Shown here one piece after another: positions 1 through 64,000 of a DNA stretch of 64,000 nt. The notes under the pieces were generated by a model that was given only the letters and a program-made list of their open reading frames with translations, had not been told where the DNA came from and ran no database searches. The position numbers were made by a program, and so were the translations under genes. The stretch spans positions 62,001-126,000 of the forward strand of contig CALJEI010000006.1 of NCBI GenBank assembly GCA_938074605.1. Direction: 5' to 3'. Source of the stretch: an uncultured Ignisphaera sp. (lineage in GTDB: Archaea > Thermoproteota > Thermoprotei_A > Sulfolobales > Ignisphaeraceae). Positions within the stretch are counted from its first letter, which is position 1. Each line of letters begins with the position of its first letter.

Positions 1-1031
<1,031 letters not shown>

Positions 1032-1238
1032 TTAATACTTTAGCTAAAACATAAGATATGTAGCTAGTTAAATATTTTTTGTTTAAGATCTTCCACTGAA
1101 TATCTCAAGGTGTATTTCAAGGTCTCTATGCCGACCTAATACTATGTATCATATCTGATACAAATGTTTCTATTAGAAAGTTGTGCTACAGTTAAGTTTA
1201 TCTATCCTGTTTAGAATAGGTATTTTTCGGGGAGATAT

Positions 1239-1952
1239 ATGCCGAGATTAAGCTCGGGCTTGGTTATAGCTGGAGCTTATGCAGATAAGATTAGACGTAC
1301 TATATTTGCTCAACTAAGAGACTATGTAAAGAAAGATAAAGAGTGGGGGCAAAAAATAGCATTTGCAGTAGCACAACTAAATAGAGTTTTGTACACCATA
1401 TTTGCTGAACAACTAAAGATTGATAAGGGTGATGTTGTAAGGATTAGAATAGACTATGATATAGACGAGAGTGGTAAGAATATTGTATGGAAGTGGGATA
1501 GTCTAACTGTTGAAGCATTTAGAAGAATTGCACAGGAGCAAATAGATTCAATTGTTAGACAATTGATATCTAAAGCAGCAGAAGTCGCACTAGCAGCAGT
1601 AGCATACAATTTAACGAAACTTGGTGAAACATTTGATGGCGATATAGTCTTTTCAGTGACTTTAAATGGTAAAGATGTAGGAGCAGCTATAGTCACTCCC
1701 ATTAACGAAACATTGGCTCTACTTAAGAGGGGAGGTGTTGTAGAACCAACGCCAGCAATATTTGAAAAAATAAGACTTGAGATACCAGTGGGTAGCACTA
1801 TAGAGGACATCTTAAAGAATGTTTTAGCCACAGTCATTCAGAGTGCAAGACATGTAAGCATTGATGAAGCCTTAAAAATGGTTAATGCAATTAGAGATAG
1901 AGTCTCTGTAAAGCCAATGTCTATATATATGGAGGTTGAGGAGGAGGGTTAA
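1239..1952 (+). CDS. Conserved crenarchaeal protein, DUF2258-like
   Basis: 237 residues, preceded by a good ribosome binding site (GGGGAGAT just before the ATG). The N-terminus (PRLSSGLVIAGAYADKIRR) resembles what I recall of the crenarchaeal DUF2258 family, whose function is unknown to me. The middle is mixed alpha/beta with no signal peptide or membrane segment, so it is probably a soluble cytoplasmic protein. It stands alone on the plus strand between two minus-strand genes and is separated from the aminotransferase by a 228-base AT-rich promoter region. No catalytic motif is visible. Family assignment is from memory. Confidence 0.75.
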   Translation: MPRLSSGLVIAGAYADKIRRTIFAQLRDYVKKDKEWGQKIAFAVAQLNRVLYTIFAEQLKIDKGDVVRIRIDYDIDESGKNIVWKWDSLTVEAFRRIAQEQIDSIVRQLISKAAEVALAAVAYNLTKLGETFDGDIVFSVTLNGKDVGAAIVTPINETLALLKRGGVVEPTPAIFEKIRLEIPVGSTIEDILKNVLATVIQSARHVSIDEALKMVNAIRDRVSVKPMSIYMEVEEEG

Positions 1953-1997
1953 AGATCGTCACAACCCATAGCTGTTTGACTATATAAATTTAAATAA

Positions 1998-3356
1998 CTA
2001 TTTCTTTTTCCGTATAATTAAGGTAAAGTCTTTCCTATCTATAACTACAACCTCTTCTCCAGGCTCTATAACTTCATTACTTTCAGCATACCAGTACTCA
2101 CCCTCAACAATTACAAATCCTCTCTTCCCAGGCTCTATACGCTCAATAGCTCTTCCAATAATCTGTTTACTCCCAGGTGTATAAATAATAGCTCTTCTCT
2201 TTCTTTTAGCTTCAACTGCTTTGTACATTATAAATAAGAAAAATGCTGAAAGCCCACCACCAACAATCAGTATAAAGTTTCTTAAACTCTCAAATACTCC
2301 AGGGTGGATAAATGTAGCTGGATTTATGGGCATTAAGAGAAAGCCGAAAATCAATGCAATTATGCCGCTTATACCTATTATTCCATAGCCTGGTGTAAAC
2401 ATTTCTATGGTAATGAGTATGGCTCCTAGAGCTAGCAGTAGTACAGAGACCACATTTATATTCATTCCCCCACCTATTAATGCTAGTAGAAGGAATACAA
2501 ATGTAAATGGTAGAATGTCAAGTCTACCGGATAATAACGCTAAAAATGTGCCGAAGAATCCTATAAACCATAGAATAGAATTAATTGTAGAATCCCTTAA
2601 ATATGAATAAACCTGGATATAGTAGGGTGGTGTAAACTCTTCAATGCCGTAGACATATATAGTGGTATTTCTTTTAATACCATTGTATGTTAATACGACA
2701 TCTCTTCCATTTATAGCTATTATCAATTCATTTAAGTTATTGGCAGTAAAATCAATTACATTATTATTGACTGCCTCCTCACCATTAAGGACAAGATTTT
2801 TTCTAATAAACATTTCAACTGCTGTACTATTTCTCCCTCTAATCTCAGCATATCTTTTAGCCATTGCAACAATACTATTTATTACCTTACTCTCATTGAT
2901 GAATTCATATTGCCCCGTTACAGGGTTTATTGTTATTGGCTGGGCAGCGCCTATCACTCCATGTGGCACACTAGCTATTATATGCATTGGCTGTATAAGT
3001 ATACTTGCAGCACTAAATGCTTTATCCATTATAAAGCCTATCACAGGAGTCCTTGCTTCTAGAATCATGTTGGCAATATTAATCGTTGGATCAACATAAC
3101 CGCCATAGCTGTTAACTACTATAAAAAGGGGAACACCCCTATCTTCTGCTATCTTTAGTGCCTGCCTAACGTATTCTTCAACAGGGGTGTCGATGGTGCC
3201 CATAATACCGTCTATCCTTATAAGAATTGCATTAGAGCCACCATTTTTACAGCTAATGTTAGGTGCTATTGTGAGTGTAGATAACACTGCTATAATAAGG
3301 ATTATAAAAAATAGATTTACTCTCAATAATCTGTGTAGAGGCATTTCTATTTTCAC
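1998..3356 (-). CDS. NfeD-family membrane serine protease (ClpP-fold)
   Basis: 452 residues: an N-terminal signal/anchor (residues 15-31), a ClpP-like protease domain (about 40-230), four or so membrane helices (about 255-385) and a C-terminal NfeD OB-fold (about 395-450). Aligned to the Pyrococcus PH1510 family, the catalytic serine falls at Ser115 in AFSAASIL and the lysine at Lys157 in ESKVIN, ahead of the conserved AEIRGRN. This is the membrane protease that cleaves stomatin in archaea. The stop/start overlap with the stomatin gene (3353-3356) shows the usual NfeD-stomatin operon, stomatin first. The serine position departs from the usual ASAG text, so activity is likely but not certain. 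Confidence 0.9.
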   Translation of the reverse strand: MKIEMPLHRLLRVNLFFIILIIAVLSTLTIAPNISCKNGGSNAILIRIDGIMGTIDTPVEEYVRQALKIAEDRGVPLFIVVNSYGGYVDPTINIANMILEARTPVIGFIMDKAFSAASILIQPMHIIASVPHGVIGAAQPITINPVTGQYEFINESKVINSIVAMAKRYAEIRGRNSTAVEMFIRKNLVLNGEEAVNNNVIDFTANNLNELIIAINGRDVVLTYNGIKRNTTIYVYGIEEFTPPYYIQVYSYLRDSTINSILWFIGFFGTFLALLSGRLDILPFTFVFLLLALIGGGMNINVVSVLLLALGAILITIEMFTPGYGIIGISGIIALIFGFLLMPINPATFIHPGVFESLRNFILIVGGGLSAFFLFIMYKAVEAKRKRRAIIYTPGSKQIIGRAIERIEPGKRGFVIVEGEYWYAESNEVIEPGEEVVVIDRKDFTLIIRKKK

Positions 3357-4222
3357 TTTTTAGCCTCCTGTGAAATAGATGCAGAGGCTTTTTGAGCAGC
3401 TAAGGCTGTAGCTATAGCTTCACTTGCAGTTCTAGCTCCTAAGCTCTCTGTTATTATTATCACATTCTTTTCTTTAGCTATATCTACATAGGTTTGTAGC
3501 TCCCGCAATCTCAATGCTATTGGGTGACTCTCATAAATTAGAGCAGCTTCAGATAATATTTTTGCAGCACTTCTTTCAGCATCAGCCTCAATTATTCTAG
3601 CTCTCCTAATTCTTTCAGCCTCAGCCTGATATGCCATTGCCCTAATCATGCCCTCTGGAAGTTCAACAGCTTTTAGTGTAACCATAGAGACCTTTACTCC
3701 CCACGCTTCTGTAACTTCATCTATCATGCTTTGTATCTTTTTATTTATTTCATCCCTCTTTGTCAATACATCATCGAGTTCAATTTGCCCAATAACATCC
3801 CTCATAGTTGTTTGCGCAAGCATTGCAATAGCATAGTTATATTCTCTAACTCTTAAAACAGCCTTTTCAGGATCTATGACACGGTAATATACAACAGCAT
3901 CTATCTTTATAGTAACATTATCTTTTGTTATAACCTCTTGTTTAGGAATGTCAATTGTATTGAGTCTCATATCAACAATAAGACCTCTATCGACAAAGGG
4001 GACCAAGAAAATAAGGCCAGGACCCCTAGTACCAACAAATCTACCTAGTCGTAGTATTATAATCCTCTCCCACTCCCTTACAACTCTTATGGATCTTGAA
4101 AGTATTGTAAATATTATTATTAGTAGTAGAAAAATTCCAAAAATCTCTAGCGGGCCTATAACCATGGGTACCACTGTTATCACTAGTAATGATAGTAGTG
4201 ATAAAAGTATATTAGCTATCAT
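3353..4222 (-). CDS. Stomatin/prohibitin (SPFH) family membrane protein
   Basis: 289 residues with one or two hydrophobic segments at the N-terminus (about 5-42), then an SPFH domain starting at the typical SIRVVREWERIIILRLG, and a helical C-terminus rich in alanine and glutamate that likely oligomerises. Stomatins organise membrane microdomains, and in archaea they are substrates of the NfeD-type protease encoded immediately downstream, whose start overlaps this stop codon by four bases. The tail contains a hydrophobic IIIIT stretch near residue 250, comparable to the protease-sensitive segment of the Pyrococcus protein. Translational coupling with the protease gene is inferred from the overlap. 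Confidence 0.92.
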   Translation of the reverse strand: MIANILLSLLSLLVITVVPMVIGPLEIFGIFLLLIIIFTILSRSIRVVREWERIIILRLGRFVGTRGPGLIFLVPFVDRGLIVDMRLNTIDIPKQEVITKDNVTIKIDAVVYYRVIDPEKAVLRVREYNYAIAMLAQTTMRDVIGQIELDDVLTKRDEINKKIQSMIDEVTEAWGVKVSMVTLKAVELPEGMIRAMAYQAEAERIRRARIIEADAERSAAKILSEAALIYESHPIALRLRELQTYVDIAKEKNVIIITESLGARTASEAIATALAAQKASASISQEAKK

Positions 4223-4259
4223 GAAATCATGTATATAGTTTTGCTGCTTTAATGTAAGA

Positions 4260-5813
4260 CTATAATTTATCTAAATGTAGGTTCTCAATATAATGTTTTA
4301 GAATATCATTATGGGTTTCAGCAATAGTCTTAAATTCATCTGGTTCAACAATTGTAAATGGTATAACGTCCTTTATGCTTGGGAGTCCGAAGAGCACCAT
4401 AATAAGTCTGTATATACCTATTCCTACACCTGCTGTAGGGGGCATACCATACTCAAGAGCTCTCACATAATCTTTGTCCATTGGATGATACTCAGCCTTA
4501 CCTATAAATTTATGTGATGATTTAAATCTTAAGTCCTCTTCTTTTTTAAAGAAATAGTACTGAATTATTGGATTATTTAATTCGCTATATCCATTGCCAA
4601 TCTCAAGACTTCCTACAAATAACTCAAATCTTTCAGAATAGTTAGGATCATTTCTATATGGTCTAGCAAGTGGTGAGATATCTCTTGGATACAGTATTAC
4701 ATATGTTGGCTGTACAAGTCTAGGTTCAGCAAATCTTTCAAATATTTTTTCAATTATTTTACCCATTCTAGGATCATCGACTTCTATACCCAGATCCTTT
4801 GCTATCCCAATAAGTTCTTCATAGCTTTTACCTCTAACTTTTATACCACTATAGTTCTCAACGGCTTCCTCAATCGATATTCTCCTCCATGGTGGCTTAA
4901 AATCAAGTTCTATTCTATTACCATTATGTTCTACCTCCACTTTATAATCACCAAATACATTTTTGATACCATAGGCAATCATCTCTTCAACTAGTTTCAT
5001 CATATCATTCCAATCAGCAAACGCTTGATAGATTTCAATTTGAACAAACTCTGGATAATGCTGAGCATCTATATCTTCATTTCTAAAACAAACTGCTATT
5101 TCATAAACCCTATATAGATTTGCAATAATTGCTCGCTTAAGATAGGTTTCAGGTGCTATACTTAGATAAACAGTTTTATCTAGAGAATACATCTTTGTTG
5201 TAAATGGTCTTGCTAGAGCGCCTCCATAAATTGATTGAAGTTTGGGTGTGTGTATCTCTATAAAACCCTTGGAATCTAGAAAGTCTCTAAAACTCTTCTC
5301 AATTCTATACATTGATGTGATTGCCTTTCTCACCCTCTCATTCATCATTATGTCTAGGTATCTGAGCCTATACCTCTTATCAGTATCTGCTAAACCATGC
5401 CACTTCTCGGGATAGTCTCTCCATGTAATAGAGAGTACAGTGAGTTCATTAACTAATATAGATAGTTCCCCTCTTAATGTCCTTATAGGCTTGCCCTTAA
5501 CACCTATAATATCGCCAATATTTAGTAGTTCAACAACTTTCCAAGAGTTTTCACCAAGTATATCATATCTAAATACAAGTTGAATTGTGGCAGTACCATC
5601 ATCAAGTACTGCAAACACTATCTTACCATGTCTTCGCAAACCCATAATCCTACCAGCAATGCTATGGATATCCCCAGCTTCTTCTCCATTATTAAGATAA
5701 CCATACCTACTTCTTATTTCTGATACAGTTGTGGATGTTTCATATCTGTATTCAGTTAAATATGGATCCATATTGAGTGCTATAAAACTCCAAAATCTAT
5801 GTTTTTCAGACAT
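4260..5813 (-). CDS. lysS: Lysyl-tRNA synthetase, class II
   Basis: Charges tRNA-Lys with lysine. The ATG at 5813 is preferred; an in-frame GTG lies 9 bases upstream, where GTGGTG more likely serves as ribosome binding site. The N-terminal OB-fold anticodon-binding domain (about 50-135) is followed by the class II catalytic core. LysRS signatures are GGALARPF, motif 2 (FRNEDIDAQHYPEF, about 245-257) and motif 3 (GMPPTAGVGIGIYRL, about 457-471). Motif 3 has Tyr where class II LysRS normally has Asp before the conserved Arg; the Arg itself is kept. Many archaea use class I LysRS instead, so the class II type is a useful lineage marker. Confidence 0.92.
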   Translation of the reverse strand: MSEKHRFWSFIALNMDPYLTEYRYETSTTVSEIRSRYGYLNNGEEAGDIHSIAGRIMGLRRHGKIVFAVLDDGTATIQLVFRYDILGENSWKVVELLNIGDIIGVKGKPIRTLRGELSILVNELTVLSITWRDYPEKWHGLADTDKRYRLRYLDIMMNERVRKAITSMYRIEKSFRDFLDSKGFIEIHTPKLQSIYGGALARPFTTKMYSLDKTVYLSIAPETYLKRAIIANLYRVYEIAVCFRNEDIDAQHYPEFVQIEIYQAFADWNDMMKLVEEMIAYGIKNVFGDYKVEVEHNGNRIELDFKPPWRRISIEEAVENYSGIKVRGKSYEELIGIAKDLGIEVDDPRMGKIIEKIFERFAEPRLVQPTYVILYPRDISPLARPYRNDPNYSERFELFVGSLEIGNGYSELNNPIIQYYFFKKEEDLRFKSSHKFIGKAEYHPMDKDYVRALEYGMPPTAGVGIGIYRLIMVLFGLPSIKDVIPFTIVEPDEFKTIAETHNDILKHYIENLHLDKL

Positions 5814-5970
5814 TAGCACCACACTACCGAATATACTTTACAAAGGTATAGCTAAAATATCTTTCCATACAGTGAATCCACCATCTCGAAAGATTTAAAG
5901 AAAATAACGTACTATTTAAATATTCCGATAATAGTAATATCAATATAAGACAAGGTCTAATAAAGCATAT

Positions 5971-6031
5971 ACGTTCAGATGGATAACTTTTCATCATGCT
6001 TCTAACAGCGAAGAGCGCTTTCATCACCTAG
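5971..6031 (-). ncRNA. C/D-box sRNA (2'-O-methylation guide)
   Basis: On the minus strand the order is box C GTGATGA (6027-6021), a 12-nt guide, box D' CTGT (6008-6005, one mismatch), a 7-nt spacer, box C' ATGATGA (5997-5991), a second 12-nt guide, and box D CTGA (5978-5975). Box sequences and the two 12-nt guides fit archaeal C/D sRNAs, which direct fibrillarin to methylate rRNA or tRNA. A 67-codon open frame covers the same bases but has no homology I recognise. Predicted targets are complementary to AAGCGCTCTTCG and AAAGTTATCCAT; I did not identify them. Confidence 0.75.
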
Positions 6032-6141
6032 TCTTAGGTATATTGAGGCTGTTTTCCCACTATTAAGTATTCTACAGGGGAATATCTCTTTATAAAATAT
6101 TTTATAAAATATTTAATATTTACGTACCCACTTTTATTTAG

Positions 6142-6747
6142 ATGATGTATAGCGTAATGTTGAGGTGTAGGCATGTGTCTAGCATTCCTTGGGTGCCAAC
6201 ACCTGATATTGTTATAAACTATCTACTACATGCGCTTGGAATAGGAGGAGGTGATGTTGTATTAGACCTTGGATGTGGTGATGGTAGGGTGTTGCTGGAG
6301 TTTTGTAGACATGGTGCTTTTGGTATATGTATTGAGTTGAATAGAATTCTTTGCAACATTGTTGAGATTACAGCTAAAATTATGAAGGTAGAGGATAGAA
6401 TTAAGATTTACTGTATAGATTTCTTCACCATAGATTTTAAAAAGATTATGCCTAGACCCACAGTAGTATATCTATTTCTGTATCCATCGACATTAGAGCA
6501 GCTTTCATATAAATTAGAGACGGAGCTTGATCCAGGTACAATTATAGTTACACTAGATTTTGCAATAAAGGGATGGAGTCCATTCTATGTTAAGAGTCTA
6601 GTTGATGAAAACAGATATGATAGATTAGTATGGTTTTATATCGTAGGAATCTCTAATCCTAATGCAAGAAAAATTGGGTATGCTGATCAAAATGAACTTA
6701 ATTTAATTGAAAGAAATCTATGCAATAGAAAATTCTTTCTATACTAA
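6142..6747 (+). CDS. SAM-dependent methyltransferase, archaeal protein-lysine methyltransferase (aKMT)-like
   Basis: 201 residues. It has the class I methyltransferase fold: VPTPDIVINYLL at the N-terminus, motif I LDLGCGDGR (about 41-49), an acidic end of strand 2 (IELN), and a late segment LDPGTIIVTLDFAIKGW. VPTP plus DLGCGDGR plus the closing GW pattern matches the crenarchaeal aKMT family, which methylates lysines on many cellular proteins; that is family knowledge, not shown here. Very AT-rich repeats with TATA character (6089-6120) end about 25 bases before the ATG and no clear Shine-Dalgarno is seen, so the message may be leaderless. Starts at Met1 or Met2 are both possible. Confidence 0.8.
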   Translation: MMYSVMLRCRHVSSIPWVPTPDIVINYLLHALGIGGGDVVLDLGCGDGRVLLEFCRHGAFGICIELNRILCNIVEITAKIMKVEDRIKIYCIDFFTIDFKKIMPRPTVVYLFLYPSTLEQLSYKLETELDPGTIIVTLDFAIKGWSPFYVKSLVDENRYDRLVWFYIVGISNPNARKIGYADQNELNLIERNLCNRKFFLY

Positions 6748-6770
6748 TTATATTAGAATTTTCCTTATTA

Positions 6771-6827
6771 TTGGTCAGAGTATCGACCCCTCTTCATCCA
6801 TCAGTATACGTCGACTACATCATCCCC
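6771..6827 (-). ncRNA. C/D-box sRNA (2'-O-methylation guide)
   Basis: Minus strand: box C ATGATGT (6823-6817), 12-nt guide, box D' CTGA (6804-6801), 3-nt spacer, box C' ATGAAGA (6797-6791), 12-nt guide, box D CTGA (6778-6775). Flanking GG and CC next to boxes C and D could close a short terminal stem. The two guides are both exactly 12 nt and both D boxes are perfect, as expected of archaeal C/D sRNAs. Guides read AGTCGACGTATA and GGGGTCGATACT; rRNA targets were not identified. It lies just past the convergent methyltransferase gene. Confidence 0.8.
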
Positions 6828-6979
6828 ATGATCTTTATAGCTATAGACATCTTTAGCCATTGGATAATTCTATGGTGCTATCTAGGATGATAGGTGTGAT
6901 GTGTTATATACCATAGTTTAGTGTTGTTAAATATAAATCTCTATTTCTATTATAATGGTGGTAAATGTGTTAAAGGTAG

Positions 6980-7183
6980 CTATACTGTGTACAGCTTCTC
7001 CTTTATGGTGTTTGGTAATTGGGTCTCTTTTACTATAGCTGCATTCATTGGTGGTTTGCGTAGCTTTGGGCCTATGATGATATATTTAGTTGATTCTTCA
7101 TCTCTACTTTTAAACACTCTAGCCTTTACATAATAGCCATCACTTCTCTCAATATATACATACTTACCATGTTTTAAGGCCAT
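6980..7183 (-). CDS. Small conserved-looking protein (67 aa), unknown function
   Basis: 67 residues, beginning MALKHGKYVYIERSDG and ending in a basic/hydrophobic tail, with a central IIIGPKLRKPP. A GGTGA ribosome binding site stands at a good distance before the ATG at 7183. The composition (beta-rich, KYVYI...YYVKARVF) suggests a small SH3/OB-like fold. I have a weak memory of similar small crenarchaeal proteins (DUF5622), but cannot confirm it. An overlapping 70-codon plus-strand frame looks like its shadow. It is transcribed divergently from the uracil-DNA glycosylase gene next door. Confidence 0.65.
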   Translation of the reverse strand: MALKHGKYVYIERSDGYYVKARVFKSRDEESTKYIIIGPKLRKPPMNAAIVKETQLPNTIKEKLYTV

Positions 7184-7261
7184 TAACTAGTCACCATAAC
7201 ATCTATGCTTTATAGGAGGTAAAAAGCTAATTTGGTACGCATTATATAGAAGTTTCAGGAG

Positions 7262-7903
7262 GTGGGTAGCATATCATATTTTAGTTCTTGGGATGAACTT
7301 GAAAATGCTATTAGAAGCTGTAGGAGGTGTAGACTCTACAAATTTAGGAAGAATGCAGTACCTGGTGAAGGTAATAGAGAATCTCATATAATTTTTATTG
7401 GTGAGGCTCCTGGTTCTACTGAAGATGAAATGGGTAGACCATTTGTTGGTGCAGCTGGAAAGCTTTTAACAGTAACTATGGAGAGCTTCGGTATTTCACG
7501 TGAAAACGTATATATAACAAATATTGTTAAATGTAGGCCTCCTAATAATAGGGAGCCTAGTGATAGTGAAATATCGCTGTGTAGCATATATCTAGAGGCC
7601 CAGTTGAGGTTCATTAGACCAAACATTATAGTTACTTTAGGTAATATCGCAGGCAAGAAGATTTTTTCTATGGCCAATATGGAGTGGGGTGGAGTTACTA
7701 GGATGAGAGGAAAGATATATAGAGCAAATATACTTGCTCTAGAGGTTGCTGTTATACCAACACTTCATCCAGCGGCTGTATTGTATAATCCACAGCTTAA
7801 GAAGCTCTTTGAAAGTGATTTTGAGCTTATCAAAACTACACTAAATAGCCTAGGATGCAATAGAGCTAAACCTAAAACCCTTTTCAACTATATGAAGCAG
7901 TAA
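7262..7903 (+). CDS. udg: Family-4 uracil-DNA glycosylase (Fe-S)
   Basis: 213 residues. Removes uracil from DNA, important in hyperthermophiles because cytosine deaminates quickly. Family-4 features are the four Fe-S cysteines C20, C23, C91 and C107, the GEAPGSTEDEMGRPFVG active-site loop, the NIVKCRPPNNREP segment and the HPAA motif near the C-terminus. The only possible start is GTG at 7262, because an in-frame stop occurs at 7247. The AGGAGGTG element overlaps this GTG instead of preceding it, so initiation looks unusual. The 3' end overlaps the convergent protease gene by 54 bases. Confidence 0.93.
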   Translation: MGSISYFSSWDELENAIRSCRRCRLYKFRKNAVPGEGNRESHIIFIGEAPGSTEDEMGRPFVGAAGKLLTVTMESFGISRENVYITNIVKCRPPNNREPSDSEISLCSIYLEAQLRFIRPNIIVTLGNIAGKKIFSMANMEWGGVTRMRGKIYRANILALEVAVIPTLHPAAVLYNPQLKKLFESDFELIKTTLNSLGCNRAKPKTLFNYMKQ

Positions 7904-9535
7904 TGCTAGTAGAAGTATTATTGTTATGATACTTAAGAGTAGTGTAACGGTTTTAATATCATATGGTAGTAGAGTTTCCTTTGGCAGTGTATATGTTGAT
8001 GGCATACCTCTGTCTAGGGCATATCTTATAATGTTTGATGTAGATGCTATAAGTGTTGACATTGATAACATATTTATATAGTCGCTACTTCCATCTATCT
8101 CTAGATCCTCAGCATAAATATAGTATAGATAGGGAACAATCTTAGCATTGTCATCTAAATAGACACTGTGTATTCTATATAGCTTCTTAAGAGCATCAGT
8201 AATTTTTAAACGCAGTGTATCATTCAATTGTTTAGCTAGTGTATTACGTGTTGATGCTATGGCTGAGAGAGATAAAGGGGCAAATTTTTCATTCCACTCT
8301 ATTATTAGACTTGTAATCTTTAAGACATTTAATGTCGTAGCATATGTTTTATTAAATGCTATAAATTGTTTATACCCACTATTTGTAGCTATAGTGTTGT
8401 TTACCAATTTCAGAAGATCTAGCCAGATATCTATAGTTAGACTTCTAGCATAGGCTCTTGTTAGAATCTCTAAGGCTTTTTGTGATGATAGTGTTGATGC
8501 TCTAGTGAGATTTCTATATAGATCTATATAGAATTGTGCTTCACTAATTCTATCAAGAACCACCACCAATAGTGGTATTGTTGAGGGGTATATATATCTA
8601 AAGCTATTGAATTCACCCAGAGCATTCTTGATACTATTTTCGCTTTCCTCTATTAAATAATTATATATAGTAGTGTTGAGGGTTAGGTATTCATGTAGCA
8701 GCTGCATATATCCTAGAAATGCGTAATTTGCAGCAGTATATCCATGCCTTCGTTTTAATGCCTTCTCAACATTTACAGAAAGATTTCTATACAGTGAAAG
8801 TGTAGAATTCTTCATTTCTATGGGAAATCTATCTACTAGCTCCTTTGCTCTATTTAAGAATTCTATAGCCCTATGTTCAAAGAATGTATTTACAATTGTG
8901 AGACTCTCCAAAGGAGGCTCTATAGAGGTATTATTGTGTAGGGGACCTCCACATATATCAGCTAACGAAGTAATACTGATAATTTTGATGGTGCTACCAT
9001 CTACAGCTTCTAACAATCCATTGATTGTAGGTATATATATAGTTTTAACACTATTTTCTTTAGCTGCTTTAATCTTTGTAGTAAGACCTCCAGCGGCATC
9101 TATAAATCCATCTATAGAAACAACACCTGTTGCCCCCCACCTAATATTGAGTAGATTGGTTTTATTTAGAGCCTTTAGAATAGCTATTGTATATGCTAAT
9201 GATGCACTAGACCCCTTTATTTGTCTATAACTATTATCAATATAGACATCTACAGCAATATTATCTATATCTACGTTACATACATATCTCATGGCATAGC
9301 TAGCTAGCAGAAAGGAGTATAACACACTTTTATCATAATTAGCATTGTGAATAAAAATCCTATATGACGAAGAATTGTATATCTTTATGTAGCTCTTTAT
9401 AGCGATGCCCACAGATGGATTGCTATCCTCAACCCCCAAGAACCATACATCTATAGTTGTAATAGTAGATACTACTGTGGAGAATAGTAGAAGGAGACAA
9501 AATACCGTGGAGATACCTTTCAATCGATGCACCAA
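7850..9535 (-). CDS. Membrane-anchored Lon-like (S16) serine protease
   Basis: 561 residues. A signal peptide (about 8-28) leads to a Lon-type protease domain (about 30-200) outside the membrane. In place of the Lon GPSAG motif it has GSSAS (Ser110), and GGLTTK supplies the dyad lysine (Lys154) followed by AA as in Lon. A long helical region (about 210-500) carries many N-glycosylation sequons, and a C-terminal membrane helix (about 535-553) anchors it. There is no AAA+ ATPase domain, so it is not classical LonB. It resembles the archaeal predicted secreted S16-like proteases (COG1750 type). The gene is convergent with udg and overlaps it. Confidence 0.82.
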   Translation of the reverse strand: MVHRLKGISTVFCLLLLFSTVVSTITTIDVWFLGVEDSNPSVGIAIKSYIKIYNSSSYRIFIHNANYDKSVLYSFLLASYAMRYVCNVDIDNIAVDVYIDNSYRQIKGSSASLAYTIAILKALNKTNLLNIRWGATGVVSIDGFIDAAGGLTTKIKAAKENSVKTIYIPTINGLLEAVDGSTIKIISITSLADICGGPLHNNTSIEPPLESLTIVNTFFEHRAIEFLNRAKELVDRFPIEMKNSTLSLYRNLSVNVEKALKRRHGYTAANYAFLGYMQLLHEYLTLNTTIYNYLIEESENSIKNALGEFNSFRYIYPSTIPLLVVVLDRISEAQFYIDLYRNLTRASTLSSQKALEILTRAYARSLTIDIWLDLLKLVNNTIATNSGYKQFIAFNKTYATTLNVLKITSLIIEWNEKFAPLSLSAIASTRNTLAKQLNDTLRLKITDALKKLYRIHSVYLDDNAKIVPYLYYIYAEDLEIDGSSDYINMLSMSTLIASTSNIIRYALDRGMPSTYTLPKETLLPYDIKTVTLLLSIITIILLLALLLHIVEKGFRFSSIAS

Positions 9536-9626
9536 ATGGGCTATCTGCTACAAAGGTTTTTAGCTTTTAAGAAAAGTATATTTAAGAGGATGATGATGTG
9601 GGCAGCCAATGACTGTGTGAAACAGG

Positions 9627-10214
9627 ATGAATAACCCAGATGCTCAAACTGATTCTATCTGTATAGCGTCAGAATGCTGTATGGATCTAAGATCATTAAC
9701 GAGAATTATAGACTCTTTAACAAAGATTATAGCAGGGTTACAATCCCTAAAATGCCTCTCACGTGAATCCCTAAATAAAATGGTGGATAAGATAACTCTA
9801 TCTAAACGTGCAGTATTAAATGCGATCAGTAGTCTTGAAGGTGTAATAAGGAGTGATTCATCCAACTCTATAGATGAATACAAACTGAATTCGCTATTAA
9901 ATATAGCCACTAGGCTTATTGAATGTAGAAATAGTATAGGTGAAATCATAGATGATGTAACCGAATTTAAATGTGGAGAGAAGCTACAGAATGAGTTGAC
10001 AATATTATACAGCTATATAGACACTATTCTCATTATCATACTTGCATTAGTATTATCAATAGCGAGTATAACTAAGATTGATCAAAAAATGAGTAAGAGA
10101 TTATCCTCTATTACAGCCTCAATGCTATTTGCATCGCTGACAAACATCTATGTAGAATCTGTACAAAAAACATTAAATAAATGCTTCTATAGGGGAATAA
10201 GAATATTAAAATAA
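9627..10214 (+). CDS. Hypothetical helical protein with a membrane segment
   Basis: 195 residues, no family recognised. It is almost entirely helical, with a cysteine-containing N-terminus (CIASECC), an amphipathic coiled-coil-like stretch (about 25-120), one clear membrane helix (about 128-147, TILIIILALVLSIASI) and a possible second weak one. A basic C-terminus follows. It is followed after 34 bases by the YkgJ-like gene on the same strand, so the two may form an operon. The ATG at 9627 sits downstream of an AT-rich TATA-like stretch near 9568. Confidence 0.6.
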   Translation: MNNPDAQTDSICIASECCMDLRSLTRIIDSLTKIIAGLQSLKCLSRESLNKMVDKITLSKRAVLNAISSLEGVIRSDSSNSIDEYKLNSLLNIATRLIECRNSIGEIIDDVTEFKCGEKLQNELTILYSYIDTILIIILALVLSIASITKIDQKMSKRLSSITASMLFASLTNIYVESVQKTLNKCFYRGIRILK

Positions 10215-10248
10215 GACCCATCTATATATAGGTGTATGTGATGTAGAG

Positions 10249-10845
10249 ATGAATTCCAATGACATTCACTATTTAACTAAAAAAGCTTTGAAGGGGGATA
10301 TTGAAAAGGCAAAGATTATTCTAAGATACTTATCTAAGTATAAGGTTAGTACAGCAAATATTTCATCATATTTAATTGTGTTCCAGATAGTTATGAACCT
10401 TTTAGATATTTCAGAGGAATGTAGGTTATGTGGCGGAAAGTGTTGTAAAGAAGGAGGCTACATACCTATATACCAATTCGATATAGATGATCTCAGTAGC
10501 GTATTGGATAGTAATGCACTGAAACAATTTGTTGTTGAAATTGATGGAAGCTACTATCTTTCAAGGCCTTGTCCTTTTTTAAAGGATTGGATGTGTAGTA
10601 TCAATGCAGTTAAGCCTTATGCATGTCTTTCATACCCATTTGCCTCAGAAGAAGTTCAGATTAGCATATTTACTAGATATTCTAGCTATGTATATCCCCA
10701 GCCAGTTATCCCATACTATTGTAGGGCGGGCTTCAAGGCATGGGGTATAATTGTGCAAGTGATAGATAGATTTAGTAATGAAAAGGGTAGAGCCCCTAAA
10801 CCTATAGAGCTTCTTGAGGTTCTATATAGATTCCTCCATAGTTAA
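10249..10845 (+). CDS. YkgJ-type cysteine-cluster protein (zinc or Fe-S)
   Basis: 198 residues. A helical N-terminal part is followed by the cysteine pattern of the YkgJ/UPF0153 family: CRLCGGKCCKEGGYIPI (about 62-78), then RPCPFL, WMCSINAVKPYACLSYPF (about 121-138). The conserved cysteines probably bind a metal cluster. The biochemical role of the family is poorly known; some members are called Fe-S oxidoreductases without proof. It lies just downstream of the hypothetical helical protein and is convergent with a membrane glycoprotein gene. Confidence 0.85.
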   Translation: MNSNDIHYLTKKALKGDIEKAKIILRYLSKYKVSTANISSYLIVFQIVMNLLDISEECRLCGGKCCKEGGYIPIYQFDIDDLSSVLDSNALKQFVVEIDGSYYLSRPCPFLKDWMCSINAVKPYACLSYPFASEEVQISIFTRYSSYVYPQPVIPYYCRAGFKAWGIIVQVIDRFSNEKGRAPKPIELLEVLYRFLHS

Positions 10846-10849
10846 GAGT

Positions 10850-11260
10850 CTATTTCTTTCTTTCAAGCTTAACTGCAGGTTTTTCTATTTTACTTTTTCT
10901 GACCTCCTCCCTTTTTGTTTTATATCCAAGTACATACCCTATACCTAAAGCTAATACTGCAACAGTTATTATAAGAGTGATTGTAAGATTGGGATCTACA
11001 CCCCAGTTTAGTGTTACAACTTGTATAGAGGTATATGTCTGGAAGATATATGACGTAACAATAGTTGTAGTGTAGCTTGTTATAGTTACTGTAGTTATAG
11101 TAGCTTCACTTGTATTTGTGTTGGTTGTATTTGTAACTATAGGGGTATTAGCTATAGATGTATAGTTTGATGCTAAAGAAGCATAGATAGTGTTATCTGT
11201 AGCTAGCGCTACAATTATTATAGCCGCCACTATTGCTAATGTTACGAAGCTCTTCATCAC
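10850..11260 (-). CDS. Thr/Ser-rich cell-surface protein with C-terminal anchor
   Basis: 136 residues. An N-terminal signal peptide (about 3-27) is followed by a threonine-rich, sequon-rich ectodomain (about 30-85, many NTT/NTS), one membrane helix (about 93-113, LTITLIITVAVLALGIGYVL) and a very basic cytoplasmic tail (KTKREEVRKSK...). This is the architecture of a small glycosylated surface protein anchored in the archaeal membrane. No specific family recognised. It ends 5 bases from the convergent YkgJ-like gene. Confidence 0.75.
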   Translation of the reverse strand: MMKSFVTLAIVAAIIIVALATDNTIYASLASNYTSIANTPIVTNTTNTNTSEATITTVTITSYTTTIVTSYIFQTYTSIQVVTLNWGVDPNLTITLIITVAVLALGIGYVLGYKTKREEVRKSKIEKPAVKLERKK

Positions 11261-11333
11261 CTAACGCACCTGTACATCAAGACTCTCTGGCAGTATATAA
11301 AAATTTACTGTTATATTAGAGCTTTTTCTTAGC

Positions 11334-11771
11334 TCAATATTCTATTACTTTATCCTGTGTTATAAGAAGGGAGTGTCTTACAAGTAGAATACCTCTTAGC
11401 ATACGAATGCTATTTAGAAATTCTTTAATTCTCTGGCTATCTCCTTTAACTGCTATTACAAGCATACAAATATGTTCATCTAAATGTATATGCATACCTG
11501 AGATTATAACATCCCTAAAGGCATGTTGAATGACGGTGAGCTTCTCATCAATATCATCTACACTATGGTTGTATAGAATTGAAATGGAGCCTACAACTTC
11601 CTTTGACGAAACCCATTTATTTTCAATAATAAAGAGTCTCAATGCCTCTTGAATTAATTTAGATCTATTCTTAATGCCACTATCTAGCATAATTCTATCT
11701 AACTCTGCTATAAGCTCTTTCTGAATGTATACACCAAACTTAATACCTGTACCCTTTTCCACATCTAACAT
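11334..11771 (-). CDS. nikR: NikR-type nickel-responsive regulator
   Basis: About 145 residues from the ATG at 11771; an in-frame GTG at 11783 is an alternative but GATGTGGT fits as ribosome binding site for the ATG. An N-terminal ribbon-helix-helix DNA-binding domain (about 10-50, KNRSKLIQEALRLF) joins a C-terminal ACT-like domain. Nickel ligands of E. coli NikR are all matched: His83 in the IQH motif, His94 and His96 in MHIHLDEH, and Cys102. Metal binding is therefore expected. It lies 83 bases downstream of a CDF metal transporter gene on the same strand, which suggests that it controls metal export or import. Confidence 0.88.
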   Translation of the reverse strand: MLDVEKGTGIKFGVYIQKELIAELDRIMLDSGIKNRSKLIQEALRLFIIENKWVSSKEVVGSISILYNHSVDDIDEKLTVIQHAFRDVIISGMHIHLDEHICMLVIAVKGDSQRIKEFLNSIRMLRGILLVRHSLLITQDKVIEY

Positions 11772-11854
11772 AATTATAACCACATCTACTGCTAATATTA
11801 TACCAAACTGTTATTATATTACAACAATTTATTTGCTTAACGTCTAGAGATGTA

Positions 11855-12796
11855 TTAGGTATACGATCTATTTGTAGCTCTATACTGTTTTCTTACCTTT
11901 TTTGTAGCTCTTTGTGGATAGAAGACTACATCTACATGGTATATCAGTTCACTTATTTCTTTACATACCTCCATTATCTTTAGCCGTAGTTTATGTGCTC
12001 TTAGTATTGTTGTAGATGGATCTATAAAACATTGTATTCTAACTATATAAAACGAACCAGCTTTCCTTAAATCAATATGCTTCACCTTTAACTCTTCAAT
12101 CTCATTAAGTGCTGTGAGAATTCTATACTTTAGCTCAAGGTTTGTATCTAACCCTATGAATGATTTAAATGAGTCTAGAAATAGATTTGATATACTATGA
12201 AAGACAAAGAATAGTATGAATATAATTGTAAGTAACTCAATGGCTATACTTCTAGTAAACGCAGTTATAATTATACCTATTGTTGTGGTAAGTGATGCAA
12301 TAACATCTATTAGAGCGTGTGTATATTCAGCTTTTATTAATTCCATGCCTAGCCTCTTATATTCCTTATAAAGCACTCTAAATGAAATCCACGTGAGTAC
12401 TGTACCAATGGATGTAGCTATAGCTAATAGAGGATTAGTTGTAGTAACTTCTGCAGCATACTGACTTACTATAACATTGTTTACATAATCTACAAAATTA
12501 TACATATAGAATATAAAGATTGTTGAGGCTATTATGAATACAAGTATATTCTCGAAATAGAAGATACTCCACGGAAATCTTCTATATACTCGAGATGTAA
12601 GGTAGAGCGATAATACAGCTGTGAATTCAAGAATACCATCTATAGCCCAGTGTACAATATCTGTATAGAGTATGAACGATGATGAGAGTAGTGCGAATGT
12701 TAATTCAATAGAGAATCCAGTGAGTGAGAGTAGTAACACCTTCATAACTGCTCTATAGGCATCACGGAGTTTTACGACAATACCCTTTGTACTCAT
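11855..12796 (-). CDS. Cation diffusion facilitator (CDF) metal transporter
   Basis: 313 residues with six predicted membrane helices in the first 210 and a C-terminal cytoplasmic metal-binding-like domain (about 215-300, ending HVDVVFYP). The transport site residues appear as His49/Asp53 in helix 2 (DIVHWAID) and His160/Asp164 in helix 5 (THALID), the HxxxD/HxxxD pattern common in zinc-type CDF proteins. It should export a divalent metal by proton antiport. The neighbouring NikR-type regulator suggests nickel or a related metal, but the site chemistry looks zinc-like, so the ion is undecided. Confidence 0.85.
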   Translation of the reverse strand: MSTKGIVVKLRDAYRAVMKVLLLSLTGFSIELTFALLSSSFILYTDIVHWAIDGILEFTAVLSLYLTSRVYRRFPWSIFYFENILVFIIASTIFIFYMYNFVDYVNNVIVSQYAAEVTTTNPLLAIATSIGTVLTWISFRVLYKEYKRLGMELIKAEYTHALIDVIASLTTTIGIIITAFTRSIAIELLTIIFILFFVFHSISNLFLDSFKSFIGLDTNLELKYRILTALNEIEELKVKHIDLRKAGSFYIVRIQCFIDPSTTILRAHKLRLKIMEVCKEISELIYHVDVVFYPQRATKKVRKQYRATNRSYT

Positions 12797-13249
12797 TTAG
12801 ATCACCAACAGATAGCTATTGCCGTTTAATAGATTGGGAACATCACTTAGTTGGATTAAGCAAAAGACTCCTATAGCATATAGTTTAGTATATGGAATTT
12901 ATAAGGATTTATGGTATTGTAAGCTCTTAATAGTGGTCATTAGGATAACTCTCATCTATTCTATACATTCTATAAATGTTTATGTTAGAAAACTGTTCTA
13001 TATGGTGATTACTTGTGCTGGTTATCTAAACTCTATCTATTTGTTAGCCTACAGCTAAGAGGTATTGTAATTTAAACATTTGGTAAATTATCTGTAAAAT
13101 GTAGAGTATTTAGAAGGATCTAACTTATTTTACTAAAATAGAGAATAGAAGTAGCAAGCTTTCATCAAGAATATGGTATTAAGATGAATTCAAGAGGTTG
13201 GAGGTACTTAATTGAGCTAATTGTTATTTCTAAGCAATTGAGATGTGAA
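12797..13249. other. 453-base gap with no convincing gene
   Basis: AT-rich spacer between the divergently placed CDF gene and the end of the amidohydrolase gene. A 79-codon plus-strand frame at 12819-13058 has no recognisable domain, no ribosome binding site and hydrophobic low-information composition, so I do not call it. No RNA gene or C/D boxes were seen. Confidence 0.5.
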
Positions 13250-14380
13250 TTACAATAAAAACTTCATATATTTATCTACCTCATCCAATGACCATACTAT
13301 ATTGCCCTTCACTGTAGTGAGGTCTACATAACTTTCGTGAATGATTAGAGGTAGTATCTGCTTATTATTATAAAGACCATATTTTAGTCTTCTAATGTCA
13401 AATACTACTATATCAGCTTCTCTACCAGTTTCTATGGTGCCAGCATTGATATTCATTATGCTGTAGCTTCCCTGTGTAGCTAAATGCATGGCCTGCTCCA
13501 TCTCGATATTAGTATTGCTATATCTATAGAGGGCAACTATGGATGCAATGTCTTTAAGTATATTTGAGGAGCCTCTATATGCAAAAGTTTCAGTACCAAT
13601 GCCTATTACAACATTTCTTTCTAAGATGGTTTTTATTGGAGGGATACCATTAATACTAAATAATGCATCGCTATAGGGACATATAACAACTTTAGGTTTG
13701 TAGTATACTATAGACTCTAGCTCCCATGAGCTTACCCAATTTATGTGGGAGAGCACTACTCTATTTGATAGAAGGCCATTCTTTACAAGATATTCTATGG
13801 GGAAAAACCCCTTTCTACGCTTAAATTTTAAAGTTTCTTCAACAGTTCTTGATACTGATATCTGTATATCAAAATTTTTGTTTAACAAATTCTTTATACA
13901 GCCCTCTAACATCTCTTCATTAACTTCTAGTAGATTTTCTATGCTTACTATAGGTGAATATAAATCATACGATATATCTTTATCTGGAAACTCGCATCTA
14001 CCATCCTTTATTATTGGACCTGCTCTAACCCTCAATCCAATATTCTTTGCAGCTTCTACAATTATACTATACTCACTATCTATACTTTGGAATGCCGCAA
14101 TTCCATTGGAGGCCATATTTATTATAGCTATGGCTATGGCTTTACGTGGATCAAGACTATCTAGATATTTTAGTATTGAGGCTACATGTATATGTGCATT
14201 TCCAAATGCAGGTGCTGCCACTTTTTCTCTACAATCAATTTTATCATGACTATAATATCCATAACAGCTACCTACACACACAATCCTTCCTCCATCTATA
14301 ACTATATCAGCATCCTCTACCATCCTTAAGGGGACATAGGAGGGGATCACATATCTACATCTACTTAATGTTAGATACAT
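13250..14380 (-). CDS. Amidohydrolase (ATZ/TRZ-like) with eroded active site
   Basis: 376 residues. The fold is that of the cytosine/guanine/SAH-deaminase branch of the amidohydrolases: N-terminal beta domain, APAFGNAHIHV with both metal histidines (H63, H65), SHINW (His212), CPYS, and a C-terminal GREADIVVFD. Two expected catalytic spots are altered. Where the family has HLAET this protein has SVSRT (about 175-179), so a metal histidine and the catalytic glutamate are missing. The GTD motif is GTE (Glu264). It may have lost deaminase activity or have another substrate. No obvious operon partner. Confidence 0.8.
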   Translation of the reverse strand: MYLTLSRCRYVIPSYVPLRMVEDADIVIDGGRIVCVGSCYGYYSHDKIDCREKVAAPAFGNAHIHVASILKYLDSLDPRKAIAIAIINMASNGIAAFQSIDSEYSIIVEAAKNIGLRVRAGPIIKDGRCEFPDKDISYDLYSPIVSIENLLEVNEEMLEGCIKNLLNKNFDIQISVSRTVEETLKFKRRKGFFPIEYLVKNGLLSNRVVLSHINWVSSWELESIVYYKPKVVICPYSDALFSINGIPPIKTILERNVVIGIGTETFAYRGSSNILKDIASIVALYRYSNTNIEMEQAMHLATQGSYSIMNINAGTIETGREADIVVFDIRRLKYGLYNNKQILPLIIHESYVDLTTVKGNIVWSLDEVDKYMKFLL

Positions 14381-14456
14381 TCCTATCAGCTTATATCCTG
14401 TCTACATCTAAATAAAGATAATATATGTATATCTAAATCGGGTGTGGATTAAAGTC

Positions 14457-14996
14457 ATGTCACTTAAAATACAATATCTTTCTAAAAAAATGTTGAAAGA
14501 TATATTAAAGAGCATTGAATCTAGGATTGAGGTAAATGTAGTCTTTATAGATACCTTAAAACAGTTTGAAGAGGCCAAATTAGCTTCTAATAGAAACTTT
14601 AGTATTATAGTTTTTAATGCAATTCCAATGCTGTTTAGAGTAAATGAGTATGAAATATACATACCGACACTCTATGCCTTAAATTACTTCTATAATACAA
14701 GGGGTGTATATATACTTCCCACGGTGGTTGTTGATGAAGGGGCCGTTAAACCACTACTTAGAGGAGCTGACGTCATGATCCCTGGTATTAGAAAGGTTAT
14801 AACTAATTTTTCCAAGGGACAGTTAGTTAGCGTAATGCACCCCTCTGAAAAATATTTTATAGTGGTAGGTATGGCATTGATGGACTCTATAGGTATAGTG
14901 CCAAATGCTAAGGGGAAGTGTATAGCGAATATATCTCATCTAGAAGACAATATATGGAAGACGTCGTTACAACTTGTAAAATCTTTATCTAAATAA
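14457..14996 (+). CDS. PUA-domain RNA-binding protein (MCT-1/Tma20-like)
   Basis: About 179 residues from the ATG at 14457; an ATG five codons upstream is also open. The N-terminal half resembles the pre-PUA domain of archaeal MCT-1/Tma20 homologues, and the C-terminal half (about 95-170) is a PUA domain with VDEGAVKPLLRGADVMIPGI and a later HPSEKYFIVVG. Eukaryotic relatives act in translation initiation and ribosome recycling. The archaeal role is inferred from fold only. It overlaps the convergent THUMP-domain gene by 8 bases. Confidence 0.82.
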   Translation: MSLKIQYLSKKMLKDILKSIESRIEVNVVFIDTLKQFEEAKLASNRNFSIIVFNAIPMLFRVNEYEIYIPTLYALNYFYNTRGVYILPTVVVDEGAVKPLLRGADVMIPGIRKVITNFSKGQLVSVMHPSEKYFIVVGMALMDSIGIVPNAKGKCIANISHLEDNIWKTSLQLVKSLSK

Positions 14997-15534
14997 CTCT
15001 TTTAATTCTAAATAGCTCTGCGTCAGCTCTTCTATAGAGGGTTAGACCGGCAATGTCCTGTATCACTTCAATTCTAAAAATATATTCATAGTTATGAAAG
15101 TCTACTTCAGCAATATTTAGAGATTCAATAATATTACCAATATATCTTAGAAGTGATGAACATGAATCTATGTACCAGCCTCTCTTTCTACAGATACCAA
15201 CAGTCTTGATAGGTTTACTAGCCGTTGTGAGAAGCAGTAGTTCTATAGAAGCTTTAGCAATCTCCTCATATGATGCTTTACATACTCTCTGAATAGGAAT
15301 AGCCCAGTAGCCTCTTACATATCTGGAGGTAACAACCCTAGCTAAATGAAATGGATCTACAGGATCGGATGATAATACAACGGAAATACCACTATTTTCT
15401 AACGGTATACAAGATATATTGATATAGTGCAGAAGAAAAGCATTCTCGACATCACTACACAATAATTTCTCTAAACCAACATCAGTAGTTATAATAAGTT
15501 TCAAATTTTCAGTACTTCTAATACCAATCACCAT
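14989..15534 (-). CDS. THUMP-domain protein (predicted RNA-binding)
   Basis: 181 residues. The arrangement looks like the archaeal stand-alone THUMP proteins (COG1818 type): an N-terminal alpha/beta segment (LIITTDVGLEKLLCSDV), then the THUMP core (about 70-170). The last segment ends IAGLTLYRRADAELFRIKRVI. THUMP domains bind tRNA in modification enzymes; no catalytic domain is fused here, so it may be a partner of a tRNA-modifying enzyme, as the Tan1-type proteins are. GTGATG just before the ATG can act as ribosome binding site. Confidence 0.7.
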   Translation of the reverse strand: MVIGIRSTENLKLIITTDVGLEKLLCSDVENAFLLHYINISCIPLENSGISVVLSSDPVDPFHLARVVTSRYVRGYWAIPIQRVCKASYEEIAKASIELLLLTTASKPIKTVGICRKRGWYIDSCSSLLRYIGNIIESLNIAEVDFHNYEYIFRIEVIQDIAGLTLYRRADAELFRIKRVI

Positions 15535-15642
15535 TCATCACGCTCGTACCTCATCATACAAAAGTAGAAGAAATTAAACAAAATTTATAACTCCTAATAT
15601 ATAGTATCTTCTGTAGCTAATAAAAAACTTTATCAATATAAT

Positions 15643-15727
15643 GCGGGGGTGCCCGAGCTGGGTCAAAGGGGGCGGGCTTAAGACCCGCTGGCATAGGCCT
15701 GCGTGGGTTCAAATCCCACCCCCCGCA
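15643..15727 (+). tRNA. tRNA-Leu(TAA)
   Basis: 85 nt. Acceptor stem GCGGGGG pairs with CCCCCGC, discriminator A. The anticodon loop CTTAAGA between GCGGG and CCCGC gives anticodon TAA. A long variable arm (class II) and the T-arm GTGGG-TTCAAAT-CCCAC are clear. CCA is not encoded and no intron is present. The gene marks the left edge of the accessory island. Confidence 0.97.
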
Positions 15728-16987
15728 CTAATTATTAGTTATAAGTACTTGGATACCGTTTAATCTTGTTAGTAAGAGTTGTAACGAAGCCTGGCAAGGG
15801 CTTGGAAACTATTTTTGTCTAGTGATAGGTTTGTAGATCAATATAAATTGTTTTAATAACTATGGGATTATACTTTAATTATGTTGAGAAGTAGTGTATA
15901 AATTTTAAACTTATTATATCTATTGATGACCATTATACTTAAGAAGTTCTTGGCTAAAAGAAGCCTACAAAAAACTAGGGGTTAGCTATACACACCCACG
16001 AGACTAATTAAAAAAGTTATTATTCTTATAATATTTTTAAGGAAAATCTATAGACTCTATCTAAATCTAATCTTTAGAGCCCTAAGTGATAATAGATGTT
16101 TTGCTCCAAGTCATTTAAGACTCAACTCACTCATAGATGGAAGCTTTATGCTGGTAGACTTTGACAGTTACCCATAAGGTTCTCTAATTCACTATTTTGG
16201 TTATGGGATATTCAGCTACGTTGACTTTACGTGTTCCCGTCATGCTTTACATAGTCTTTCTTGGGATCAATTTTTGCTGAGTTAATGTATTTCGGTTTTG
16301 TTATCGGATTTTTGCAACTTTAGGACTGACTGTAGGTGCAAAGGTCGCAACTCATGTTATGTGAAGTGATCGGCACTTTTTACTTTTTAAGAGGAGGATA
16401 TCGTTTCTAAAAGTCTTATCCATCATAGCTTTTTCGTTCTAGCCTAGCGTAACGAAAGTTTATGCTAGGCCTTTCTTTTTTCATGGAAGGACCTTCGCTT
16501 TGAAACAAGAGTAGTTAAAATGTTTTTCAGTGATGGATAAGGGGATCAAGATGTATTGATATTTACTTCAATGGCTTCGTTTTCTTTTCAAAGGTAAGCA
16601 ATGAAGTTGCTTTTTAGACGAAACTACTAGGAAAATATACCTTGGCCATAATTTGCTTCTCTCTTCATTTATGTTTGACCAAAAAGCCCCAGTTAGAAGG
16701 CTGAAAATGCTTAGCTGCATGTTTGAATATTTTTCATATTCTCATGGCTTATTACAAGCTTCAAAGGATTTTGGGCTTTTATTAACCTATCCTATTTTCA
16801 CATTATGTGTAAACACTTAAGTACTACCTAACATACCTAAGGGATCTGCTGCATGTTAAAAGCATGTAGCTGTGGATATCTGAGGTAGAGGTCTTAGATT
16901 TTTAGGGAATTCGATTCTTATGTTAATTTATAATGAAATGAATTAAGATTAACCATCTACACGGTGTAGTAGATAGCTACTATAAGA
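15728..16987. other. 1.26-kb decayed region, left part of the accessory island
   Basis: No intact gene. Reverse-strand translations show protein-like stretches broken by stops and frameshifts. One lies around 16150-16400 (for example TGTRKVNVAEYPITKIVN and, after a stop, RTLWVTVKVYQHKASIYE). Another lies around 16560-16790 (including MQLSIFSLLTGAFWSN and onward for about 50 codons). They look like eroded genes, possibly of a mobile element, but I could not name a family. A 7-bp stem-loop lies at 16442-16470. Confidence 0.6.
16442..16470. repeat. Stem-loop (GCCTAGC/GCTAGGC) followed by T-rich stretch
   Basis: Perfect 7-bp inverted repeat, arms 16442-16448 and 16464-16470, loop 15 nt, followed on the plus strand by CTTTCTTTTTT. 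It could be a relic transcription terminator or a mobile-element end inside decayed DNA. Confidence 0.45.
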
Positions 16988-17266
16988 TCACAACAATAGT
17001 TCAGCTAAAATCCCTAGTATTTGATCTTTTCCTTCCACCTTTTTGAATACAGCTTTTCCGGTTCTGTAGAGACGAATAGAAAGACCATTGTAAGTTAGAT
17101 CGAAAATTATTCCAGCAATACTTCTTTCAACCTTTGCCTTTTTAAGTATTTTTGTTATGGTTTCATCTTTTTTTCTGGGTTTGAAGTTAACTATGATGTT
17201 CTTTTCCTCGCCGCACGCTACCTCTATTCCTGCTATATATTCCTCTAGACTTGAATTTGCAATCAT
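16988..17266 (-). CDS. Small protein related to the ThiF-like C-terminal domain (92 aa)
   Basis: 92 residues, no family name recognised. Its ATG overlaps the sufS stop by four bases (17263-17266), so it is translationally coupled to the cysteine desulfurase. Its second half (about 45-90: AGIIFDLTYNGLSIRLYRTGKAVFKK...) has the same pattern as the last ~55 residues of the E1-like protein encoded upstream (AIVFECCDGVEISLFKNGRVLLKN...). Both share hydrophobic-x-Gly-x-x-Ile-x-Leu-x-x-x-Gly spacing. The shared fold and operon suggest a sulfur-transfer accessory role; that is inference. Confidence 0.7.
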   Translation of the reverse strand: MIANSSLEEYIAGIEVACGEEKNIIVNFKPRKKDETITKILKKAKVERSIAGIIFDLTYNGLSIRLYRTGKAVFKKVEGKDQILGILAELLL

Positions 17267-18501
17267 AGGATTTGCCCTATCTCTTTTAGGACTTCAACAA
17301 AGCGATCCACTTCTTCCTGAGTATTATAAATGTAAAAGCTAGCTCTCACAGATGATGTAATTCCAAGTCTTTGATGGAGGGGTTGAGCGCAATGGAAGCC
17401 ACTTCTAACCATTATTCCATACTCATCGAGAAACAGTGCTATCTCATGAGAATCAGCACCCTTAACATTAAACGATATTATTCCACATCTAGTTGACGGA
17501 TCTTTAGGACCATAAACTATGACTTTTTCGCATTCCTGCATGCGTTTAAGGGCATATTCTGTTAGGGCGCGTTCATGAGCTTTAACATTTTCCATCCCTA
17601 ATACCTTTAAATACTTTATAGCAGCCATTAAACCTATACCACCACTTATGTTAGGCGTGCCAGCCTCAAACTTCCACGGAAGATCACTCCATGAAATTAA
17701 ACATCGTCTCGTAGTAATGTCAAAGAACACTTCATGAATCATTCCGCCACCTCCGTGAAATGGCTCCATTTTCTCAAGAAGTTCGCGTTTACCATATAAG
17801 ACTCCTATGCCCGTAGGTGCAAGCATTTTGTGTCCAGAAAAGGCAAGAAAATCAACATCTAAATCCTTAACATCTACTGGTAGGTGAGGAACAGATTGGG
17901 CGCCATCCACTAGGACAAGCGCTCCGTAATCGTGAGCTATTTTCACGATATGCTTAATGTTGTTAATTACTCCTGTAACGTTTGAAACGTGAGTTATACA
18001 CACAATCTTAGTTTTTCTAGAAATCATTTCTTCGAAGGCTTCATAGTTTAGGGTACCGTCATAATTCGCATCAATATATTTTACCTTGAACCCCCTTATT
18101 TTTGAAAGGATTTCCCATGGAACGATGTTGCTATGGTGTTCCATAAGCGATAATAAGACCTCGTCTTCACTTTTCAAGTTGCTAAGACCCCATGAGTATG
18201 CAACGAGGTTTATAGCTTCTGTTGCACCTCTAGTGAAGATTATTTCTTCCATACCATCAGCGTTTATGAAACTTGCAACCTTTCGGTGGGCCTCTTCATA
18301 GAGCTCTGTAGCTTCTCGAGAAAGCGTGTGTACAGCTCTGTGAACGTTTGCGTTGTGCTTTTCATAAAACTCCTTAATAGCCTTGATCACTTGTCTTGGC
18401 TTTTGGGTTGTGGCCGCATTATCGAAATATACTAGGGGGTGGCCGTTAATCTTGCGTTTTAGTATTGGAAAATCTTCCCTTATAAGGTGGGGGTTAAACA
18501 A
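17263..18501 (-). CDS. sufS: Cysteine desulfurase, SufS/CsdA group II
   Basis: 412 residues, a typical full length. It releases sulfur from cysteine as an enzyme persulfide for Fe-S cluster or thio-modification pathways. Visible motifs are YFDNAATTQKP at the N-terminus, EHHSNIVPW, VDGAQSVPH, FSGHKMLAPTG with the PLP lysine, and RSGFHCAQPLH with the catalytic cysteine near the C-terminus. The last pattern, with a compact loop, marks group II (SufS-like) rather than NifS/IscS. It is flanked upstream by the E1-like gene and overlaps the 92-residue gene downstream. It is in a small operon surrounded by degenerate DNA, consistent with horizontal acquisition. Confidence 0.95.
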   Translation of the reverse strand: MFNPHLIREDFPILKRKINGHPLVYFDNAATTQKPRQVIKAIKEFYEKHNANVHRAVHTLSREATELYEEAHRKVASFINADGMEEIIFTRGATEAINLVAYSWGLSNLKSEDEVLLSLMEHHSNIVPWEILSKIRGFKVKYIDANYDGTLNYEAFEEMISRKTKIVCITHVSNVTGVINNIKHIVKIAHDYGALVLVDGAQSVPHLPVDVKDLDVDFLAFSGHKMLAPTGIGVLYGKRELLEKMEPFHGGGGMIHEVFFDITTRRCLISWSDLPWKFEAGTPNISGGIGLMAAIKYLKVLGMENVKAHERALTEYALKRMQECEKVIVYGPKDPSTRCGIISFNVKGADSHEIALFLDEYGIMVRSGFHCAQPLHQRLGITSSVRASFYIYNTQEEVDRFVEVLKEIGQIL

Positions 18502-18539
18502 AACAATTCACCTTAAAAGCTATTTCAGAAACACACATG

Positions 18540-19535
18540 TTAAACTTGCGCTATCAGTTTATTAATTACATTTTTGTAGATTTTTAGAGCATGTTCTTTG
18601 TCCTTAATGTTTTTGAGAAGCACCCTTCCATTTTTGAATAGACTAATTTCAACACCATCGCAGCATTCAAATACTATGGCTAAGGAGGATTTTAATAGTA
18701 TTTTAAAGTGTTTCTCTACCTTTTCATAGATTCTTTCAAGGTTAAGAAGCATGGGACGAGGTGGATTGATATTGACGGTTTTCTGGCCACATGCCCACAC
18801 CAGATGTTTTATAGCCGGCATTTCTCCACTCTTCATGCCCTGACAAACAGGACAGTCTGGCCTTTTAAAGATGTCAATCTTTACAAAGTCCATGCTTCTG
18901 AAGTCACAGATAAGTAATTTACCCTTTAAGGTTTCGCCGATATTTGCTAGAAGTTTGATGGTTTCCATGGCCTGTATTGCACCGATTATTCCTGTCGTTG
19001 AACCTAGCACACCTCTAACATCGCAGGTAGGAAGTCGCTCGTCTTTAATGTTTGGAAATACACATTCAAGGCATGGTGTTTCAGGAGGGACAAAAACCGA
19101 AATGTTCCCCTCAAGCCCTATGGCTCCCCCGAAAACATATGGTATGCGGTGCTTAACGCATACTCGATTAATAATGTATCGTGTCCTCATGTTGTCTAGA
19201 CCATCGACGACAACATCAACATCACTAATCAACTCCTCAACGTTATCCTCTTGTATATTCTCAGGGACAGGCTCGACTTCTACGTCTGGATTCAAACGTT
19301 TTATTCTATTCGCTGCTGCCTCAACCTTTGGATATCGAAGGTCTTTAAGCGAATATAATACTTGTCGGTGTAGGTTATGTAGTTCAATAGTGTCTTGGTC
19401 TATAAGCCTCAAAAAGCCTACACCTGCCAAAGCAAGATATAGTGCTGATGCGCTACCAAGTCCACCTATGCCAACAATTGCTACCCTAGATTGTTTCAGC
19501 TTTTTCTGTCCTTGGGGTCCAAGCTCTCGGAGCAC
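18540..19535 (-). CDS. E1-like adenylyltransferase, ThiF/MoeB/HesA family
   Basis: 331 residues from the GTG at 19535. Features: GIGGLGSASALYLALAGVG nucleotide-binding loop, DxDxIELHNLHRQ, the VDGLDN motif, zinc ligands CLEC (about 158-161) and CPVC (about 230-233), and an extra C-terminal domain of about 75 residues shared with the 92-residue protein. It should adenylate the C-terminus of a ubiquitin-like sulfur carrier. The open frame continues upstream of the GTG and encodes FDPQLFYSRQI, the conserved family N-terminus, but no ATG/GTG/TTG exists there. An ATT at 19589 follows a strong GGAGGGGGAGG. Either initiation is at a non-standard codon or the start has mutated. Confidence 0.88.
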   Translation of the reverse strand: MLRELGPQGQKKLKQSRVAIVGIGGLGSASALYLALAGVGFLRLIDQDTIELHNLHRQVLYSLKDLRYPKVEAAANRIKRLNPDVEVEPVPENIQEDNVEELISDVDVVVDGLDNMRTRYIINRVCVKHRIPYVFGGAIGLEGNISVFVPPETPCLECVFPNIKDERLPTCDVRGVLGSTTGIIGAIQAMETIKLLANIGETLKGKLLICDFRSMDFVKIDIFKRPDCPVCQGMKSGEMPAIKHLVWACGQKTVNINPPRPMLLNLERIYEKVEKHFKILLKSSLAIVFECCDGVEISLFKNGRVLLKNIKDKEHALKIYKNVINKLIAQV

Positions 19536-19673
19536 TATTTGTCTGCTGTAAAATAGCTGGGGATCGAAGAGTATTGTTGACGTTTTAATGTATCCTCCCC
19601 CTCCTTCTACCCTATTTCCTTAACATTTCGAGGAATGTCAATTCTTCTCTGAATTACTGAGATATGAATCAGT

Positions 19674-20045
19674 TTATCTCCAACTTTTATCATATTGCTT
19701 TGAAGTTTTTGGTGAAAGCTTCTTTTCACTCAAGCCTGCTTTAATTATGTCTTTCTTTGTTAAAATTTGGTTGTCTCTCCAAGATTGAACTTCGATGTCT
19801 GATGAATTGTAATCAACGTAAACTACTGGAATTCTTCTGCATTCTAATTCTTTAAGGATATTGAACCGAAGTCCACCATCAAGAACAATATTTATGTTTT
19901 TGCCAATAATTGTTGCAAACTTTAGAATAATATCTGAGCCTATTTTTTCCTTTAACTCTTTTAGGCGGATCGAGTTAATATCTTCATACTCTTTTAGTCT
20001 ATCTAATTTGACAAGTCGAATTTCTGTGACATAGTGTTTAATCAT
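19674..20045 (-). CDS. Short SerK/ParB-nuclease-fold protein
   Basis: 123 residues. It resembles the ParB N-terminal-like fold, in particular the archaeal free-serine kinase SerK that makes O-phosphoserine for cysteine synthesis. VLDGGLRFNILKELECRRIPVVYVDY matches the SerK VDGHHR region (Asp kept, HH replaced by GL). A glutamate in YEDI matches the catalytic Glu position, and the tail LSPKTSKQ resembles the SerK C-terminal SPKTTR. The protein is about half the length of SerK, as if the middle were deleted. Its place ahead of the cysteine desulfurase fits a cysteine/sulfur role, but kinase activity is doubtful. Confidence 0.6.
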   Translation of the reverse strand: MIKHYVTEIRLVKLDRLKEYEDINSIRLKELKEKIGSDIILKFATIIGKNINIVLDGGLRFNILKELECRRIPVVYVDYNSSDIEVQSWRDNQILTKKDIIKAGLSEKKLSPKTSKQYDKSWR

Positions 20046-21419
20046 ATATCATCTACCTTGTTTGATATTATTGTTTATCTACACTATATAAAGTTACAGG
20101 ATGTAACTCTGTTATTTATTGTGGATGTAGGTATTCATTTACATCAAAGATATAAATCTTAACGCTTAGAACGGGGAGATAAGGACGTAGTTTCTATTAT
20201 CATAAAAATACGTTCTTCTAGCAATTAGAGCATTAATAGTGAAAGAGCTTAGTAAAAATACAACGATACACAAGATTAACACATTCACAAAACGAAGTTA
20301 ACTTCGACAATAGTAATTCAGTATTTAAAGGAAAGATGAATTGCCTCTCAAGGAGATATTATATCTGAAGAAATTATAAAAAGATTTCAATGCTTACAGA
20401 AAGCTTGTTAAGAAATGCTCTAAACAGAAGGAGCCATAGAATAGTTATGTGAAGATGCATGTTATAATCAAGTCCTAAGAAATCTTCTCATAAACTGCGC
20501 AGGAAAGAGCTACAGTCTTAAAAGAATGTAAGTGCGTTATATGCAGGCGCTCCTTAAAACAAAGGCTTTAATTTTAGCATTAATTCTTATAGTTGTCAGT
20601 ACCTTTACATTTAATTTTTGTTGATAAGATGCTTAAAATAAAGAATCTTAGTAATATAGACAAAATGCTGAACGCAATTGAAATGAAGGAAATGAGAAAC
20701 CTATTGTGCATATAGTAAAGACTCCATGTAGATATTAGCTTGCTGCTAAAATGACGCCTCCTCAGAACTGGTAATTTATTTTGTTACTACCCTTATTTAC
20801 TTTAACGAGTTGTCGCTATTTTCCAGCATACATCATTGATTATAGTAACTGTATTTCTCACGACGGAAGTTACTATTTCCTTACTACCAACTTCGCGACC
20901 AATTATTATGGGTTAATCCAAGTGAGCATAGTCAACTTCCACAGCATTAAGATTAAAAAGCCTTTTGTTATTGCCTTAAACTCCATAAGGGTTTATACTA
21001 GTGTCGTAAGATTTAGTTATTCTTTATTTATGTATTGTTTAGAGCTGCTCGATAAGGGTTAGAGAACTTATTGAAACTTTTAAATGAAGGCTCCTAAGGG
21101 TAGTGATAAGTATTTAATTATCGTTAAGAAAGTATATCAGAAAGAACCACTGTGGATTTTGGTTTTAGGTTAAAGGAGGAACTTGCCATCTCTAACTTCT
21201 TCATGAGATTCTCAAATATTACCCCATTAGTCACAGACCAGTTGAACTCCTCTTTACTCCACACAGCTTTAAGCATATAGTATCATTTAGGTGTGTAGCT
21301 ATACGTGAATCAAGTCCGTTACAATGTCTCTTGTCAATAGGCCTTGACTCTCTATTTTGCATTTCGAGATATGGAAGGCTGCTATCTTGCTACTCGTTAG
21401 CTGAAAAATTTGCGCCTTC
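20046..21419. other. 1.37-kb decayed region of the island
   Basis: No intact gene. A plus-strand signal-peptide-like remnant of 27 codons stands at 20541-20624 (MQALLKTKALILALILIVV...). Around 20310-20520 plus-strand fragments separated by stops read like a small helical regulator. On the minus strand 21124-21276 is a 50-codon open piece (MLKAVWSKEEFNWSVTNG...). It follows in a shifted frame from the decayed tract downstream of the iscU-like pseudogene. A 93-codon plus-strand frame at 20781-21062 has no recognisable features and I do not call it. Confidence 0.6.
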
Positions 21420-21759
21420 TTAGATAGAATTTCCATGAATTTCTCTTCTTCTAGCAAGCTCTTGTGGAAGCCGGTCTAATTCGGGTTTATCTGCGTAATA
21501 AGCTCTTATAGCTTTTTAAACACTTCAACATTGAGTACTGCAATGATACTTAATTGACGGCAAGCGCTGAGCTCCTCAGAGTACTTCTTTCCATAAGATC
21601 TTCCACGCATCTGACAGACTTCTCCCCTTTATCATCTCAGTTAATATGCTTACCACAGTAAACATTACTGTGGTAAGCATATTTCTTAAACTTGACATCG
21701 GTAATCTTATCGCTTACCTCATCGATCCTCAGATGCATTGTTATTATATCTCCTATTGT
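21420..21759 (-). pseudogene. IscU/NifU-type Fe-S scaffold pseudogene
   Basis: Reading the minus strand from 21759 gives GDIITMHLRIDEVSDKI, then TDVKFKKYA, the family pattern after the first scaffold cysteine (there the Cys of CGD is Ile). After an in-frame stop comes KGEKSVRCVEDLME, matching the TE-KGKS region. A shift to another frame gives LPSIKYHCS (21537-21554 within it), the conserved third-cysteine motif, followed by broken KAIRAYYADKPELDRL. Spacing between the motifs (about 67 codons) equals that in intact IscU. At least two stops plus a frameshift make it non-functional. It is downstream in the same orientation-group as sufS and likely once belonged to the same sulfur cluster. Confidence 0.75.
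21643..21683. repeat. Perfect 41-bp palindrome (19-bp arms, 3-nt loop)
   Basis: Left arm 21643-21661 and right arm 21665-21683 are exact reverse complements, with ACA between. It lies inside the iscU-like pseudogene, in the stretch that should encode the second scaffold cysteine region. It may come from template switching during replication of a decaying gene, or may be a protein-binding site. Confidence 0.9.
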
Positions 21760-22713
21760 CTATTCTCAGCACACTCACTATACAATTGACAAACTGTTTG
21801 TAATCTCCAATATCTTCTAGAGTCATTATCTTCACTTTGAGGTGATGTACTTCAGGTAATAAAGTTGCAGTTCCATTGTTGTTGCTTTTGACTCTATTTA
21901 AGGAGACCTACACCTCTTTTATGCTTTCAGTTACATTTTAATCAAGCTAATTTTTGAAGAGGAGGTTGTAGGTTCTACACCATGGAGGCCCACGACAAAC
22001 GAGTAGAACGATATAAACATGCTTCAGATAAACAAAATAAACTATCTGGATAATACATTTAATAGAAAGCCTGTGAGGAGTTGACTCTAGCGACTTGGAT
22101 TTTTATATCCAATGGTCCTCACGATACTCAAGGGTACAGAGGACTATATAGTATCTTATCTAACCACAAAGGTAAGCCAAAAGTCTACCCTTGCCATGAA
22201 TTAAACATTCTTTTATACTCATTCATTCAGAGCACCAAAGATGTTATAAATCACACATGAATAAGGTTAGTCCGGAACGCACATTTCCAATAAGAAACAG
22301 CTTTAACGAAACTCAAAACTAATTAATTCCAAAATAGTTAAAGTAAAAGGAATAAAAGACAAAAGGCAGTTCAAACACCTAAAGACTTAAATATATAAGC
22401 ATCACAAATTTAATAATAAAGCAAATTTATTGACAAACTAATGTAATGCTGAAATCCCACCTCATGCTAATCTACCTAAAATCTGTACACTATATCGCCT
22501 CTAGTTATATACATGATACGCATTGGTAAGGAATAAAGCAGGAAATTATTTATGTATTAATTGCATTATTAACGATAGTAAATTTTAATAACTGTTAAGA
22601 CAAGAATATATTCCTCATTTATATCTTACTGCTACACATAGATAATGTGATGATTATCTTTAACGTTTTTAAGCATGGTTTTTATTAACTTATATAGAAG
22701 GTGCTAATAGATC
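21760..22713. other. 0.95-kb degenerate right part of the island
   Basis: No intact gene. The minus strand around 21770-21890 still reads without stops for about 45 codons (GTATLLPEVHHLKVK, IMTLEDIGDYKQFV and onward) in a frame shifted relative to the iscU-like pseudogene; its family is unknown to me. The rest is AT-rich. A 10-base copy of the tRNA-Leu T-arm lies at 22452-22461. The following plus-strand membrane-protein gene starts at 22714. Confidence 0.55.
22452..22472 (+). repeat. Possible att remnant: partial copy of tRNA-Leu 3' end
   Basis: AAATCCCACC (22452-22461) is identical to tRNA-Leu bases 15711-15720 in the same orientation. In both places it is followed, after a few differing bases, by GC and TAAT. 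This is what a decayed attachment-site duplication could look like. The exact match is short, so chance is possible. Confidence 0.35.
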
Positions 22714-23445
22714 ATGGATGTTAAAAGTATCGCTCTATTAGTTGTTGGAATTCTTCTCTTTGTAGCTGGTTGGACCATTCTACTGAATGGTATTGAGGTA
22801 AAGACTTGCAGTTACGCTATCTATGTGCCAAGAGGCTTTGAGGGTGAATTTAAATTGAGTTACACTGAGTGGCTGTATTGGACTAATGTACCTTTAAATA
22901 TAAGTGACTTTTATGTGAAAGCAAATACTACTAAAAATATTGAATTCACTATTAATAAATCGATTGGCTGGCTACATTTTGTAATTATTGGTGAGCCTAT
23001 AAAGCAGGACTATCGAGGATCTCTTATCATAGCAAATGCGTTAGATCCGTCACAGCCAATAATAACCCTATCTCTATACCCTATGCAGAGTGTTGGTGGA
23101 AGAGGTATAAATATAACATCAATGTTTCTCCAATCACTACAGCCTGGCAGATACGTCCTCTTATTAACACTAGATACAGATGCATATATACATAGAATTT
23201 CAATTGCAGGTCCTAGTGCAACTGAAACTGAAAAGCTAATGCCAAAAGTAACATTTACCCCCTCCACATATGATCAAATAAATATACATTACACATGTGG
23301 AATCACACTCTCGAATGCAATTATAGCTGTAATAATAATGTCTATAGGCATGGCTATGACAGTTACTTCAGCTATTGTTATACAGCTTCGAGAGAAACTT
23401 CAAGCTAAGACTGGTATAAGGTTAAAGAAATTTAGAAAAACATAA
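22714..23445 (+). CDS. Membrane protein with two anchors and an extracytoplasmic domain
   Basis: 243 residues, no family recognised. An N-terminal hydrophobic helix (about 5-25) and a C-terminal one (about 198-222) bracket a beta-rich ectodomain with several NxS/T sequons, followed by a basic cytoplasmic tail. Such a layout suggests a surface or sensor protein. The ATG follows GGTGCTAATAGATC, a weak ribosome binding site. It is the first intact gene to the right of the degenerate island. Confidence 0.7.
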   Translation: MDVKSIALLVVGILLFVAGWTILLNGIEVKTCSYAIYVPRGFEGEFKLSYTEWLYWTNVPLNISDFYVKANTTKNIEFTINKSIGWLHFVIIGEPIKQDYRGSLIIANALDPSQPIITLSLYPMQSVGGRGINITSMFLQSLQPGRYVLLLTLDTDAYIHRISIAGPSATETEKLMPKVTFTPSTYDQINIHYTCGITLSNAIIAVIIMSIGMAMTVTSAIVIQLREKLQAKTGIRLKKFRKT

Positions 23446-23560
23446 ACTAGCATATTGACCATTACATCCACTACAATTTTTTCTAAATACTAGATACAAC
23501 TTATTTTGTACTCAATTAAATAGTCTTACAATTAGTTACACATTACATTTATTTAGATGT

Positions 23561-23845
23561 TTAGGCTTTACACACTTCCTTTACCTTATCTACAGCTACT
23601 CCCCAATACATTTTTGCAAAGAAGTTTGCAGGCTCTAACACAATCTCTATTGCACCATCTCTAGACACCATCTTTATTGGATTTTCAGAAACCAGCTGAC
23701 ATCCACCATGTCTTTCAATAACCTCTAGTGCCTTTAACACATCACTATATTTCAGAAGTTCTTCACAGATGCTTTCACTAGCCGTAGTTACTATGATCTT
23801 TATCAATGCTCCACTATAGCTAATAACCTTATCTATACACACCAT
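23561..23845 (-). CDS. Small hypothetical protein (94 aa)
   Basis: 94 residues, soluble, alpha/beta in appearance, with three or four cysteines (C3, C27, C49, C92) and a C-terminal VDKVKEVCKA. No known family was recognised. The pattern LIKIIVTTASESICEELLKY with later GAIEIVLEPANFF resembles a small ferredoxin-like or ACT-like fold, but this is only a visual impression. It is convergent with the membrane-protein gene on its left. GGGGGAG stands upstream of the ATG at 23845 as a likely ribosome binding site. Confidence 0.6.
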   Translation of the reverse strand: MVCIDKVISYSGALIKIIVTTASESICEELLKYSDVLKALEVIERHGGCQLVSENPIKMVSRDGAIEIVLEPANFFAKMYWGVAVDKVKEVCKA

Positions 23846-24363
23846 TCTGCTCCCCCACAGTTGCTTAAAGCTGTAAGCGATTTATAAATTTTAGCAAAAA
23901 TTAATGAAAATCTTAATATCTCTGTAGGGTCATATGCAGCTGTTGAACCTAGCAGAATAAGATTTTCATCTATATTAAACGGAAATTATATGCTTTAGTT
24001 GCTTGAGGTACTGTCTATCACTCGGAGGACGCTAAAATGCAGTAAGCTTGCTATCAAAGATTTACAAAATCTATGAACATTTTCATTAAGGAAGAGAACA
24101 ATATATTCTATAAATGTGGGACTTAAGGATGATGTATTGTCTGCTAGTTACATACTATACCTTATGTTATTAGGAAAAGGGACGGATTCTAAAGCCTGGA
24201 TTATCTATTATCATCTCCCAGCTTAAATAATAAGGCTTTAATTATAAAAACTTTCTTTTACTTTATTTATGATTTATAATACATTCAATATATATGAAAC
24301 ACTCTTTTCAGCGGGTCTCTAAATAACTCTCTAAAATAAATCTAGCCTTGAGGTTGAGGTGAA
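23846..24363. other. 518-base gap, no gene seen
   Basis: AT-rich divergent intergenic region between a minus-strand and a plus-strand gene. No RNA gene, no C/D boxes and no convincing small ORF were found. The TTGAGGTTGAGGTGA just before 24364 is the ribosome binding site of the next gene. Confidence 0.5.
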
Positions 24364-25866
24364 ATGAAGACCATAAAAAACATAGCTGCAATAGTTGTAG
24401 TGGTAATGGTACTACTATCACTATCTCCAATAGTAGTACCATTAATGGTGGTACACTATGTAGTTGCACAAAATGACGGAAATAGTGTTAATGTTAATAA
24501 GAGTAGTGAGATAGAGGTTAGAGTTCAAGTATTGGTGCTAATGCTTAATAATACTTTAACGCTAAATATCTCTGATGAGCTTAAACATGAGATTGAGAAT
24601 CTACTTGCTGTGAATATTAGCAGTCTTTCTCTAGATGAACTTAGGGAGTGGATTCGAAATGCATCTAGTTTACTATCTAGAGTTGCTAGTGAAATTAGAG
24701 AGAATAGGATGCATAAAATTGGTATTGTTCTTGAGAGATATCTAAACGGTCTTAGAATAGCCTTAGAGAATAGATTTAGAGTATGTGTAAGACTATATAA
24801 TGTTAGTATTGATATTGATGAGATTGTAGCCAATGCAACACAGGCTAGAGATGTAAATCAGCTCTTTAAGATGTATAGAGGTATTGCTAAAGAGGTTGAG
24901 GTTAAGAAGGCTGGGAGATTTGCGGAGGCTATAAGAAAACATATAAATGCTACTATAAATACTATAGTTGGTGGTGAGGTTAGGGGGCTAGATAGAGTTG
25001 CTGAGAATCTAAATAAACCTCTCCACGCACTAAATAAAACTATAGAGAAACTTAAAGCTATGAATGTTTCAGAGAGTGTTATAGAGACCCTTGAAGAGGC
25101 TAGAGGACATATAAGACTAGCTAGGGAATTAATCATAAGTGTATCTAAAGAAGTCAAGTCAATAGAACAGGAGCGTATTAAAGAGCAAGAGCGTATTAGG
25201 GATATGGTAAACAGATCTCTTAAAATGCTTATAGAGAAGGCCAATAATCGAATCAATGAGATTCTAGAAGAGCTAAACCAGCTTAGAGATAAGGCTCTTA
25301 GTGCAAATCTAACAGTTATTGTTGTAAAAATAGACAATTTAACTACATATGTTGAGGAGATTAGAGGTAGGCTTCTAGAAATAACCACAGTAAAAGACAT
25401 TAATATTATTTTAAATGAGTTGGCAAGGATAGAAAGAGTTATAGAAGCAATTGAACAAGAGGTAAATAAAGCCCTAAATGCTATGGGCCAAAATCTTGGT
25501 GAAAGAGTTAAAGATCTTGCTAATAAAGCTATTGAAGAAGCGGAAGAAATTCTAGAGAAAGTTAAAGAAATGCTTAACGAAACAAAAAATACAATAAACA
25601 ATATTGTTTGTATAGCCATATATCCACCTCCACCAATATGTATAGCTATTAGAAATGCTGAAAAGCTTCTACCACTCATAGAGAAGAAGGTAAATGAAGC
25701 TGAAATTCTAATCAGCAAAGCTAAAGAGCTTTATGCAGCAGGTAGATATATGGAAGCCTTAGCCTATGCATCAAGAGCTCTAGGGATGCTAAAGTCAGCT
25801 GAGCATCAGCTTAATGAAATTCAGAATATACTTAAAGCTTTACAAGAAAGAGGTCCTAGGAGATAG
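24364..25866 (+). CDS. Secreted long coiled-coil protein
   Basis: 500 residues. A signal peptide (about 5-36, ending VVAQ) leads to an almost wholly helical protein of heptad-like repeats rich in Glu, Lys, Asn and Ile, with many N-glycosylation sequons in the first half. A short PPPP break (about residue 420) precedes a C-terminal helical hairpin (about 430-495) that resembles a tetratricopeptide-type pair (AKELYAAGRYMEALAYAS). No membrane anchor is present at the C-terminus. It is probably an exported structural or surface-layer-associated protein. A 41-base hairpin lies in the signal-peptide codons. Confidence 0.8.
   Translation: MKTIKNIAAIVVVVMVLLSLSPIVVPLMVVHYVVAQNDGNSVNVNKSSEIEVRVQVLVLMLNNTLTLNISDELKHEIENLLAVNISSLSLDELREWIRNASSLLSRVASEIRENRMHKIGIVLERYLNGLRIALENRFRVCVRLYNVSIDIDEIVANATQARDVNQLFKMYRGIAKEVEVKKAGRFAEAIRKHINATINTIVGGEVRGLDRVAENLNKPLHALNKTIEKLKAMNVSESVIETLEEARGHIRLARELIISVSKEVKSIEQERIKEQERIRDMVNRSLKMLIEKANNRINEILEELNQLRDKALSANLTVIVVKIDNLTTYVEEIRGRLLEITTVKDINIILNELARIERVIEAIEQEVNKALNAMGQNLGERVKDLANKAIEEAEEILEKVKEMLNETKNTINNIVCIAIYPPPPICIAIRNAEKLLPLIEKKVNEAEILISKAKELYAAGRYMEALAYASRALGMLKSAEHQLNEIQNILKALQERGPRR
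24404..24444. repeat. Inverted repeat inside signal-peptide coding region
   Basis: Arms 24404-24418 and 24430-24444 are perfect 15-bp complements with an 11-nt loop, 40 bases after the start codon. In mRNA this would form a stable stem-loop (TAATGGTACTACTAT with its complement). It encodes LLSLSPIVVPL without disrupting the hydrophobic core. Confidence 0.85.
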
Positions 25867-26167
25867 AAAGTCCAACAATTTTTCATATAAACAACATTTT
25901 TCCTTAACTTAATAACAATTTTTCTTGGCATCTAATGTTCTTCTGCCATGACAATGAATTTTCGTTGAAGAAATTTATCAAGACTTAAAATTTGAAGTAG
26001 AGAAACTAAGGACTCTGTCTATATAGTTCTCTCCGACCTTTATTAGTCTATTAATATTAATAAGTAGCTAGGAGATGAACTGTTTACGTAATAGTTAATA
26101 GGCCTTCATATGGAAAATCCTTAAAAATATCATCATATCATGATATTGATATTTATGGCGAAAAAGT
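25867..26167. other. 301-base gap, no gene seen
   Basis: AT-rich spacer between two plus-strand genes. No stable RNA, repeat or small ORF was found. TATCATGATATTGATA near 26137-26152 is a short palindromic AT stretch close to the next start. Confidence 0.4.
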
Positions 26168-26596
26168 ATGGCTATTAGCAACAAGTATCAGCTACTTCCA
26201 CGTTGTGTTACATATGCTGAAAACCTAATAATTTTAGCTACATGCGATGGTGCGTCAAACGTAGGGCAAGTAGGTAATGAAGTTGCACGTAGACTAACAA
26301 AAATTTTCCCTAATTTGGTTAGAATGTGTTGTCTATCAGCTGTAGGAGCTGGGAGTAAGATACATATTGAAACCTTTAGGAAGGCCAAAGCTGTTATATC
26401 AATTAATGGATGTGAATTAGCATGTGCTAGCAATATTCTTAGACAAAAAGGAATAGAACCAACATTTGAAGTTACGGTTGTTAAGGAAGGTGTAAATAAA
26501 ATACCAACACTAGATTTTGATGATGAAACTATTGCTAAAATATCGGATAGAATAGTACACAATTTCCTAGAAAAATATTTAGGACATTCAAAGTAA
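26168..26596 (+). CDS. DGC-domain putative zinc-binding protein
   Basis: 142 residues. The DGC family (Pfam PF08859) is named after its conserved Asp-Gly-Cys and cysteine motifs. Here LATCDGASNVGQVGNEVARRL, MCCLSAVGAGS and INGCELACASNILRQKGI are in the family order. The conserved cysteines (about C27, C55, C56, C80, C84) probably bind zinc. The biochemical role is unknown. No clear operon partner; tRNA-Ser follows on the other strand. Confidence 0.87.
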   Translation: MAISNKYQLLPRCVTYAENLIILATCDGASNVGQVGNEVARRLTKIFPNLVRMCCLSAVGAGSKIHIETFRKAKAVISINGCELACASNILRQKGIEPTFEVTVVKEGVNKIPTLDFDDETIAKISDRIVHNFLEKYLGHSK

Positions 26597-26952
26597 TTGT
26601 ATATAGCTAAAAATTAAATACTACTAAATTCATCTAATGTACAAATACATCCGAACATAAATTGATAGTATACTACAATGAGATAGAGTCTCTTAAGCTA
26701 TTATGCTTTGAGGAAGGGTGCAAGAGGAAGCTCCTAGAGTTATTGGGGACACTCAATAAGAGGGTTTCTAGACCCTAAAATCCTTTTTAAACACCATTTA
26801 TACTTCACAGCGACAGAGAAAGGCGAGCTTCATCCTTTGGGATGAAATGCTTGAACTATAGTTACTCTACTACTACAGCTTAACTAAAACTCATCTGTAA
26901 AGTGTAATACGACTTCGAGGGGATACTTAAAGGGTTAGGAATTGAATTGTTT
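26597..26952. other. 356-base gap, no gene called
   Basis: Contains small hairpins: TTCATCC/GGATGAA (26829-26846) and AGGGT/ACCCT near 26763-26778. Neither shows C/D boxes or a pseudouridylation pocket. No ORF with a ribosome binding site was found. Confidence 0.4.
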
Positions 26953-27040
26953 TGGCGCCGGGGGCGGGATTTGAACCCGCGTGGGGTGTTCCCCCACCGG
27001 CTCTCAAGGCCGGCCCCTTAGACCACTCGGGCACCCCGGC
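26953..27040 (-). tRNA. tRNA-Ser(TGA), CCA encoded
   Basis: Minus strand from 27040. Acceptor GCCGGGG pairs with CCCCGGC, discriminator G, followed by an encoded CCA (26955-26953). Anticodon loop CTTGAGA between CCGGC and GCCGG gives anticodon TGA. The long variable arm (class II) with a GTGGGG/CCCCAC stem and T-loop TTCAAAT are present. No intron. Confidence 0.97.
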
Positions 27041-27101
27041 ATCGATGTGCTACCATATATTTTTGTTTATAGTTATTTTAAATCTTATTGATCTTTGAGG
27101 T

Positions 27102-27695
27102 CTACTTTCTTGATAATATTACCTTATAGCCTTTGTGTGTGGCCAATATCTCCGTTTGTGTAAATGTTTCTGACATTAATTTACTTACTCTTTCTACACC
27201 TTTTCTAACTACAATTTGTATTGTCCCCCCCTCTTCTAAATGGCTAGGTGCCTCCAGTATTATTTTTTCTAATGTTTCGAAGCCAGATGATAGGGGTGGA
27301 TTACTATATATAGCTTTAAACTTAAGATTTTTTACAGGTTCATATAGATTGCCATGGAGGACAGCAACTCTATCCTCACTTAAACTATTTCTTTGTAGAT
27401 TTCTCTTTGCAACTCTTACAGCTTCCTCATTTATATCAACCATATATACCTTTATTTGTGGATTTAGCTTAGCTAGAACAATACCAATAACACCATAACC
27501 ACAACCTAGATCAAGTATAGCACCACTATCTGGTATACGGGCATATTCTAGGAGAAGCCTTGTTCCATCGTCAATTCTCTTATATGAAAATAACCCTGGA
27601 ACCACTTCAAATTCTACAGTTATACCCCTAATGAAGTCTGATATGAGCATATATGAAGATTTTCTCTTCTGCCGAGTATAGTAGTGGTAGACCAT
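27102..27695 (-). CDS. Class I methyltransferase, RsmC/MJ0882-like
   Basis: 197 residues. Motif I ILDLGCGYGVIGIVLAK (about 61-77), the acidic VDIN after strand 2, and the NPPL motif (about 134-137) typical of N-methyltransferases that act on nucleobases. It resembles the archaeal homologues of the 16S rRNA guanine-N2 methyltransferase RsmC, so an rRNA or tRNA target is likely. It lies 10 bases downstream of cbf5 in the same direction and is probably the last gene of the long ribosomal operon, fitting a role in RNA maturation. Confidence 0.83.
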   Translation of the reverse strand: MVYHYYTRQKRKSSYMLISDFIRGITVEFEVVPGLFSYKRIDDGTRLLLEYARIPDSGAILDLGCGYGVIGIVLAKLNPQIKVYMVDINEEAVRVAKRNLQRNSLSEDRVAVLHGNLYEPVKNLKFKAIYSNPPLSSGFETLEKIILEAPSHLEEGGTIQIVVRKGVERVSKLMSETFTQTEILATHKGYKVILSRK

Positions 27696-27704
27696 TATAT
27701 CTAC

Positions 27705-28779
27705 CTACTGTGGTTGATTCCTCCTCCACATCCTCGGATATATATTTGGCTCCATTACAACCCTTTCAATTTCAACAGCTATACCCTTTTCACATCTACT
27801 AATCTCTTCACTATCCATAACAGCTTTACCTATTGCAACAAGCTCCCCTTTAAGCGTCATTAAAGCAGTTCTATAGCCCTTAGTAATACCCTTTGAAAAT
27901 ATAGCTATCCCTGGAACAGCTAATTGCGCCCCATGTGCTATAGCATCAACGGCACCATCCTTTATTAAAATCTTTGGCAGATGGGCAACTATAAACTCTC
28001 CTGGAACAATAACATTACGAAGAATAGAGTCGTCACCATACCTCTGCCATAGATAGAGTGCTTCTGAAACCTCATGTAGAGTTGATGTAAATAGATCCTC
28101 TCTAATGTGAGCTACAGCAATTCTTCTAAGCTCCCTCATATGAGCCTCAATACCAAGTAAGAGCCCTATATCATGGCACAACTTCCTAACATAGGTACCA
28201 GATTCGCATCTGACCTTGAAAAGAATATCCCTACCATTAATCTCTAGCACATCTATTGAGTAAACCTCTTTCACTCTAAGAGCTCTTTTAACAGATGATC
28301 GCAGTGGAGGCCGCTGATATATCTTACCTATAAACATCTTTATAGTTTCTAAAATCCTCTCTCTATCAACATCACCGTGTAGCTCCATGAGACCTACATA
28401 CTCTTTAAATGAATGCATCAGTATACCTATAACCTTTGTAGCTCTTTCTAGAGCTATAGGTAGGACTCCTGTGACCTTAGGATCTCCCCACCCAGACTAA
28501 CAAAAGTCTGGGTTCTAGGGTACCCCCATGACCTGCCTTAGTAATATTAAGCATTCTCTTTATCCATGCAACAACTTCATGGCTTGTAGGCCCTGGTGGT
28601 TTATCAAGGACTATAAGCCCATATCTTATATAGACGTCAATTGGTCTTTTTGTAGGTATATAGCCATATCTACTGTCGGTATCATCATCAGATTTAATAA
28701 TGTATTCGCTAGGGATATTTGCTACCATATCAAGCTTTTTAATGAAGTCTAGCCCATATTCCTTCACACTAAACACCAA
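27705..28779 (-). CDS. cbf5: rRNA pseudouridine synthase Cbf5 (intron-containing gene)
   Basis: Catalytic subunit of the H/ACA RNP that converts uridine to pseudouridine. The frame is interrupted between GGTL and DPKVTG, and removal of 31 nt (28484-28514) restores a 347-residue protein. Exon 1 is 28779-28515 and exon 2 is 28483-27705. Motifs: [29 protein letters not shown] containing the catalytic Asp at the junction, and the [13 protein letters not shown] region. A PUA domain with PEN-like C-terminal part (about 255-330) follows. cbf5 introns are known in several crenarchaea. It is downstream of eL14 in the order usual for crenarchaea. Confidence 0.96.
28484..28514 (-). other. 31-nt archaeal intron with bulge-helix-bulge in cbf5
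   Basis: On the minus strand the exon-intron boundaries fold as a BHB motif. The inner intron stem is ACCCAGAC/GTCTGGGT with an 8-nt loop. Two 3-nt AGA bulges flank a 4-bp central helix CCCT/GGGG. Cutting after AG in each bulge joins CTAG to ATCCTAAG and restores Leu-Asp-Pro-Lys. The splice would be made by the tRNA splicing endonuclease and sealed by RtcB. Confidence 0.92.
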
Positions 28780-28844
28780 AAATCTGTAAAGGTTTAAATC
28801 GTTTAAAAAGCTAAAACTGTTAGTCTTTGGCTAGATAGAAAATG

Positions 28845-29147
28845 TTATCTTTTCAGCAAAATTGGAGTAAGTTTTACCTTTATACGCTCCTTCATGAAAT
28901 CTATAATTCCTGTAGTCTCTAACGCCTTTATAATCTCTTCATCTGATGCCCCTTTAGCAATATCTATCTTCTTGTCTAAAACCTCAATGTGATTTATATT
29001 ACATCTTCTTCTTTTAACACCTGTTAAGCTCTTAGGGCCTGTTATCAGCACATAGTTTTCATCAATAACATCTACTATAACACATTTTCTACCAGCTTCA
29101 CGTCCAGAGATTTTTACACATATCCTACCGACTTCAATTGCAGGCAT
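28845..29147 (-). CDS. rpl14e: Ribosomal protein eL14
   Basis: 100 residues with the KOW-like fold: [21 protein letters not shown], then the [13 protein letters not shown] beta strands, [14 protein letters not shown]. It is a 50S protein of archaea and eukaryotes. It sits between cmk and cbf5 in the same operon, as is usual in crenarchaea. The full family length suggests the start at 29147 is right. Confidence 0.94.
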
Positions 29148-29486
29148 TTAGATATCACCATAGGGTGTTTATATTTTAGAGTACTACAATCTAGGTTTAT
29201 AGGTTTTTATAATAGTGGTAGATGGTCTTATGACCATATGTATACTGCTTGACATTTCTGACTACTATTTTTAAAGTTTCATTACTATACACTATGTCTT
29301 CTATAGCCACAAGGTATATATTTTACCTTCAATTATATAGTAACGTATTTAGCAGGCTAAGGATTGTGTAATTGTGTACTTAGAGTAATGAACATTATAG
29401 ATAATCTATACATTTAAGCCAAGTATAGTTTAAGGAATTTATAGGAAGTTAATTAAAATATAGAAATAGTACCAAATGTGATAAAT
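29148..29486. other. 339-base gap between eL14 and cmk, no gene
   Basis: AT-rich spacer within an otherwise compact operon. It could hold a promoter for eL14 and cbf5. No RNA motif or ORF was found. A CTGA at 29259 lacks a matching C box. Confidence 0.4.
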
Positions 29487-30047
29487 TTATGTAAAGCTTG
29501 AATGTCTCTCCATAACTATCTTTATAACCTGCAATACAATTTCTACAATTTCATTGGGAGAAAACCTCTCACTATTTATAATAAGATCAAAATCTGTATA
29601 ATCTGAGATATCAATTCTATATATTCTCATAAATCTTTCTCTCTCCATACGCTCTCTTAATAGCGTTTCATGAAATACCTCATCTATAGACTTTTTATCA
29701 CGTTCAGCTAATCTCCTAACCCTGGTATCTATACCTGCAATAATAGCTATTCTTAGATGTGCTAAGCCTTTTAAGAGCCATGGTGCAGCATGTCCATCTA
29801 TTACAACACCGCCTTTTTCAGCCTCCCTTCTAGCTAGTGAATCTAGCTCATAGTCAATAGAAGGATCCTGTTCTGCAAGCTTACTGAGCTCTACTAGTGA
29901 CACTCCTCTCTTTACAGCAATGTCTCTAAATAGCATACCTATGGATATGTGGCGTAGGTTAAGCCTTTCTGCAAGCATTTTGGCTATAGTTGTTTTTCCA
30001 CTTCCAGGTGGACCCCCAATAGCTATTACAAGTCTATCTCTATCCAG
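29487..30047 (-). CDS. cmk: Cytidylate kinase, apparent CTG start
   Basis: Archaeal-type cytidylate kinase, phosphorylates CMP/dCMP. The first ATG (29978) would remove the P-loop. Reading upstream in the same frame gives LVIAIGGPPGSGKTTIAK, the P-loop of the family. No ATG, GTG or TTG occurs there before a stop. The best start is CTG at 30047, 6 bases after GGTGA, giving 186 residues, the family length. Other motifs are the DGHAAPWLL segment, DTRVRRLAERDKKS, and the tail IIN. It overlaps the end of the eL34 gene by 8 bases. The CTG may be a rare start or a sequencing difference. Confidence 0.87.
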   Translation of the reverse strand: MDRDRLVIAIGGPPGSGKTTIAKMLAERLNLRHISIGMLFRDIAVKRGVSLVELSKLAEQDPSIDYELDSLARREAEKGGVVIDGHAAPWLLKGLAHLRIAIIAGIDTRVRRLAERDKKSIDEVFHETLLRERMERERFMRIYRIDISDYTDFDLIINSERFSPNEIVEIVLQVIKIVMERHSSFT

Positions 30048-30309
30048 TAGCCCTCACCACCTCCTTTAGAATTTCACGTAAACATCTTGCACATAACACT
30101 CCGCCAAACATTCTCTCAGGTCTCTTTATAACCTTTGGTAATCTCCTTCTATCTATATCCTTTAGCGGAACACCATTTAATATAACACCACATCGTACAC
30201 ACTTCATTGCTGCATTCTTTCTTCTCTCATAGTGAATAACATTTCTGCCACCAGGATTTCTTCTTGAGATCCTTCTATATGATCTTGACCGCAGTGAGGG
30301 TTTGACCAT
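30040..30309 (-). CDS. rpl34e: Ribosomal protein eL34
   Basis: 89 residues from the ATG at 30309 (MVKPSLRSRSYRRISRRNPGG). A longer frame begins at 30330, but GGGGA just before 30309 supports the shorter start. The zinc-finger cysteines are CVRC and CARC. The 3' end overlaps the CTG start region of cmk by 8 bases, and the EMC3-like gene lies 129 bases upstream. Same direction as secY. Confidence 0.93.
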   Translation of the reverse strand: MVKPSLRSRSYRRISRRNPGGRNVIHYERRKNAAMKCVRCGVILNGVPLKDIDRRRLPKVIKRPERMFGGVLCARCLREILKEVVRATG

Positions 30310-30437
30310 AAGATCTTTCCCCTTCCACATCTAAGGATTCTGTAAAATAGTAGTTTCAAAGAGCTAGCTTAATTAGGTTTCTGTTAAAAAATATCATGCA
30401 CTTTTAGGTCGTCTACATATTTAGATGACGTATAGAT

Positions 30438-30911
30438 CTATTGGGATAGTACCCTAAGTTTCCTTCTTGCATAGTAGTCGTATAGAGGGAGAAATACTAG
30501 AAATACAAGAAAGTGTATCCACATAATAGGGACTTTACATATTCCGTTGACAGGAATCTCTAGTGGTATTGGTGCTAGGCAGAGGTCATTTAAGTCAATG
30601 TACTCTATAAGAGTACCAAATATATAGAGGGAGAGCATTAAGTATAAAGTTATAGCTCCTATATATGCTGTGAAGGGTATTAAAAATTGAAACATACTCA
30701 ACCTAAATATTCTACCCCTAATCCTTCTAACCTGTGATGATGCTATAGACATCTTCTTCTTACTTATATGAGCTTTTTTTACAGCTCTATCAACCTTAGT
30801 GCTTTCCTCTACATCTTTATATCTAGCTATAATTTTTGTTATTCCATAGAAGGCTACAGTATTTACAGTAATACTAACAGCTATAGCAAGTAGTGCTATA
30901 GCGCTCGGCAT
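30438..30911 (-). CDS. EMC3/TMCO1-like membrane insertase (DUF106)
   Basis: 157 residues with three membrane helices (about 5-25, 73-95, 128-148) and a charged helical hairpin between helices 1 and 2 (KVDRAVKKAHISKKK). This is the archaeal DUF106/Ylp1 group, related to YidC/Oxa1 and EMC3, which insert proteins into membranes. It starts 6 bases after secY on the same strand, the normal context, except that in many crenarchaea adkA lies between the two. Confidence 0.88.
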   Translation of the reverse strand: MPSAIALLAIAVSITVNTVAFYGITKIIARYKDVEESTKVDRAVKKAHISKKKMSIASSQVRRIRGRIFRLSMFQFLIPFTAYIGAITLYLMLSLYIFGTLIEYIDLNDLCLAPIPLEIPVNGICKVPIMWIHFLVFLVFLPLYDYYARRKLRVLSQ

Positions 30912-30916
30912 TAGCT

Positions 30917-32308
30917 TTATTCACCAATAACTCTTCTCAGCAATGGGTACATCTCTAGTGTTCTCTCATAGGCTAGTATCTGATAGTAGTTATAGATTAT
31001 ACCAACAGCTAATAGAAGTCCAGTTCCTGTTCCATAGCTACCCAGTATATCACCTACAAGAGCTATTACGGCAACCACTATGGAGCTAAATATTGTTAAT
31101 GGATATACATATCTTGAAAGATATGATGAGAGTACCCTAGGATTTCTCCTCATACCAGGTATATCTAGACCCGCTTTGATTAGATTATCAGCTTGCGCCT
31201 CTGGATTAAGACCGGCGATCTCAATCCATAGTAGTCCAAATAGTATGCATAGCATAAAGAAGATAAGTGAATATACTATAGATGGTATTGTATTGTACAT
31301 GAAGCTATATAGTGAGGGTGCTGAAAGATAGGGTCTAATATTATCAACAAGCTCTATTCCTAAAAAGTTACGCAACAGTGTTAAAATAAGTACTATGTCA
31401 GAGATAAGTATTCCTGTAAGGAGGACAGGTATGTTAGTGACATACAGTAGCTGAAGAGGAACCCTCGACTTTATACCGCCATACCTACTCATAGCTATAG
31501 GCACATTAATGTGTGCTGCATTGAGATAAGCTAGTATAGCAATAAGCACGACAGAAGTTATAAAACCTACAAGAGTTGGATAACCAATGGCTAGCCTACC
31601 AATCAATACATGGTAAATATTAAATGCACCATCTCTTAGCGATGTAACTATATATGGTATTAGCCCATATACTTCACCTTCAGTTTGTAAACCTGAAGCC
31701 CCTATAACACTTGGGGTAAAAAGTTCACTAAAGAATCTTTGTGCAACGCCTATCAATATAAATAAGCTTACACCACTACCAAGCCCCCACCCCTTCTGTG
31801 TAGCCTCATCAAGCATTACAATCACTATAGCACCCCATAAAAGTTGTGCGAAAACCATTAGTTTAATCCATATACTAACGCCTGCTGGATAATTCCAGTA
31901 AAGACCACTAAATACAAATCCAGCAGCTTCAACGATGGCTAGAATTAGCCCAAGACCTTTAGAGGCAGCAGTAAAATCTCTTCTAGCCTCTGGATCACTT
32001 AGATCTAGATCTAGAATCTTAGCACCAACAAGTATTTGAAGAATTAAGCTAGATGTAACTATAGGGCCAATACCAAGTTGTGCTAGTGTTCCAGCAGCCA
32101 TTGCAAGAACTATTGATACAACAGGCGAGAATGGGAGGGTTCCAGCTCTCTCAATCCCATATAGAGGTGTAGAGCCTAGCAACATAAATGCTAAAGCTAC
32201 TAGACCAGTGTACAGTAGCCTCCTTCCTAAACTAGGTCTCCTTGCAGGTCTAGGTGCTGATGGTATCACCACACCAATTTTAGCTAGTGTCTTGATAATG
32301 GCACTCAA
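30917..32308 (-). CDS. secY: Protein translocase subunit SecY
   Basis: 463 residues with about ten membrane helices. The typical signatures are RRLLYTGLVALAFMLLGSTPLYGI at the start, LGIGPIVTSSLILQILVGAK, and conserved loops such as SRYGGIKSRVPLQLLYV. It forms the protein-conducting channel with SecE and Sec61-beta, which are not in this window. It lies downstream of uL15 by about 190 bases in the ribosomal operon and is followed at once by the EMC3-like gene. Confidence 0.97.
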   Translation of the reverse strand: MSAIIKTLAKIGVVIPSAPRPARRPSLGRRLLYTGLVALAFMLLGSTPLYGIERAGTLPFSPVVSIVLAMAAGTLAQLGIGPIVTSSLILQILVGAKILDLDLSDPEARRDFTAASKGLGLILAIVEAAGFVFSGLYWNYPAGVSIWIKLMVFAQLLWGAIVIVMLDEATQKGWGLGSGVSLFILIGVAQRFFSELFTPSVIGASGLQTEGEVYGLIPYIVTSLRDGAFNIYHVLIGRLAIGYPTLVGFITSVVLIAILAYLNAAHINVPIAMSRYGGIKSRVPLQLLYVTNIPVLLTGILISDIVLILTLLRNFLGIELVDNIRPYLSAPSLYSFMYNTIPSIVYSLIFFMLCILFGLLWIEIAGLNPEAQADNLIKAGLDIPGMRRNPRVLSSYLSRYVYPLTIFSSIVVAVIALVGDILGSYGTGTGLLLAVGIIYNYYQILAYERTLEMYPLLRRVIGE

Positions 32309-32499
32309 TACCTAACACCACTGGATAAGGAGATTTTAAACCACACTTATAATTGTTAATAAAAATATGGGTTTATCTAGATAGATGCTACTATAAGATT
32401 CCACCATTTATCATTACAGATACTAAAACCTCAATAAATAGTTCATCATACTATAATATTTGAAGATTTTTAATCTAGGGAGGGAGTCTATATAAAGTC

Positions 32500-32949
32500 C
32501 TATTTATTTTTTATAATAACCTCTCCACCTGACTTCTCTATTTTTTCTATAGCTTTCTTACTAGCGCTCCATACAACTAATTTTACTGGTCGTGATATTT
32601 TGCCATAGCTAAGTAGCTTATTTATCCCCATTTTACTTAGATCCACTACTATTTTACCGTTTTCCATAACTGCTGTACCCATTTTAACCATTCTATTTAC
32701 AATTTCCTCAACTTGACCTACGTTAATCTCATTGATTCTCGGTATGGAGCTCGGGCTTCTTGGAATAAATCCTTTCTTTCCAAACCAATCTCTATAGTTC
32801 TTTATTACCCATGACCATTTATGTTTATGCATTCCAGCAGCGCCCCTACCACCTCTTGAACCAGATTTTCTATGTTGCCCTATGCTTCCCCAGCCTCTAT
32901 TTCTATAGCCATGCATCTTTCTACTTTTCTTTTCCCTACGAATAACCAT
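32500..32949 (-). CDS. rpl15: Ribosomal protein uL15
   Basis: 149 residues. Typical Gly/Arg-rich N-terminus (MHGYRNRGWGSIGQHRKSG, SRGGRGAAG) that winds into the 50S subunit, then the globular KY/VVWSASKKAIEKIEKSGGEVI. One base separates it from uL30. The start at 32949 is preceded by GAGGATG within the end of uL30. Confidence 0.96.
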   Translation of the reverse strand: MVIRREKKSRKMHGYRNRGWGSIGQHRKSGSRGGRGAAGMHKHKWSWVIKNYRDWFGKKGFIPRSPSSIPRINEINVGQVEEIVNRMVKMGTAVMENGKIVVDLSKMGINKLLSYGKISRPVKLVVWSASKKAIEKIEKSGGEVIIKNK

Positions 32950-32950
32950 T

Positions 32951-33454
32951 CTAGATCATCCTCTTGAGGAGGTTATTGATTTCACTACCTCTATAGCCAA
33001 GTTCACCACCATCTCTATAAGGCTTCTTTATACTTCCTTTAAAGCCTCCTTTTGGTGGATGCAATCTAAATACAGGTTTTATTCCAAACTCTTTAAGCTT
33101 ATGGAGTTTTAGCCTTCCCTCATATATAGCCTTTGCAAGCTCTTCAATACTTTCAAGATTAAAGTTTTTCCTAATAAACTCATCGGTCAAGATCTCTCCT
33201 CCCTTTACTCTGCCACGCTTTTTAAACAGAGCTGTAAGGGTATCCAGATCTATTTCACCCCATGTAATCCAATCTTTAACATTGTTGAGTATGCCTTGGA
33301 GGGATTCTGTCATGGGATAAACCGTACAATGATACTTCTTTACAAGCCTTAGGAGTTTTAGTGTATATTCTACATCATATGGTACTCCAACTCTTCCTCT
33401 AAGTCTTATAATGGCAACTAATGTGGTTCTCTCCATACGCTCTGCTACTCCCAT
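32951..33454 (-). CDS. rpl30: Ribosomal protein uL30
   Basis: 167 residues, the long archaeal/eukaryotic form. [21 protein letters not shown] opens the fold, and [22 protein letters not shown] ends it. Start overlaps the end of uS5 by 10 bases, which indicates tight coupling. Confidence 0.96.
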
Positions 33455-34080
33455 ACCTTCTTACCCCAATCAGTTAGAGTGACAATACTATTGGTATTTT
33501 TAAGTGCATTGTAGGTAGCTTTTGCAAAGTTTAGCGTTGTCCTGGTTTCACCCTTTGTGAAAATCCAAACATCTCTAATGCCTGCTAGTCTAAGTATAGC
33601 CTTAGCTATATTTCCCGCTACAAGACCCACGCCAAGGGGTGCTGGTATAAGCTCTACTTCGACACTACCAGATTTTCCAACAATTCTAAATGGTATTGAG
33701 TGTGGATCTCTACAGTTACACTCCCAGCTACCACAACCCCTTCTAATAGGAATTATATTCAGTTTTGCATCTACTACAGCTTTCTCTATTGCTGTCCTAA
33801 GCTGTTTAGCCTTACCGATACCCAGTCCTACATAGCCATCTTCATTACCAAGTGCTGTAATAACTCTAAACCTAGATATTCTTCCAGCGTCAGTCATCTT
33901 TTGGACTAAAACAACATCTAAGATTTCTTGCTTTAATCCTGGGAGCAGTACATCAACAATCTCAGGCTCCATTATTATGGCATTCATTGAAAATATCTGA
34001 TCTATCGATGTGATCTTTCCTTCCTTAACTAGCTGGCCAATTCTAGTTTTTGGAGTCCATTCTTCTACAGACATACTCAT
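33445..34080 (-). CDS. rps5: Ribosomal protein uS5
   Basis: 211 residues. N-terminal [16 protein letters not shown], the S5 dsRNA-binding domain [21 protein letters not shown], and the C-terminal GRC-type [13 protein letters not shown], a usual archaeal form. It overlaps uL18 by 4 bases upstream and uL30 by 10 bases downstream. Confidence 0.97.
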
Positions 34081-34736
34081 GTAGATTCCTCACCTTTAAT
34101 AAGTGATGAAATTATTTTAGCAGCATTACTATCCTCAGGAATATTTTCATAAACTTTAATAATAAAGTTTCTCGTCTGCTCAAAGTGTTCAACAATATTT
34201 CTTGGGTCAAATCCCCTTCTCAATAATTCTGAGAACTGTCTTTTAAATAATTCAAGGTTTTCTTCACTTATTTTTTTAGCATACTCTGCTATAGCAGCTC
34301 CACGAATTCTATCATCTGACGGCAAAACGTCATTGGAACAAGCTACACTAATTTTTGCATCAATAACCCCCTTTATAGCGGCAAATACCTTAGAACCCTT
34401 AACAGGTCTGTGTAAGCCAATATCTGGAACAGCCTTCTCTATACCAAGCTTTCTCGCTCTAAGACCAGCCAACAATCCAGTTAAATATGCTGCAGGTGTG
34501 TTTTTTGTTCCACCTCTCCAATTAAATAACTTAACTAACTCTTTGCTATGGGCAGCTGCTATGGTATAATCGCCTATAGGGGTTGGATATACAAACTGGA
34601 CATAGATGTATTTATTCGTCTTTCTTACAACAACCCTTACTTGTTTGCTTTTAACCATGGCATACCTCTTATAGTAGTTTGTCTTACCCTCTCTACGCCT
34701 CCTTCTAGGAACCTTATAACTAGCATTATGAGCCAT
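34077..34736 (-). CDS. rpl18: Ribosomal protein uL18
   Basis: 219 residues, archaeal form. [20 protein letters not shown] and the 5S rRNA-binding region [22 protein letters not shown] are clear. It binds 5S rRNA. The frame ends with a four-base overlap into the uS5 start. Confidence 0.96.
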
Positions 34737-34744
34737 TTAACTAC

Positions 34745-35203
34745 TCACCCAATATTCTGATGTAAAATGCCGTGGTCCCTCATATATCTCTTAAGTGAGG
34801 CAAGACTATCAAAGACACCACCTTTAACTTTACGATACAGCAATCTATAGGTCCTTCTATCTATGGTACCATGGTCTCTCAACCATCTAAGGTATGATCT
34901 AAGCTTTCTAACCCTATAGACCCACATTATTTCAGGATCTTCTCTAGCAGCTTTAGCACCCTTTCGTTTACCGTGTCCCCTATGCCTCCCCTCTTTTCTG
35001 GCAAGGTGAAACTCCCTCCATCTACCCCGGCTATTCCCCTTGGCATACACAGCATATATTATACCATCTTCAATAAGTCTTTTGACCTCCTCTCTAGTTA
35101 CAGCACTAGATACTCTATCCAGTTGGGTGGCATCAAACTTTACTCTCGATTCACCAACTCCAAGGATTTTAGCGGCAATTTTTCTCTGATAACTTAAATC
35201 CAT
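34745..35203 (-). CDS. rpl19e: Ribosomal protein eL19
   Basis: 152 residues. N-terminal MDLSYQRKIAAKILGVGESRV, then the basic GRHRGHGKRKGAKAAR linker and the long C-terminal helix. The protein is found in archaea and eukaryotes only and is in its normal place between eL32 and uL18. Confidence 0.96.
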   Translation of the reverse strand: MDLSYQRKIAAKILGVGESRVKFDATQLDRVSSAVTREEVKRLIEDGIIYAVYAKGNSRGRWREFHLARKEGRHRGHGKRKGAKAAREDPEIMWVYRVRKLRSYLRWLRDHGTIDRRTYRLLYRKVKGGVFDSLASLKRYMRDHGILHQNIG

Positions 35204-35215
35204 AGTGAAACACCT

Positions 35216-35650
35216 TTATAGGTTAGCTATTTTTAAGCCTTTCGCCTTTGCTTTCTCGATTATTTCGAGATACTTCTTTAAACCCAGAGTTGAGGATATA
35301 TAAACTATATGCTTTGATGGATCTAACGATTCAAGCTCTTTTACACTATGAATAACAATTGGTTTTAATCCTGATGGGTGAAGTGATCTTAAATCACTTC
35401 TAGTTCCATATCCTATACCAGCTGTAGGCGGATAGCCTTTTAGATGAAGTCTTACAGGGTTATCTTTACCCTTAGGGCTCTTCCACTTTAAATTATTTTC
35501 AAATTTTGGGAACTTCCACCAAAGCCATCTTAAAAATTGGGGTTTTCTAGCATTATACCTTTTCCTCTCTTTCACAATCTTTTTAATACCTTCTCTATAT
35601 TTTAGGAATTCCCTTCTTCTATCAATTAACTGCAAGAGTTCTTGACTCAC
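35216..35650 (-). CDS. rpl32e: Ribosomal protein eL32
   Basis: 144 residues. The eL32 signature is [12 protein letters not shown]...[12 protein letters not shown], followed by [15 protein letters not shown]. Overlaps the uL6 gene by 4 bases at its start, so they are coupled. Confidence 0.96.
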
Positions 35651-36198
35651 ACAGCAACACCCCTTTCATATATATAGATACCGTCCACAAATACCCTTCT
35701 ATCCTTATCTTTTATTCTTGTCGCCAATTCTATATTTGCAGCTGTTTGAGCTACAGCTTCAATGTCAACACCTTCGACGATGACGTCTTTTCCATCAATT
35801 CTTACCGATACATTTTCAAGGATCTTTGCCCTTCGCGGAGCTCTCTCGCCTAGGAAATTATCAATTAGAACCTCATTACTAGAGACTCTTGCAGTAACTG
35901 GAAAATGTGATGATATTATTTTTAACTTATATCTCCAACCCTTAGTAACCCCTGTAATCATATTCCTTATATGGGCAACTATAGAATAGAACTGTGCTTT
36001 TCTTTCTCTATCAGCAAAGAATGTTTCTAGCACAATCATTTTATCACCCTCTAACTTTATTTGAATACCCTTTGCATAACTAAAATCCTTCTGAACCTCA
36101 CCTTTAGGTCCCTTTACCTTAACACTAAGTTCACTAATCTCTACTTTCACCCCATCAGGTATAGCTATTTCTTCACGAATATGAGCCACCCTAGCCAT
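35647..36198 (-). CDS. rpl6: Ribosomal protein uL6
   Basis: 183 residues with two alpha/beta repeats. Signatures: [15 protein letters not shown] and, near the end, [13 protein letters not shown]. It is near the sarcin-ricin loop in the 50S subunit. Start at 36198 follows 19 bases after uS8. Confidence 0.96.
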
Positions 36199-36217
36199 GA
36201 CTATTCACCACATACCA

Positions 36218-36619
36218 TTAGTAAACATATGCTAGTAGTATTCCCCCCATCTTCATTTCTATAGCCTCTCTATGCGATACAACACCCTGTGATGTCGATA
36301 TTATTAATATACCTATGTTTCTCGATGGTAGATATCGTCTAATCCAGTATGGAAGAGCTAAAAGTTCCCTATATGTGATAGACCATCTAGGCTTTATGGC
36401 ACCAGCCTTATTTATTCTACCGAGGAGTTGAACCACTATCTTACCCCATCTTCCATCATCAACATATTCAAATTCTCCTATATAACCATGTTTTTGCATT
36501 ACTCGCAACACACGTATTATAAGCTTTGACGCTGGCCATATTACTACTTCACTTTTCCTTCTAATTTCAGCGTTAGTTAGTGTAGTTAAAGCGTTAGATA
36601 GGGTATCAATTACTACCAT
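36218..36619 (-). CDS. rps8: Ribosomal protein uS8
   Basis: 133 residues. [22 protein letters not shown] at the N-terminus and the C-terminal [13 protein letters not shown] are typical for archaeal uS8, which binds the central domain of 16S rRNA. uS14 lies 10 bases upstream in the operon. Confidence 0.96.
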
Positions 36620-36629
36620 AGCATTTCAC

Positions 36630-36794
36630 TCAGTTAAACTTTTTAAATCCTATAATCATGGCCACTTCTCTAAAACATTGTCTACAGAGGTAGATACCAT
36701 ATTTTTGAATTACAGCATCTCTATTTCCACATCTTCGACAAATCTGTGTCCCTCTCCCATATTTTCTTTCAGTTGGAGCTTTAAATTTTGCCAT
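36630..36794 (-). CDS. rps14: Ribosomal protein uS14 (zinc type, 54 aa)
   Basis: A short gene (54 residues) between uL5 and uS8. The protein begins MAKFKAPTERKYGRGTQIC and has the four zinc cysteines in CRRCGN and LCRQCFRE, ending IGFKKFN. This is the standard short archaeal uS14 in its usual place. Upstream GGTGATTATTAAAG gives a ribosome binding site. Confidence 0.95.
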   Translation of the reverse strand: MAKFKAPTERKYGRGTQICRRCGNRDAVIQKYGIYLCRQCFREVAMIIGFKKFN

Positions 36795-36803
36795 CTTTAA
36801 TAA

Positions 36804-37439
36804 TCACCTACCACGTGTAATTTTCACCCCAAATAAAATCTCCATGAACAGCATGCTCTCATCTTTGGTAACTCTATGTCTTCTTGGAATACTTCTTACC
36901 CTACATCTTCGACGCCTCAATACTCTATAGCCAGGTCTCTCTACTGTTATTGCAACATCCATGCCAAAGATACCTATATCTGGATCATATCTTATACCAG
37001 GTAGCAATAGATGCTCCCTTATACCAAATGAAATATTACCATAATTATCGAACGAATTCTCCTTAAGGATATTGTTAACGGCTGATAGAGCTTTTTTCAG
37101 AAATTCATATGCTATACTTCCTCTTAATGTAACAACAGCAGCTATAGGCTGTCTTCTGCTTATACCAAACTCTCTTATAGTTTTTTTAGCACGTCTTGTA
37201 GAAGGTTCTAAACCCGTTAGCTGGTTGAGAAGCTTTACAGCCTTTTCTAATCTCTCGCTACTACCACCAACAGAGATATTAATAACTACTTTAGCTATTC
37301 TAGGTATTAACATTGGATTGCTTCTCCATAGATTGAGTATTTTATCAACATTACTCTGCTCTAGGATTGAACTGTTAAATTTTTCTGGTATAGCTCTAGG
37401 TAAAATTGTGTTATTGCATATAATGACCTCTATAGCCAC
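36804..37439 (-). CDS. rpl5: Ribosomal protein uL5
   Basis: 211 residues from a GTG start with GGTGG at the right distance. Core features: RIAKVVINISVGGSSERLEKA, PSTRRAKKTIREFGISR and GIREHLLLPGI. It binds 5S rRNA. The first 45 residues before PMLIPRIAKVV form a longer N-terminal extension than most uL5 proteins carry. Confidence 0.95.
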   Translation of the reverse strand: MAIEVIICNNTILPRAIPEKFNSSILEQSNVDKILNLWRSNPMLIPRIAKVVINISVGGSSERLEKAVKLLNQLTGLEPSTRRAKKTIREFGISRRQPIAAVVTLRGSIAYEFLKKALSAVNNILKENSFDNYGNISFGIREHLLLPGIRYDPDIGIFGMDVAITVERPGYRVLRRRRCRVRSIPRRHRVTKDESMLFMEILFGVKITRGR

Positions 37440-37460
37440 TAATTACCACCCCTTTTAAAT

Positions 37461-38216
37461 TCAAAATACCTTTATAACGGGTTTATTCTCACCAACCACC
37501 ATGACATAATCTAAGATCGTTTGAAATCTATGGCCATTTAAATCTTCGATTGTTACAAGAGAGTATCTTCTTTTTCTTCCCTCATAGCTTTCAATATTTA
37601 TTATTTTCCCAACACGCCCAACATTCCTTCCATCAATAATTATAGCTGTTTTACCTATATCCAGTGGTATATGCTGTACAATAGATTGTGATGGTAATTC
37701 AATCAATAGTGAATCTAGGGTTTTAAAGGGAAAGGCCTCTACAGGATTTCTAGGATCTTTAACATTTATCAATATATTTCTTCCATCGTGTAGATTTAGC
37801 TGGATATTACCATTTTTAACTGTTGTTTTATTTTCAATCCTTACAAGTTTTAATTTAGTCTCTTCCATAGGTATATCTATATACCACAGATATCTACCTA
37901 CATATGGTACAATTCTTAGATATAGATCTATGTCAGGTATAGATACTATATCCATAAGGCCAACTGGGAATTTGTAGTCCCTTCTTACATGATTATCAAC
38001 AAGCACTTTCCCATCATAAATAATTCTTTTACCCTCTTTAGCATTTTTTGCAATACCAATCATGTCTCTAATAAGTAATAGGAGTGGAATACATCTATCT
38101 ATAGGATGTGGTCCTGGAGACGGCTTTACTACCCATTTATACTCCTTTTTTAGGATAGGCCAGAAGGCTGGAGCAGCTAAACGTTTTAAATGATGTGAAC
38201 CACCTATTTTTGCCAT
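37461..38216 (-). CDS. rps4e: Ribosomal protein eS4
   Basis: 251 residues. MAKIGGSHHLKRLAAPAFWP at the N-terminus, then an S4-like RNA-binding region (RIIYDGKVLVDNHVRRDYKFPVG) and a KOW domain (ALIIDGRNVGRVGKI-type). It is specific to archaea and eukaryotes and found between uL24 and uL5 as here. Confidence 0.96.
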   Translation of the reverse strand: MAKIGGSHHLKRLAAPAFWPILKKEYKWVVKPSPGPHPIDRCIPLLLLIRDMIGIAKNAKEGKRIIYDGKVLVDNHVRRDYKFPVGLMDIVSIPDIDLYLRIVPYVGRYLWYIDIPMEETKLKLVRIENKTTVKNGNIQLNLHDGRNILINVKDPRNPVEAFPFKTLDSLLIELPSQSIVQHIPLDIGKTAIIIDGRNVGRVGKIINIESYEGRKRRYSLVTIEDLNGHRFQTILDYVMVVGENKPVIKVF

Positions 38217-38231
38217 TATCTACACCATCTC

Positions 38232-38672
38232 TTATTTACTTGACGCAATCTTTTTCTGTTCATCGTTTAATGATTTAGCTTTACCGCTTTTAACAAGCTC
38301 GTTACGTGCATTTTGTCTTCTCTCTATTATCTTCCTTCGTATATCGTCAATATTACCAAGCTTTATAATCATTACTTTAGATGGATGGATGGGGTAGAAG
38401 ACTTCAGTGCCATCAGCTTTCTTTAGCGTAGCACCTTCAACGAATATTCTAACTTTCTTTAGATTAACTCTCATAACCTTACCCTCATGACCCCTCCAAT
38501 CTCCTCTAACAATTCTTACAATATCGTTTTTTCTTACAGGCAATCTCTTAATTCCTAGCTCCTCCCTAAGGCTAGGAGATAAAGGTGCTGTAATAAGACG
38601 CCATCTAAGGTGTAGAGGTAAATTAAACAATATCCGCCTTTGTTTCCTTGGTTGAATTGTTTTCAATTCCAT
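38232..38672 (-). CDS. rpl24: Ribosomal protein uL24
   Basis: 146 residues. [19 protein letters not shown] leads to the KOW motif [16 protein letters not shown]. It is an early assembly protein of the 50S subunit. uL14 lies 19 bases upstream. Confidence 0.96.
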
Positions 38673-38691
38673 AATATTGCCACCTACTATA

Positions 38692-39117
38692 TTAGATAAC
38701 CATGGACACCAAATTTGCTATCTGAGACCACCTCTCAACAGCCTCTCTCGCAACAGGACCTCTAACTTCTTTACCCTTAGGCATTCCATCAGGGGTTACA
38801 AGAACACAAGCATTGTCTTCAAAAGCAATCCAGGTTCCATCAGGTCTTCTGAAGGGTTTTTTCTGTCTAACTATTATTGCGTGCATGATTTGCCCCCTCA
38901 TATCCGGTGGACCTTTCTTAATAGTAACTACAACCATATCGCCAACTGTAGCAAATGGTATTCTTCGAAGTCTGGTCTTAATATCCATATTTCCAACAAC
39001 TACAACCTCTTTAGCTCCACTATTATCGGCAACAACCAATTTAGTTCCATTAATTATACCGGCAACCCTCCTTCTCCTAGGAAAGGCAGCGCCTGTTTTA
39101 GCTCTTTTTACGCCCAT
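38692..39117 (-). CDS. rpl14: Ribosomal protein uL14
   Basis: 141 residues. The beta-barrel core contains [18 protein letters not shown], the uL14 signature, and ends in VARE-type ARE motif ([17 protein letters not shown]). The archaeal N-terminal [16 protein letters not shown] is present. It follows uS17 by 10 bases. Confidence 0.97.
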
Positions 39118-39127
39118 TCTCTATCCC

Positions 39128-39481
39128 CTAATCACCTTTTTGTTGAAGTATACCTAAGATGACAAAAGAAATACTTTTTGAAAGAGGTCTAGTTTCACTA
39201 ATCAAAACTGTATCGCCCTCTTTTGCGTTTATACATGGAGGGTTATGGACATGGATTTTACTTCTCCTTCTCTCATATCTCTTAAATTTTCTAATCCACA
39301 CTAAATATTCTTTCTCAACTACAGCGGTGCTATGTAGTTTAGCTTTAACCACCTTACCAATAAATAATGAACCTCTCACGCTAACATTTCCATGCCAAGG
39401 ACACTTCCTATCGTTGCATGCCTTCTCAGGAGGTTTTAGTCCTGGATACACTATACCTACATTCCTTGTAGTTTGTGACAC
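39128..39481 (-). CDS. rps17: Ribosomal protein uS17
   Basis: 117 residues. CPWHGNVSVRGSLFIGKVVKA and the S17 OB-fold signature KEGDTVLISETRPLSK are visible. The archaeal N-terminal extension carries two cysteines (CNDRKCPWHG). uL14 starts 10 bases downstream. Confidence 0.96.
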   Translation of the reverse strand: MSQTTRNVGIVYPGLKPPEKACNDRKCPWHGNVSVRGSLFIGKVVKAKLHSTAVVEKEYLVWIRKFKRYERRRSKIHVHNPPCINAKEGDTVLISETRPLSKSISFVILGILQQKGD

Positions 39482-39511
39482 TTTCTTATCACCTTACTGA
39501 GATAAGTTACA

Positions 39512-39799
39512 CTAACTCTTTCTCTTTTTAATCTTTTTAAGCCTATCCTCGGGTCTTCCAACTATTGTAGAACCATCAACATCTATATAACTATTCCCTG
39601 GCAGTATTATTCTAAATATTCCATATAGCTTTGGGATGGTAATCTCCCGTACATTTTCATCTAGGATCTTTAGGGTATTTGCAGATTCATCTATGATAAC
39701 ACCTCTCCTACCAATCAATCCTCTATCACTATGGGAAAGCACTATGATGTTTAAGCCTATTAGTTCATGATATAATATATTTTTTAATGTACGCCTCAC
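39512..39799 (-). CDS. rnp1: RNase P protein component 1 (Rpp29/Pop4)
   Basis: 95 residues. The Sm-like fold of archaeal Rpp29: ELIGLNIIVLSHSDRGLIG, RRGVIIDESANTLKI and later VDGSTIVGRPEDRLKKI. It helps the RNase P RNA process pre-tRNA 5' ends. It overlaps the uL29 stop by 4 bases, a usual place in archaeal S10/spc clusters. Confidence 0.94.
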   Translation of the reverse strand: MRRTLKNILYHELIGLNIIVLSHSDRGLIGRRGVIIDESANTLKILDENVREITIPKLYGIFRIILPGNSYIDVDGSTIVGRPEDRLKKIKKRKS

Positions 39800-40005
39800 T
39801 TTTTAGCCCGCTCTTCACCTACTACTGTAAGAATTCTTGCTATATTTTTGCGTATCATTTTTACTCTAGTAGTATTGGTTAGTGTACCAGACTGTGCTTG
39901 TGTTTTTAGTCTTGCCAATTCTAATCTAAGTTCTCTGAGAAGACGAAATCTCTCATCTAAACTCATAGATCGTATTTCATCTGCTGTTAAAGGTCTATCA
40001 CTCAA
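39796..40005 (-). CDS. rpl29: Ribosomal protein uL29
   Basis: 69 residues of two helices: LTADEIRSMSLDERFRLLREL and ELARLKTQAQSGTLTN, then RMIRKNIARILTVV-like text. It sits at the exit of the peptide tunnel. Overlaps Rpp29 by 4 bases; uS3 lies 7 bases upstream. Confidence 0.95.
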   Translation of the reverse strand: MSDRPLTADEIRSMSLDERFRLLRELRLELARLKTQAQSGTLTNTTRVKMIRKNIARILTVVGEERAKK

Positions 40006-40012
40006 CGACTAC

Positions 40013-40648
40013 TCACCCCTTCTGAACATTATCTTGTTGCTGTGTAGCTTTTTCTTGTGAAACAATTTCAACATAATCAGAGGTTACACCAGACTTTGTT
40101 ATTACTACTTCTATACCGAATATGCCAGGCTTTAATAGTACATGAGCTATAGCTCTATCTACGAGCTTTAGGCTTTGCTCACCTGATTTATACACCTTGC
40201 CAGCTTTTATTTTTTCATATCTAGCTCTTTCAGCTACAAGTTTTCCACTTACGGTTATCTCACATCCAATAGCGCCTGCACCAAGAACTCTTCTTAAAGC
40301 TATGAATGCTGCTCGTCTAAAGTGTATCCCCCTCTCTAAAGCTAATGCAATATTGAATGCTACAACCCTTGCACTTAAATCAGGATTTTCAACCTCAACA
40401 ACAGTTATCTGCGGATTTTCAATATTGAATAATTTTTCTAAGATAAGCTGTATTGTTCTTAGTGTCTGACCCCTCCGACCAATTATCATACCAGGTCTTG
40501 CGGCATAGATTATCACTCTAGTACCTAGTGGTGTTCTTATAAGATCTACACCTGCATAGCCTGCACGCCAGAATTTACTTGCAAGATATTCGTCAACAGC
40601 GACCTTCTTTATGCCCTGTTCAATAAAATATCTCTTGATATTTACCAA
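40013..40648 (-). CDS. rps3: Ribosomal protein uS3
   Basis: 211 residues. The KH domain GXXG appears as IIGRRGQTLRTIQ, and the C-terminal part has EITVSGKLVAERARYEKIKAGK. It forms the mRNA entry site. uL22 ends 3 bases upstream. Confidence 0.97.
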   Translation of the reverse strand: MVNIKRYFIEQGIKKVAVDEYLASKFWRAGYAGVDLIRTPLGTRVIIYAARPGMIIGRRGQTLRTIQLILEKLFNIENPQITVVEVENPDLSARVVAFNIALALERGIHFRRAAFIALRRVLGAGAIGCEITVSGKLVAERARYEKIKAGKVYKSGEQSLKLVDRAIAHVLLKPGIFGIEVVITKSGVTSDYVEIVSQEKATQQQDNVQKG

Positions 40649-40651
40649 TTA

Positions 40652-41134
40652 TTACACCTCCATAACAATAACCTCAATGCTTGTATGTGTCTTAAATCGT
40701 GGAGTAGTCCTACCAAATGCTCTAGGCATCCATCTCTTTAAATAATACCCCCTATGAGCAGCTATATGGATTATTTTTAGTTTATCGCTATTAAGACCTT
40801 TCACAATGGCATTGTTTTCAACATTGTCTAAGAGCTTTAAAATATATTTAGCTACTTTCACAGGGTATCTACCTATTGGGCTACCCCATCTCTTCCATCT
40901 TTTAGCAAGACCTCTTTTATGGGCTATACTCAATTTATATCTAACATATGGTATGGGCTCCTTTAACTCGATTACCCGTCTTAAAAAAATCTTAGCATCG
41001 CTTAACATCATACCTCTTAGTATCTTGCACACCTCATATGATTCTTTTAAAGATATGGGGGCATCTCTAATTACGGCTTTTGCTATTCTTGATTCATCTA
41101 GGTCTTCAAGTTCTGGGTATTTCCATATAGGCAT
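40652..41134 (-). CDS. rpl22: Ribosomal protein uL22
   Basis: 160 residues. Features: ISLKESYEVCKILRGMMLSDA and the beta-hairpin end RAFGRTTPRFKTHTSIEVIV that lines the exit tunnel. It is the first gene of this minus-strand cluster in the window. In most archaea uS19 and uL2 precede it; here they lie 20 kb away. Confidence 0.96.
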   Translation of the reverse strand: MPIWKYPELEDLDESRIAKAVIRDAPISLKESYEVCKILRGMMLSDAKIFLRRVIELKEPIPYVRYKLSIAHKRGLAKRWKRWGSPIGRYPVKVAKYILKLLDNVENNAIVKGLNSDKLKIIHIAAHRGYYLKRWMPRAFGRTTPRFKTHTSIEVIVMEV

Positions 41135-41398
41135 GCTAGCCCATCACCATGATTATGATGAGTATCCTCAATTACAGTATGTATCTTAAGTTAAATGTGT
41201 TTAAAATCTTAACAGTATAAGAGAGCTTAATAAGAATTCAACAAAATGAATTAGAGATTTACACAAATTCTAGACCAGAACAGTATAGAGATTTAGTACA
41301 TCAAATAGATAGATGGACACATTACCTATTTTATAGTGATTAAGCTTATTAAATTCTGGAGCAGTATTTCCCAATTGAGTATGGTGGTAACCTTGGTT

Positions 41399-42838
41399 GT
41401 GAACATAAAGCGTTTAGACGATGTCACATGGATTATTCCTAAGGAATATAAGAGGTGTATGCGTGTACCAGCAATAATCTATGCAGATGATTTTCTACTC
41501 AATAAAATGAAGGAGGATGCAACTCTTGAGCAAGCAGCAAATGTATCATGCCTTCCTGGTATAGTTGCAGCAAGTTATACATTGCCCGACGGTCATCAAG
41601 GCTATGGATTCCCAATAGGTGGAGTAGCAGGGTTTATGGAGGAAGATGGTGTTATAAGTCCTGGTGGAGTTGGCTATGATATAAACTGTGGTGTACGAGT
41701 TCTTAGAACAGATCTAACGCTAAAGGATATAAAGCCGCATATAAAGGAACTTGTTGATGCTCTATTCAGAAATATTCCAAGTGGGGTTGGTGCCACGGGC
41801 AAACTTAGATTAAGCGAAAGGGAATTGGATAATGTGTTGGAGGAAGGAGCTCTATGGGCATATAGACAGGGGTTTGGAACAGAATACGATATAGAGCATA
41901 CTGAATCAAAAGGTAATTTAGACTGGGCTGATGCTTCAAAGGTGAGCAGGAGAGCAAAGGAGAGAGGAGCCCCCCAGCTTGGCACACTAGGTAGTGGTAA
42001 TCACTTCCTAGAAATTCAAACTGTTGAGAGAATCTATCTACCAGATATAGCTAAGAAGATAGGAATATTTGAAGAAGGCCAGATAACTATAATGGTACAT
42101 ACGGGTTCTAGGGGATTGGGACATCAAGTAGCCAGTGATTACTTGATTGTAATGGAGAGAGCTATGAAAAAGTATGGTATAGAGGTGCCAGATAGGGAAT
42201 TAGCGGCTGTACCATTGAATAGTAGTGAAGGGCAGGACTACTTTGCAGCCATGGCGGCAGCAGCAAATTATGCCTGGGCTAATAGGCAGATAATAACCCA
42301 TTGGGCGCGAGAAACCTTTGCAAAAGCTCTAAGGCTAGATCCTGAAAAAATAGGCATAAAGATGATATATGATGTGGCACATAATATAGCAAAGCTTGAG
42401 GAGCATGAATATGAAGGCAAAAAACTTAAACTTGTTGTACATAGAAAGGGTGCCACTAGGGCTTTTCCGCCTCGGCACCCTGAAATACCATCGGATCATC
42501 AAGAATTTGGGCAAATAGTTCTCATACCTGGAAGCATGGGTACAGCAAGTTATATACTACTACCTGGCTCAAGAGCTAAAGAGACTTGGTGGTCAGCACC
42601 ACATGGAGCAGGAAGATGGATGAGTAGAGCTGCAGCAATACGGTCAAAATCACCAAAAGAGGTTGTTGAAGCTCTTGAGAGAAAAGGTGTATTTGTAAGA
42701 GCAGCTACTATGAGGGAATTGTCTGAGGAGACTCCTGAAGCTTACAAAGATGTTGATAAAGTTATAGATGTAGCTATAAGGGCGGGTATAGCAAGATCTA
42801 TAGCAAGACTTGTGCCAATAGCTGTTATCAAGGGGTAA
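41399..42838 (+). CDS. rtcB: RNA 3'-phosphate ligase RtcB
   Basis: About 479 residues from the GTG at 41399; starts at 41381 (ATG) or 41336 are open, but this start puts the catalytic cysteine (GGVGYDINCGVR) at residue 97, matching C98 of Pyrococcus RtcB, and GGTGGT lies upstream. RtcB seals the exons of tRNAs and other BHB-spliced RNAs using GTP and manganese. The active-site histidines are in GSGNHFLE and MVHTGSRGLGHQ. It could ligate the cbf5 mRNA exons in this same window. Minus-strand ribosomal genes diverge from it. Confidence 0.95.
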   Translation: MNIKRLDDVTWIIPKEYKRCMRVPAIIYADDFLLNKMKEDATLEQAANVSCLPGIVAASYTLPDGHQGYGFPIGGVAGFMEEDGVISPGGVGYDINCGVRVLRTDLTLKDIKPHIKELVDALFRNIPSGVGATGKLRLSERELDNVLEEGALWAYRQGFGTEYDIEHTESKGNLDWADASKVSRRAKERGAPQLGTLGSGNHFLEIQTVERIYLPDIAKKIGIFEEGQITIMVHTGSRGLGHQVASDYLIVMERAMKKYGIEVPDRELAAVPLNSSEGQDYFAAMAAAANYAWANRQIITHWARETFAKALRLDPEKIGIKMIYDVAHNIAKLEEHEYEGKKLKLVVHRKGATRAFPPRHPEIPSDHQEFGQIVLIPGSMGTASYILLPGSRAKETWWSAPHGAGRWMSRAAAIRSKSPKEVVEALERKGVFVRAATMRELSEETPEAYKDVDKVIDVAIRAGIARSIARLVPIAVIKG

Positions 42839-42844
42839 TTTTAA

Positions 42845-42917
42845 TATGGCCTCCGCAGAGAACCTATGCTCATGATCGCCCACGGGTCATTTATTGCATA
42901 GGCCAGCCTCGGAGGCC
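42845..42917 (-). ncRNA. H/ACA-like guide RNA candidate
   Basis: A GC-rich 70-base hairpin in an AT-rich gap. Lower stem GGCCTCCG/CGGAGGCC (8 bp, 42848-42855 with 42910-42917), an internal loop of 7+7 nt, upper stem CCTATGC/GCATAGG (7 bp), and an apical part. On the minus strand ATA follows the lower stem immediately, fitting the ANA box rule of about 15 nt from the pocket, and GA elements in the apical part could form a K-turn. The plus strand lacks an ANA box. It lies just after rtcB; a terminator hairpin is the main alternative. Confidence 0.55.
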
Positions 42918-43345
42918 AATAAAATATATAATTTAAGCAGATTAAAACAAATTAATTGACTATAGCAATAACAAAGCGACTTTCTTTTAATCTCACTGAA
43001 GAAATTTTAGGTCTTGCAGTCTCTATATTTTGAAATGCTTTATATGTAGTGGAGCTGCACTTTAAGCCTCTTAGGACTTTCCATGGTACCTGTATTACTG
43101 GAGTTAACATCCATTTAATAAAACTCATGTAGATACAACTGTAAGGTGGGATGGTAACCCCTAAATATAGCCAAAAACAGTAAGTTGCTGGAAGTAGATA
43201 TTTAGGAGGCAAACAATTGATGTAACTAACCTAATTAACATTTATGTACATTTTTGAATATATTATAAATTGAAGGTTGGGTTGAAGTAAAGAAATTAAA
43301 AAATATATATCCCTGTGTCTTGCTAACTTTTGGTGCTTCAGTCGC
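42918..43345. other. 428-base gap, no convincing gene
   Basis: Between the structured RNA and the phosphoribosyltransferase gene. An 86-codon minus-strand frame (42952-43212) has no recognisable domain or good ribosome binding site and is left out. No C/D boxes found. Confidence 0.45.
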
Positions 43346-44029
43346 ATGCCACGTATTCCAGTAAAACTTGTATCGTGGGAGGAAATAGTTGAATGGAGTT
43401 GGGGGTTAGCAAAAATAGTAGAAAGTAGTGGGTATACACCGGATGTCATAATAGCTATTGCTCGGGGTGGCTATGTACCTGCTAGATTATTATGTGACTT
43501 CCTAGGAGTTGAAAATCTGCTATCAATACAATCACAACACTGGACTGAAGCTGCGAAAAAGGGTGAGAAAGCCATAATAAAATTTGAGTACAACATAGAC
43601 TTAACCGGATATAGAGCCCTGCTAGTAGATGATATTATAGATACAGGAGATTCTGTAATACTAGCTAAAGAACATATATTAAATAACTGGAGGCCTCGTG
43701 ACTTGAAGGTGGCTGCACTTCAATGGATATCAAGTGTTGCAAAGCTTAAGCCAGACTTCTACTATATGGAAGTAAAGGAATGGGTATGGTTCCAATACCC
43801 TTGGACACGTCTAGAGGATGTTACACAGTTTCTAAAGAGGATTATAGATACCTCCTATAGAGAGGAGGGCAAGACATCATGGACGTTAGATGAGCTTAAT
43901 AAGAAATTCAATGAGTGGTATAATATTGTAGTTGATAGGAGGTATATAATTGAGGCAATAAAAGCGTTGGTTAAACATGGCTTACTGAAAGTTATAAATG
44001 ATATATATGTCTATACTATTGCTACATAA
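43346..44029 (+). CDS. Phosphoribosyltransferase (xanthine/hypoxanthine type)
   Basis: 227 residues. The PRPP-binding loop is LLVDDIIDTGDS (about 92-103), preceded by the IAIARGGYVPARLL loop (about 36-49). A C-terminal extension of about 90 residues (TSWTLDELNKKF...YIIEAIKALVKHGLL) looks like a winged-helix segment. Archaeal Gpt/HPRT-like enzymes salvage purines. The exact base is undecided. A RecA-like gene follows 48 bases downstream. Confidence 0.85.
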   Translation: MPRIPVKLVSWEEIVEWSWGLAKIVESSGYTPDVIIAIARGGYVPARLLCDFLGVENLLSIQSQHWTEAAKKGEKAIIKFEYNIDLTGYRALLVDDIIDTGDSVILAKEHILNNWRPRDLKVAALQWISSVAKLKPDFYYMEVKEWVWFQYPWTRLEDVTQFLKRIIDTSYREEGKTSWTLDELNKKFNEWYNIVVDRRYIIEAIKALVKHGLLKVINDIYVYTIAT

Positions 44030-44077
44030 TTTTGATTTTACTTCAGACGGTTAAAATTTGAATCGGTAAGGTAACAG

Positions 44078-44701
44078 TTGACACTATCAATCTGCAATGA
44101 TATACTAGACCGAATATTACTACCTAAATATAGAAAGATACTAATTTATGGTGAGGCAGGGAGTGGAAAGACCAATGTTATGCTGAATATATTGTTATGT
44201 TCAAAAACAAACAATAACCTATACTACATTAGTACAGAAGGCTCTACCTTTCTAGATAGAGTATTAAGTCTTAAAATAGCCTCACATAATATTCTATTTT
44301 CAATAGCGTTAGACCAAAATCATCTAGCTCAGTTAATAATAGACATAGTTATGATGTATAAAAATCCACAAGCAATACTCATTGATAGTATAAATCATTT
44401 CTATAGGATTGAAGCTACAAAACAGCAGAGCCTCAGAATGTTTTTAAACATACTAACACTTCTTGATTTAATTAGCTATGGTAACATCTACGTAATTGCC
44501 TCAGCGCAAGTAAAAGCAGATGAATATTATGGTGAGGCAATAGCTGGATATGAGTATCTATCAATGTGGGCAGATACTATAGTCGCTATTGAGAAATTTA
44601 GCAATAGTACTAGAGTATTACGACTCGTAAAGCCTTCTATTGATTTAAAATTCAAGTTCCTGATAACTAGAAGTGGAATTAAATGGCTTACTGGATCATA
44701 A
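44078..44701 (+). CDS. RecA-fold ATPase, RadA paralogue
   Basis: 207 residues from a TTG start. Walker A GEAGSGKT (about 25-32), Walker B AILIDS (about 95-100), and a small RecA core without the N-terminal HhH domain of RadA. Such short crenarchaeal RadA paralogues (aRadC/RadB-like, Sso2452-type) assist recombination; whether this one is such is inference. It ends about 50 bases from the Nop10 gene in convergent orientation. Confidence 0.78.
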   Translation: MTLSICNDILDRILLPKYRKILIYGEAGSGKTNVMLNILLCSKTNNNLYYISTEGSTFLDRVLSLKIASHNILFSIALDQNHLAQLIIDIVMMYKNPQAILIDSINHFYRIEATKQQSLRMFLNILTLLDLISYGNIYVIASAQVKADEYYGEAIAGYEYLSMWADTIVAIEKFSNSTRVLRLVKPSIDLKFKFLITRSGIKWLTGS

Positions 44702-44753
44702 GTTTAATTTAGAGAGGTTTAAAATATTGAACATTATATTTATTTTTAATTGT

Positions 44754-44942
44754 TTATGGAGAACCTTTTTTATCTCTATTTATTAGTTGTGAGTATTTGC
44801 TTAAAACTCTATAGGCTACGTATCTATCTTCTGGTGAAAATCTATGTGGGTGGGGTACAACAGTCTTTGCATTACAATAAGTACAAACCTCTTTTAGTGT
44901 ATATTTCTTGCAGATAGGGCATTTTCTTATTCTCCACTTCAT
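44754..44942 (-). CDS. nop10: H/ACA RNP protein Nop10
   Basis: 62 residues. MKWRIRKCPICKKYTLKEVC and CNAKTVVPHPHRFSPEDRY show the four zinc cysteines and the PxPxRFSPEDKY motif. It is a core protein of the H/ACA RNP with Cbf5, Gar1 and L7Ae. It follows the aIF2-alpha gene by 2 bases in the same direction, its common place in archaea. Confidence 0.96.
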   Translation of the reverse strand: MKWRIRKCPICKKYTLKEVCTYCNAKTVVPHPHRFSPEDRYVAYRVLSKYSQLINRDKKGSP

Positions 44943-44944
44943 TG

Positions 44945-45763
44945 TTAACCCTTTTCAATCGCTTCATGAACTAGCTTAAAGCGATCAATTTCAAGAACTT
45001 TAGCCTGAGTCTCCAGAAACTTACTTATTTTGTTGTAAATATCCTCAGCTGTCTTATAGTCTACAGCCTCAATTTCAATTCTATATCTTGGTGCGCCAAC
45101 AGTATATATCACGACCTTAGTATTACTTCCATAATCCATACTATTTATTTCAGTTAGAATCTTCTTTATTCTTTCAATACCATCACTTTTATAGCATATA
45201 AGTTCTGCTAAAGCCCTAATTTTTACAGTTTTTATTGATATATGTCTTCGTGCCTCACTTAGTATAGCTTCTGCCCAATCTTCAGGTATACCTTGCTGTA
45301 TAAGTATTTGTGAACCTCTCAATACAGCTTCCTCTAGTATTGATAAGGGATCAGGCTCTTTTTCCAAGACAGACCACACATATTTGTGAGCCTCATCTAA
45401 ACTTCTATTAATATTCTTAGTTGAGAGTTCTATAATTTTCTGAGCTCTTTGAATTCTCTTCCACCTTAAGATTTTTGTTCTTTTTTCTCCTTCTAAAACT
45501 CGTTTAATGGATATATCTATTTGAATTTTGCCAGACTTTTTTTCTACTCTAATTATCTTCCCTACAACAACTTGCTTCTCTTTAACGACATCCCTAATAT
45601 CTTTTACATATCTGGTGCTTACCTCACTCCATGGAATGAATGCTTCGAGGTTTTCATACTCCAGAAGGTCAGCATAAGCACCATAGTCAAATACCTTCTT
45701 TACTTGGGCAACTACAAGTTCTCCAACATCAGGAGTACCATGTTTTTTAAATGGTATACTCAT
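44945..45763 (-). CDS. Translation initiation factor aIF2 subunit alpha
   Basis: 272 residues. N-terminal S1 domain (about 10-90, GELVVAQVKKVFDYGAYADL), central helical domain (about 90-175), and C-terminal alpha/beta domain (about 180-270). It forms part of the aIF2 complex that carries initiator tRNA. Nop10 follows at once and eS27/eL42 precede it, the usual crenarchaeal group. Confidence 0.96.
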   Translation of the reverse strand: MSIPFKKHGTPDVGELVVAQVKKVFDYGAYADLLEYENLEAFIPWSEVSTRYVKDIRDVVKEKQVVVGKIIRVEKKSGKIQIDISIKRVLEGEKRTKILRWKRIQRAQKIIELSTKNINRSLDEAHKYVWSVLEKEPDPLSILEEAVLRGSQILIQQGIPEDWAEAILSEARRHISIKTVKIRALAELICYKSDGIERIKKILTEINSMDYGSNTKVVIYTVGAPRYRIEIEAVDYKTAEDIYNKISKFLETQAKVLEIDRFKLVHEAIEKG

Positions 45764-45823
45764 AGAATTTCTCCCAATCTTTTCTAGTTTATCAGTACTG
45801 TAAGCAGAAAATATATGAACAGA

Positions 45824-46027
45824 TTAGCCTAAAATTCTAACTACTTCAGCATTAATAAACTTTGCTTTACCACCTGTGGGCTGTACAATTATGGTGCCAC
45901 ACACTAGGCAACGCGCTGGAAATGTTGCATGATCAAAAATAGGCTGTTCATTGCCACACACACTGCATTTTACTCTGACAAACCTACTTCTCGGTTCGGG
46001 AATCAAAACTCTTTTCTTTTTGGCCAA
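45824..46027 (-). CDS. rps27e: Ribosomal protein eS27, TTG start
   Basis: 67 residues if started at the TTG at 46027 ([16 protein letters not shown]). GAGGTGG stands about 10 bases before it; the longer frame back to 46054 would begin MFIKRGG and put that site inside the gene. Zinc cysteines appear as VKCSVCGN and ARCLVCGT. A 30S protein of archaea and eukaryotes. Confidence 0.92.
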
Positions 46028-46060
46028 AATACATCCACCTCTTTTAATAAACACCTTAGT

Positions 46061-46345
46061 CTAAACTTTTTCTGCAAGCTCTGGCTTTTTAATTCTTATT
46101 CCTTTTCTATGTTGAATATAGCCACATTTACTACACTTTAACTTAAGTACAGTTTTTTTAGTTACTTTTGCAAATCTTTTTTGCTCAGGTTTACGCTTAG
46201 AGCCATAACCCTCTTGTTTTCTTAGATATCTACGTTGCCCTTCAGCCAAAGTTCTTCTTTTTCCATGCTTATATATAACAACACTCTGCTTTGTATGAGC
46301 TTTACATCTCGGACAGTATGTAACAATACTTCTCGGTATTTTCAA
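46061..46345 (-). CDS. rpl44e: Ribosomal protein eL42
   Basis: 94 residues. [22 protein letters not shown] and [18 protein letters not shown] give the zinc-finger and C-terminus of eL42 (L44e). It sits near the E site. It is the first gene of the eL42-eS27-aIF2-alpha-Nop10 group; the replication genes upstream are separated by 342 bases. Confidence 0.95.
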
Positions 46346-46687
46346 AGATGTTCACCCTTCTAAGGAATCAGACAAATAGAATGCTGTAGAGTTTTATAAG
46401 CTCATATTCTCTCACATTACATAGATTTGATGCTTTCTAGGGCACAACATTTTACTGTAAGTAGAATGGCTATATTTTGCACTATACTATGGAAAGCAGC
46501 ATTTCAAAGTACATACTACCATACATGAACAGTACATGGCATTGTAAACTTCATCTTTCTATACAATATTTTATCAGCTAACTTTTAATCATTTAAGTCT
46601 TTTTGATAGTATGTAACGTAGAAAGGTTAGACCTTTATTTCAAAGTAGGGCGAAGATTGGGTTTGAATTAGGTAGATTTCTATAAAG
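46346..46687. other. 342-base gap, no gene seen
   Basis: AT-rich spacer between the GINS-like gene and eL42, probably containing the promoter of the eL42 operon. TTGATGC near 46430 lacks partner boxes for a C/D sRNA. Confidence 0.4.
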
Positions 46688-47182
46688 TTAATGAACATCA
46701 ATTATATCAATATAGTCTAAGGAAGCTAGTACTACTGCATTTTCAATTGGTATTAGTATTGTGTATCCAGGGACTACAATGCTATACTTGTTGTGGAATG
46801 GTTTCTTTACCTTGCATAAAATCTTATTATCGTATACTATAATGGATCTTAGAATAATATTTTTAAGGACATCTAAAATCTTAATGAGTGTTGTAAGAAT
46901 ATTACCTAAGGTATCCTGTTCAATTGATATTTCATTATTCATTGCTCTTACTATAGCGTTCTTCATAGATAATTCAATAAGCTTATTTGCAATTTCATTG
47001 AATTTGCTACATACATCTTGGGCAAATGGCTCTGATGAAGTATTACACCATTGATCTACTAAAGTACTCAATTTATTTACTTCTCCAAAAACATTTGCAA
47101 TAAAGGTTGTGGATATTTTATCATCAAGTAGTAGGGAACTCAGCATTTTTACGATATTCTCTAAGGTATTGGATGATGACAT
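46688..47182 (-). CDS. Probable GINS subunit (Gins15/Gins51-like)
   Basis: 164 residues. A long helical N-terminal part (about 1-110) is followed by a small beta-rich C-terminal domain (KILCKVKKPFHNK, IVVPGYTILIPIENAVVLA). This order and the pattern of hydrophobics before the last 25 residues resemble the archaeal Gins15 A/B domains. The position directly after priS is the strongest argument: in Sulfolobus the Gins15 gene is linked to priS and a PCNA gene. Sequence similarity by eye is weak. It would be part of the replicative helicase complex. Confidence 0.6.
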   Translation of the reverse strand: MSSSNTLENIVKMLSSLLLDDKISTTFIANVFGEVNKLSTLVDQWCNTSSEPFAQDVCSKFNEIANKLIELSMKNAIVRAMNNEISIEQDTLGNILTTLIKILDVLKNIILRSIIVYDNKILCKVKKPFHNKYSIVVPGYTILIPIENAVVLASLDYIDIIDVH

Positions 47183-47188
47183 GTATGG

Positions 47189-48394
47189 TCAGCTCTTTAC
47201 ATTAATGAGTGTAGCTACACCCTTAAATACCAAGTATGATGCATAGACATATTCTAACACTATTTCTTCACCACGAGAAAAGGAAAAGCTAGCATCAGCT
47301 ATTTCTAGTTTGGGTAGGTCGACATCGATACGAATTTTAAACTTTATGTTCTCCTCAGGGGAAAGTAGTGAGTGGTCCATGGAGAATTCACTAATATCAA
47401 GCTTCTTTATATTGTAGGCAATCCATCCAGTCTTCCCATTTATACTATTTGGTACTCTGACTAAATGTGTTACATCTACGGTAACCTTTGGATCTATAGG
47501 TATGGATATTCTTTTCATTACATCACCTATATAGTGCTCTAACACCTTATACATTTTTAAAGCATCTGAAAAATTAGGTTTGCCAAACTGACCCACTATA
47601 TATCTCTTGGTTACATCATCTATAGGCATATCAAGCAATTCTTTAGCTATGCGCCGTCGGATACCTCCTTCATTAATTTTCGGAGGTAGTGGAAGGGCTT
47701 TCCTATGATTGTGTCCTAATAAACGGGCTTTAATATAAGTGGTTATAGATTCGTCTAATTTGATATACGATACAATTTCACGTCTAATTTCTGGATCCAT
47801 TTTGTCGAGTGGTGGAATTAATTCTACTATTAAATGAAATCCCCTATTGCCAGAGAATGATGCTTTTAGCATATTAAAATCAAAGTCATTCTCAATTATA
47901 TCTATGAGTTTAGCTAGATAATGTAAAGCTCTATATATACATCTACTATCCACATGTTCAAACTTCAGAAGTTCAGAGCTACACTTTGGACAGTTTTTTA
48001 TGTTGTTATATGTGATGTACCCGCATGTCCTACAGAATTTAAATGTAACTATACCATTCTCTACTATACATTCCCGAATATCATTCGCATCAATATCAAA
48101 TATTAGGTCGCTTCCCATCCACTGCTTTTCATCCATAGATGTATTGGCAGGCTCTCTATATTTTGCCGATGAATAGTATAAGTGACGCGGCACCTTTTCA
48201 GTAATTGTTTTACGCAGTTCTGATATAGTCGAGAATGACAAGTGTCTAACATAATTTTCACTATATAGTGGCTGTAGAGCAATTTCACGAACATAGAAAT
48301 CATTTGGAAGGATTAGGTTTGCCCTACTATAGTATCTCCTAAAAATTTCTTCATATACTTTAAGCCAGTTCTGTGAAGAGATGGAATTATACAT
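47189..48394 (-). CDS. priS: DNA primase small (catalytic) subunit PriS
   Basis: 401 residues. The catalytic DxD is in FDIDAND (about 99-105), zinc-binding cysteines are in CRTCGYITYNNIKNCPKC (about 121-138), and SGNRGFHLIVE precedes the nucleotide-binding part. It makes RNA/DNA primers with PriL, which is not in this window. Starts directly (one base) after the PCNA stop, so the PCNA-priS-GINS genes are one operon. Confidence 0.95.
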   Translation of the reverse strand: MYNSISSQNWLKVYEEIFRRYYSRANLILPNDFYVREIALQPLYSENYVRHLSFSTISELRKTITEKVPRHLYYSSAKYREPANTSMDEKQWMGSDLIFDIDANDIRECIVENGIVTFKFCRTCGYITYNNIKNCPKCSSELLKFEHVDSRCIYRALHYLAKLIDIIENDFDFNMLKASFSGNRGFHLIVELIPPLDKMDPEIRREIVSYIKLDESITTYIKARLLGHNHRKALPLPPKINEGGIRRRIAKELLDMPIDDVTKRYIVGQFGKPNFSDALKMYKVLEHYIGDVMKRISIPIDPKVTVDVTHLVRVPNSINGKTGWIAYNIKKLDISEFSMDHSLLSPEENIKFKIRIDVDLPKLEIADASFSFSRGEEIVLEYVYASYLVFKGVATLINVKS

Positions 48395-49171
48395 CTATTC
48401 AACCCTGGGGGCTACATAGAGCTTTAATCTTGCACCAGCAAGCATTTCTAATTCTATTTCACAGGGCATATCTTGCCCTAGTCTTATTGTAGCAATCTCA
48501 GAGAGTTTAGCCATTATTGTTAAAAGCGACATATAGTTCATAGAATACATGTTTGTAAATTCATTAAAGTCTTCAGAAACTTGATAGTCTACTAGAGTAC
48601 CGGTCAGTATACTGAATACAAATTCAACTTCACCAAGATCTGATACTGCTATAAGTGAAATACCCTCTCTGCTAGCCTTAATTTTTAGAACTTCTCCTAC
48701 ATTTTCAAGTACTGATAGTGCTGAGGATAGTGTTGCACCAAGAATTTTTGCCTGAACTTGAAATTCAAGCGAAAGCTCTGGCACCTCTTCGTAGCTCCCA
48801 GAGAGAAGTGGTATGGTAAAAGATCTTAGTGTTCCACCTTTAGATATAAAGCCCAATGTTAGTTTAGATCCATCGCTTGAGATCATAAGTTTATCTGACT
48901 TTGAGGCTCTTCTTAAGATTTTTGAAGTATTTTCAAGGTTAATTAGTAAGGTAATCTCTCTTTCAACAGAATATTCTTCAAATGCTGTTACAGGAACGTG
49001 GAAATCAATAAGCATTACATGTGTAGGATCCATAGCCTTAATTCTTACACCCTCACTTGGATGAAGTATGATACCTACAGTCTCTATATAGTCAGCAAAA
49101 GTTTTTAGTACGTATCTCCATATTCTGGCATCTGCAAAGATAAATCTTATACCCAATTTGTTCCTCACCAT
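48395..49171 (-). CDS. pcn: PCNA sliding clamp subunit (first paralogue)
   Basis: 258 residues. LGIRFIFADARIWRYVLKTFADYI opens the fold; HVMLIDFHVPVTAFEEY and the C-terminal LKLYVAPRVE-like end are clear PCNA features. Crenarchaea use heterotrimeric PCNA, and this and the paralogue at 49624-50385 would be two of three subunits. It is in operon with priS, as PCNA2 in Sulfolobus. Confidence 0.95.
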   Translation of the reverse strand: MVRNKLGIRFIFADARIWRYVLKTFADYIETVGIILHPSEGVRIKAMDPTHVMLIDFHVPVTAFEEYSVEREITLLINLENTSKILRRASKSDKLMISSDGSKLTLGFISKGGTLRSFTIPLLSGSYEEVPELSLEFQVQAKILGATLSSALSVLENVGEVLKIKASREGISLIAVSDLGEVEFVFSILTGTLVDYQVSEDFNEFTNMYSMNYMSLLTIMAKLSEIATIRLGQDMPCEIELEMLAGARLKLYVAPRVE

Positions 49172-49248
49172 CTCTGTATATTACTAATGTCTCTAAAAAT
49201 TTAAATCATAAAATTCATAACAGCTACTCAGCTCATTAAAATCATATT

Positions 49249-49596
49249 CTATTCTATACATCTAACACCTGGAAATCTCTTTATAAATTCGTTCTTATTG
49301 TCATTAAGTTCTATAAAAATTCTGCAGTAGTAAAGACTACAGTGGTCATCTTTACATCTACATGAAATAATATTTGCATTGAATTTTTTAATGATCTCTA
49401 GTAACGTATTTTTATCAATTACATCATTACACATTAGTGTGTTACCAGGTTTAGGTAAGCGAATCTCAATCTTGTTACTATTTTCATCAAAAATCAGAAT
49501 AAGCTTTTCACCATCACTGATATTTAGTAGAAGTCTTAATGCAGCAGGTATTGTTATTCGACCTTTACTGTCAACCTTTACGACATCGCTAAACAT
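49249..49596 (-). CDS. AbrB/SpoVT-family DNA-binding protein
   Basis: 115 residues. The swapped-hairpin domain is DVVKVDSKGRITIPAALRLLLNI (about 4-26) and GEKLILIFD. A cysteine-rich C-terminal part follows (CRCKDDHCSLYYCR), which might bind a metal or disulfide. It lies between two PCNA genes, 28 bases after the second, and could regulate them; that is only inferred from position. Confidence 0.87.
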   Translation of the reverse strand: MFSDVVKVDSKGRITIPAALRLLLNISDGEKLILIFDENSNKIEIRLPKPGNTLMCNDVIDKNTLLEIIKKFNANIISCRCKDDHCSLYYCRIFIELNDNKNEFIKRFPGVRCIE

Positions 49597-49623
49597 CTAT
49601 GTGTGCACCACTTTTTATCAAAT

Positions 49624-50385
49624 CTATCCTCTTGGTGCTACCCATACAGTAACCTTACCTCCCCCTGTAACATCTAAACTTATTCTGAGGGGCTTTTCAG
49701 GACCGAAGGCAATAGTACATTCATCTGCAAGATCTAAAACTTTTAGTAGAGCTTTCAAGTGGTCAACACTGTATCTAGCTATAGCACTTCCAATACTTGC
49801 TTCAAGGTGTGTGAGTGGCTGGAATTGTTTTAGCATAGTTTCATATGAGGCAAGCTCACCACTAGCTATGATCTTTATAGAGTTATTTTCAGATGAGTAG
49901 AGTAGTGTAATCTCATCTCCAATTAGTGATGAATCTTTTAGAATACTGACTAGTTCTGAAGATGGTAAGGTGGCTGAAATTTCAAGTTCAACGTCTATAG
50001 CTCCTACGCCTTCAAACTCTATTTCTGAAAGTGGTACTAGGTACTCCCTTTCAACATTTGATCTAATGTTAAAGACCTTGACATTGAGCTCTCTTGTCCC
50101 CTCTGTATACGATATCTCTATTTTATCTCTTTTTGTAGCCCTTCTAAAGGCTTTAACAAATTCATCTCTATCAGCTATAATCCTAACCTCTCTATCAACA
50201 CTATATTCCTCAAAAGTGGTAACAGGTAGTTCAAATACTACCATGGAAACCTTATCTGGACTTAGGGCTTCAATAGAGAATCTGTCTGGAGATATTACTA
50301 GAGGTATTTGATCTACAACACTTTTTAGAGCCATTGTAACTTTTTTAAACACCACACCAACAGGATATACTGCTTTTACACTCAT
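49624..50385 (-). CDS. pcn: PCNA sliding clamp subunit (second paralogue)
   Basis: 253 residues. VYPVGVVFKKVTMALKSVVDQI, then the SMVVFELPVTTFEEYSVDREV segment that parallels the first paralogue, and the end KVTVWVAPRG. The two PCNA proteins share the layout but differ strongly, as expected of heterotrimer subunits. It lies upstream of AbrB and the first PCNA on the same strand. Confidence 0.95.
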   Translation of the reverse strand: MSVKAVYPVGVVFKKVTMALKSVVDQIPLVISPDRFSIEALSPDKVSMVVFELPVTTFEEYSVDREVRIIADRDEFVKAFRRATKRDKIEISYTEGTRELNVKVFNIRSNVEREYLVPLSEIEFEGVGAIDVELEISATLPSSELVSILKDSSLIGDEITLLYSSENNSIKIIASGELASYETMLKQFQPLTHLEASIGSAIARYSVDHLKALLKVLDLADECTIAFGPEKPLRISLDVTGGGKVTVWVAPRG

Positions 50386-50517
50386 ACCAAAATTCCCAAA
50401 TAAGATATAAGTTGTTTACAGGAATTTAAATTAGAAGCATCATAACACATTTATTAGTGTTTAAACACTAAAATGTATGTGATAGAGTTACCGAATACAA
50501 TATGAGAGGATGGGTAT

Positions 50518-50889
50518 ATGGTTAAAATTTTGATTGGGACCATAGTTGGGCAATATGTTACAATGGAAGTAGAGGCAGAGCATGCGGCAGATATACTCAA
50601 TGCCTTAAAGAGAGCTTTAAATAAAGGTGGTGATGATGTTAATGATGCTATTAGAATGATTCAACACTTTGATGTATTTTATAATATTATGCATAGGAAA
50701 TTTAAAGAGTATTTAACACCAAGAAAGGACGTAGGTGATTTAATAAAAGGTAACGTGTTAGTTGATAGAATAAAATTAGTTAGGAAGAATAGTGGAAAAT
50801 ATGTTGTTATAGTATTTGATAAATCTATCTCTAAAGAAAGTCTAGTAAATACTTTAAATAGCCTGGGATATGAAGTGACTGATATTTAA
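50518..50889 (+). CDS. Hypothetical protein (123 aa)
   Basis: 123 residues, alpha/beta, soluble, not recognised. It begins MVKILIGTIVGQYVTMEVEAEHAADILNALKRALNK and ends in VVIVFDKSISKESLVNTLNSLGYEVTDI. The start follows GAGAGGATGGGT, a good ribosome binding site. It is divergent from the PCNA operon and convergent with Rpo13, which makes a role near replication or transcription possible but unproven. Confidence 0.65.
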   Translation: MVKILIGTIVGQYVTMEVEAEHAADILNALKRALNKGGDDVNDAIRMIQHFDVFYNIMHRKFKEYLTPRKDVGDLIKGNVLVDRIKLVRKNSGKYVVIVFDKSISKESLVNTLNSLGYEVTDI

Positions 50890-50902
50890 AATATCTTCTT
50901 CT

Positions 50903-51181
50903 CTATTTAGAATGTTTTCTTGACGTTCTCCTGCCTCTCTTTATGGTTGGCGGTACTTTTGATTGTGAAAGTAGACTACTGTAGAGGTTATCCAGCAACT
51001 TCTTAGCCTCTTCAACATCTATTTCATTTCTTACTAGCTTATCCCATATTTCACCACGGGTTATAAAGAATTCTAGTTCTAGTGGGCTTAATTCTATAAG
51101 TTCAACTTCTTCAACTTCTTCTTCAGCTTGCAGTTCACTTGAAATTTCCTCTGATGATATTGTGGATTCTTCTTCATACAT
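50903..51181 (-). CDS. rpo13: RNA polymerase subunit Rpo13
   Basis: 92 residues. The acidic N-terminus (EEESTISSEEISSELQAEEEVEEVE), the central helix-turn-helix GEIWDKLVRNEIDVEEAKKL, and the basic tail KRGRRTSRKHSK match Sulfolobus Rpo13, whose core is EIWDNLLNGKITLEEAKKL (recalled). Rpo13 is specific to crenarchaea and sits in the DNA channel of the polymerase. It is transcribed alone, convergent with the 123-residue hypothetical gene. Confidence 0.87.
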   Translation of the reverse strand: MYEEESTISSEEISSELQAEEEVEEVELIELSPLELEFFITRGEIWDKLVRNEIDVEEAKKLLDNLYSSLLSQSKVPPTIKRGRRTSRKHSK

Positions 51182-51363
51182 ATGGTGGACACCACTATAC
51201 TGTAGTTATAGGATGACAGTAATATCTAAGAGCTTTTGACAAGCCCTTTAAAGTTTTATGAACACAACTTAAATATGTATAGCTTCAAAAACGATTATAC
51301 TATTTAAACTTTAGTTTTAAACTTGTAGTAGGCTACTGGAAAAGTGTGCTGAGGTGATTGGAT

Positions 51364-51459
51364 ATGGGTGGCAAGCAAAGGACAAGTCTATTCATTGTGA
51401 AAAGTGTTCAAGAAGAAGAGAAGGGAAAAGCTAAAAAGCCGAAACAGAGTAGTAAGTGA
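51364..51459 (+). CDS. Very small basic protein (31 aa)
   Basis: ATG at 51364 is preceded by GAGGTGATTGG, a strong ribosome binding site, and a TATA-like TTTAAACTTTA lies near 51303. The frame encodes MGGKQRTSLFIVKSVQEEE followed by KGKAKKPKQSSK and a stop. The MGGK start and Lys-rich tail recall the N-terminus of archaeal eS25, but the rest of eS25 is absent. It is 71 bases upstream of uL3 on the same strand. Confidence 0.5.
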   Translation: MGGKQRTSLFIVKSVQEEEKGKAKKPKQSSK

Positions 51460-51530
51460 CCTACTATAAGTTTACAGAGATATGTGAAGACCACTATGGT
51501 AAAAGATACTTAAGTTAAGGGTATGAAGGT

Positions 51531-52556
51531 ATGGCACATAGAAAAACAAGTGCACCTAAACGTGGTAGCCTTGGAGTAAGGCCTAGAAAACGAGCCAGTG
51601 AGTTTATACCTGTTATTAGAAGCTGGCCTAGTATTGATATTAGTAACCCAGTACTTTTAGGTTTTCTAGGATACAAGGTCGGCATGACGCATATTATTGT
51701 AGTTGACGATAGGCCAGGGTCGCCTACAGAGGGTAGAGAGATATTTATGCCTGTAACAATAGTAGAGACGCCTTCTATGATACCCATAGCCTTAAGGGCA
51801 TATGGTGTGAATAGCCGTGGTGGACTAGAAGTCATGCAAGACATATGGATTGAGCCTCCTAAAGAGCTTGAGATATGGCGTCGTGTACCGACATATAAGC
51901 CTACAAGCAATATAGATGGTAGAATTAATATGATTAAAGATAATATTGAATTAGTAAAAAGGATAAGCTTAATACTAGCATCCAATGTTAAAGAGGTAGG
52001 AGGTTTAAGCAAAAAAGCTCCAGATATAATTGAAATATGTATAGGTGGTGGAAATATAGGTGAGAGGCTGAATTATGCAGTTAGCTTATTGGGCAAGCAT
52101 ATAACTGTAGACCAAGTATTTCAAGTGGGACAGTTTGTGGATGTTATAGCTGTGACTAAGGGTAAAGGATTTCAGGGAGTTGTAAGGAGATTTGGTGTTA
52201 AAGAGTTGCCTAGATGGCATAAGCATAGAAAAGGGAGTAGAAGAATTGGTAGTAGAAGCCCGACGATGGGGGCATTATCTGAAGTGCCTCAACCAGGTCA
52301 AATGGGATTCCATAGAAGGACAGAGTATAACAAGAGGATAATAATGATCGGTGAAAACGGTTATGCAATTACTCCAGCAGGAGGTTTTCCACACTATGGT
52401 ATTGTTAAATCCAAATGGATTATGCTATGGGGAAGCATACCAGGAGTTCCTAAACGTCCTATTATTTTGAGATGGCCTATAAGACCACCTGTATGGAGAC
52501 CTAAGACAGCACCGCAAGTAGTGTATGTTAGTTTAGATAGCAAAATAGCGGGGTAA
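51531..52556 (+). CDS. rpl3: Ribosomal protein uL3
   Basis: 341 residues, archaeal form. MAHRKTSAPKRGSLGVRPRKRA and KGKGFQGVVRRFGVKELPRWHKHRKGS are clear signatures; GQMGFHRRTEYNKRI and the C-terminal WRPKTAPQVVYVSLDSKIAG follow. It is the first gene of a uL3-uL4-uL23 cluster that has been separated from the rest of the S10 operon. Confidence 0.97.
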   Translation: MAHRKTSAPKRGSLGVRPRKRASEFIPVIRSWPSIDISNPVLLGFLGYKVGMTHIIVVDDRPGSPTEGREIFMPVTIVETPSMIPIALRAYGVNSRGGLEVMQDIWIEPPKELEIWRRVPTYKPTSNIDGRINMIKDNIELVKRISLILASNVKEVGGLSKKAPDIIEICIGGGNIGERLNYAVSLLGKHITVDQVFQVGQFVDVIAVTKGKGFQGVVRRFGVKELPRWHKHRKGSRRIGSRSPTMGALSEVPQPGQMGFHRRTEYNKRIIMIGENGYAITPAGGFPHYGIVKSKWIMLWGSIPGVPKRPIILRWPIRPPVWRPKTAPQVVYVSLDSKIAG

Positions 52557-52560
52557 ACCT

Positions 52561-53382
52561 ATGGAGGAGGGAAAATATTTATTAGTTTATCCAATCGAGA
52601 AGCGTAAAGCACCTCTATTCAACCTAAATGGTGACCTTCTGGACTTTGTAGAACTGCCGCTACTCTTTAGCTACCCAATAAGGATTGATGTTATAAGAAG
52701 AGCAGTACATTCAGCATTTACTGCAAGGCTTCAGATAAAAGCGCGAGATGCTTTAGCCGGTAAGAGAAGGGTTGGTGAATCATGGGGGATAGGATACAGT
52801 GTTGCTAGAGTACCTAGACTGAGCAATGGAAGGGCTGTACTAGCACCAAATGTTGTTGGTGGGAGAAGACAATTTGCGCCAACAGTATTTGAGAGACTAC
52901 ATGAAGAGATAAATAAAAAGGAAATGAGGCTAGCAATAATATCAGCCTTAGCAGCTCTTGCAGATAAAAACTTTGTGTTAAGGCGCAACTATATATTGCC
53001 TGATAAAATAAAGGGTTTGCCAGTAATTGTGGTTGACGATTTTGAGAATCTAAATACAACAAGACAGGTGAAAGAGTATCTTAAGAGGCTAGAGATTTGG
53101 GATAATATAACAAAGGCTCAGGAAAGGATAAGGATAAGAGCAGGTAAAGGTAAAATGAGGGGCCGAAGATATATAGTGCCTAAAAGTCTCCTCTTTATTA
53201 TTTCATCACCTAAAAGCCCTGTAGTCCAAGCTATATGTAACCTCCCAGGAGCAGACTATCTTACACCTGATAACTTAAACATACTCAAGTTAGCACCCGG
53301 AGGAATGCCAGGAAGGCTAGCTATAATATCTCAGAAAGCATTGGAGCTTATAGGAAAGAGATACGTGGTTGAAAAACCATGA
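52561..53382 (+). CDS. rpl4: Ribosomal protein uL4
   Basis: 273 residues. Core: HSAFTARLQIKARDALAGKRRVGESWG, then GGRRQFAPTVFERLHEEINKKE and RAGKGKMRGRRYIVPKSLL. It lines the exit tunnel. It lies 4 bases after uL3 and overlaps uL23 by 4. Confidence 0.96.
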   Translation: MEEGKYLLVYPIEKRKAPLFNLNGDLLDFVELPLLFSYPIRIDVIRRAVHSAFTARLQIKARDALAGKRRVGESWGIGYSVARVPRLSNGRAVLAPNVVGGRRQFAPTVFERLHEEINKKEMRLAIISALAALADKNFVLRRNYILPDKIKGLPVIVVDDFENLNTTRQVKEYLKRLEIWDNITKAQERIRIRAGKGKMRGRRYIVPKSLLFIISSPKSPVVQAICNLPGADYLTPDNLNILKLAPGGMPGRLAIISQKALELIGKRYVVEKP

Positions 53383-53669
53383 GTAGTGAGAAAAAGGATG
53401 TAGATGCATCCATAACAATCAACAAGGCAATAATAAATATTGTTACAACCGAAAAGGCATACATCCTTGCAGAAAAATATAACTATCTAACAATAAAGAC
53501 ATATAGAAATATGAGTAAGAGAGAAATAAAGGATTATATAGAAAAATCCTATAACGTAAAGGTAATTAAGATAAATACGCTTATTGATAGAGATGGCTAT
53601 AAAAAGGCATATGTGAGGTTAGCCCCAGAAAATAGAGCCTTGGACATTATTGAGAGAGCATCGAGATAA
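53379..53669 (+). CDS. rpl23: Ribosomal protein uL23
   Basis: 96 residues. IINIVTTEKAYILAEKYNYLTI and DRDGYKKAYVRLAPENRALDI fit uL23, which docks SRP and chaperones at the tunnel exit. Translation is coupled to uL4 by a 4-base overlap. uL2, normally next, is 8 kb away. Confidence 0.95.
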   Translation: MSSEKKDVDASITINKAIINIVTTEKAYILAEKYNYLTIKTYRNMSKREIKDYIEKSYNVKVIKINTLIDRDGYKKAYVRLAPENRALDIIERASR

Positions 53670-53702
53670 TAATCTTGATATGTAATAAGATGTATAATAG
53701 GT

Positions 53703-53761
53703 ATAGATGATGTATCTGCCGAGTACTGACTAAATGATGAGAGGATTCCCTAGCTGATGAA
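53703..53761 (+). ncRNA. C/D-box sRNA (2'-O-methylation guide)
   Basis: Box C ATGATGT (53707-53713), 12-nt guide, box D' CTGA (53726-53729), 4-nt spacer, box C' ATGATGA (53734-53740), 13-nt guide, box D CTGA (53754-53757). Guides read ATCTGCCGAGTA and GAGGATTCCCTAG. The first is complementary to TACTCGGCAGAT, reminiscent of a conserved ACTCGGCA stretch in archaeal 23S rRNA (recalled, unverified). It lies in the short gap after uL23. Confidence 0.8.
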
Positions 53762-53788
53762 CATATATAATGCAGGTATGGGGTAGTA

Positions 53789-54076
53789 ATGACATCAAGC
53801 AGAATCTTAAGAGCACGGTATGTGAATGTATTTATACTATGTACTGATACTAATACCATTAAAGCTATAGATAAGACCATAGATGATTTATGTATGAATA
53901 GCATGTGTACCTATAGTGTTACACAGAGTAAGATTGTTAATGGGTTCTTCTATATAAGAATAGAGCCATTAGCTATAGAGAATCTTAATGATATAAAAGA
54001 AGTTCTTTCTAAAACTATTGAGAAATTTAAAACCTCAATTTCTTGGTATAAAATTGAGACCATAGAAGTTAAATAA
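53789..54076 (+). CDS. Hypothetical protein (95 aa)
   Basis: 95 residues with no recognised family. The order beta-alpha-beta-beta-alpha (VNVFILCTDTNTIKAIDKTIDDL, YSVTQSKIVNGFFYIRIE, IKEVLSKTIEKFKT) is similar to Pcc1-type KEOPS subunits, but motif evidence is too thin to name it. GGTATGGGGTAG before the ATG is a possible ribosome binding site. It follows uL23 and the C/D sRNA in the same direction. Confidence 0.6.
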   Translation: MTSSRILRARYVNVFILCTDTNTIKAIDKTIDDLCMNSMCTYSVTQSKIVNGFFYIRIEPLAIENLNDIKEVLSKTIEKFKTSISWYKIETIEVK

Positions 54077-54110
54077 TCCCTTATATTACTGGCTGTAATT
54101 AACTATTTAT

Positions 54111-54290
54111 TCATCGTGATTCGCTCTTATTACTTAAAGTAATAAGTACAAGGGATAGTGCTATCACTCCAATTAGTAGAGGTATATGTATATACAGTTC
54201 CTCACTATCCATATTAGTGGCTATTGATATAAATAGAAGCAGTATAGCAATATTGAATATAATTGTCTTCCTCTTAAGATCTTCGAGCAT
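54111..54290 (-). CDS. Small two-helix membrane protein (CedA2 candidate)
   Basis: 59 residues, with the ATG overlapping the CedA-like stop as TAATG, so it is translationally coupled. It begins MLEDLKRKTIIFNIAILLLF, has two membrane helices (about 9-26 and 32-54) and ends with NKSESR. In Sulfolobales the CedA importer protein is accompanied by two small two-helix proteins, CedA1 and CedA2 (recalled). This gene occupies the second place. The size and topology fit; the sequence alone cannot confirm it. Confidence 0.7.
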   Translation of the reverse strand: MLEDLKRKTIIFNIAILLLFISIATNMDSEELYIHIPLLIGVIALSLVLITLSNKSESR

Positions 54291-55684
54291 TAGAGAAACA
54301 CCCTAATTCTACTAGAACCTCCAATAAGTCTTGATAATCCCCAGCTAATTGATGTAAGTAGGGATAGAAACATGGTTGATGCAATTAAATCGACATACAC
54401 TATTCTCGTGATTTCATTCAAAATATCTGTGAAAAGAGTATTAGTTGCAGAAAACATTTGTTGAATAGCTGTGTATGAATATGCTTCACTAGGTTCTATG
54501 GATAGCATATTATTCAACTTCATATTAATTTCAATTATGTGAAGCCCTTGTGGTATATCTATAATATAAGTACTTCCCATCAAATCATACCAGTACCACT
54601 GATATGAAGTGAGCTCATTTATAGGAATAGTATTACCATCCATGGTAATCTCTTTAACGTTATATGCATCGACTAAAGATATGTATAGTTTTGAATCTAG
54701 TTGCGAATCTATAGCTACCCTTATATATTCACTAGTAAAGACATCAATTGACATATTGCTAACTTTAGGAAATATATGGAGAGATACTCCATTACTATAT
54801 GTTATTAAACCCTTTACTAGTATGTCAATTCTACACATATTTAAATAAAACTCTCTATTAACATTTTGAAGACACACATTATATAGATTAACGTTACTCA
54901 AATTTGTATAGAATTGATGACCAGTTACATCTAGATATATAGTTACAGGTGAGGAGAGAAACTTAGAGTTAGTAATAAAAAGTATATAATTATTGGAATA
55001 CAGTGGTATGGGCCCTATGTAATTATTTGAAGCAACTTCAAAACCTATATAGCCATCATTAATTTCATGACCAAATTCATTTACTATGGAACCATAGACT
55101 AAAGGCATTTCTAGTGGTACTGAGGGAGAGTAAAGTAGAATCTTATAGAAGCTAGGATAAAGAGGTAATGCAATATAGAATACCAAAGCAAATGATAATA
55201 AAAATGCCCCTGCATTTCTAGCTATTCTAAATGGTATAGCCATCAATAATATTCCTAGTGATGACAGTACCCATACACCTTTATGAACTACTGTGGCAAT
55301 TGAATACAACAACATGTTTGCGTACAATGATGCAAGGATAGGGTTTACTACTAATGATATGAGCCTGTTTACCCCAGGTAGAAACCTAGATAAAAATCCA
55401 CTAAGTATGCTAAATAGTAAGACTACCATAGTTCTAAATATTATTGTTGATTTTACGTGTAGAAGAAAAAACTCCCAACTCCCACCAGCCAAAACTCTTA
55501 TGTAGTCAGCAACATTTACTATAGTATTTAGAGATAGTGTTAAAATGGCTATGAAGAATGCATCTGTTATTAATCTCGGCCCCCACTTTTTCAATCCCAT
55601 GAGAGGTATTGGTAAAGCGTATATGAGTACCCCTAAGTAGAAAGTAAGTATTGATAGATAGTAAGCTATGAGTAATGGATGCAT
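54290..55684 (-). CDS. CedA-like multi-spanning membrane protein
   Basis: 464 residues: about six membrane helices in the first 190 residues, a beta-rich extracytoplasmic region (about 200-400) with glycosylation sequons, and a final helix (about 435-455). It lies between a CedA1-like gene and a small two-helix gene. In crenarchaea Ced proteins import DNA from other cells through a conjugation-like apparatus (Sulfolobus, Aeropyrum). The large ectodomain is not something I know for Sulfolobus CedA, so this may be a lineage-specific form. The name depends mainly on topology and neighbours. Confidence 0.6.
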   Translation of the reverse strand: MHPLLIAYYLSILTFYLGVLIYALPIPLMGLKKWGPRLITDAFFIAILTLSLNTIVNVADYIRVLAGGSWEFFLLHVKSTIIFRTMVVLLFSILSGFLSRFLPGVNRLISLVVNPILASLYANMLLYSIATVVHKGVWVLSSLGILLMAIPFRIARNAGAFLLSFALVFYIALPLYPSFYKILLYSPSVPLEMPLVYGSIVNEFGHEINDGYIGFEVASNNYIGPIPLYSNNYILFITNSKFLSSPVTIYLDVTGHQFYTNLSNVNLYNVCLQNVNREFYLNMCRIDILVKGLITYSNGVSLHIFPKVSNMSIDVFTSEYIRVAIDSQLDSKLYISLVDAYNVKEITMDGNTIPINELTSYQWYWYDLMGSTYIIDIPQGLHIIEINMKLNNMLSIEPSEAYSYTAIQQMFSATNTLFTDILNEITRIVYVDLIASTMFLSLLTSISWGLSRLIGGSSRIRVFL

Positions 55685-55714
55685 TTCACATCATCATATG
55701 GATAGGATGTATGT

Positions 55715-56002
55715 TTAAGATAGCTGTGGTAAAGGTGGCTGAGGATATACATTGCCTAAAAAGGATGAGATGTACGTTATTAGCCAAAATACTGATGTTC
55801 CTATAGCTACCCAAAAGGCACCCCATATAGCATCTTCAATAAGTCCTTGTCCAACTCTCCTTGTTTTTCCCATGGGTATAGGAGACCCTTTAATAGCCCA
55901 ACCTATAATCCATGTTAATAAAAAGAGGAGCCAAGATATCATAACAGTCTTATTTATCAAATCTTTTATTAGCGCTATAATATCCATAGGATATTCACCC
56001 AT
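55715..56002 (-). CDS. CedA1-like pilin/membrane protein of DNA import system
   Basis: 95 residues. Two hydrophobic helices (about 22-38 and 61-80) flank a positively charged loop, KGSPIPMGKTRRVGQG, then LIEDAIWGAFW. This is the form of CedA1, the small subunit that builds conjugation-like DNA-transfer pili in Aeropyrum and related archaea (recalled). It stands first in the minus-strand triad, 30 bases before the CedA-like gene. Confidence 0.7.
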   Translation of the reverse strand: MGEYPMDIIALIKDLINKTVMISWLLFLLTWIIGWAIKGSPIPMGKTRRVGQGLIEDAIWGAFWVAIGTSVFWLITYISSFLGNVYPQPPLPQLS

Positions 56003-56220
56003 AAAAAGGAGAAAGTTAATAAAGCGTTACATTAATTTAGAAATTAGATGAGCGTAGCTCACACTCAGACCTATATAGAATAGCTCTAAAACAATAGATT
56101 AACAAAGAATATTAAACCCTATAAAAACAATCAAAGGATTAAGTTTCATATCCGATGACACCAACCTATATAAGCTCTCACGAAGCCCAAAACAGTTTAT
56201 CAAGACTATTAATGGTATAT

Positions 56221-59088
56221 CTATCTACTGTTCCAATATTTATATGTTCTTAAAAACAGCTTTTCTTGTTCAATAATGTTATAAACGAGAGAGTTTAAGT
56301 CATTAGATTTAGCTAATATGCGCTTTGCTGTTTCTACACCTATACCACGCCCCTGTAAAGCTATTATGGCAGCAATACCATTCTCTATAATTAGGTGTAT
56401 CTCCTTAACTATTTTTTCAGCTAAGCTTTTTTCCTCAGGTTTTAACTTTGATATATCAATAGAGCTCCGTAGTTTATCTAATATACTTCTTATCACAGCC
56501 AATTGTTTATCGTCAACTAAAAGCAGTGCTCTAGATCCACATTTTGGACATGTTACATGGCATTCAAATATGTTTTGACATTTATTAATGTATTCAGAGA
56601 TACTTACAGTTAATATATTATAGCATAGTGAACAAAGCATTTTTACATCATTAGATATAAGTCTTCTCTTAGCAATTTCCACTAATATATCCCTTGGCAT
56701 AATAGATTGTTTTACTATATGGCCAATAGATCCTAGTGATGAGATTTCTAATAGAAAGGGCGATGCTTTTAATGTATTAACTATTTTTATCTTTTTTCTC
56801 TTTAGAGCTAACTCTTCTAAAAACTTCTCTAGCGATTCTATATCTATTTTCTCCATAAATAGTTCTCTTAAGGACTCATCAACCAATATAGGTATATTGA
56901 GGAGTGATGGTACAATCCGTTTAACTTCAGATAACTCACTATCTTTACTAATTACACCAAATCTTTTGGCAACATCAATAAGTCGTTTCTTAAATACTGA
57001 TGTATTAATGAGCTCTTTACTTATCACCTCTCTTAGATTCTTACTATTAAGATGCTCAAGGAGATTCTGTAATACCTTAATGATATCGCTGGATTTTATC
57101 TGAGTACTTGTGAGGATTACAGAACCTATTTGATGTGCTCTATATGACGTGTTGACACCAAGAAGGTTTCTAAAGATACTGCTTATTGCTAATGAGAAGG
57201 CCTCTGAGCCTTTTGTACCTAAACAGTGATAAAATGCAATAATACTTCTATTCAATTCATTTGAATTGTGTAGCTCTACAACAAATATGTTATCACGCGG
57301 AAATATCTTACAGAATCTCTCCTTATTCTCCATAAGAAATTGTGTAACAGTATCGTTAATTGAGTATTCCTTCTTTAACCTCTCTATACAGTAATCTGTA
57401 GTACCGCTACAGAACCTTCTTATGAATGAACATACTTCACGAGCAACATTTCTGTGAACAGGGATGTTATCTCCAATCCACTTTGGCAGTATAGCGATAT
57501 CTGATACTGTTGGCGGTGAGAGCCACACAACTCTATTCTCTAAATCTATCCCTTCTATCTTCCATGCCCTTCCTGCTAATACTATTATATCGCCTTCATT
57601 ACAAGTTACTACAAATTCTTCATCAAGAAGTCCAATGATGTCATTATTCAATACGAATTTTGCTTCAATATGATTTGTATCGGGAATCATATTTGTAGTT
57701 AGGTAGTATATCAGCCCCCTCTTAGTTGGGGTACATTCATCATTTCTACACTTAAGAAGATTTATTGAATTTAGAAAATCGATTACAGACTGTAATTTTT
57801 CCATAGTTAATGACTGGAATATGGATGTCCTTGTAAGTATGTCTAAGACATCTCTTACTTTTATAGAACTCCTTTCTATGGCCATACCTATAACTTGATG
57901 TGCTAAAACATCAAGGGGCTCAATATGTATATCTACGGGCTCTATAACTCTATTCATAGCTCTTCTAGCTATCACTATGGATTCTATGAGTTCTGTAACA
58001 ATTGGGGGGACAACTATAGCGCCCTTGGAGATATTTTCTTCTCTATGACCAGCTCTTCCAATTCTTTGGATAAGTTTTATAGACTGTCTTGGAGAGAAAT
58101 ATTGTATAACAAAATCTATTCCACCAATATCTATACCTAGTTCAAGACTTGATGTAGAGACGGCAACCTTTATATCACCTTTTTTAAACATTTTTTCAGT
58201 ATATTCTCTTAGATCTCGTGAAAGAGCACTATGATGAATACCAATGCCATTATTTAAATTGAGGACTCTTCCTAAAGCAAATCCTATTTCCTCAGCTGTT
58301 ACACGAGTATTAGCAAAAATAAGAACTTGGTTATTAGTATGGATAAGGTTTTTCATAACATTTATAGTGGAATTTGTATCAAAAGTGCCTTCTCGATATG
58401 TTTTATCAGATAGAATAACCTCTATTAAATACTGCTTTGGAATAGGTGCCATAACTACATCGAATCTTCTATATCCAAATAGATGCTGTGCTACAGTGTT
58501 GATATTTTTAAGGGGTGAAGATATGGCGATTCTCCTGACATGTCTACCAATAATAGAATCTATTCTCTCTAATGAAATGATAAGCTCAGAGCCCCTCTCA
58601 CTTGGAATTATTTCTTGAAGCTCATCTACTATAACAGCATATAAGTATTTGAGGAGTTTCCTAAACTCCTGTTTAATTAAGAGTACTTGAAGGCTTTCAG
58701 GTGTTGTTAAAAGAAGTGAAGGTGGATTTCCCATAATCTTTCTTCTTAAATGGTGTGATGTATCGCCATGCCATATATCAACAGATAGGTGAAATAGCGA
58801 GGCTATATTTTTTAATCTTCCAGCTAAATCTCTATTTAAAGCTCTTAGAGGTGTTACATAAATTACACGGATACTTTTTTCATTAATATTTTGGTGTGAA
58901 ATCTTCAAAAATAGTGGTACAATTACAGCCTCAGTTTTTCCACTTCCTGTAGGCGCTGAGACGACAAGGTCTATTTCAGAGTTGATAATCTTAGAAATAG
59001 TTTGTTGCTGAATTTGTGTAAGCTTATTGAATCCTAGTATTCTAAATATGTCTATAACCTCTTTTTCTCTACCTTCCTGTAGATTCAC
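56221..59088 (-). CDS. Lhr-type superfamily 2 helicase
   Basis: 955 residues. Walker A SAPTGSGKTEAV (about 44-55), motif II VDELQE (the usual Lhr DEIH histidine is Gln), the SSPLKN motif III region, ANTRVTAEE (motif IV), TSSLELGIDIG (motif V), and QRIGRAGHR (motif VI). A winged-helix and long C-terminal region follow, with a late zinc-like cluster (CSLCYN...CHVTCPKC, about 840-880). Lhr proteins unwind DNA/RNA in repair. The C-terminal cysteines resemble the aLhr1/2 forms of archaea. No operon partner is seen; a 469-base gap lies upstream. Confidence 0.9.
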   Translation of the reverse strand: MNLQEGREKEVIDIFRILGFNKLTQIQQQTISKIINSEIDLVVSAPTGSGKTEAVIVPLFLKISHQNINEKSIRVIYVTPLRALNRDLAGRLKNIASLFHLSVDIWHGDTSHHLRRKIMGNPPSLLLTTPESLQVLLIKQEFRKLLKYLYAVIVDELQEIIPSERGSELIISLERIDSIIGRHVRRIAISSPLKNINTVAQHLFGYRRFDVVMAPIPKQYLIEVILSDKTYREGTFDTNSTINVMKNLIHTNNQVLIFANTRVTAEEIGFALGRVLNLNNGIGIHHSALSRDLREYTEKMFKKGDIKVAVSTSSLELGIDIGGIDFVIQYFSPRQSIKLIQRIGRAGHREENISKGAIVVPPIVTELIESIVIARRAMNRVIEPVDIHIEPLDVLAHQVIGMAIERSSIKVRDVLDILTRTSIFQSLTMEKLQSVIDFLNSINLLKCRNDECTPTKRGLIYYLTTNMIPDTNHIEAKFVLNNDIIGLLDEEFVVTCNEGDIIVLAGRAWKIEGIDLENRVVWLSPPTVSDIAILPKWIGDNIPVHRNVAREVCSFIRRFCSGTTDYCIERLKKEYSINDTVTQFLMENKERFCKIFPRDNIFVVELHNSNELNRSIIAFYHCLGTKGSEAFSLAISSIFRNLLGVNTSYRAHQIGSVILTSTQIKSSDIIKVLQNLLEHLNSKNLREVISKELINTSVFKKRLIDVAKRFGVISKDSELSEVKRIVPSLLNIPILVDESLRELFMEKIDIESLEKFLEELALKRKKIKIVNTLKASPFLLEISSLGSIGHIVKQSIMPRDILVEIAKRRLISNDVKMLCSLCYNILTVSISEYINKCQNIFECHVTCPKCGSRALLLVDDKQLAVIRSILDKLRSSIDISKLKPEEKSLAEKIVKEIHLIIENGIAAIIALQGRGIGVETAKRILAKSNDLNSLVYNIIEQEKLFLRTYKYWNSR

Positions 59089-59557
59089 TAAATATGACCT
59101 CTCATAACATTTGTTTATAGTTTAGGAGACAGCTAGTAGAGTACTATAATTCTAGAATTCTAGTAACACTTATATTATTTGTTTCTTAGCATCAACATAC
59201 ACTATTTCTTCTTGTCTTCTCTAAATATGTTTATAAATTTTAGTGGTGTACCATTCTATCTAGAGATTCTAGATTGTAGGAGTAGTGCTCTAAGCTATTA
59301 AGTATTATCGTGTTAGTATAGAATTCTGTCCCCACTGAACTTGATGGCCACATATGAATTCATAGAAATACCGAAATCCCTATGAGTGGATAGAGGCTCC
59401 TAGATATAGAAGAACATCAACTAATAAAATGGATATCCAGGGACAGACAGTATGCGATAAACTATATGCATAGTGTTTATTAGTTCTAATTGTCAATCTG
59501 TCTTACTAAAGTATTTAGTGAAATCTAATTTATGGTTATATGGGGCAGATATAAGTC
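59089..59557. other. 469-base gap, no gene seen
   Basis: Divergent intergenic region between the Lhr gene and a membrane-protein gene. AT-rich with short runs such as TCTAGAATTCTAG (near 59149). A CTGA at 59335 has no matching C box. No small ORF with a ribosome binding site was recognised. Confidence 0.4.
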
Positions 59558-60283
59558 ATGGGTATGGGTAAAAGTGTTAGAAGCATTACTACATTCTTCT
59601 ATACGAAATTTTATGTAGTTATATATGGTTTACTACTTCTAATTTTTTCACAATATGTTCCAATACATCCAAATATGTATATACTGATTTTTTCACAAGG
59701 TATTACATCATATTTAACGTCGTCTATTTTCGAAATAATATCCATGGTCGAAAAATACATTGTTATTATTATTTTGATGCTACCGCTAATATCTATTGAA
59801 ATCGCTAGAACGCTATCTTGTCGCAAGCTAAATATTCTACTTTTAGAGGTAGTGATACTTCTTCTAACTACAGGCAATATAGTATTTGCTGTTGTTTACA
59901 TTATCTTAACAATAATCTTAATTAAATTCTTAAAAATATTTTTCTATATAGAGAATGAATATAGGGAAAAGTCTGATAAGGAGGATAAAAACAAACAATG
60001 TAGAATCGCAGAAACAATTAGCAATAATAAGATAGGTAGGGCACAAAAATATGCCATGATGTTTATATCAATAGGAACAGCTATTTTCACCTATATAATC
60101 CTAACCGTTATTTTTAGAGCTAATATCTTCTTAATTTCTATACTAGTTTACATTGTTGCAATAGTAATAGTTTACACCCATAGTCATCATTGTTACAAAT
60201 CAGTCAATATTTCAATACTATTTAAACAGGCAATATTGATTGGCATACCACCATATGGAGTAATTTCATACATTCAATGCTAA
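59558..60283 (+). CDS. Hypothetical multi-pass membrane protein
   Basis: 241 residues with five or six membrane helices: about 17-33, 62-80, 93-120, 165-185 and 190-206, and a charged cytoplasmic loop (about 130-160, REKSDKEDKNKQCRIAE). HSHHC near the end could bind metal. No known family was recognised. Its promoter lies in the 469-base gap upstream; the next gene on this strand is 840 bases away. Confidence 0.65.
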   Translation: MGMGKSVRSITTFFYTKFYVVIYGLLLLIFSQYVPIHPNMYILIFSQGITSYLTSSIFEIISMVEKYIVIIILMLPLISIEIARTLSCRKLNILLLEVVILLLTTGNIVFAVVYIILTIILIKFLKIFFYIENEYREKSDKEDKNKQCRIAETISNNKIGRAQKYAMMFISIGTAIFTYIILTVIFRANIFLISILVYIVAIVIVYTHSHHCYKSVNISILFKQAILIGIPPYGVISYIQC

Positions 60284-61126
60284 CCATTAATACTTAAAAC
60301 TTTGAAATGCTATAGAATTTCTCAGAATACACTTCATTAGAGAGTATATACTCATTTTAGAAAAATCATGTAGCTATGGTCTAAAAGCATATTTAGCTAT
60401 TCTGCTAAAATTAAATGAAATTAGGATATGGATTAATTGGTAAAACATAAATTAAAAAGTATGTCATAGTAACCATAATAAGAGAAATACTATGGTGTGC
60501 AGTTATATGCAAAGGTATCAGTTATCCTGAGATTCAAGTCCGATATGTATCTATAATAGTTGATTTGATGATACTTCAGCTTCACATTCATCTGTAAATC
60601 TCATAGTATCAATCCATATGAAGACCCATAAAACCAATGGTAATAGAGGCTATCCATGTCACATGCTAATTCCATTCATTGCAGTCAATTCTTTGAATGG
60701 AATTCATTTGTAGAAGTCCATAAATATCTCAAACTCTATACATAGATAATTTATCCACAGCCATAAAATATATCTTAATCTTGCAAGAAAACTCCTAACA
60801 TCAAAAACCTAGATCCAAACACACTAAATATAAACCATTAGATGAAGAAACTATTTAATATCATCATATTAATTAAAAACATATTTCCAATCACTTTTGT
60901 TCATTAGAATGACTATATGATAAACTCCATATAATTAGAACATAAAAATATTGTTTTCCTATGTTTTCATAGAAATATTTTAAAAACCTTTAAAAACAGA
61001 GATATAAATCTATATACAAGAAACTTCAAAAAAGGAGTATAAAAAGGGTTAGAGGTTAAGGGTAAAGATATGAATAACTTATAAGCTATATCTACAAGTT
61101 TAGCTTTTAGTTTTGAGTTTAGCTGT
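60284..61126. other. 843-base gap, no gene; one inverted repeat
   Basis: The largest gap outside the island. AT-rich, with no open frame that looks real, no C/D boxes in order and no tRNA. An 11-bp inverted repeat lies at 60668-60704. The last 100 bases probably carry the promoter of uS19-uL2. A replication origin was considered, but no origin-recognition-box-like repeats were seen. Confidence 0.45.
60668..60704. repeat. Inverted repeat, 11-bp arms
   Basis: AATTCCATTCA (60668-60678) and TGAATGGAATT (60694-60704) are perfect complements with a 15-nt loop, in the middle of the 843-base gap. Confidence 0.8.
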
Positions 61127-61135
61127 GTGAGCCTT

Positions 61136-61573
61136 ATGAGTAAGCAATGCTTTGAAATGCCTGCTGAGTGGAGGAAGTATAGGTATAGGAATAAGACTCT
61201 AGAGGAGCTCATAGATATGCCTATGGATGACTTAGTGAAACTATTGCCTGCTAGGACTAGGAGAAGTCTTAGCCGAGGTTTTTCACCTAGACAGAGAAGG
61301 TTGCTGGAAAAAATTATAGAAGCTCGACAAAACCTTTTGAATGAGTGCAAGGAAAGCATAATAAAGACTCATGTAAGAAACATGGTAATACTTCCAATCA
61401 TGGTTGGACTAACAGTATCTGTTTACAATGGCAAGGAATTTGTGCCAGTAAGAATAACACCTGAAATGATAGGGCATTATCTAGGAGAATTTGCAGTAAC
61501 AACGAAACAGGTAAGGCATGGAGAGCCTGGACTTAAGGCAACTAGAAGCACATTATTTGTAGCCCTTAAATAA
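61136..61573 (+). CDS. rps19: Ribosomal protein uS19
   Basis: About 145 residues from the ATG at 61136; a GTG at 61127 is an alternative. [61 protein letters not shown] and the final [19 protein letters not shown] are all typical. It is in the 30S head. In other archaea it follows uL2; here uS19 precedes uL2 and both are away from the S10 cluster. Confidence 0.94.
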
Positions 61574-61619
61574 TAATGCCTAACTCTTTTTAGATTCATT
61601 TAAAGATGAGGGACTGAGC

Positions 61620-62342
61620 ATGGGTAAGAAAATCTTATCTCAAAGAATGGGCAGAGGAACTCAGCTATTTAGAAGTCCAAGCCATATGAGAATTGCGCCT
61701 ATAAAATACCCTCCTCCCATAAATGTAGCCAAACGTGGAGTTGTTATGGAGATACTCCATGAGCCTGGACGAAGTGCACCTATAGCTTTGATAAAACTTG
61801 ATGATGGTAGTGAATTTTATAATATAGCAGTTGAGGGTTTAAAAGTAGGGCAGATCATAGAAATAGGAGCTAATGCGTCACCAAGTATTGGAAATATTGT
61901 TACATTAAGAAGTATTCCAGAGGGTACCAGAATATGTAATATAGAGTTAAGGCCAGGGGATGGTGGAAAGATTGTTAGAACTGGAGGCTCCTATGCAATA
62001 TTAATAGGCAAGTCATCAACTCAAGCAGTGATAACACTTCCTAGTGGGAAACAAAAATTTGTGTTACTCGATGCACGAGCAACAATAGGAGTAGTAGCTG
62101 GTGGCGGTAGACTTGAAAAGCCTTTGCTTAAGGCTGGTAATTCGTATTACAAATGGAGGGCTAAAGCTAGAAAATGGCCGAGAGTTAGAGGCGTAGCTAT
62201 GAATGCTGTTGACCATCCCCACGGTGGTGGTTCACATCAAAGTGAATCAAAGCCTACAACTATATCTAGAAGAGCTCCACCTGGTAAAAAAGTAGGACAT
62301 GTAGCGGCTAGAAGAACTGGTAGAAGAAAAGGTGCTCATTAA
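61620..62342 (+). CDS. rpl2: Ribosomal protein uL2
   Basis: 240 residues. MGKKILSQRMGRGTQLFRSP opens the archaeal form; GVAMNAVDHPHGGGSHQSE near the end contains the histidine near the peptidyl transferase centre. It follows uS19 by 46 bases. The 3' end is 6 bases from the convergent secretion ATPase. Confidence 0.97.
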   Translation: MGKKILSQRMGRGTQLFRSPSHMRIAPIKYPPPINVAKRGVVMEILHEPGRSAPIALIKLDDGSEFYNIAVEGLKVGQIIEIGANASPSIGNIVTLRSIPEGTRICNIELRPGDGGKIVRTGGSYAILIGKSSTQAVITLPSGKQKFVLLDARATIGVVAGGGRLEKPLLKAGNSYYKWRAKARKWPRVRGVAMNAVDHPHGGGSHQSESKPTTISRRAPPGKKVGHVAARRTGRRKGAH

Positions 62343-62348
62343 GAGTCT

Positions 62349-63794
62349 CTATAAACCATAGAATTTTCTCATCATCTTTTCAACAGATTCGTACCCCTCA
62401 TTAATAGTCTCAAGAACTTTCGTTCTATACTCTAATTCAGCCTCAATATCATCTCTTAAGAGTCTTCTAGCTAGTCTCTTCATAGTATAGCTATTCATTA
62501 TCAAATTAGTGTCAGTATTGTATATTTCCCTCCATCCATTATCGATGCGTTCATATATTCTCCACACCCTCCTTTCAATTTTGTGACCTACTCTTAGCCT
62601 TGAGATGAGTATTACTAGAGCAGTATTTAGTGACAGCATGTAGTATAGGTCTTGTGGCAGTAGATTTCTTAAGGCCATCTCATATTCCTCTGATGTTGAT
62701 GCATGGAAAGTTGTAGCAGAGCCTGAACCTGATGCAGCAGCCCTCACAAGTACTGTTATTTCATGACCTCTAACTTCACCAACAACTAAAATATCAGGTC
62801 TATATCTAAGTGCTGTAAGACATCTTTGGAACATCTCCTCTGAGGTTTCGCCATAAAACTGTATAAATCTTGGTCTCATGGGAAGCTTTATTTCAGGAAT
62901 ATCTTGAACTACAATTATTTTCCAGTTTGGGTTACTAAGTTGAAGTACGGCATTTAGTAAAGTAGTTTTTCCTGAACCACTTCCGCCTATTATAGAATAG
63001 AACATCTTTGCATCGTTTATAAGCCAAAGTAATGCTGCTATTTGAGGCTCTATTATACCACCCTTTATTAGCTTAATGATATCTATTGGAACAGATGGAA
63101 GTTTTCTTATGTTAAACGTTGGGCTATGGCTAATAGGTTCACCAAGTGTTGCTGCAATCCTGTATCCTTCAGGTAAAGAAGCATGGAGCTCAGGTTTAAT
63201 TAGTGATACAGCCTTACCACTCTTTATTGCAAGTCTCTCAAGATAGCCCTTAACCTCCTCCTCACTATTAAATTGAATGTTTGTAACTAAAGCTTCATAG
63301 CTTAAAAAATCTCTATGGACAACTGTAACAGGCTTCCTCCAATCAGATAGCTCTATATCCTCAATATCAGGATCTTTTATAACAGAGTCTAAAATGCCGT
63401 AGCCAAAGGAATCTCTAATAACATAGTAAAGTAAGTTATTGTAATATTTATGAAGTTCCTCTTCAAATCCAAAATTGAGAGCTATATTTTCAATAGCCTT
63501 TTTCAAATCTTCAATATCGTATATTATAAAATAGGAAGTGTAGAGATAATCCATTATTATACTGTATAACTTTAAGCCTAATTCATCCAGAGGGGGTTCT
63601 ATAACAATATATCTAGTAGTTCCGTATTTATCTACACATATTGTGATACTAGCCTCACCAATATTATAGTTTCTCAGAACCTCTAGACATAGCTCATTTA
63701 TATTCTCCATATATATTCTGCGGGCAACTTTCTTAAGTACAAAACCTTTAGTATCATAATGTGAATTCTTTTTTGTAAAGACAGTAAATTTCAT
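62349..63794 (-). CDS. Type II/IV secretion-system ATPase (GspE/VirB11-like)
   Basis: 481 residues. N-terminal domain (about 1-240), then an ATPase core with Walker A GGSGSGKTTLLN, the Asp box (VVQDIPEIKLP), Walker B ILVVGEVRG, and the His box TTFHASTSEE. These drive assembly of archaeal pili or the archaellum. The partner membrane protein (TadC-like) is not in the window, so the type of pilus is undecided. A tRNA-Gln gene lies upstream on the same strand. Confidence 0.92.
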   Translation of the reverse strand: MKFTVFTKKNSHYDTKGFVLKKVARRIYMENINELCLEVLRNYNIGEASITICVDKYGTTRYIVIEPPLDELGLKLYSIIMDYLYTSYFIIYDIEDLKKAIENIALNFGFEEELHKYYNNLLYYVIRDSFGYGILDSVIKDPDIEDIELSDWRKPVTVVHRDFLSYEALVTNIQFNSEEEVKGYLERLAIKSGKAVSLIKPELHASLPEGYRIAATLGEPISHSPTFNIRKLPSVPIDIIKLIKGGIIEPQIAALLWLINDAKMFYSIIGGSGSGKTTLLNAVLQLSNPNWKIIVVQDIPEIKLPMRPRFIQFYGETSEEMFQRCLTALRYRPDILVVGEVRGHEITVLVRAAASGSGSATTFHASTSEEYEMALRNLLPQDLYYMLSLNTALVILISRLRVGHKIERRVWRIYERIDNGWREIYNTDTNLIMNSYTMKRLARRLLRDDIEAELEYRTKVLETINEGYESVEKMMRKFYGL

Positions 63795-63913
63795 AGCCCC
63801 TATAAATAAGGGCTTAATAAAAGTTTACAGTATAATTCACTATCAGCATTTCCGGCTCTCTTCATCGAAAATACTCAAAAGACCCTCTGATCATCATATC
63901 TCTATTTTATTGT

Positions 63914-63989
63914 TGGTAGCCGGGCGGGGATTCGAACCCCGGTCACGGGGGCCAAAGCCCCGCATCCTTGGCCGCTAGACGACCCGGCT
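63914..63989 (-). tRNA. tRNA-Gln(TTG), CCA encoded
   Basis: Minus strand from 63989. Acceptor AGCCGGG pairs with CCCGGCT, discriminator A (63917), encoded CCA (63916-63914). Anticodon loop CTTTGGC between CGGGG and CCCCG gives TTG. T-arm CGGGG-TTCGAAT-CCCCG is complete. No intron. Confidence 0.96.
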
Positions 63990-64000
63990 GCATCATAGTT

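Follow-up and report, generated by a model that had tools for sequence, protein, structure and literature searches.

A perfect palindrome in an archaeal iscU pseudogene, very probably derived from a coding quasi-palindrome by template switching

Quasi-palindrome mutations perfect palindromes by using one arm as the template for the other (PMC6357072, citing Ripley, 1982), and in yeast protein-coding genes template switches homogenise the arms of inverted repeats (Abraham and Hazkani-Covo, 2021, PMC8604942). Here we describe a 41-bp palindrome in an archaeal iscU pseudogene that resembles both. As in the quasi-palindrome mutations (Ripley, 1982) and in the Escherichia coli thyA hotspot and lacZ QP reporters of the Lovett group (PMC6357072), an imperfect repeat appears to have been improved from one template arm, with a frameshift at a bulge. 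In contrast to those systems, the archaeal case is natural and historical, lies in a pseudogene and extends over ~19 bp, and the event is read from the sequence. It shares with the yeast cases clustered multi-base changes that point to copying of one inverted-repeat arm in coding DNA. The yeast events, however, were inferred between strains with reconstructed ancestors (PMC8604942), whereas here the ancestor is represented only by distant intact homologues, and the gene is no longer functional.

The palindrome and its host pseudogene

Direct reading of the window (the whole 64,000-nucleotide stretch of DNA analyzed) confirmed a perfect palindrome at 21643-21683, as a sequence-only reading had described it, with exact 19-bp arms of 100% complementarity around an ACA spacer. 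On the window strand it reads AATATGCTTACCACAGTAA-ACA-TTACTGTGGTAAGCATATT, and the following features are used below:

21399..21765 (approximate limits), minus strand: iscU-like (NifU_N) pseudogene, from tblastn pieces and blastn against intact homologues
21643..21661, minus strand: template arm, inherited iscU code; AATATGCTTACCACAGTAA on the window strand, TTACTGTGGTAAGCATATT on the minus strand, codons A-A-A-S-I
21662..21664, no strand: spacer ACA, the loop of the hairpin, from direct reading and DNA hairpin prediction
21665..21683, minus strand: rewritten arm; TTACTGTGGTAAGCATATT on the window strand, AATATGCTTACCACAGTAA on the minus strand, where intact genes have TATGG(N)TG-TGC(N)GCAA (Y-G-C-A-A)

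Among sampled, non-tiling stretches totalling ~462 kb of the 1.63 Mb genome (GC 35%), the palindrome ranked first among perfect inverted repeats with spacers up to 20 nt, and the runner-up had arms of 15. Arms never exceeded 12 in six copies of the window simulated with an order-2 Markov model. The quality of the palindrome is thus far beyond chance.

This runner-up inverted repeat, at 24404-24444 on the plus strand, has an 11-nt spacer between its 15-bp arms and falls within signal-peptide-like codons of a 500-aa ORF (24364-25866). The corresponding region of the homologue in one relative (G008) is not perfectly palindromic. This repeat, located 2.7 kb from the 41-bp palindrome, is possibly another template-switch product.

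The source genome (17 contigs), which its ribosomal protein and further genes mark as archaeal, carries an intact IscU on another contig, C7 (NifU_N, E 3e-43). Used as a tblastn query, this protein recovered the minus-strand NifU_N/IscU pseudogene in three pieces, in differing frames and with internal stops, which bears out its earlier description as a pseudogene. Several frameshifts and stops are present. The context of the first cysteine has changed from ACGD to TIGD, and that of the second scaffold cysteine from YGCAANI to YAYHSNV.

The adjoining minus-strand ORFs encode a class V aminotransferase (SufS-like) and a ThiF-family protein. These genes are flanked, in an otherwise gene-dense window, by two long segments (20046-22713 and 15729-17262) that lack ORFs of 100 aa and probably represent a decaying cluster. 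The relatives yielded no syntenic counterpart of the pseudogene, and in G008 the neighbouring genes are arranged differently. On C7, the intact iscU is preceded by a class V aminotransferase gene and a small ORF that we read as DsrE-like from its sequence, and the same order is found in the homologous loci L061 and L059. IscU proteins that share 79-90% identity with the C7 copy are present in L054, L055, L058, L059 and L061, from MAGs labelled Sulfolobales, Bathyarchaeota and Nezhaarchaeota, while those of genus members are only 60-70% identical to it; this pattern suggests that the IscU cluster was transferred horizontally, or that there was misbinning.

Comparison with intact homologues

The approximate minus-strand consensus of the intact genes and the minus strand of the pseudogene read as follows:

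Intact: TTT GAR AGY TAT GGN TGY GCN GCA AAY ATA GCT GCN GCA AGC ATA TTA ACT
Pseudogene: TTT AAG AAA TAT GCT TAC CAC AGT AAT GTT T ACT GTG GTA AGC ATA TTA ACT

The arm at 21643-21661 is identical to the intact C7 copy at 14/19 positions, and the alignment runs on downstream at 30/40. The inner tract of the other arm has an ungapped identity of 3/13 to the C7 copy, against 8/13 for the inherited arm. On account of these alignments, the arm at 21643-21661 is taken as inherited and that at 21665-21683 as rewritten. Aligned with gaps to the closest intact genes, the rewritten arm has lost the second scaffold Cys codon and moves the frame by +1; the palindrome region is 1 nt longer than in every intact gene aligned. 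The sequence-only reading had the palindrome as a whole replace the codons around the second scaffold cysteine. That description holds for 21665-21683 but not for 21643-21661, which retains the inherited AAASI code.

When the comparison was limited to the genome's own copy and genus members, 11-13 nt seemed to have been replaced by unrelated sequence. We dropped this view because the closer homologues L061, L059 and L058 show that the replaced arm was a quasi-palindromic partner. The quasi-palindromic origin thus emerged from the comparison with the nearest intact iscU genes that had been proposed earlier; the nearest by DNA is L061, with ~70% identity over 397 bp.

In intact archaeal homologues, the codons for YGCAANIAAASIL form a quasi-palindrome in the register of the pseudogene, with a one-base bulge. 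Across 55 distinct intact homologues, this imperfect inverted repeat paired on average at 10.4/18 positions in the palindrome register and at 4.4 over twelve shifted registers, with one bulged base allowed and its position set from the alignment of the pseudogene. Registers shifted by 3 gave 7.2 and 8.4 of 18, an effect of the repeated Ala codons (GCN). In L061, the arms are GTTATGGTTG-TGCCGCAA and AAAATGCTTGCTGCAGCTA (the second given as its reverse complement). The additional base of the pseudogene sits at the ancestral bulge and fills it.

The direction of the changes was read against four intact proxies for the ancestor, which are distant homologues (the nearest ~70% identical) and not close orthologs of the pseudogene before the event. 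Most single-arm changes (counted as 6-7, or as 5-7 by proxy with the bulge included) lie in the rewritten arm only and lead toward the ancestral base of the other arm, while 1-2 changes go in the opposite direction; the arms have thus become more complementary, with one arm as the template. Another 3-4 positions changed alike in both arms, as expected if these changes were born in the template arm and then copied.

Alternative origins of the palindrome

The sequence-only reading had also considered an inserted regulatory or recombination site, and had proposed a search for further copies. This search found none: with up to 3 mismatches, an arm matched elsewhere in the genome only at one 17/19 and one 16/19 site, neither with an adjacent partner arm. 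The 17/19 match (contig C1, 5336-5354), considered as a second copy, falls where a gene for an unrelated multi-pass membrane protein (MAYTVVSIS...) begins and was taken as chance. The palindrome was present in none of 98 relatives, two of which matched one 17-base arm core at a single site, with one mismatch. Nor was the palindrome found in GTDB contigs, an arm in IMG/VR, or the palindrome region in phage or plasmid records, all of them collections that may omit the source genome and its nearest kin. Neither recurrence at other loci nor conservation near genes, which would mark a mobile or regulatory site, was therefore observed, and the lack of another copy makes a mobile, regulatory or recombination site unlikely. 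Perfect dyad symmetry and strong folding of the single-stranded DNA (z = -7.6, with a predicted hairpin and 3-nt loop) would suit an operator, a terminator, a resolvase or integrase site, or a miniature element inserted into the pseudogene. The net change, however, is just +1 nt, so that the tract replaces sequence instead of adding to it; one arm is inherited iscU code, and ~1.0 and ~1.6 kb separate the palindrome from the closest ORFs of 100 aa or more. We consider such an insertion very unlikely.

Chance decay of the two arms into perfect complementarity would have started from an ancestor already ~60% paired, in a pseudogene that has diverged. Even with the insertion granted, however, the probability that the arms reach 19 pairs by decaying independently is 4e-11 to 1.1e-8, in agreement with the earlier remark that such a palindrome is not expected from random decay, and the changes are strongly one-sided; this origin is close to negligible. 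A chimera of assembly or amplification would be conceivable in a genome assembled in 17 contigs, but the iscU homology is colinear on both flanks, the tract lies exactly on the ancestral quasi-palindrome, and typical chimeras switch strand without returning, all of which renders it highly improbable. Stepwise template-switch corrections, continuing arm conversion or selection for the hairpin constitute a variant that overlaps with the best explanation and deserves more weight than these others, although we regard it as rather unlikely. The 19/19 complementarity of the arms despite ~30% divergence of the gene would fit such a history, as would the 3-4 positions alike in both arms and one position apparently corrected in the opposite direction. 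A single recent switch nevertheless accounts for nearly all of this more simply, and no known RNA or gene was seen at the palindrome, the Rfam scan of the window returning only tRNAs.

Proposed origin by template switching

The palindrome is very probably an iscU coding quasi-palindrome that template switching in the course of DNA synthesis made perfect, one of the two origins put forward by the sequence-only reading and the one favoured by the shared register, the one-base bulge of the intact homologues and the extra base that fills it. The starting point would have been an imperfect inverted repeat, with a single base bulged out, made up of the Tyr-Gly-Cys-Ala-Ala codons and the Ala-Ala-Ala-Ser-Ile codons that come next. 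In the pseudogene lineage, a stalled nascent strand would have been extended on the arm now at 21643-21661, either by folding back or by crossing strands, before it regained its correct template at the AATATG/CATATT end that is shared. The segment at 21665-21683 would thereby have been written as an exact complement, with the bulge filled (a +1 frameshift), mismatches corrected and the Cys codon erased.

As judged from the sequence, this would have been a polymerase event on either strand, perhaps a single one, occurring after or together with the loss of the gene. The matching private changes of the two arms suggest that the template arm was already diverging when the switch occurred, and their full complementarity suggests that it was recent relative to the decay of the gene. 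The palindrome is probably without present function.

Every feature tested agrees with a known mutation class, of which the palindrome is a fresh example in an archaeal pseudogene, and it provides a clear natural archaeal footprint of template switching whose register, bulge and direction are legible from intact homologues. More speculatively, and with considerable doubt on our part, the conserved YGCAANIAAAS motif of iscU/nifU might, via its Ala and Cys codons, build a quasi-palindrome with a one-base bulge in archaea generally and so act as an intrinsic hotspot where template switching eliminates the second scaffold cysteine and alters the frame. If the quasi-palindrome is such a hotspot, iscU would be a ready-made template-switching reporter for archaea; otherwise, the palindrome would be a curiosity of gene decay.
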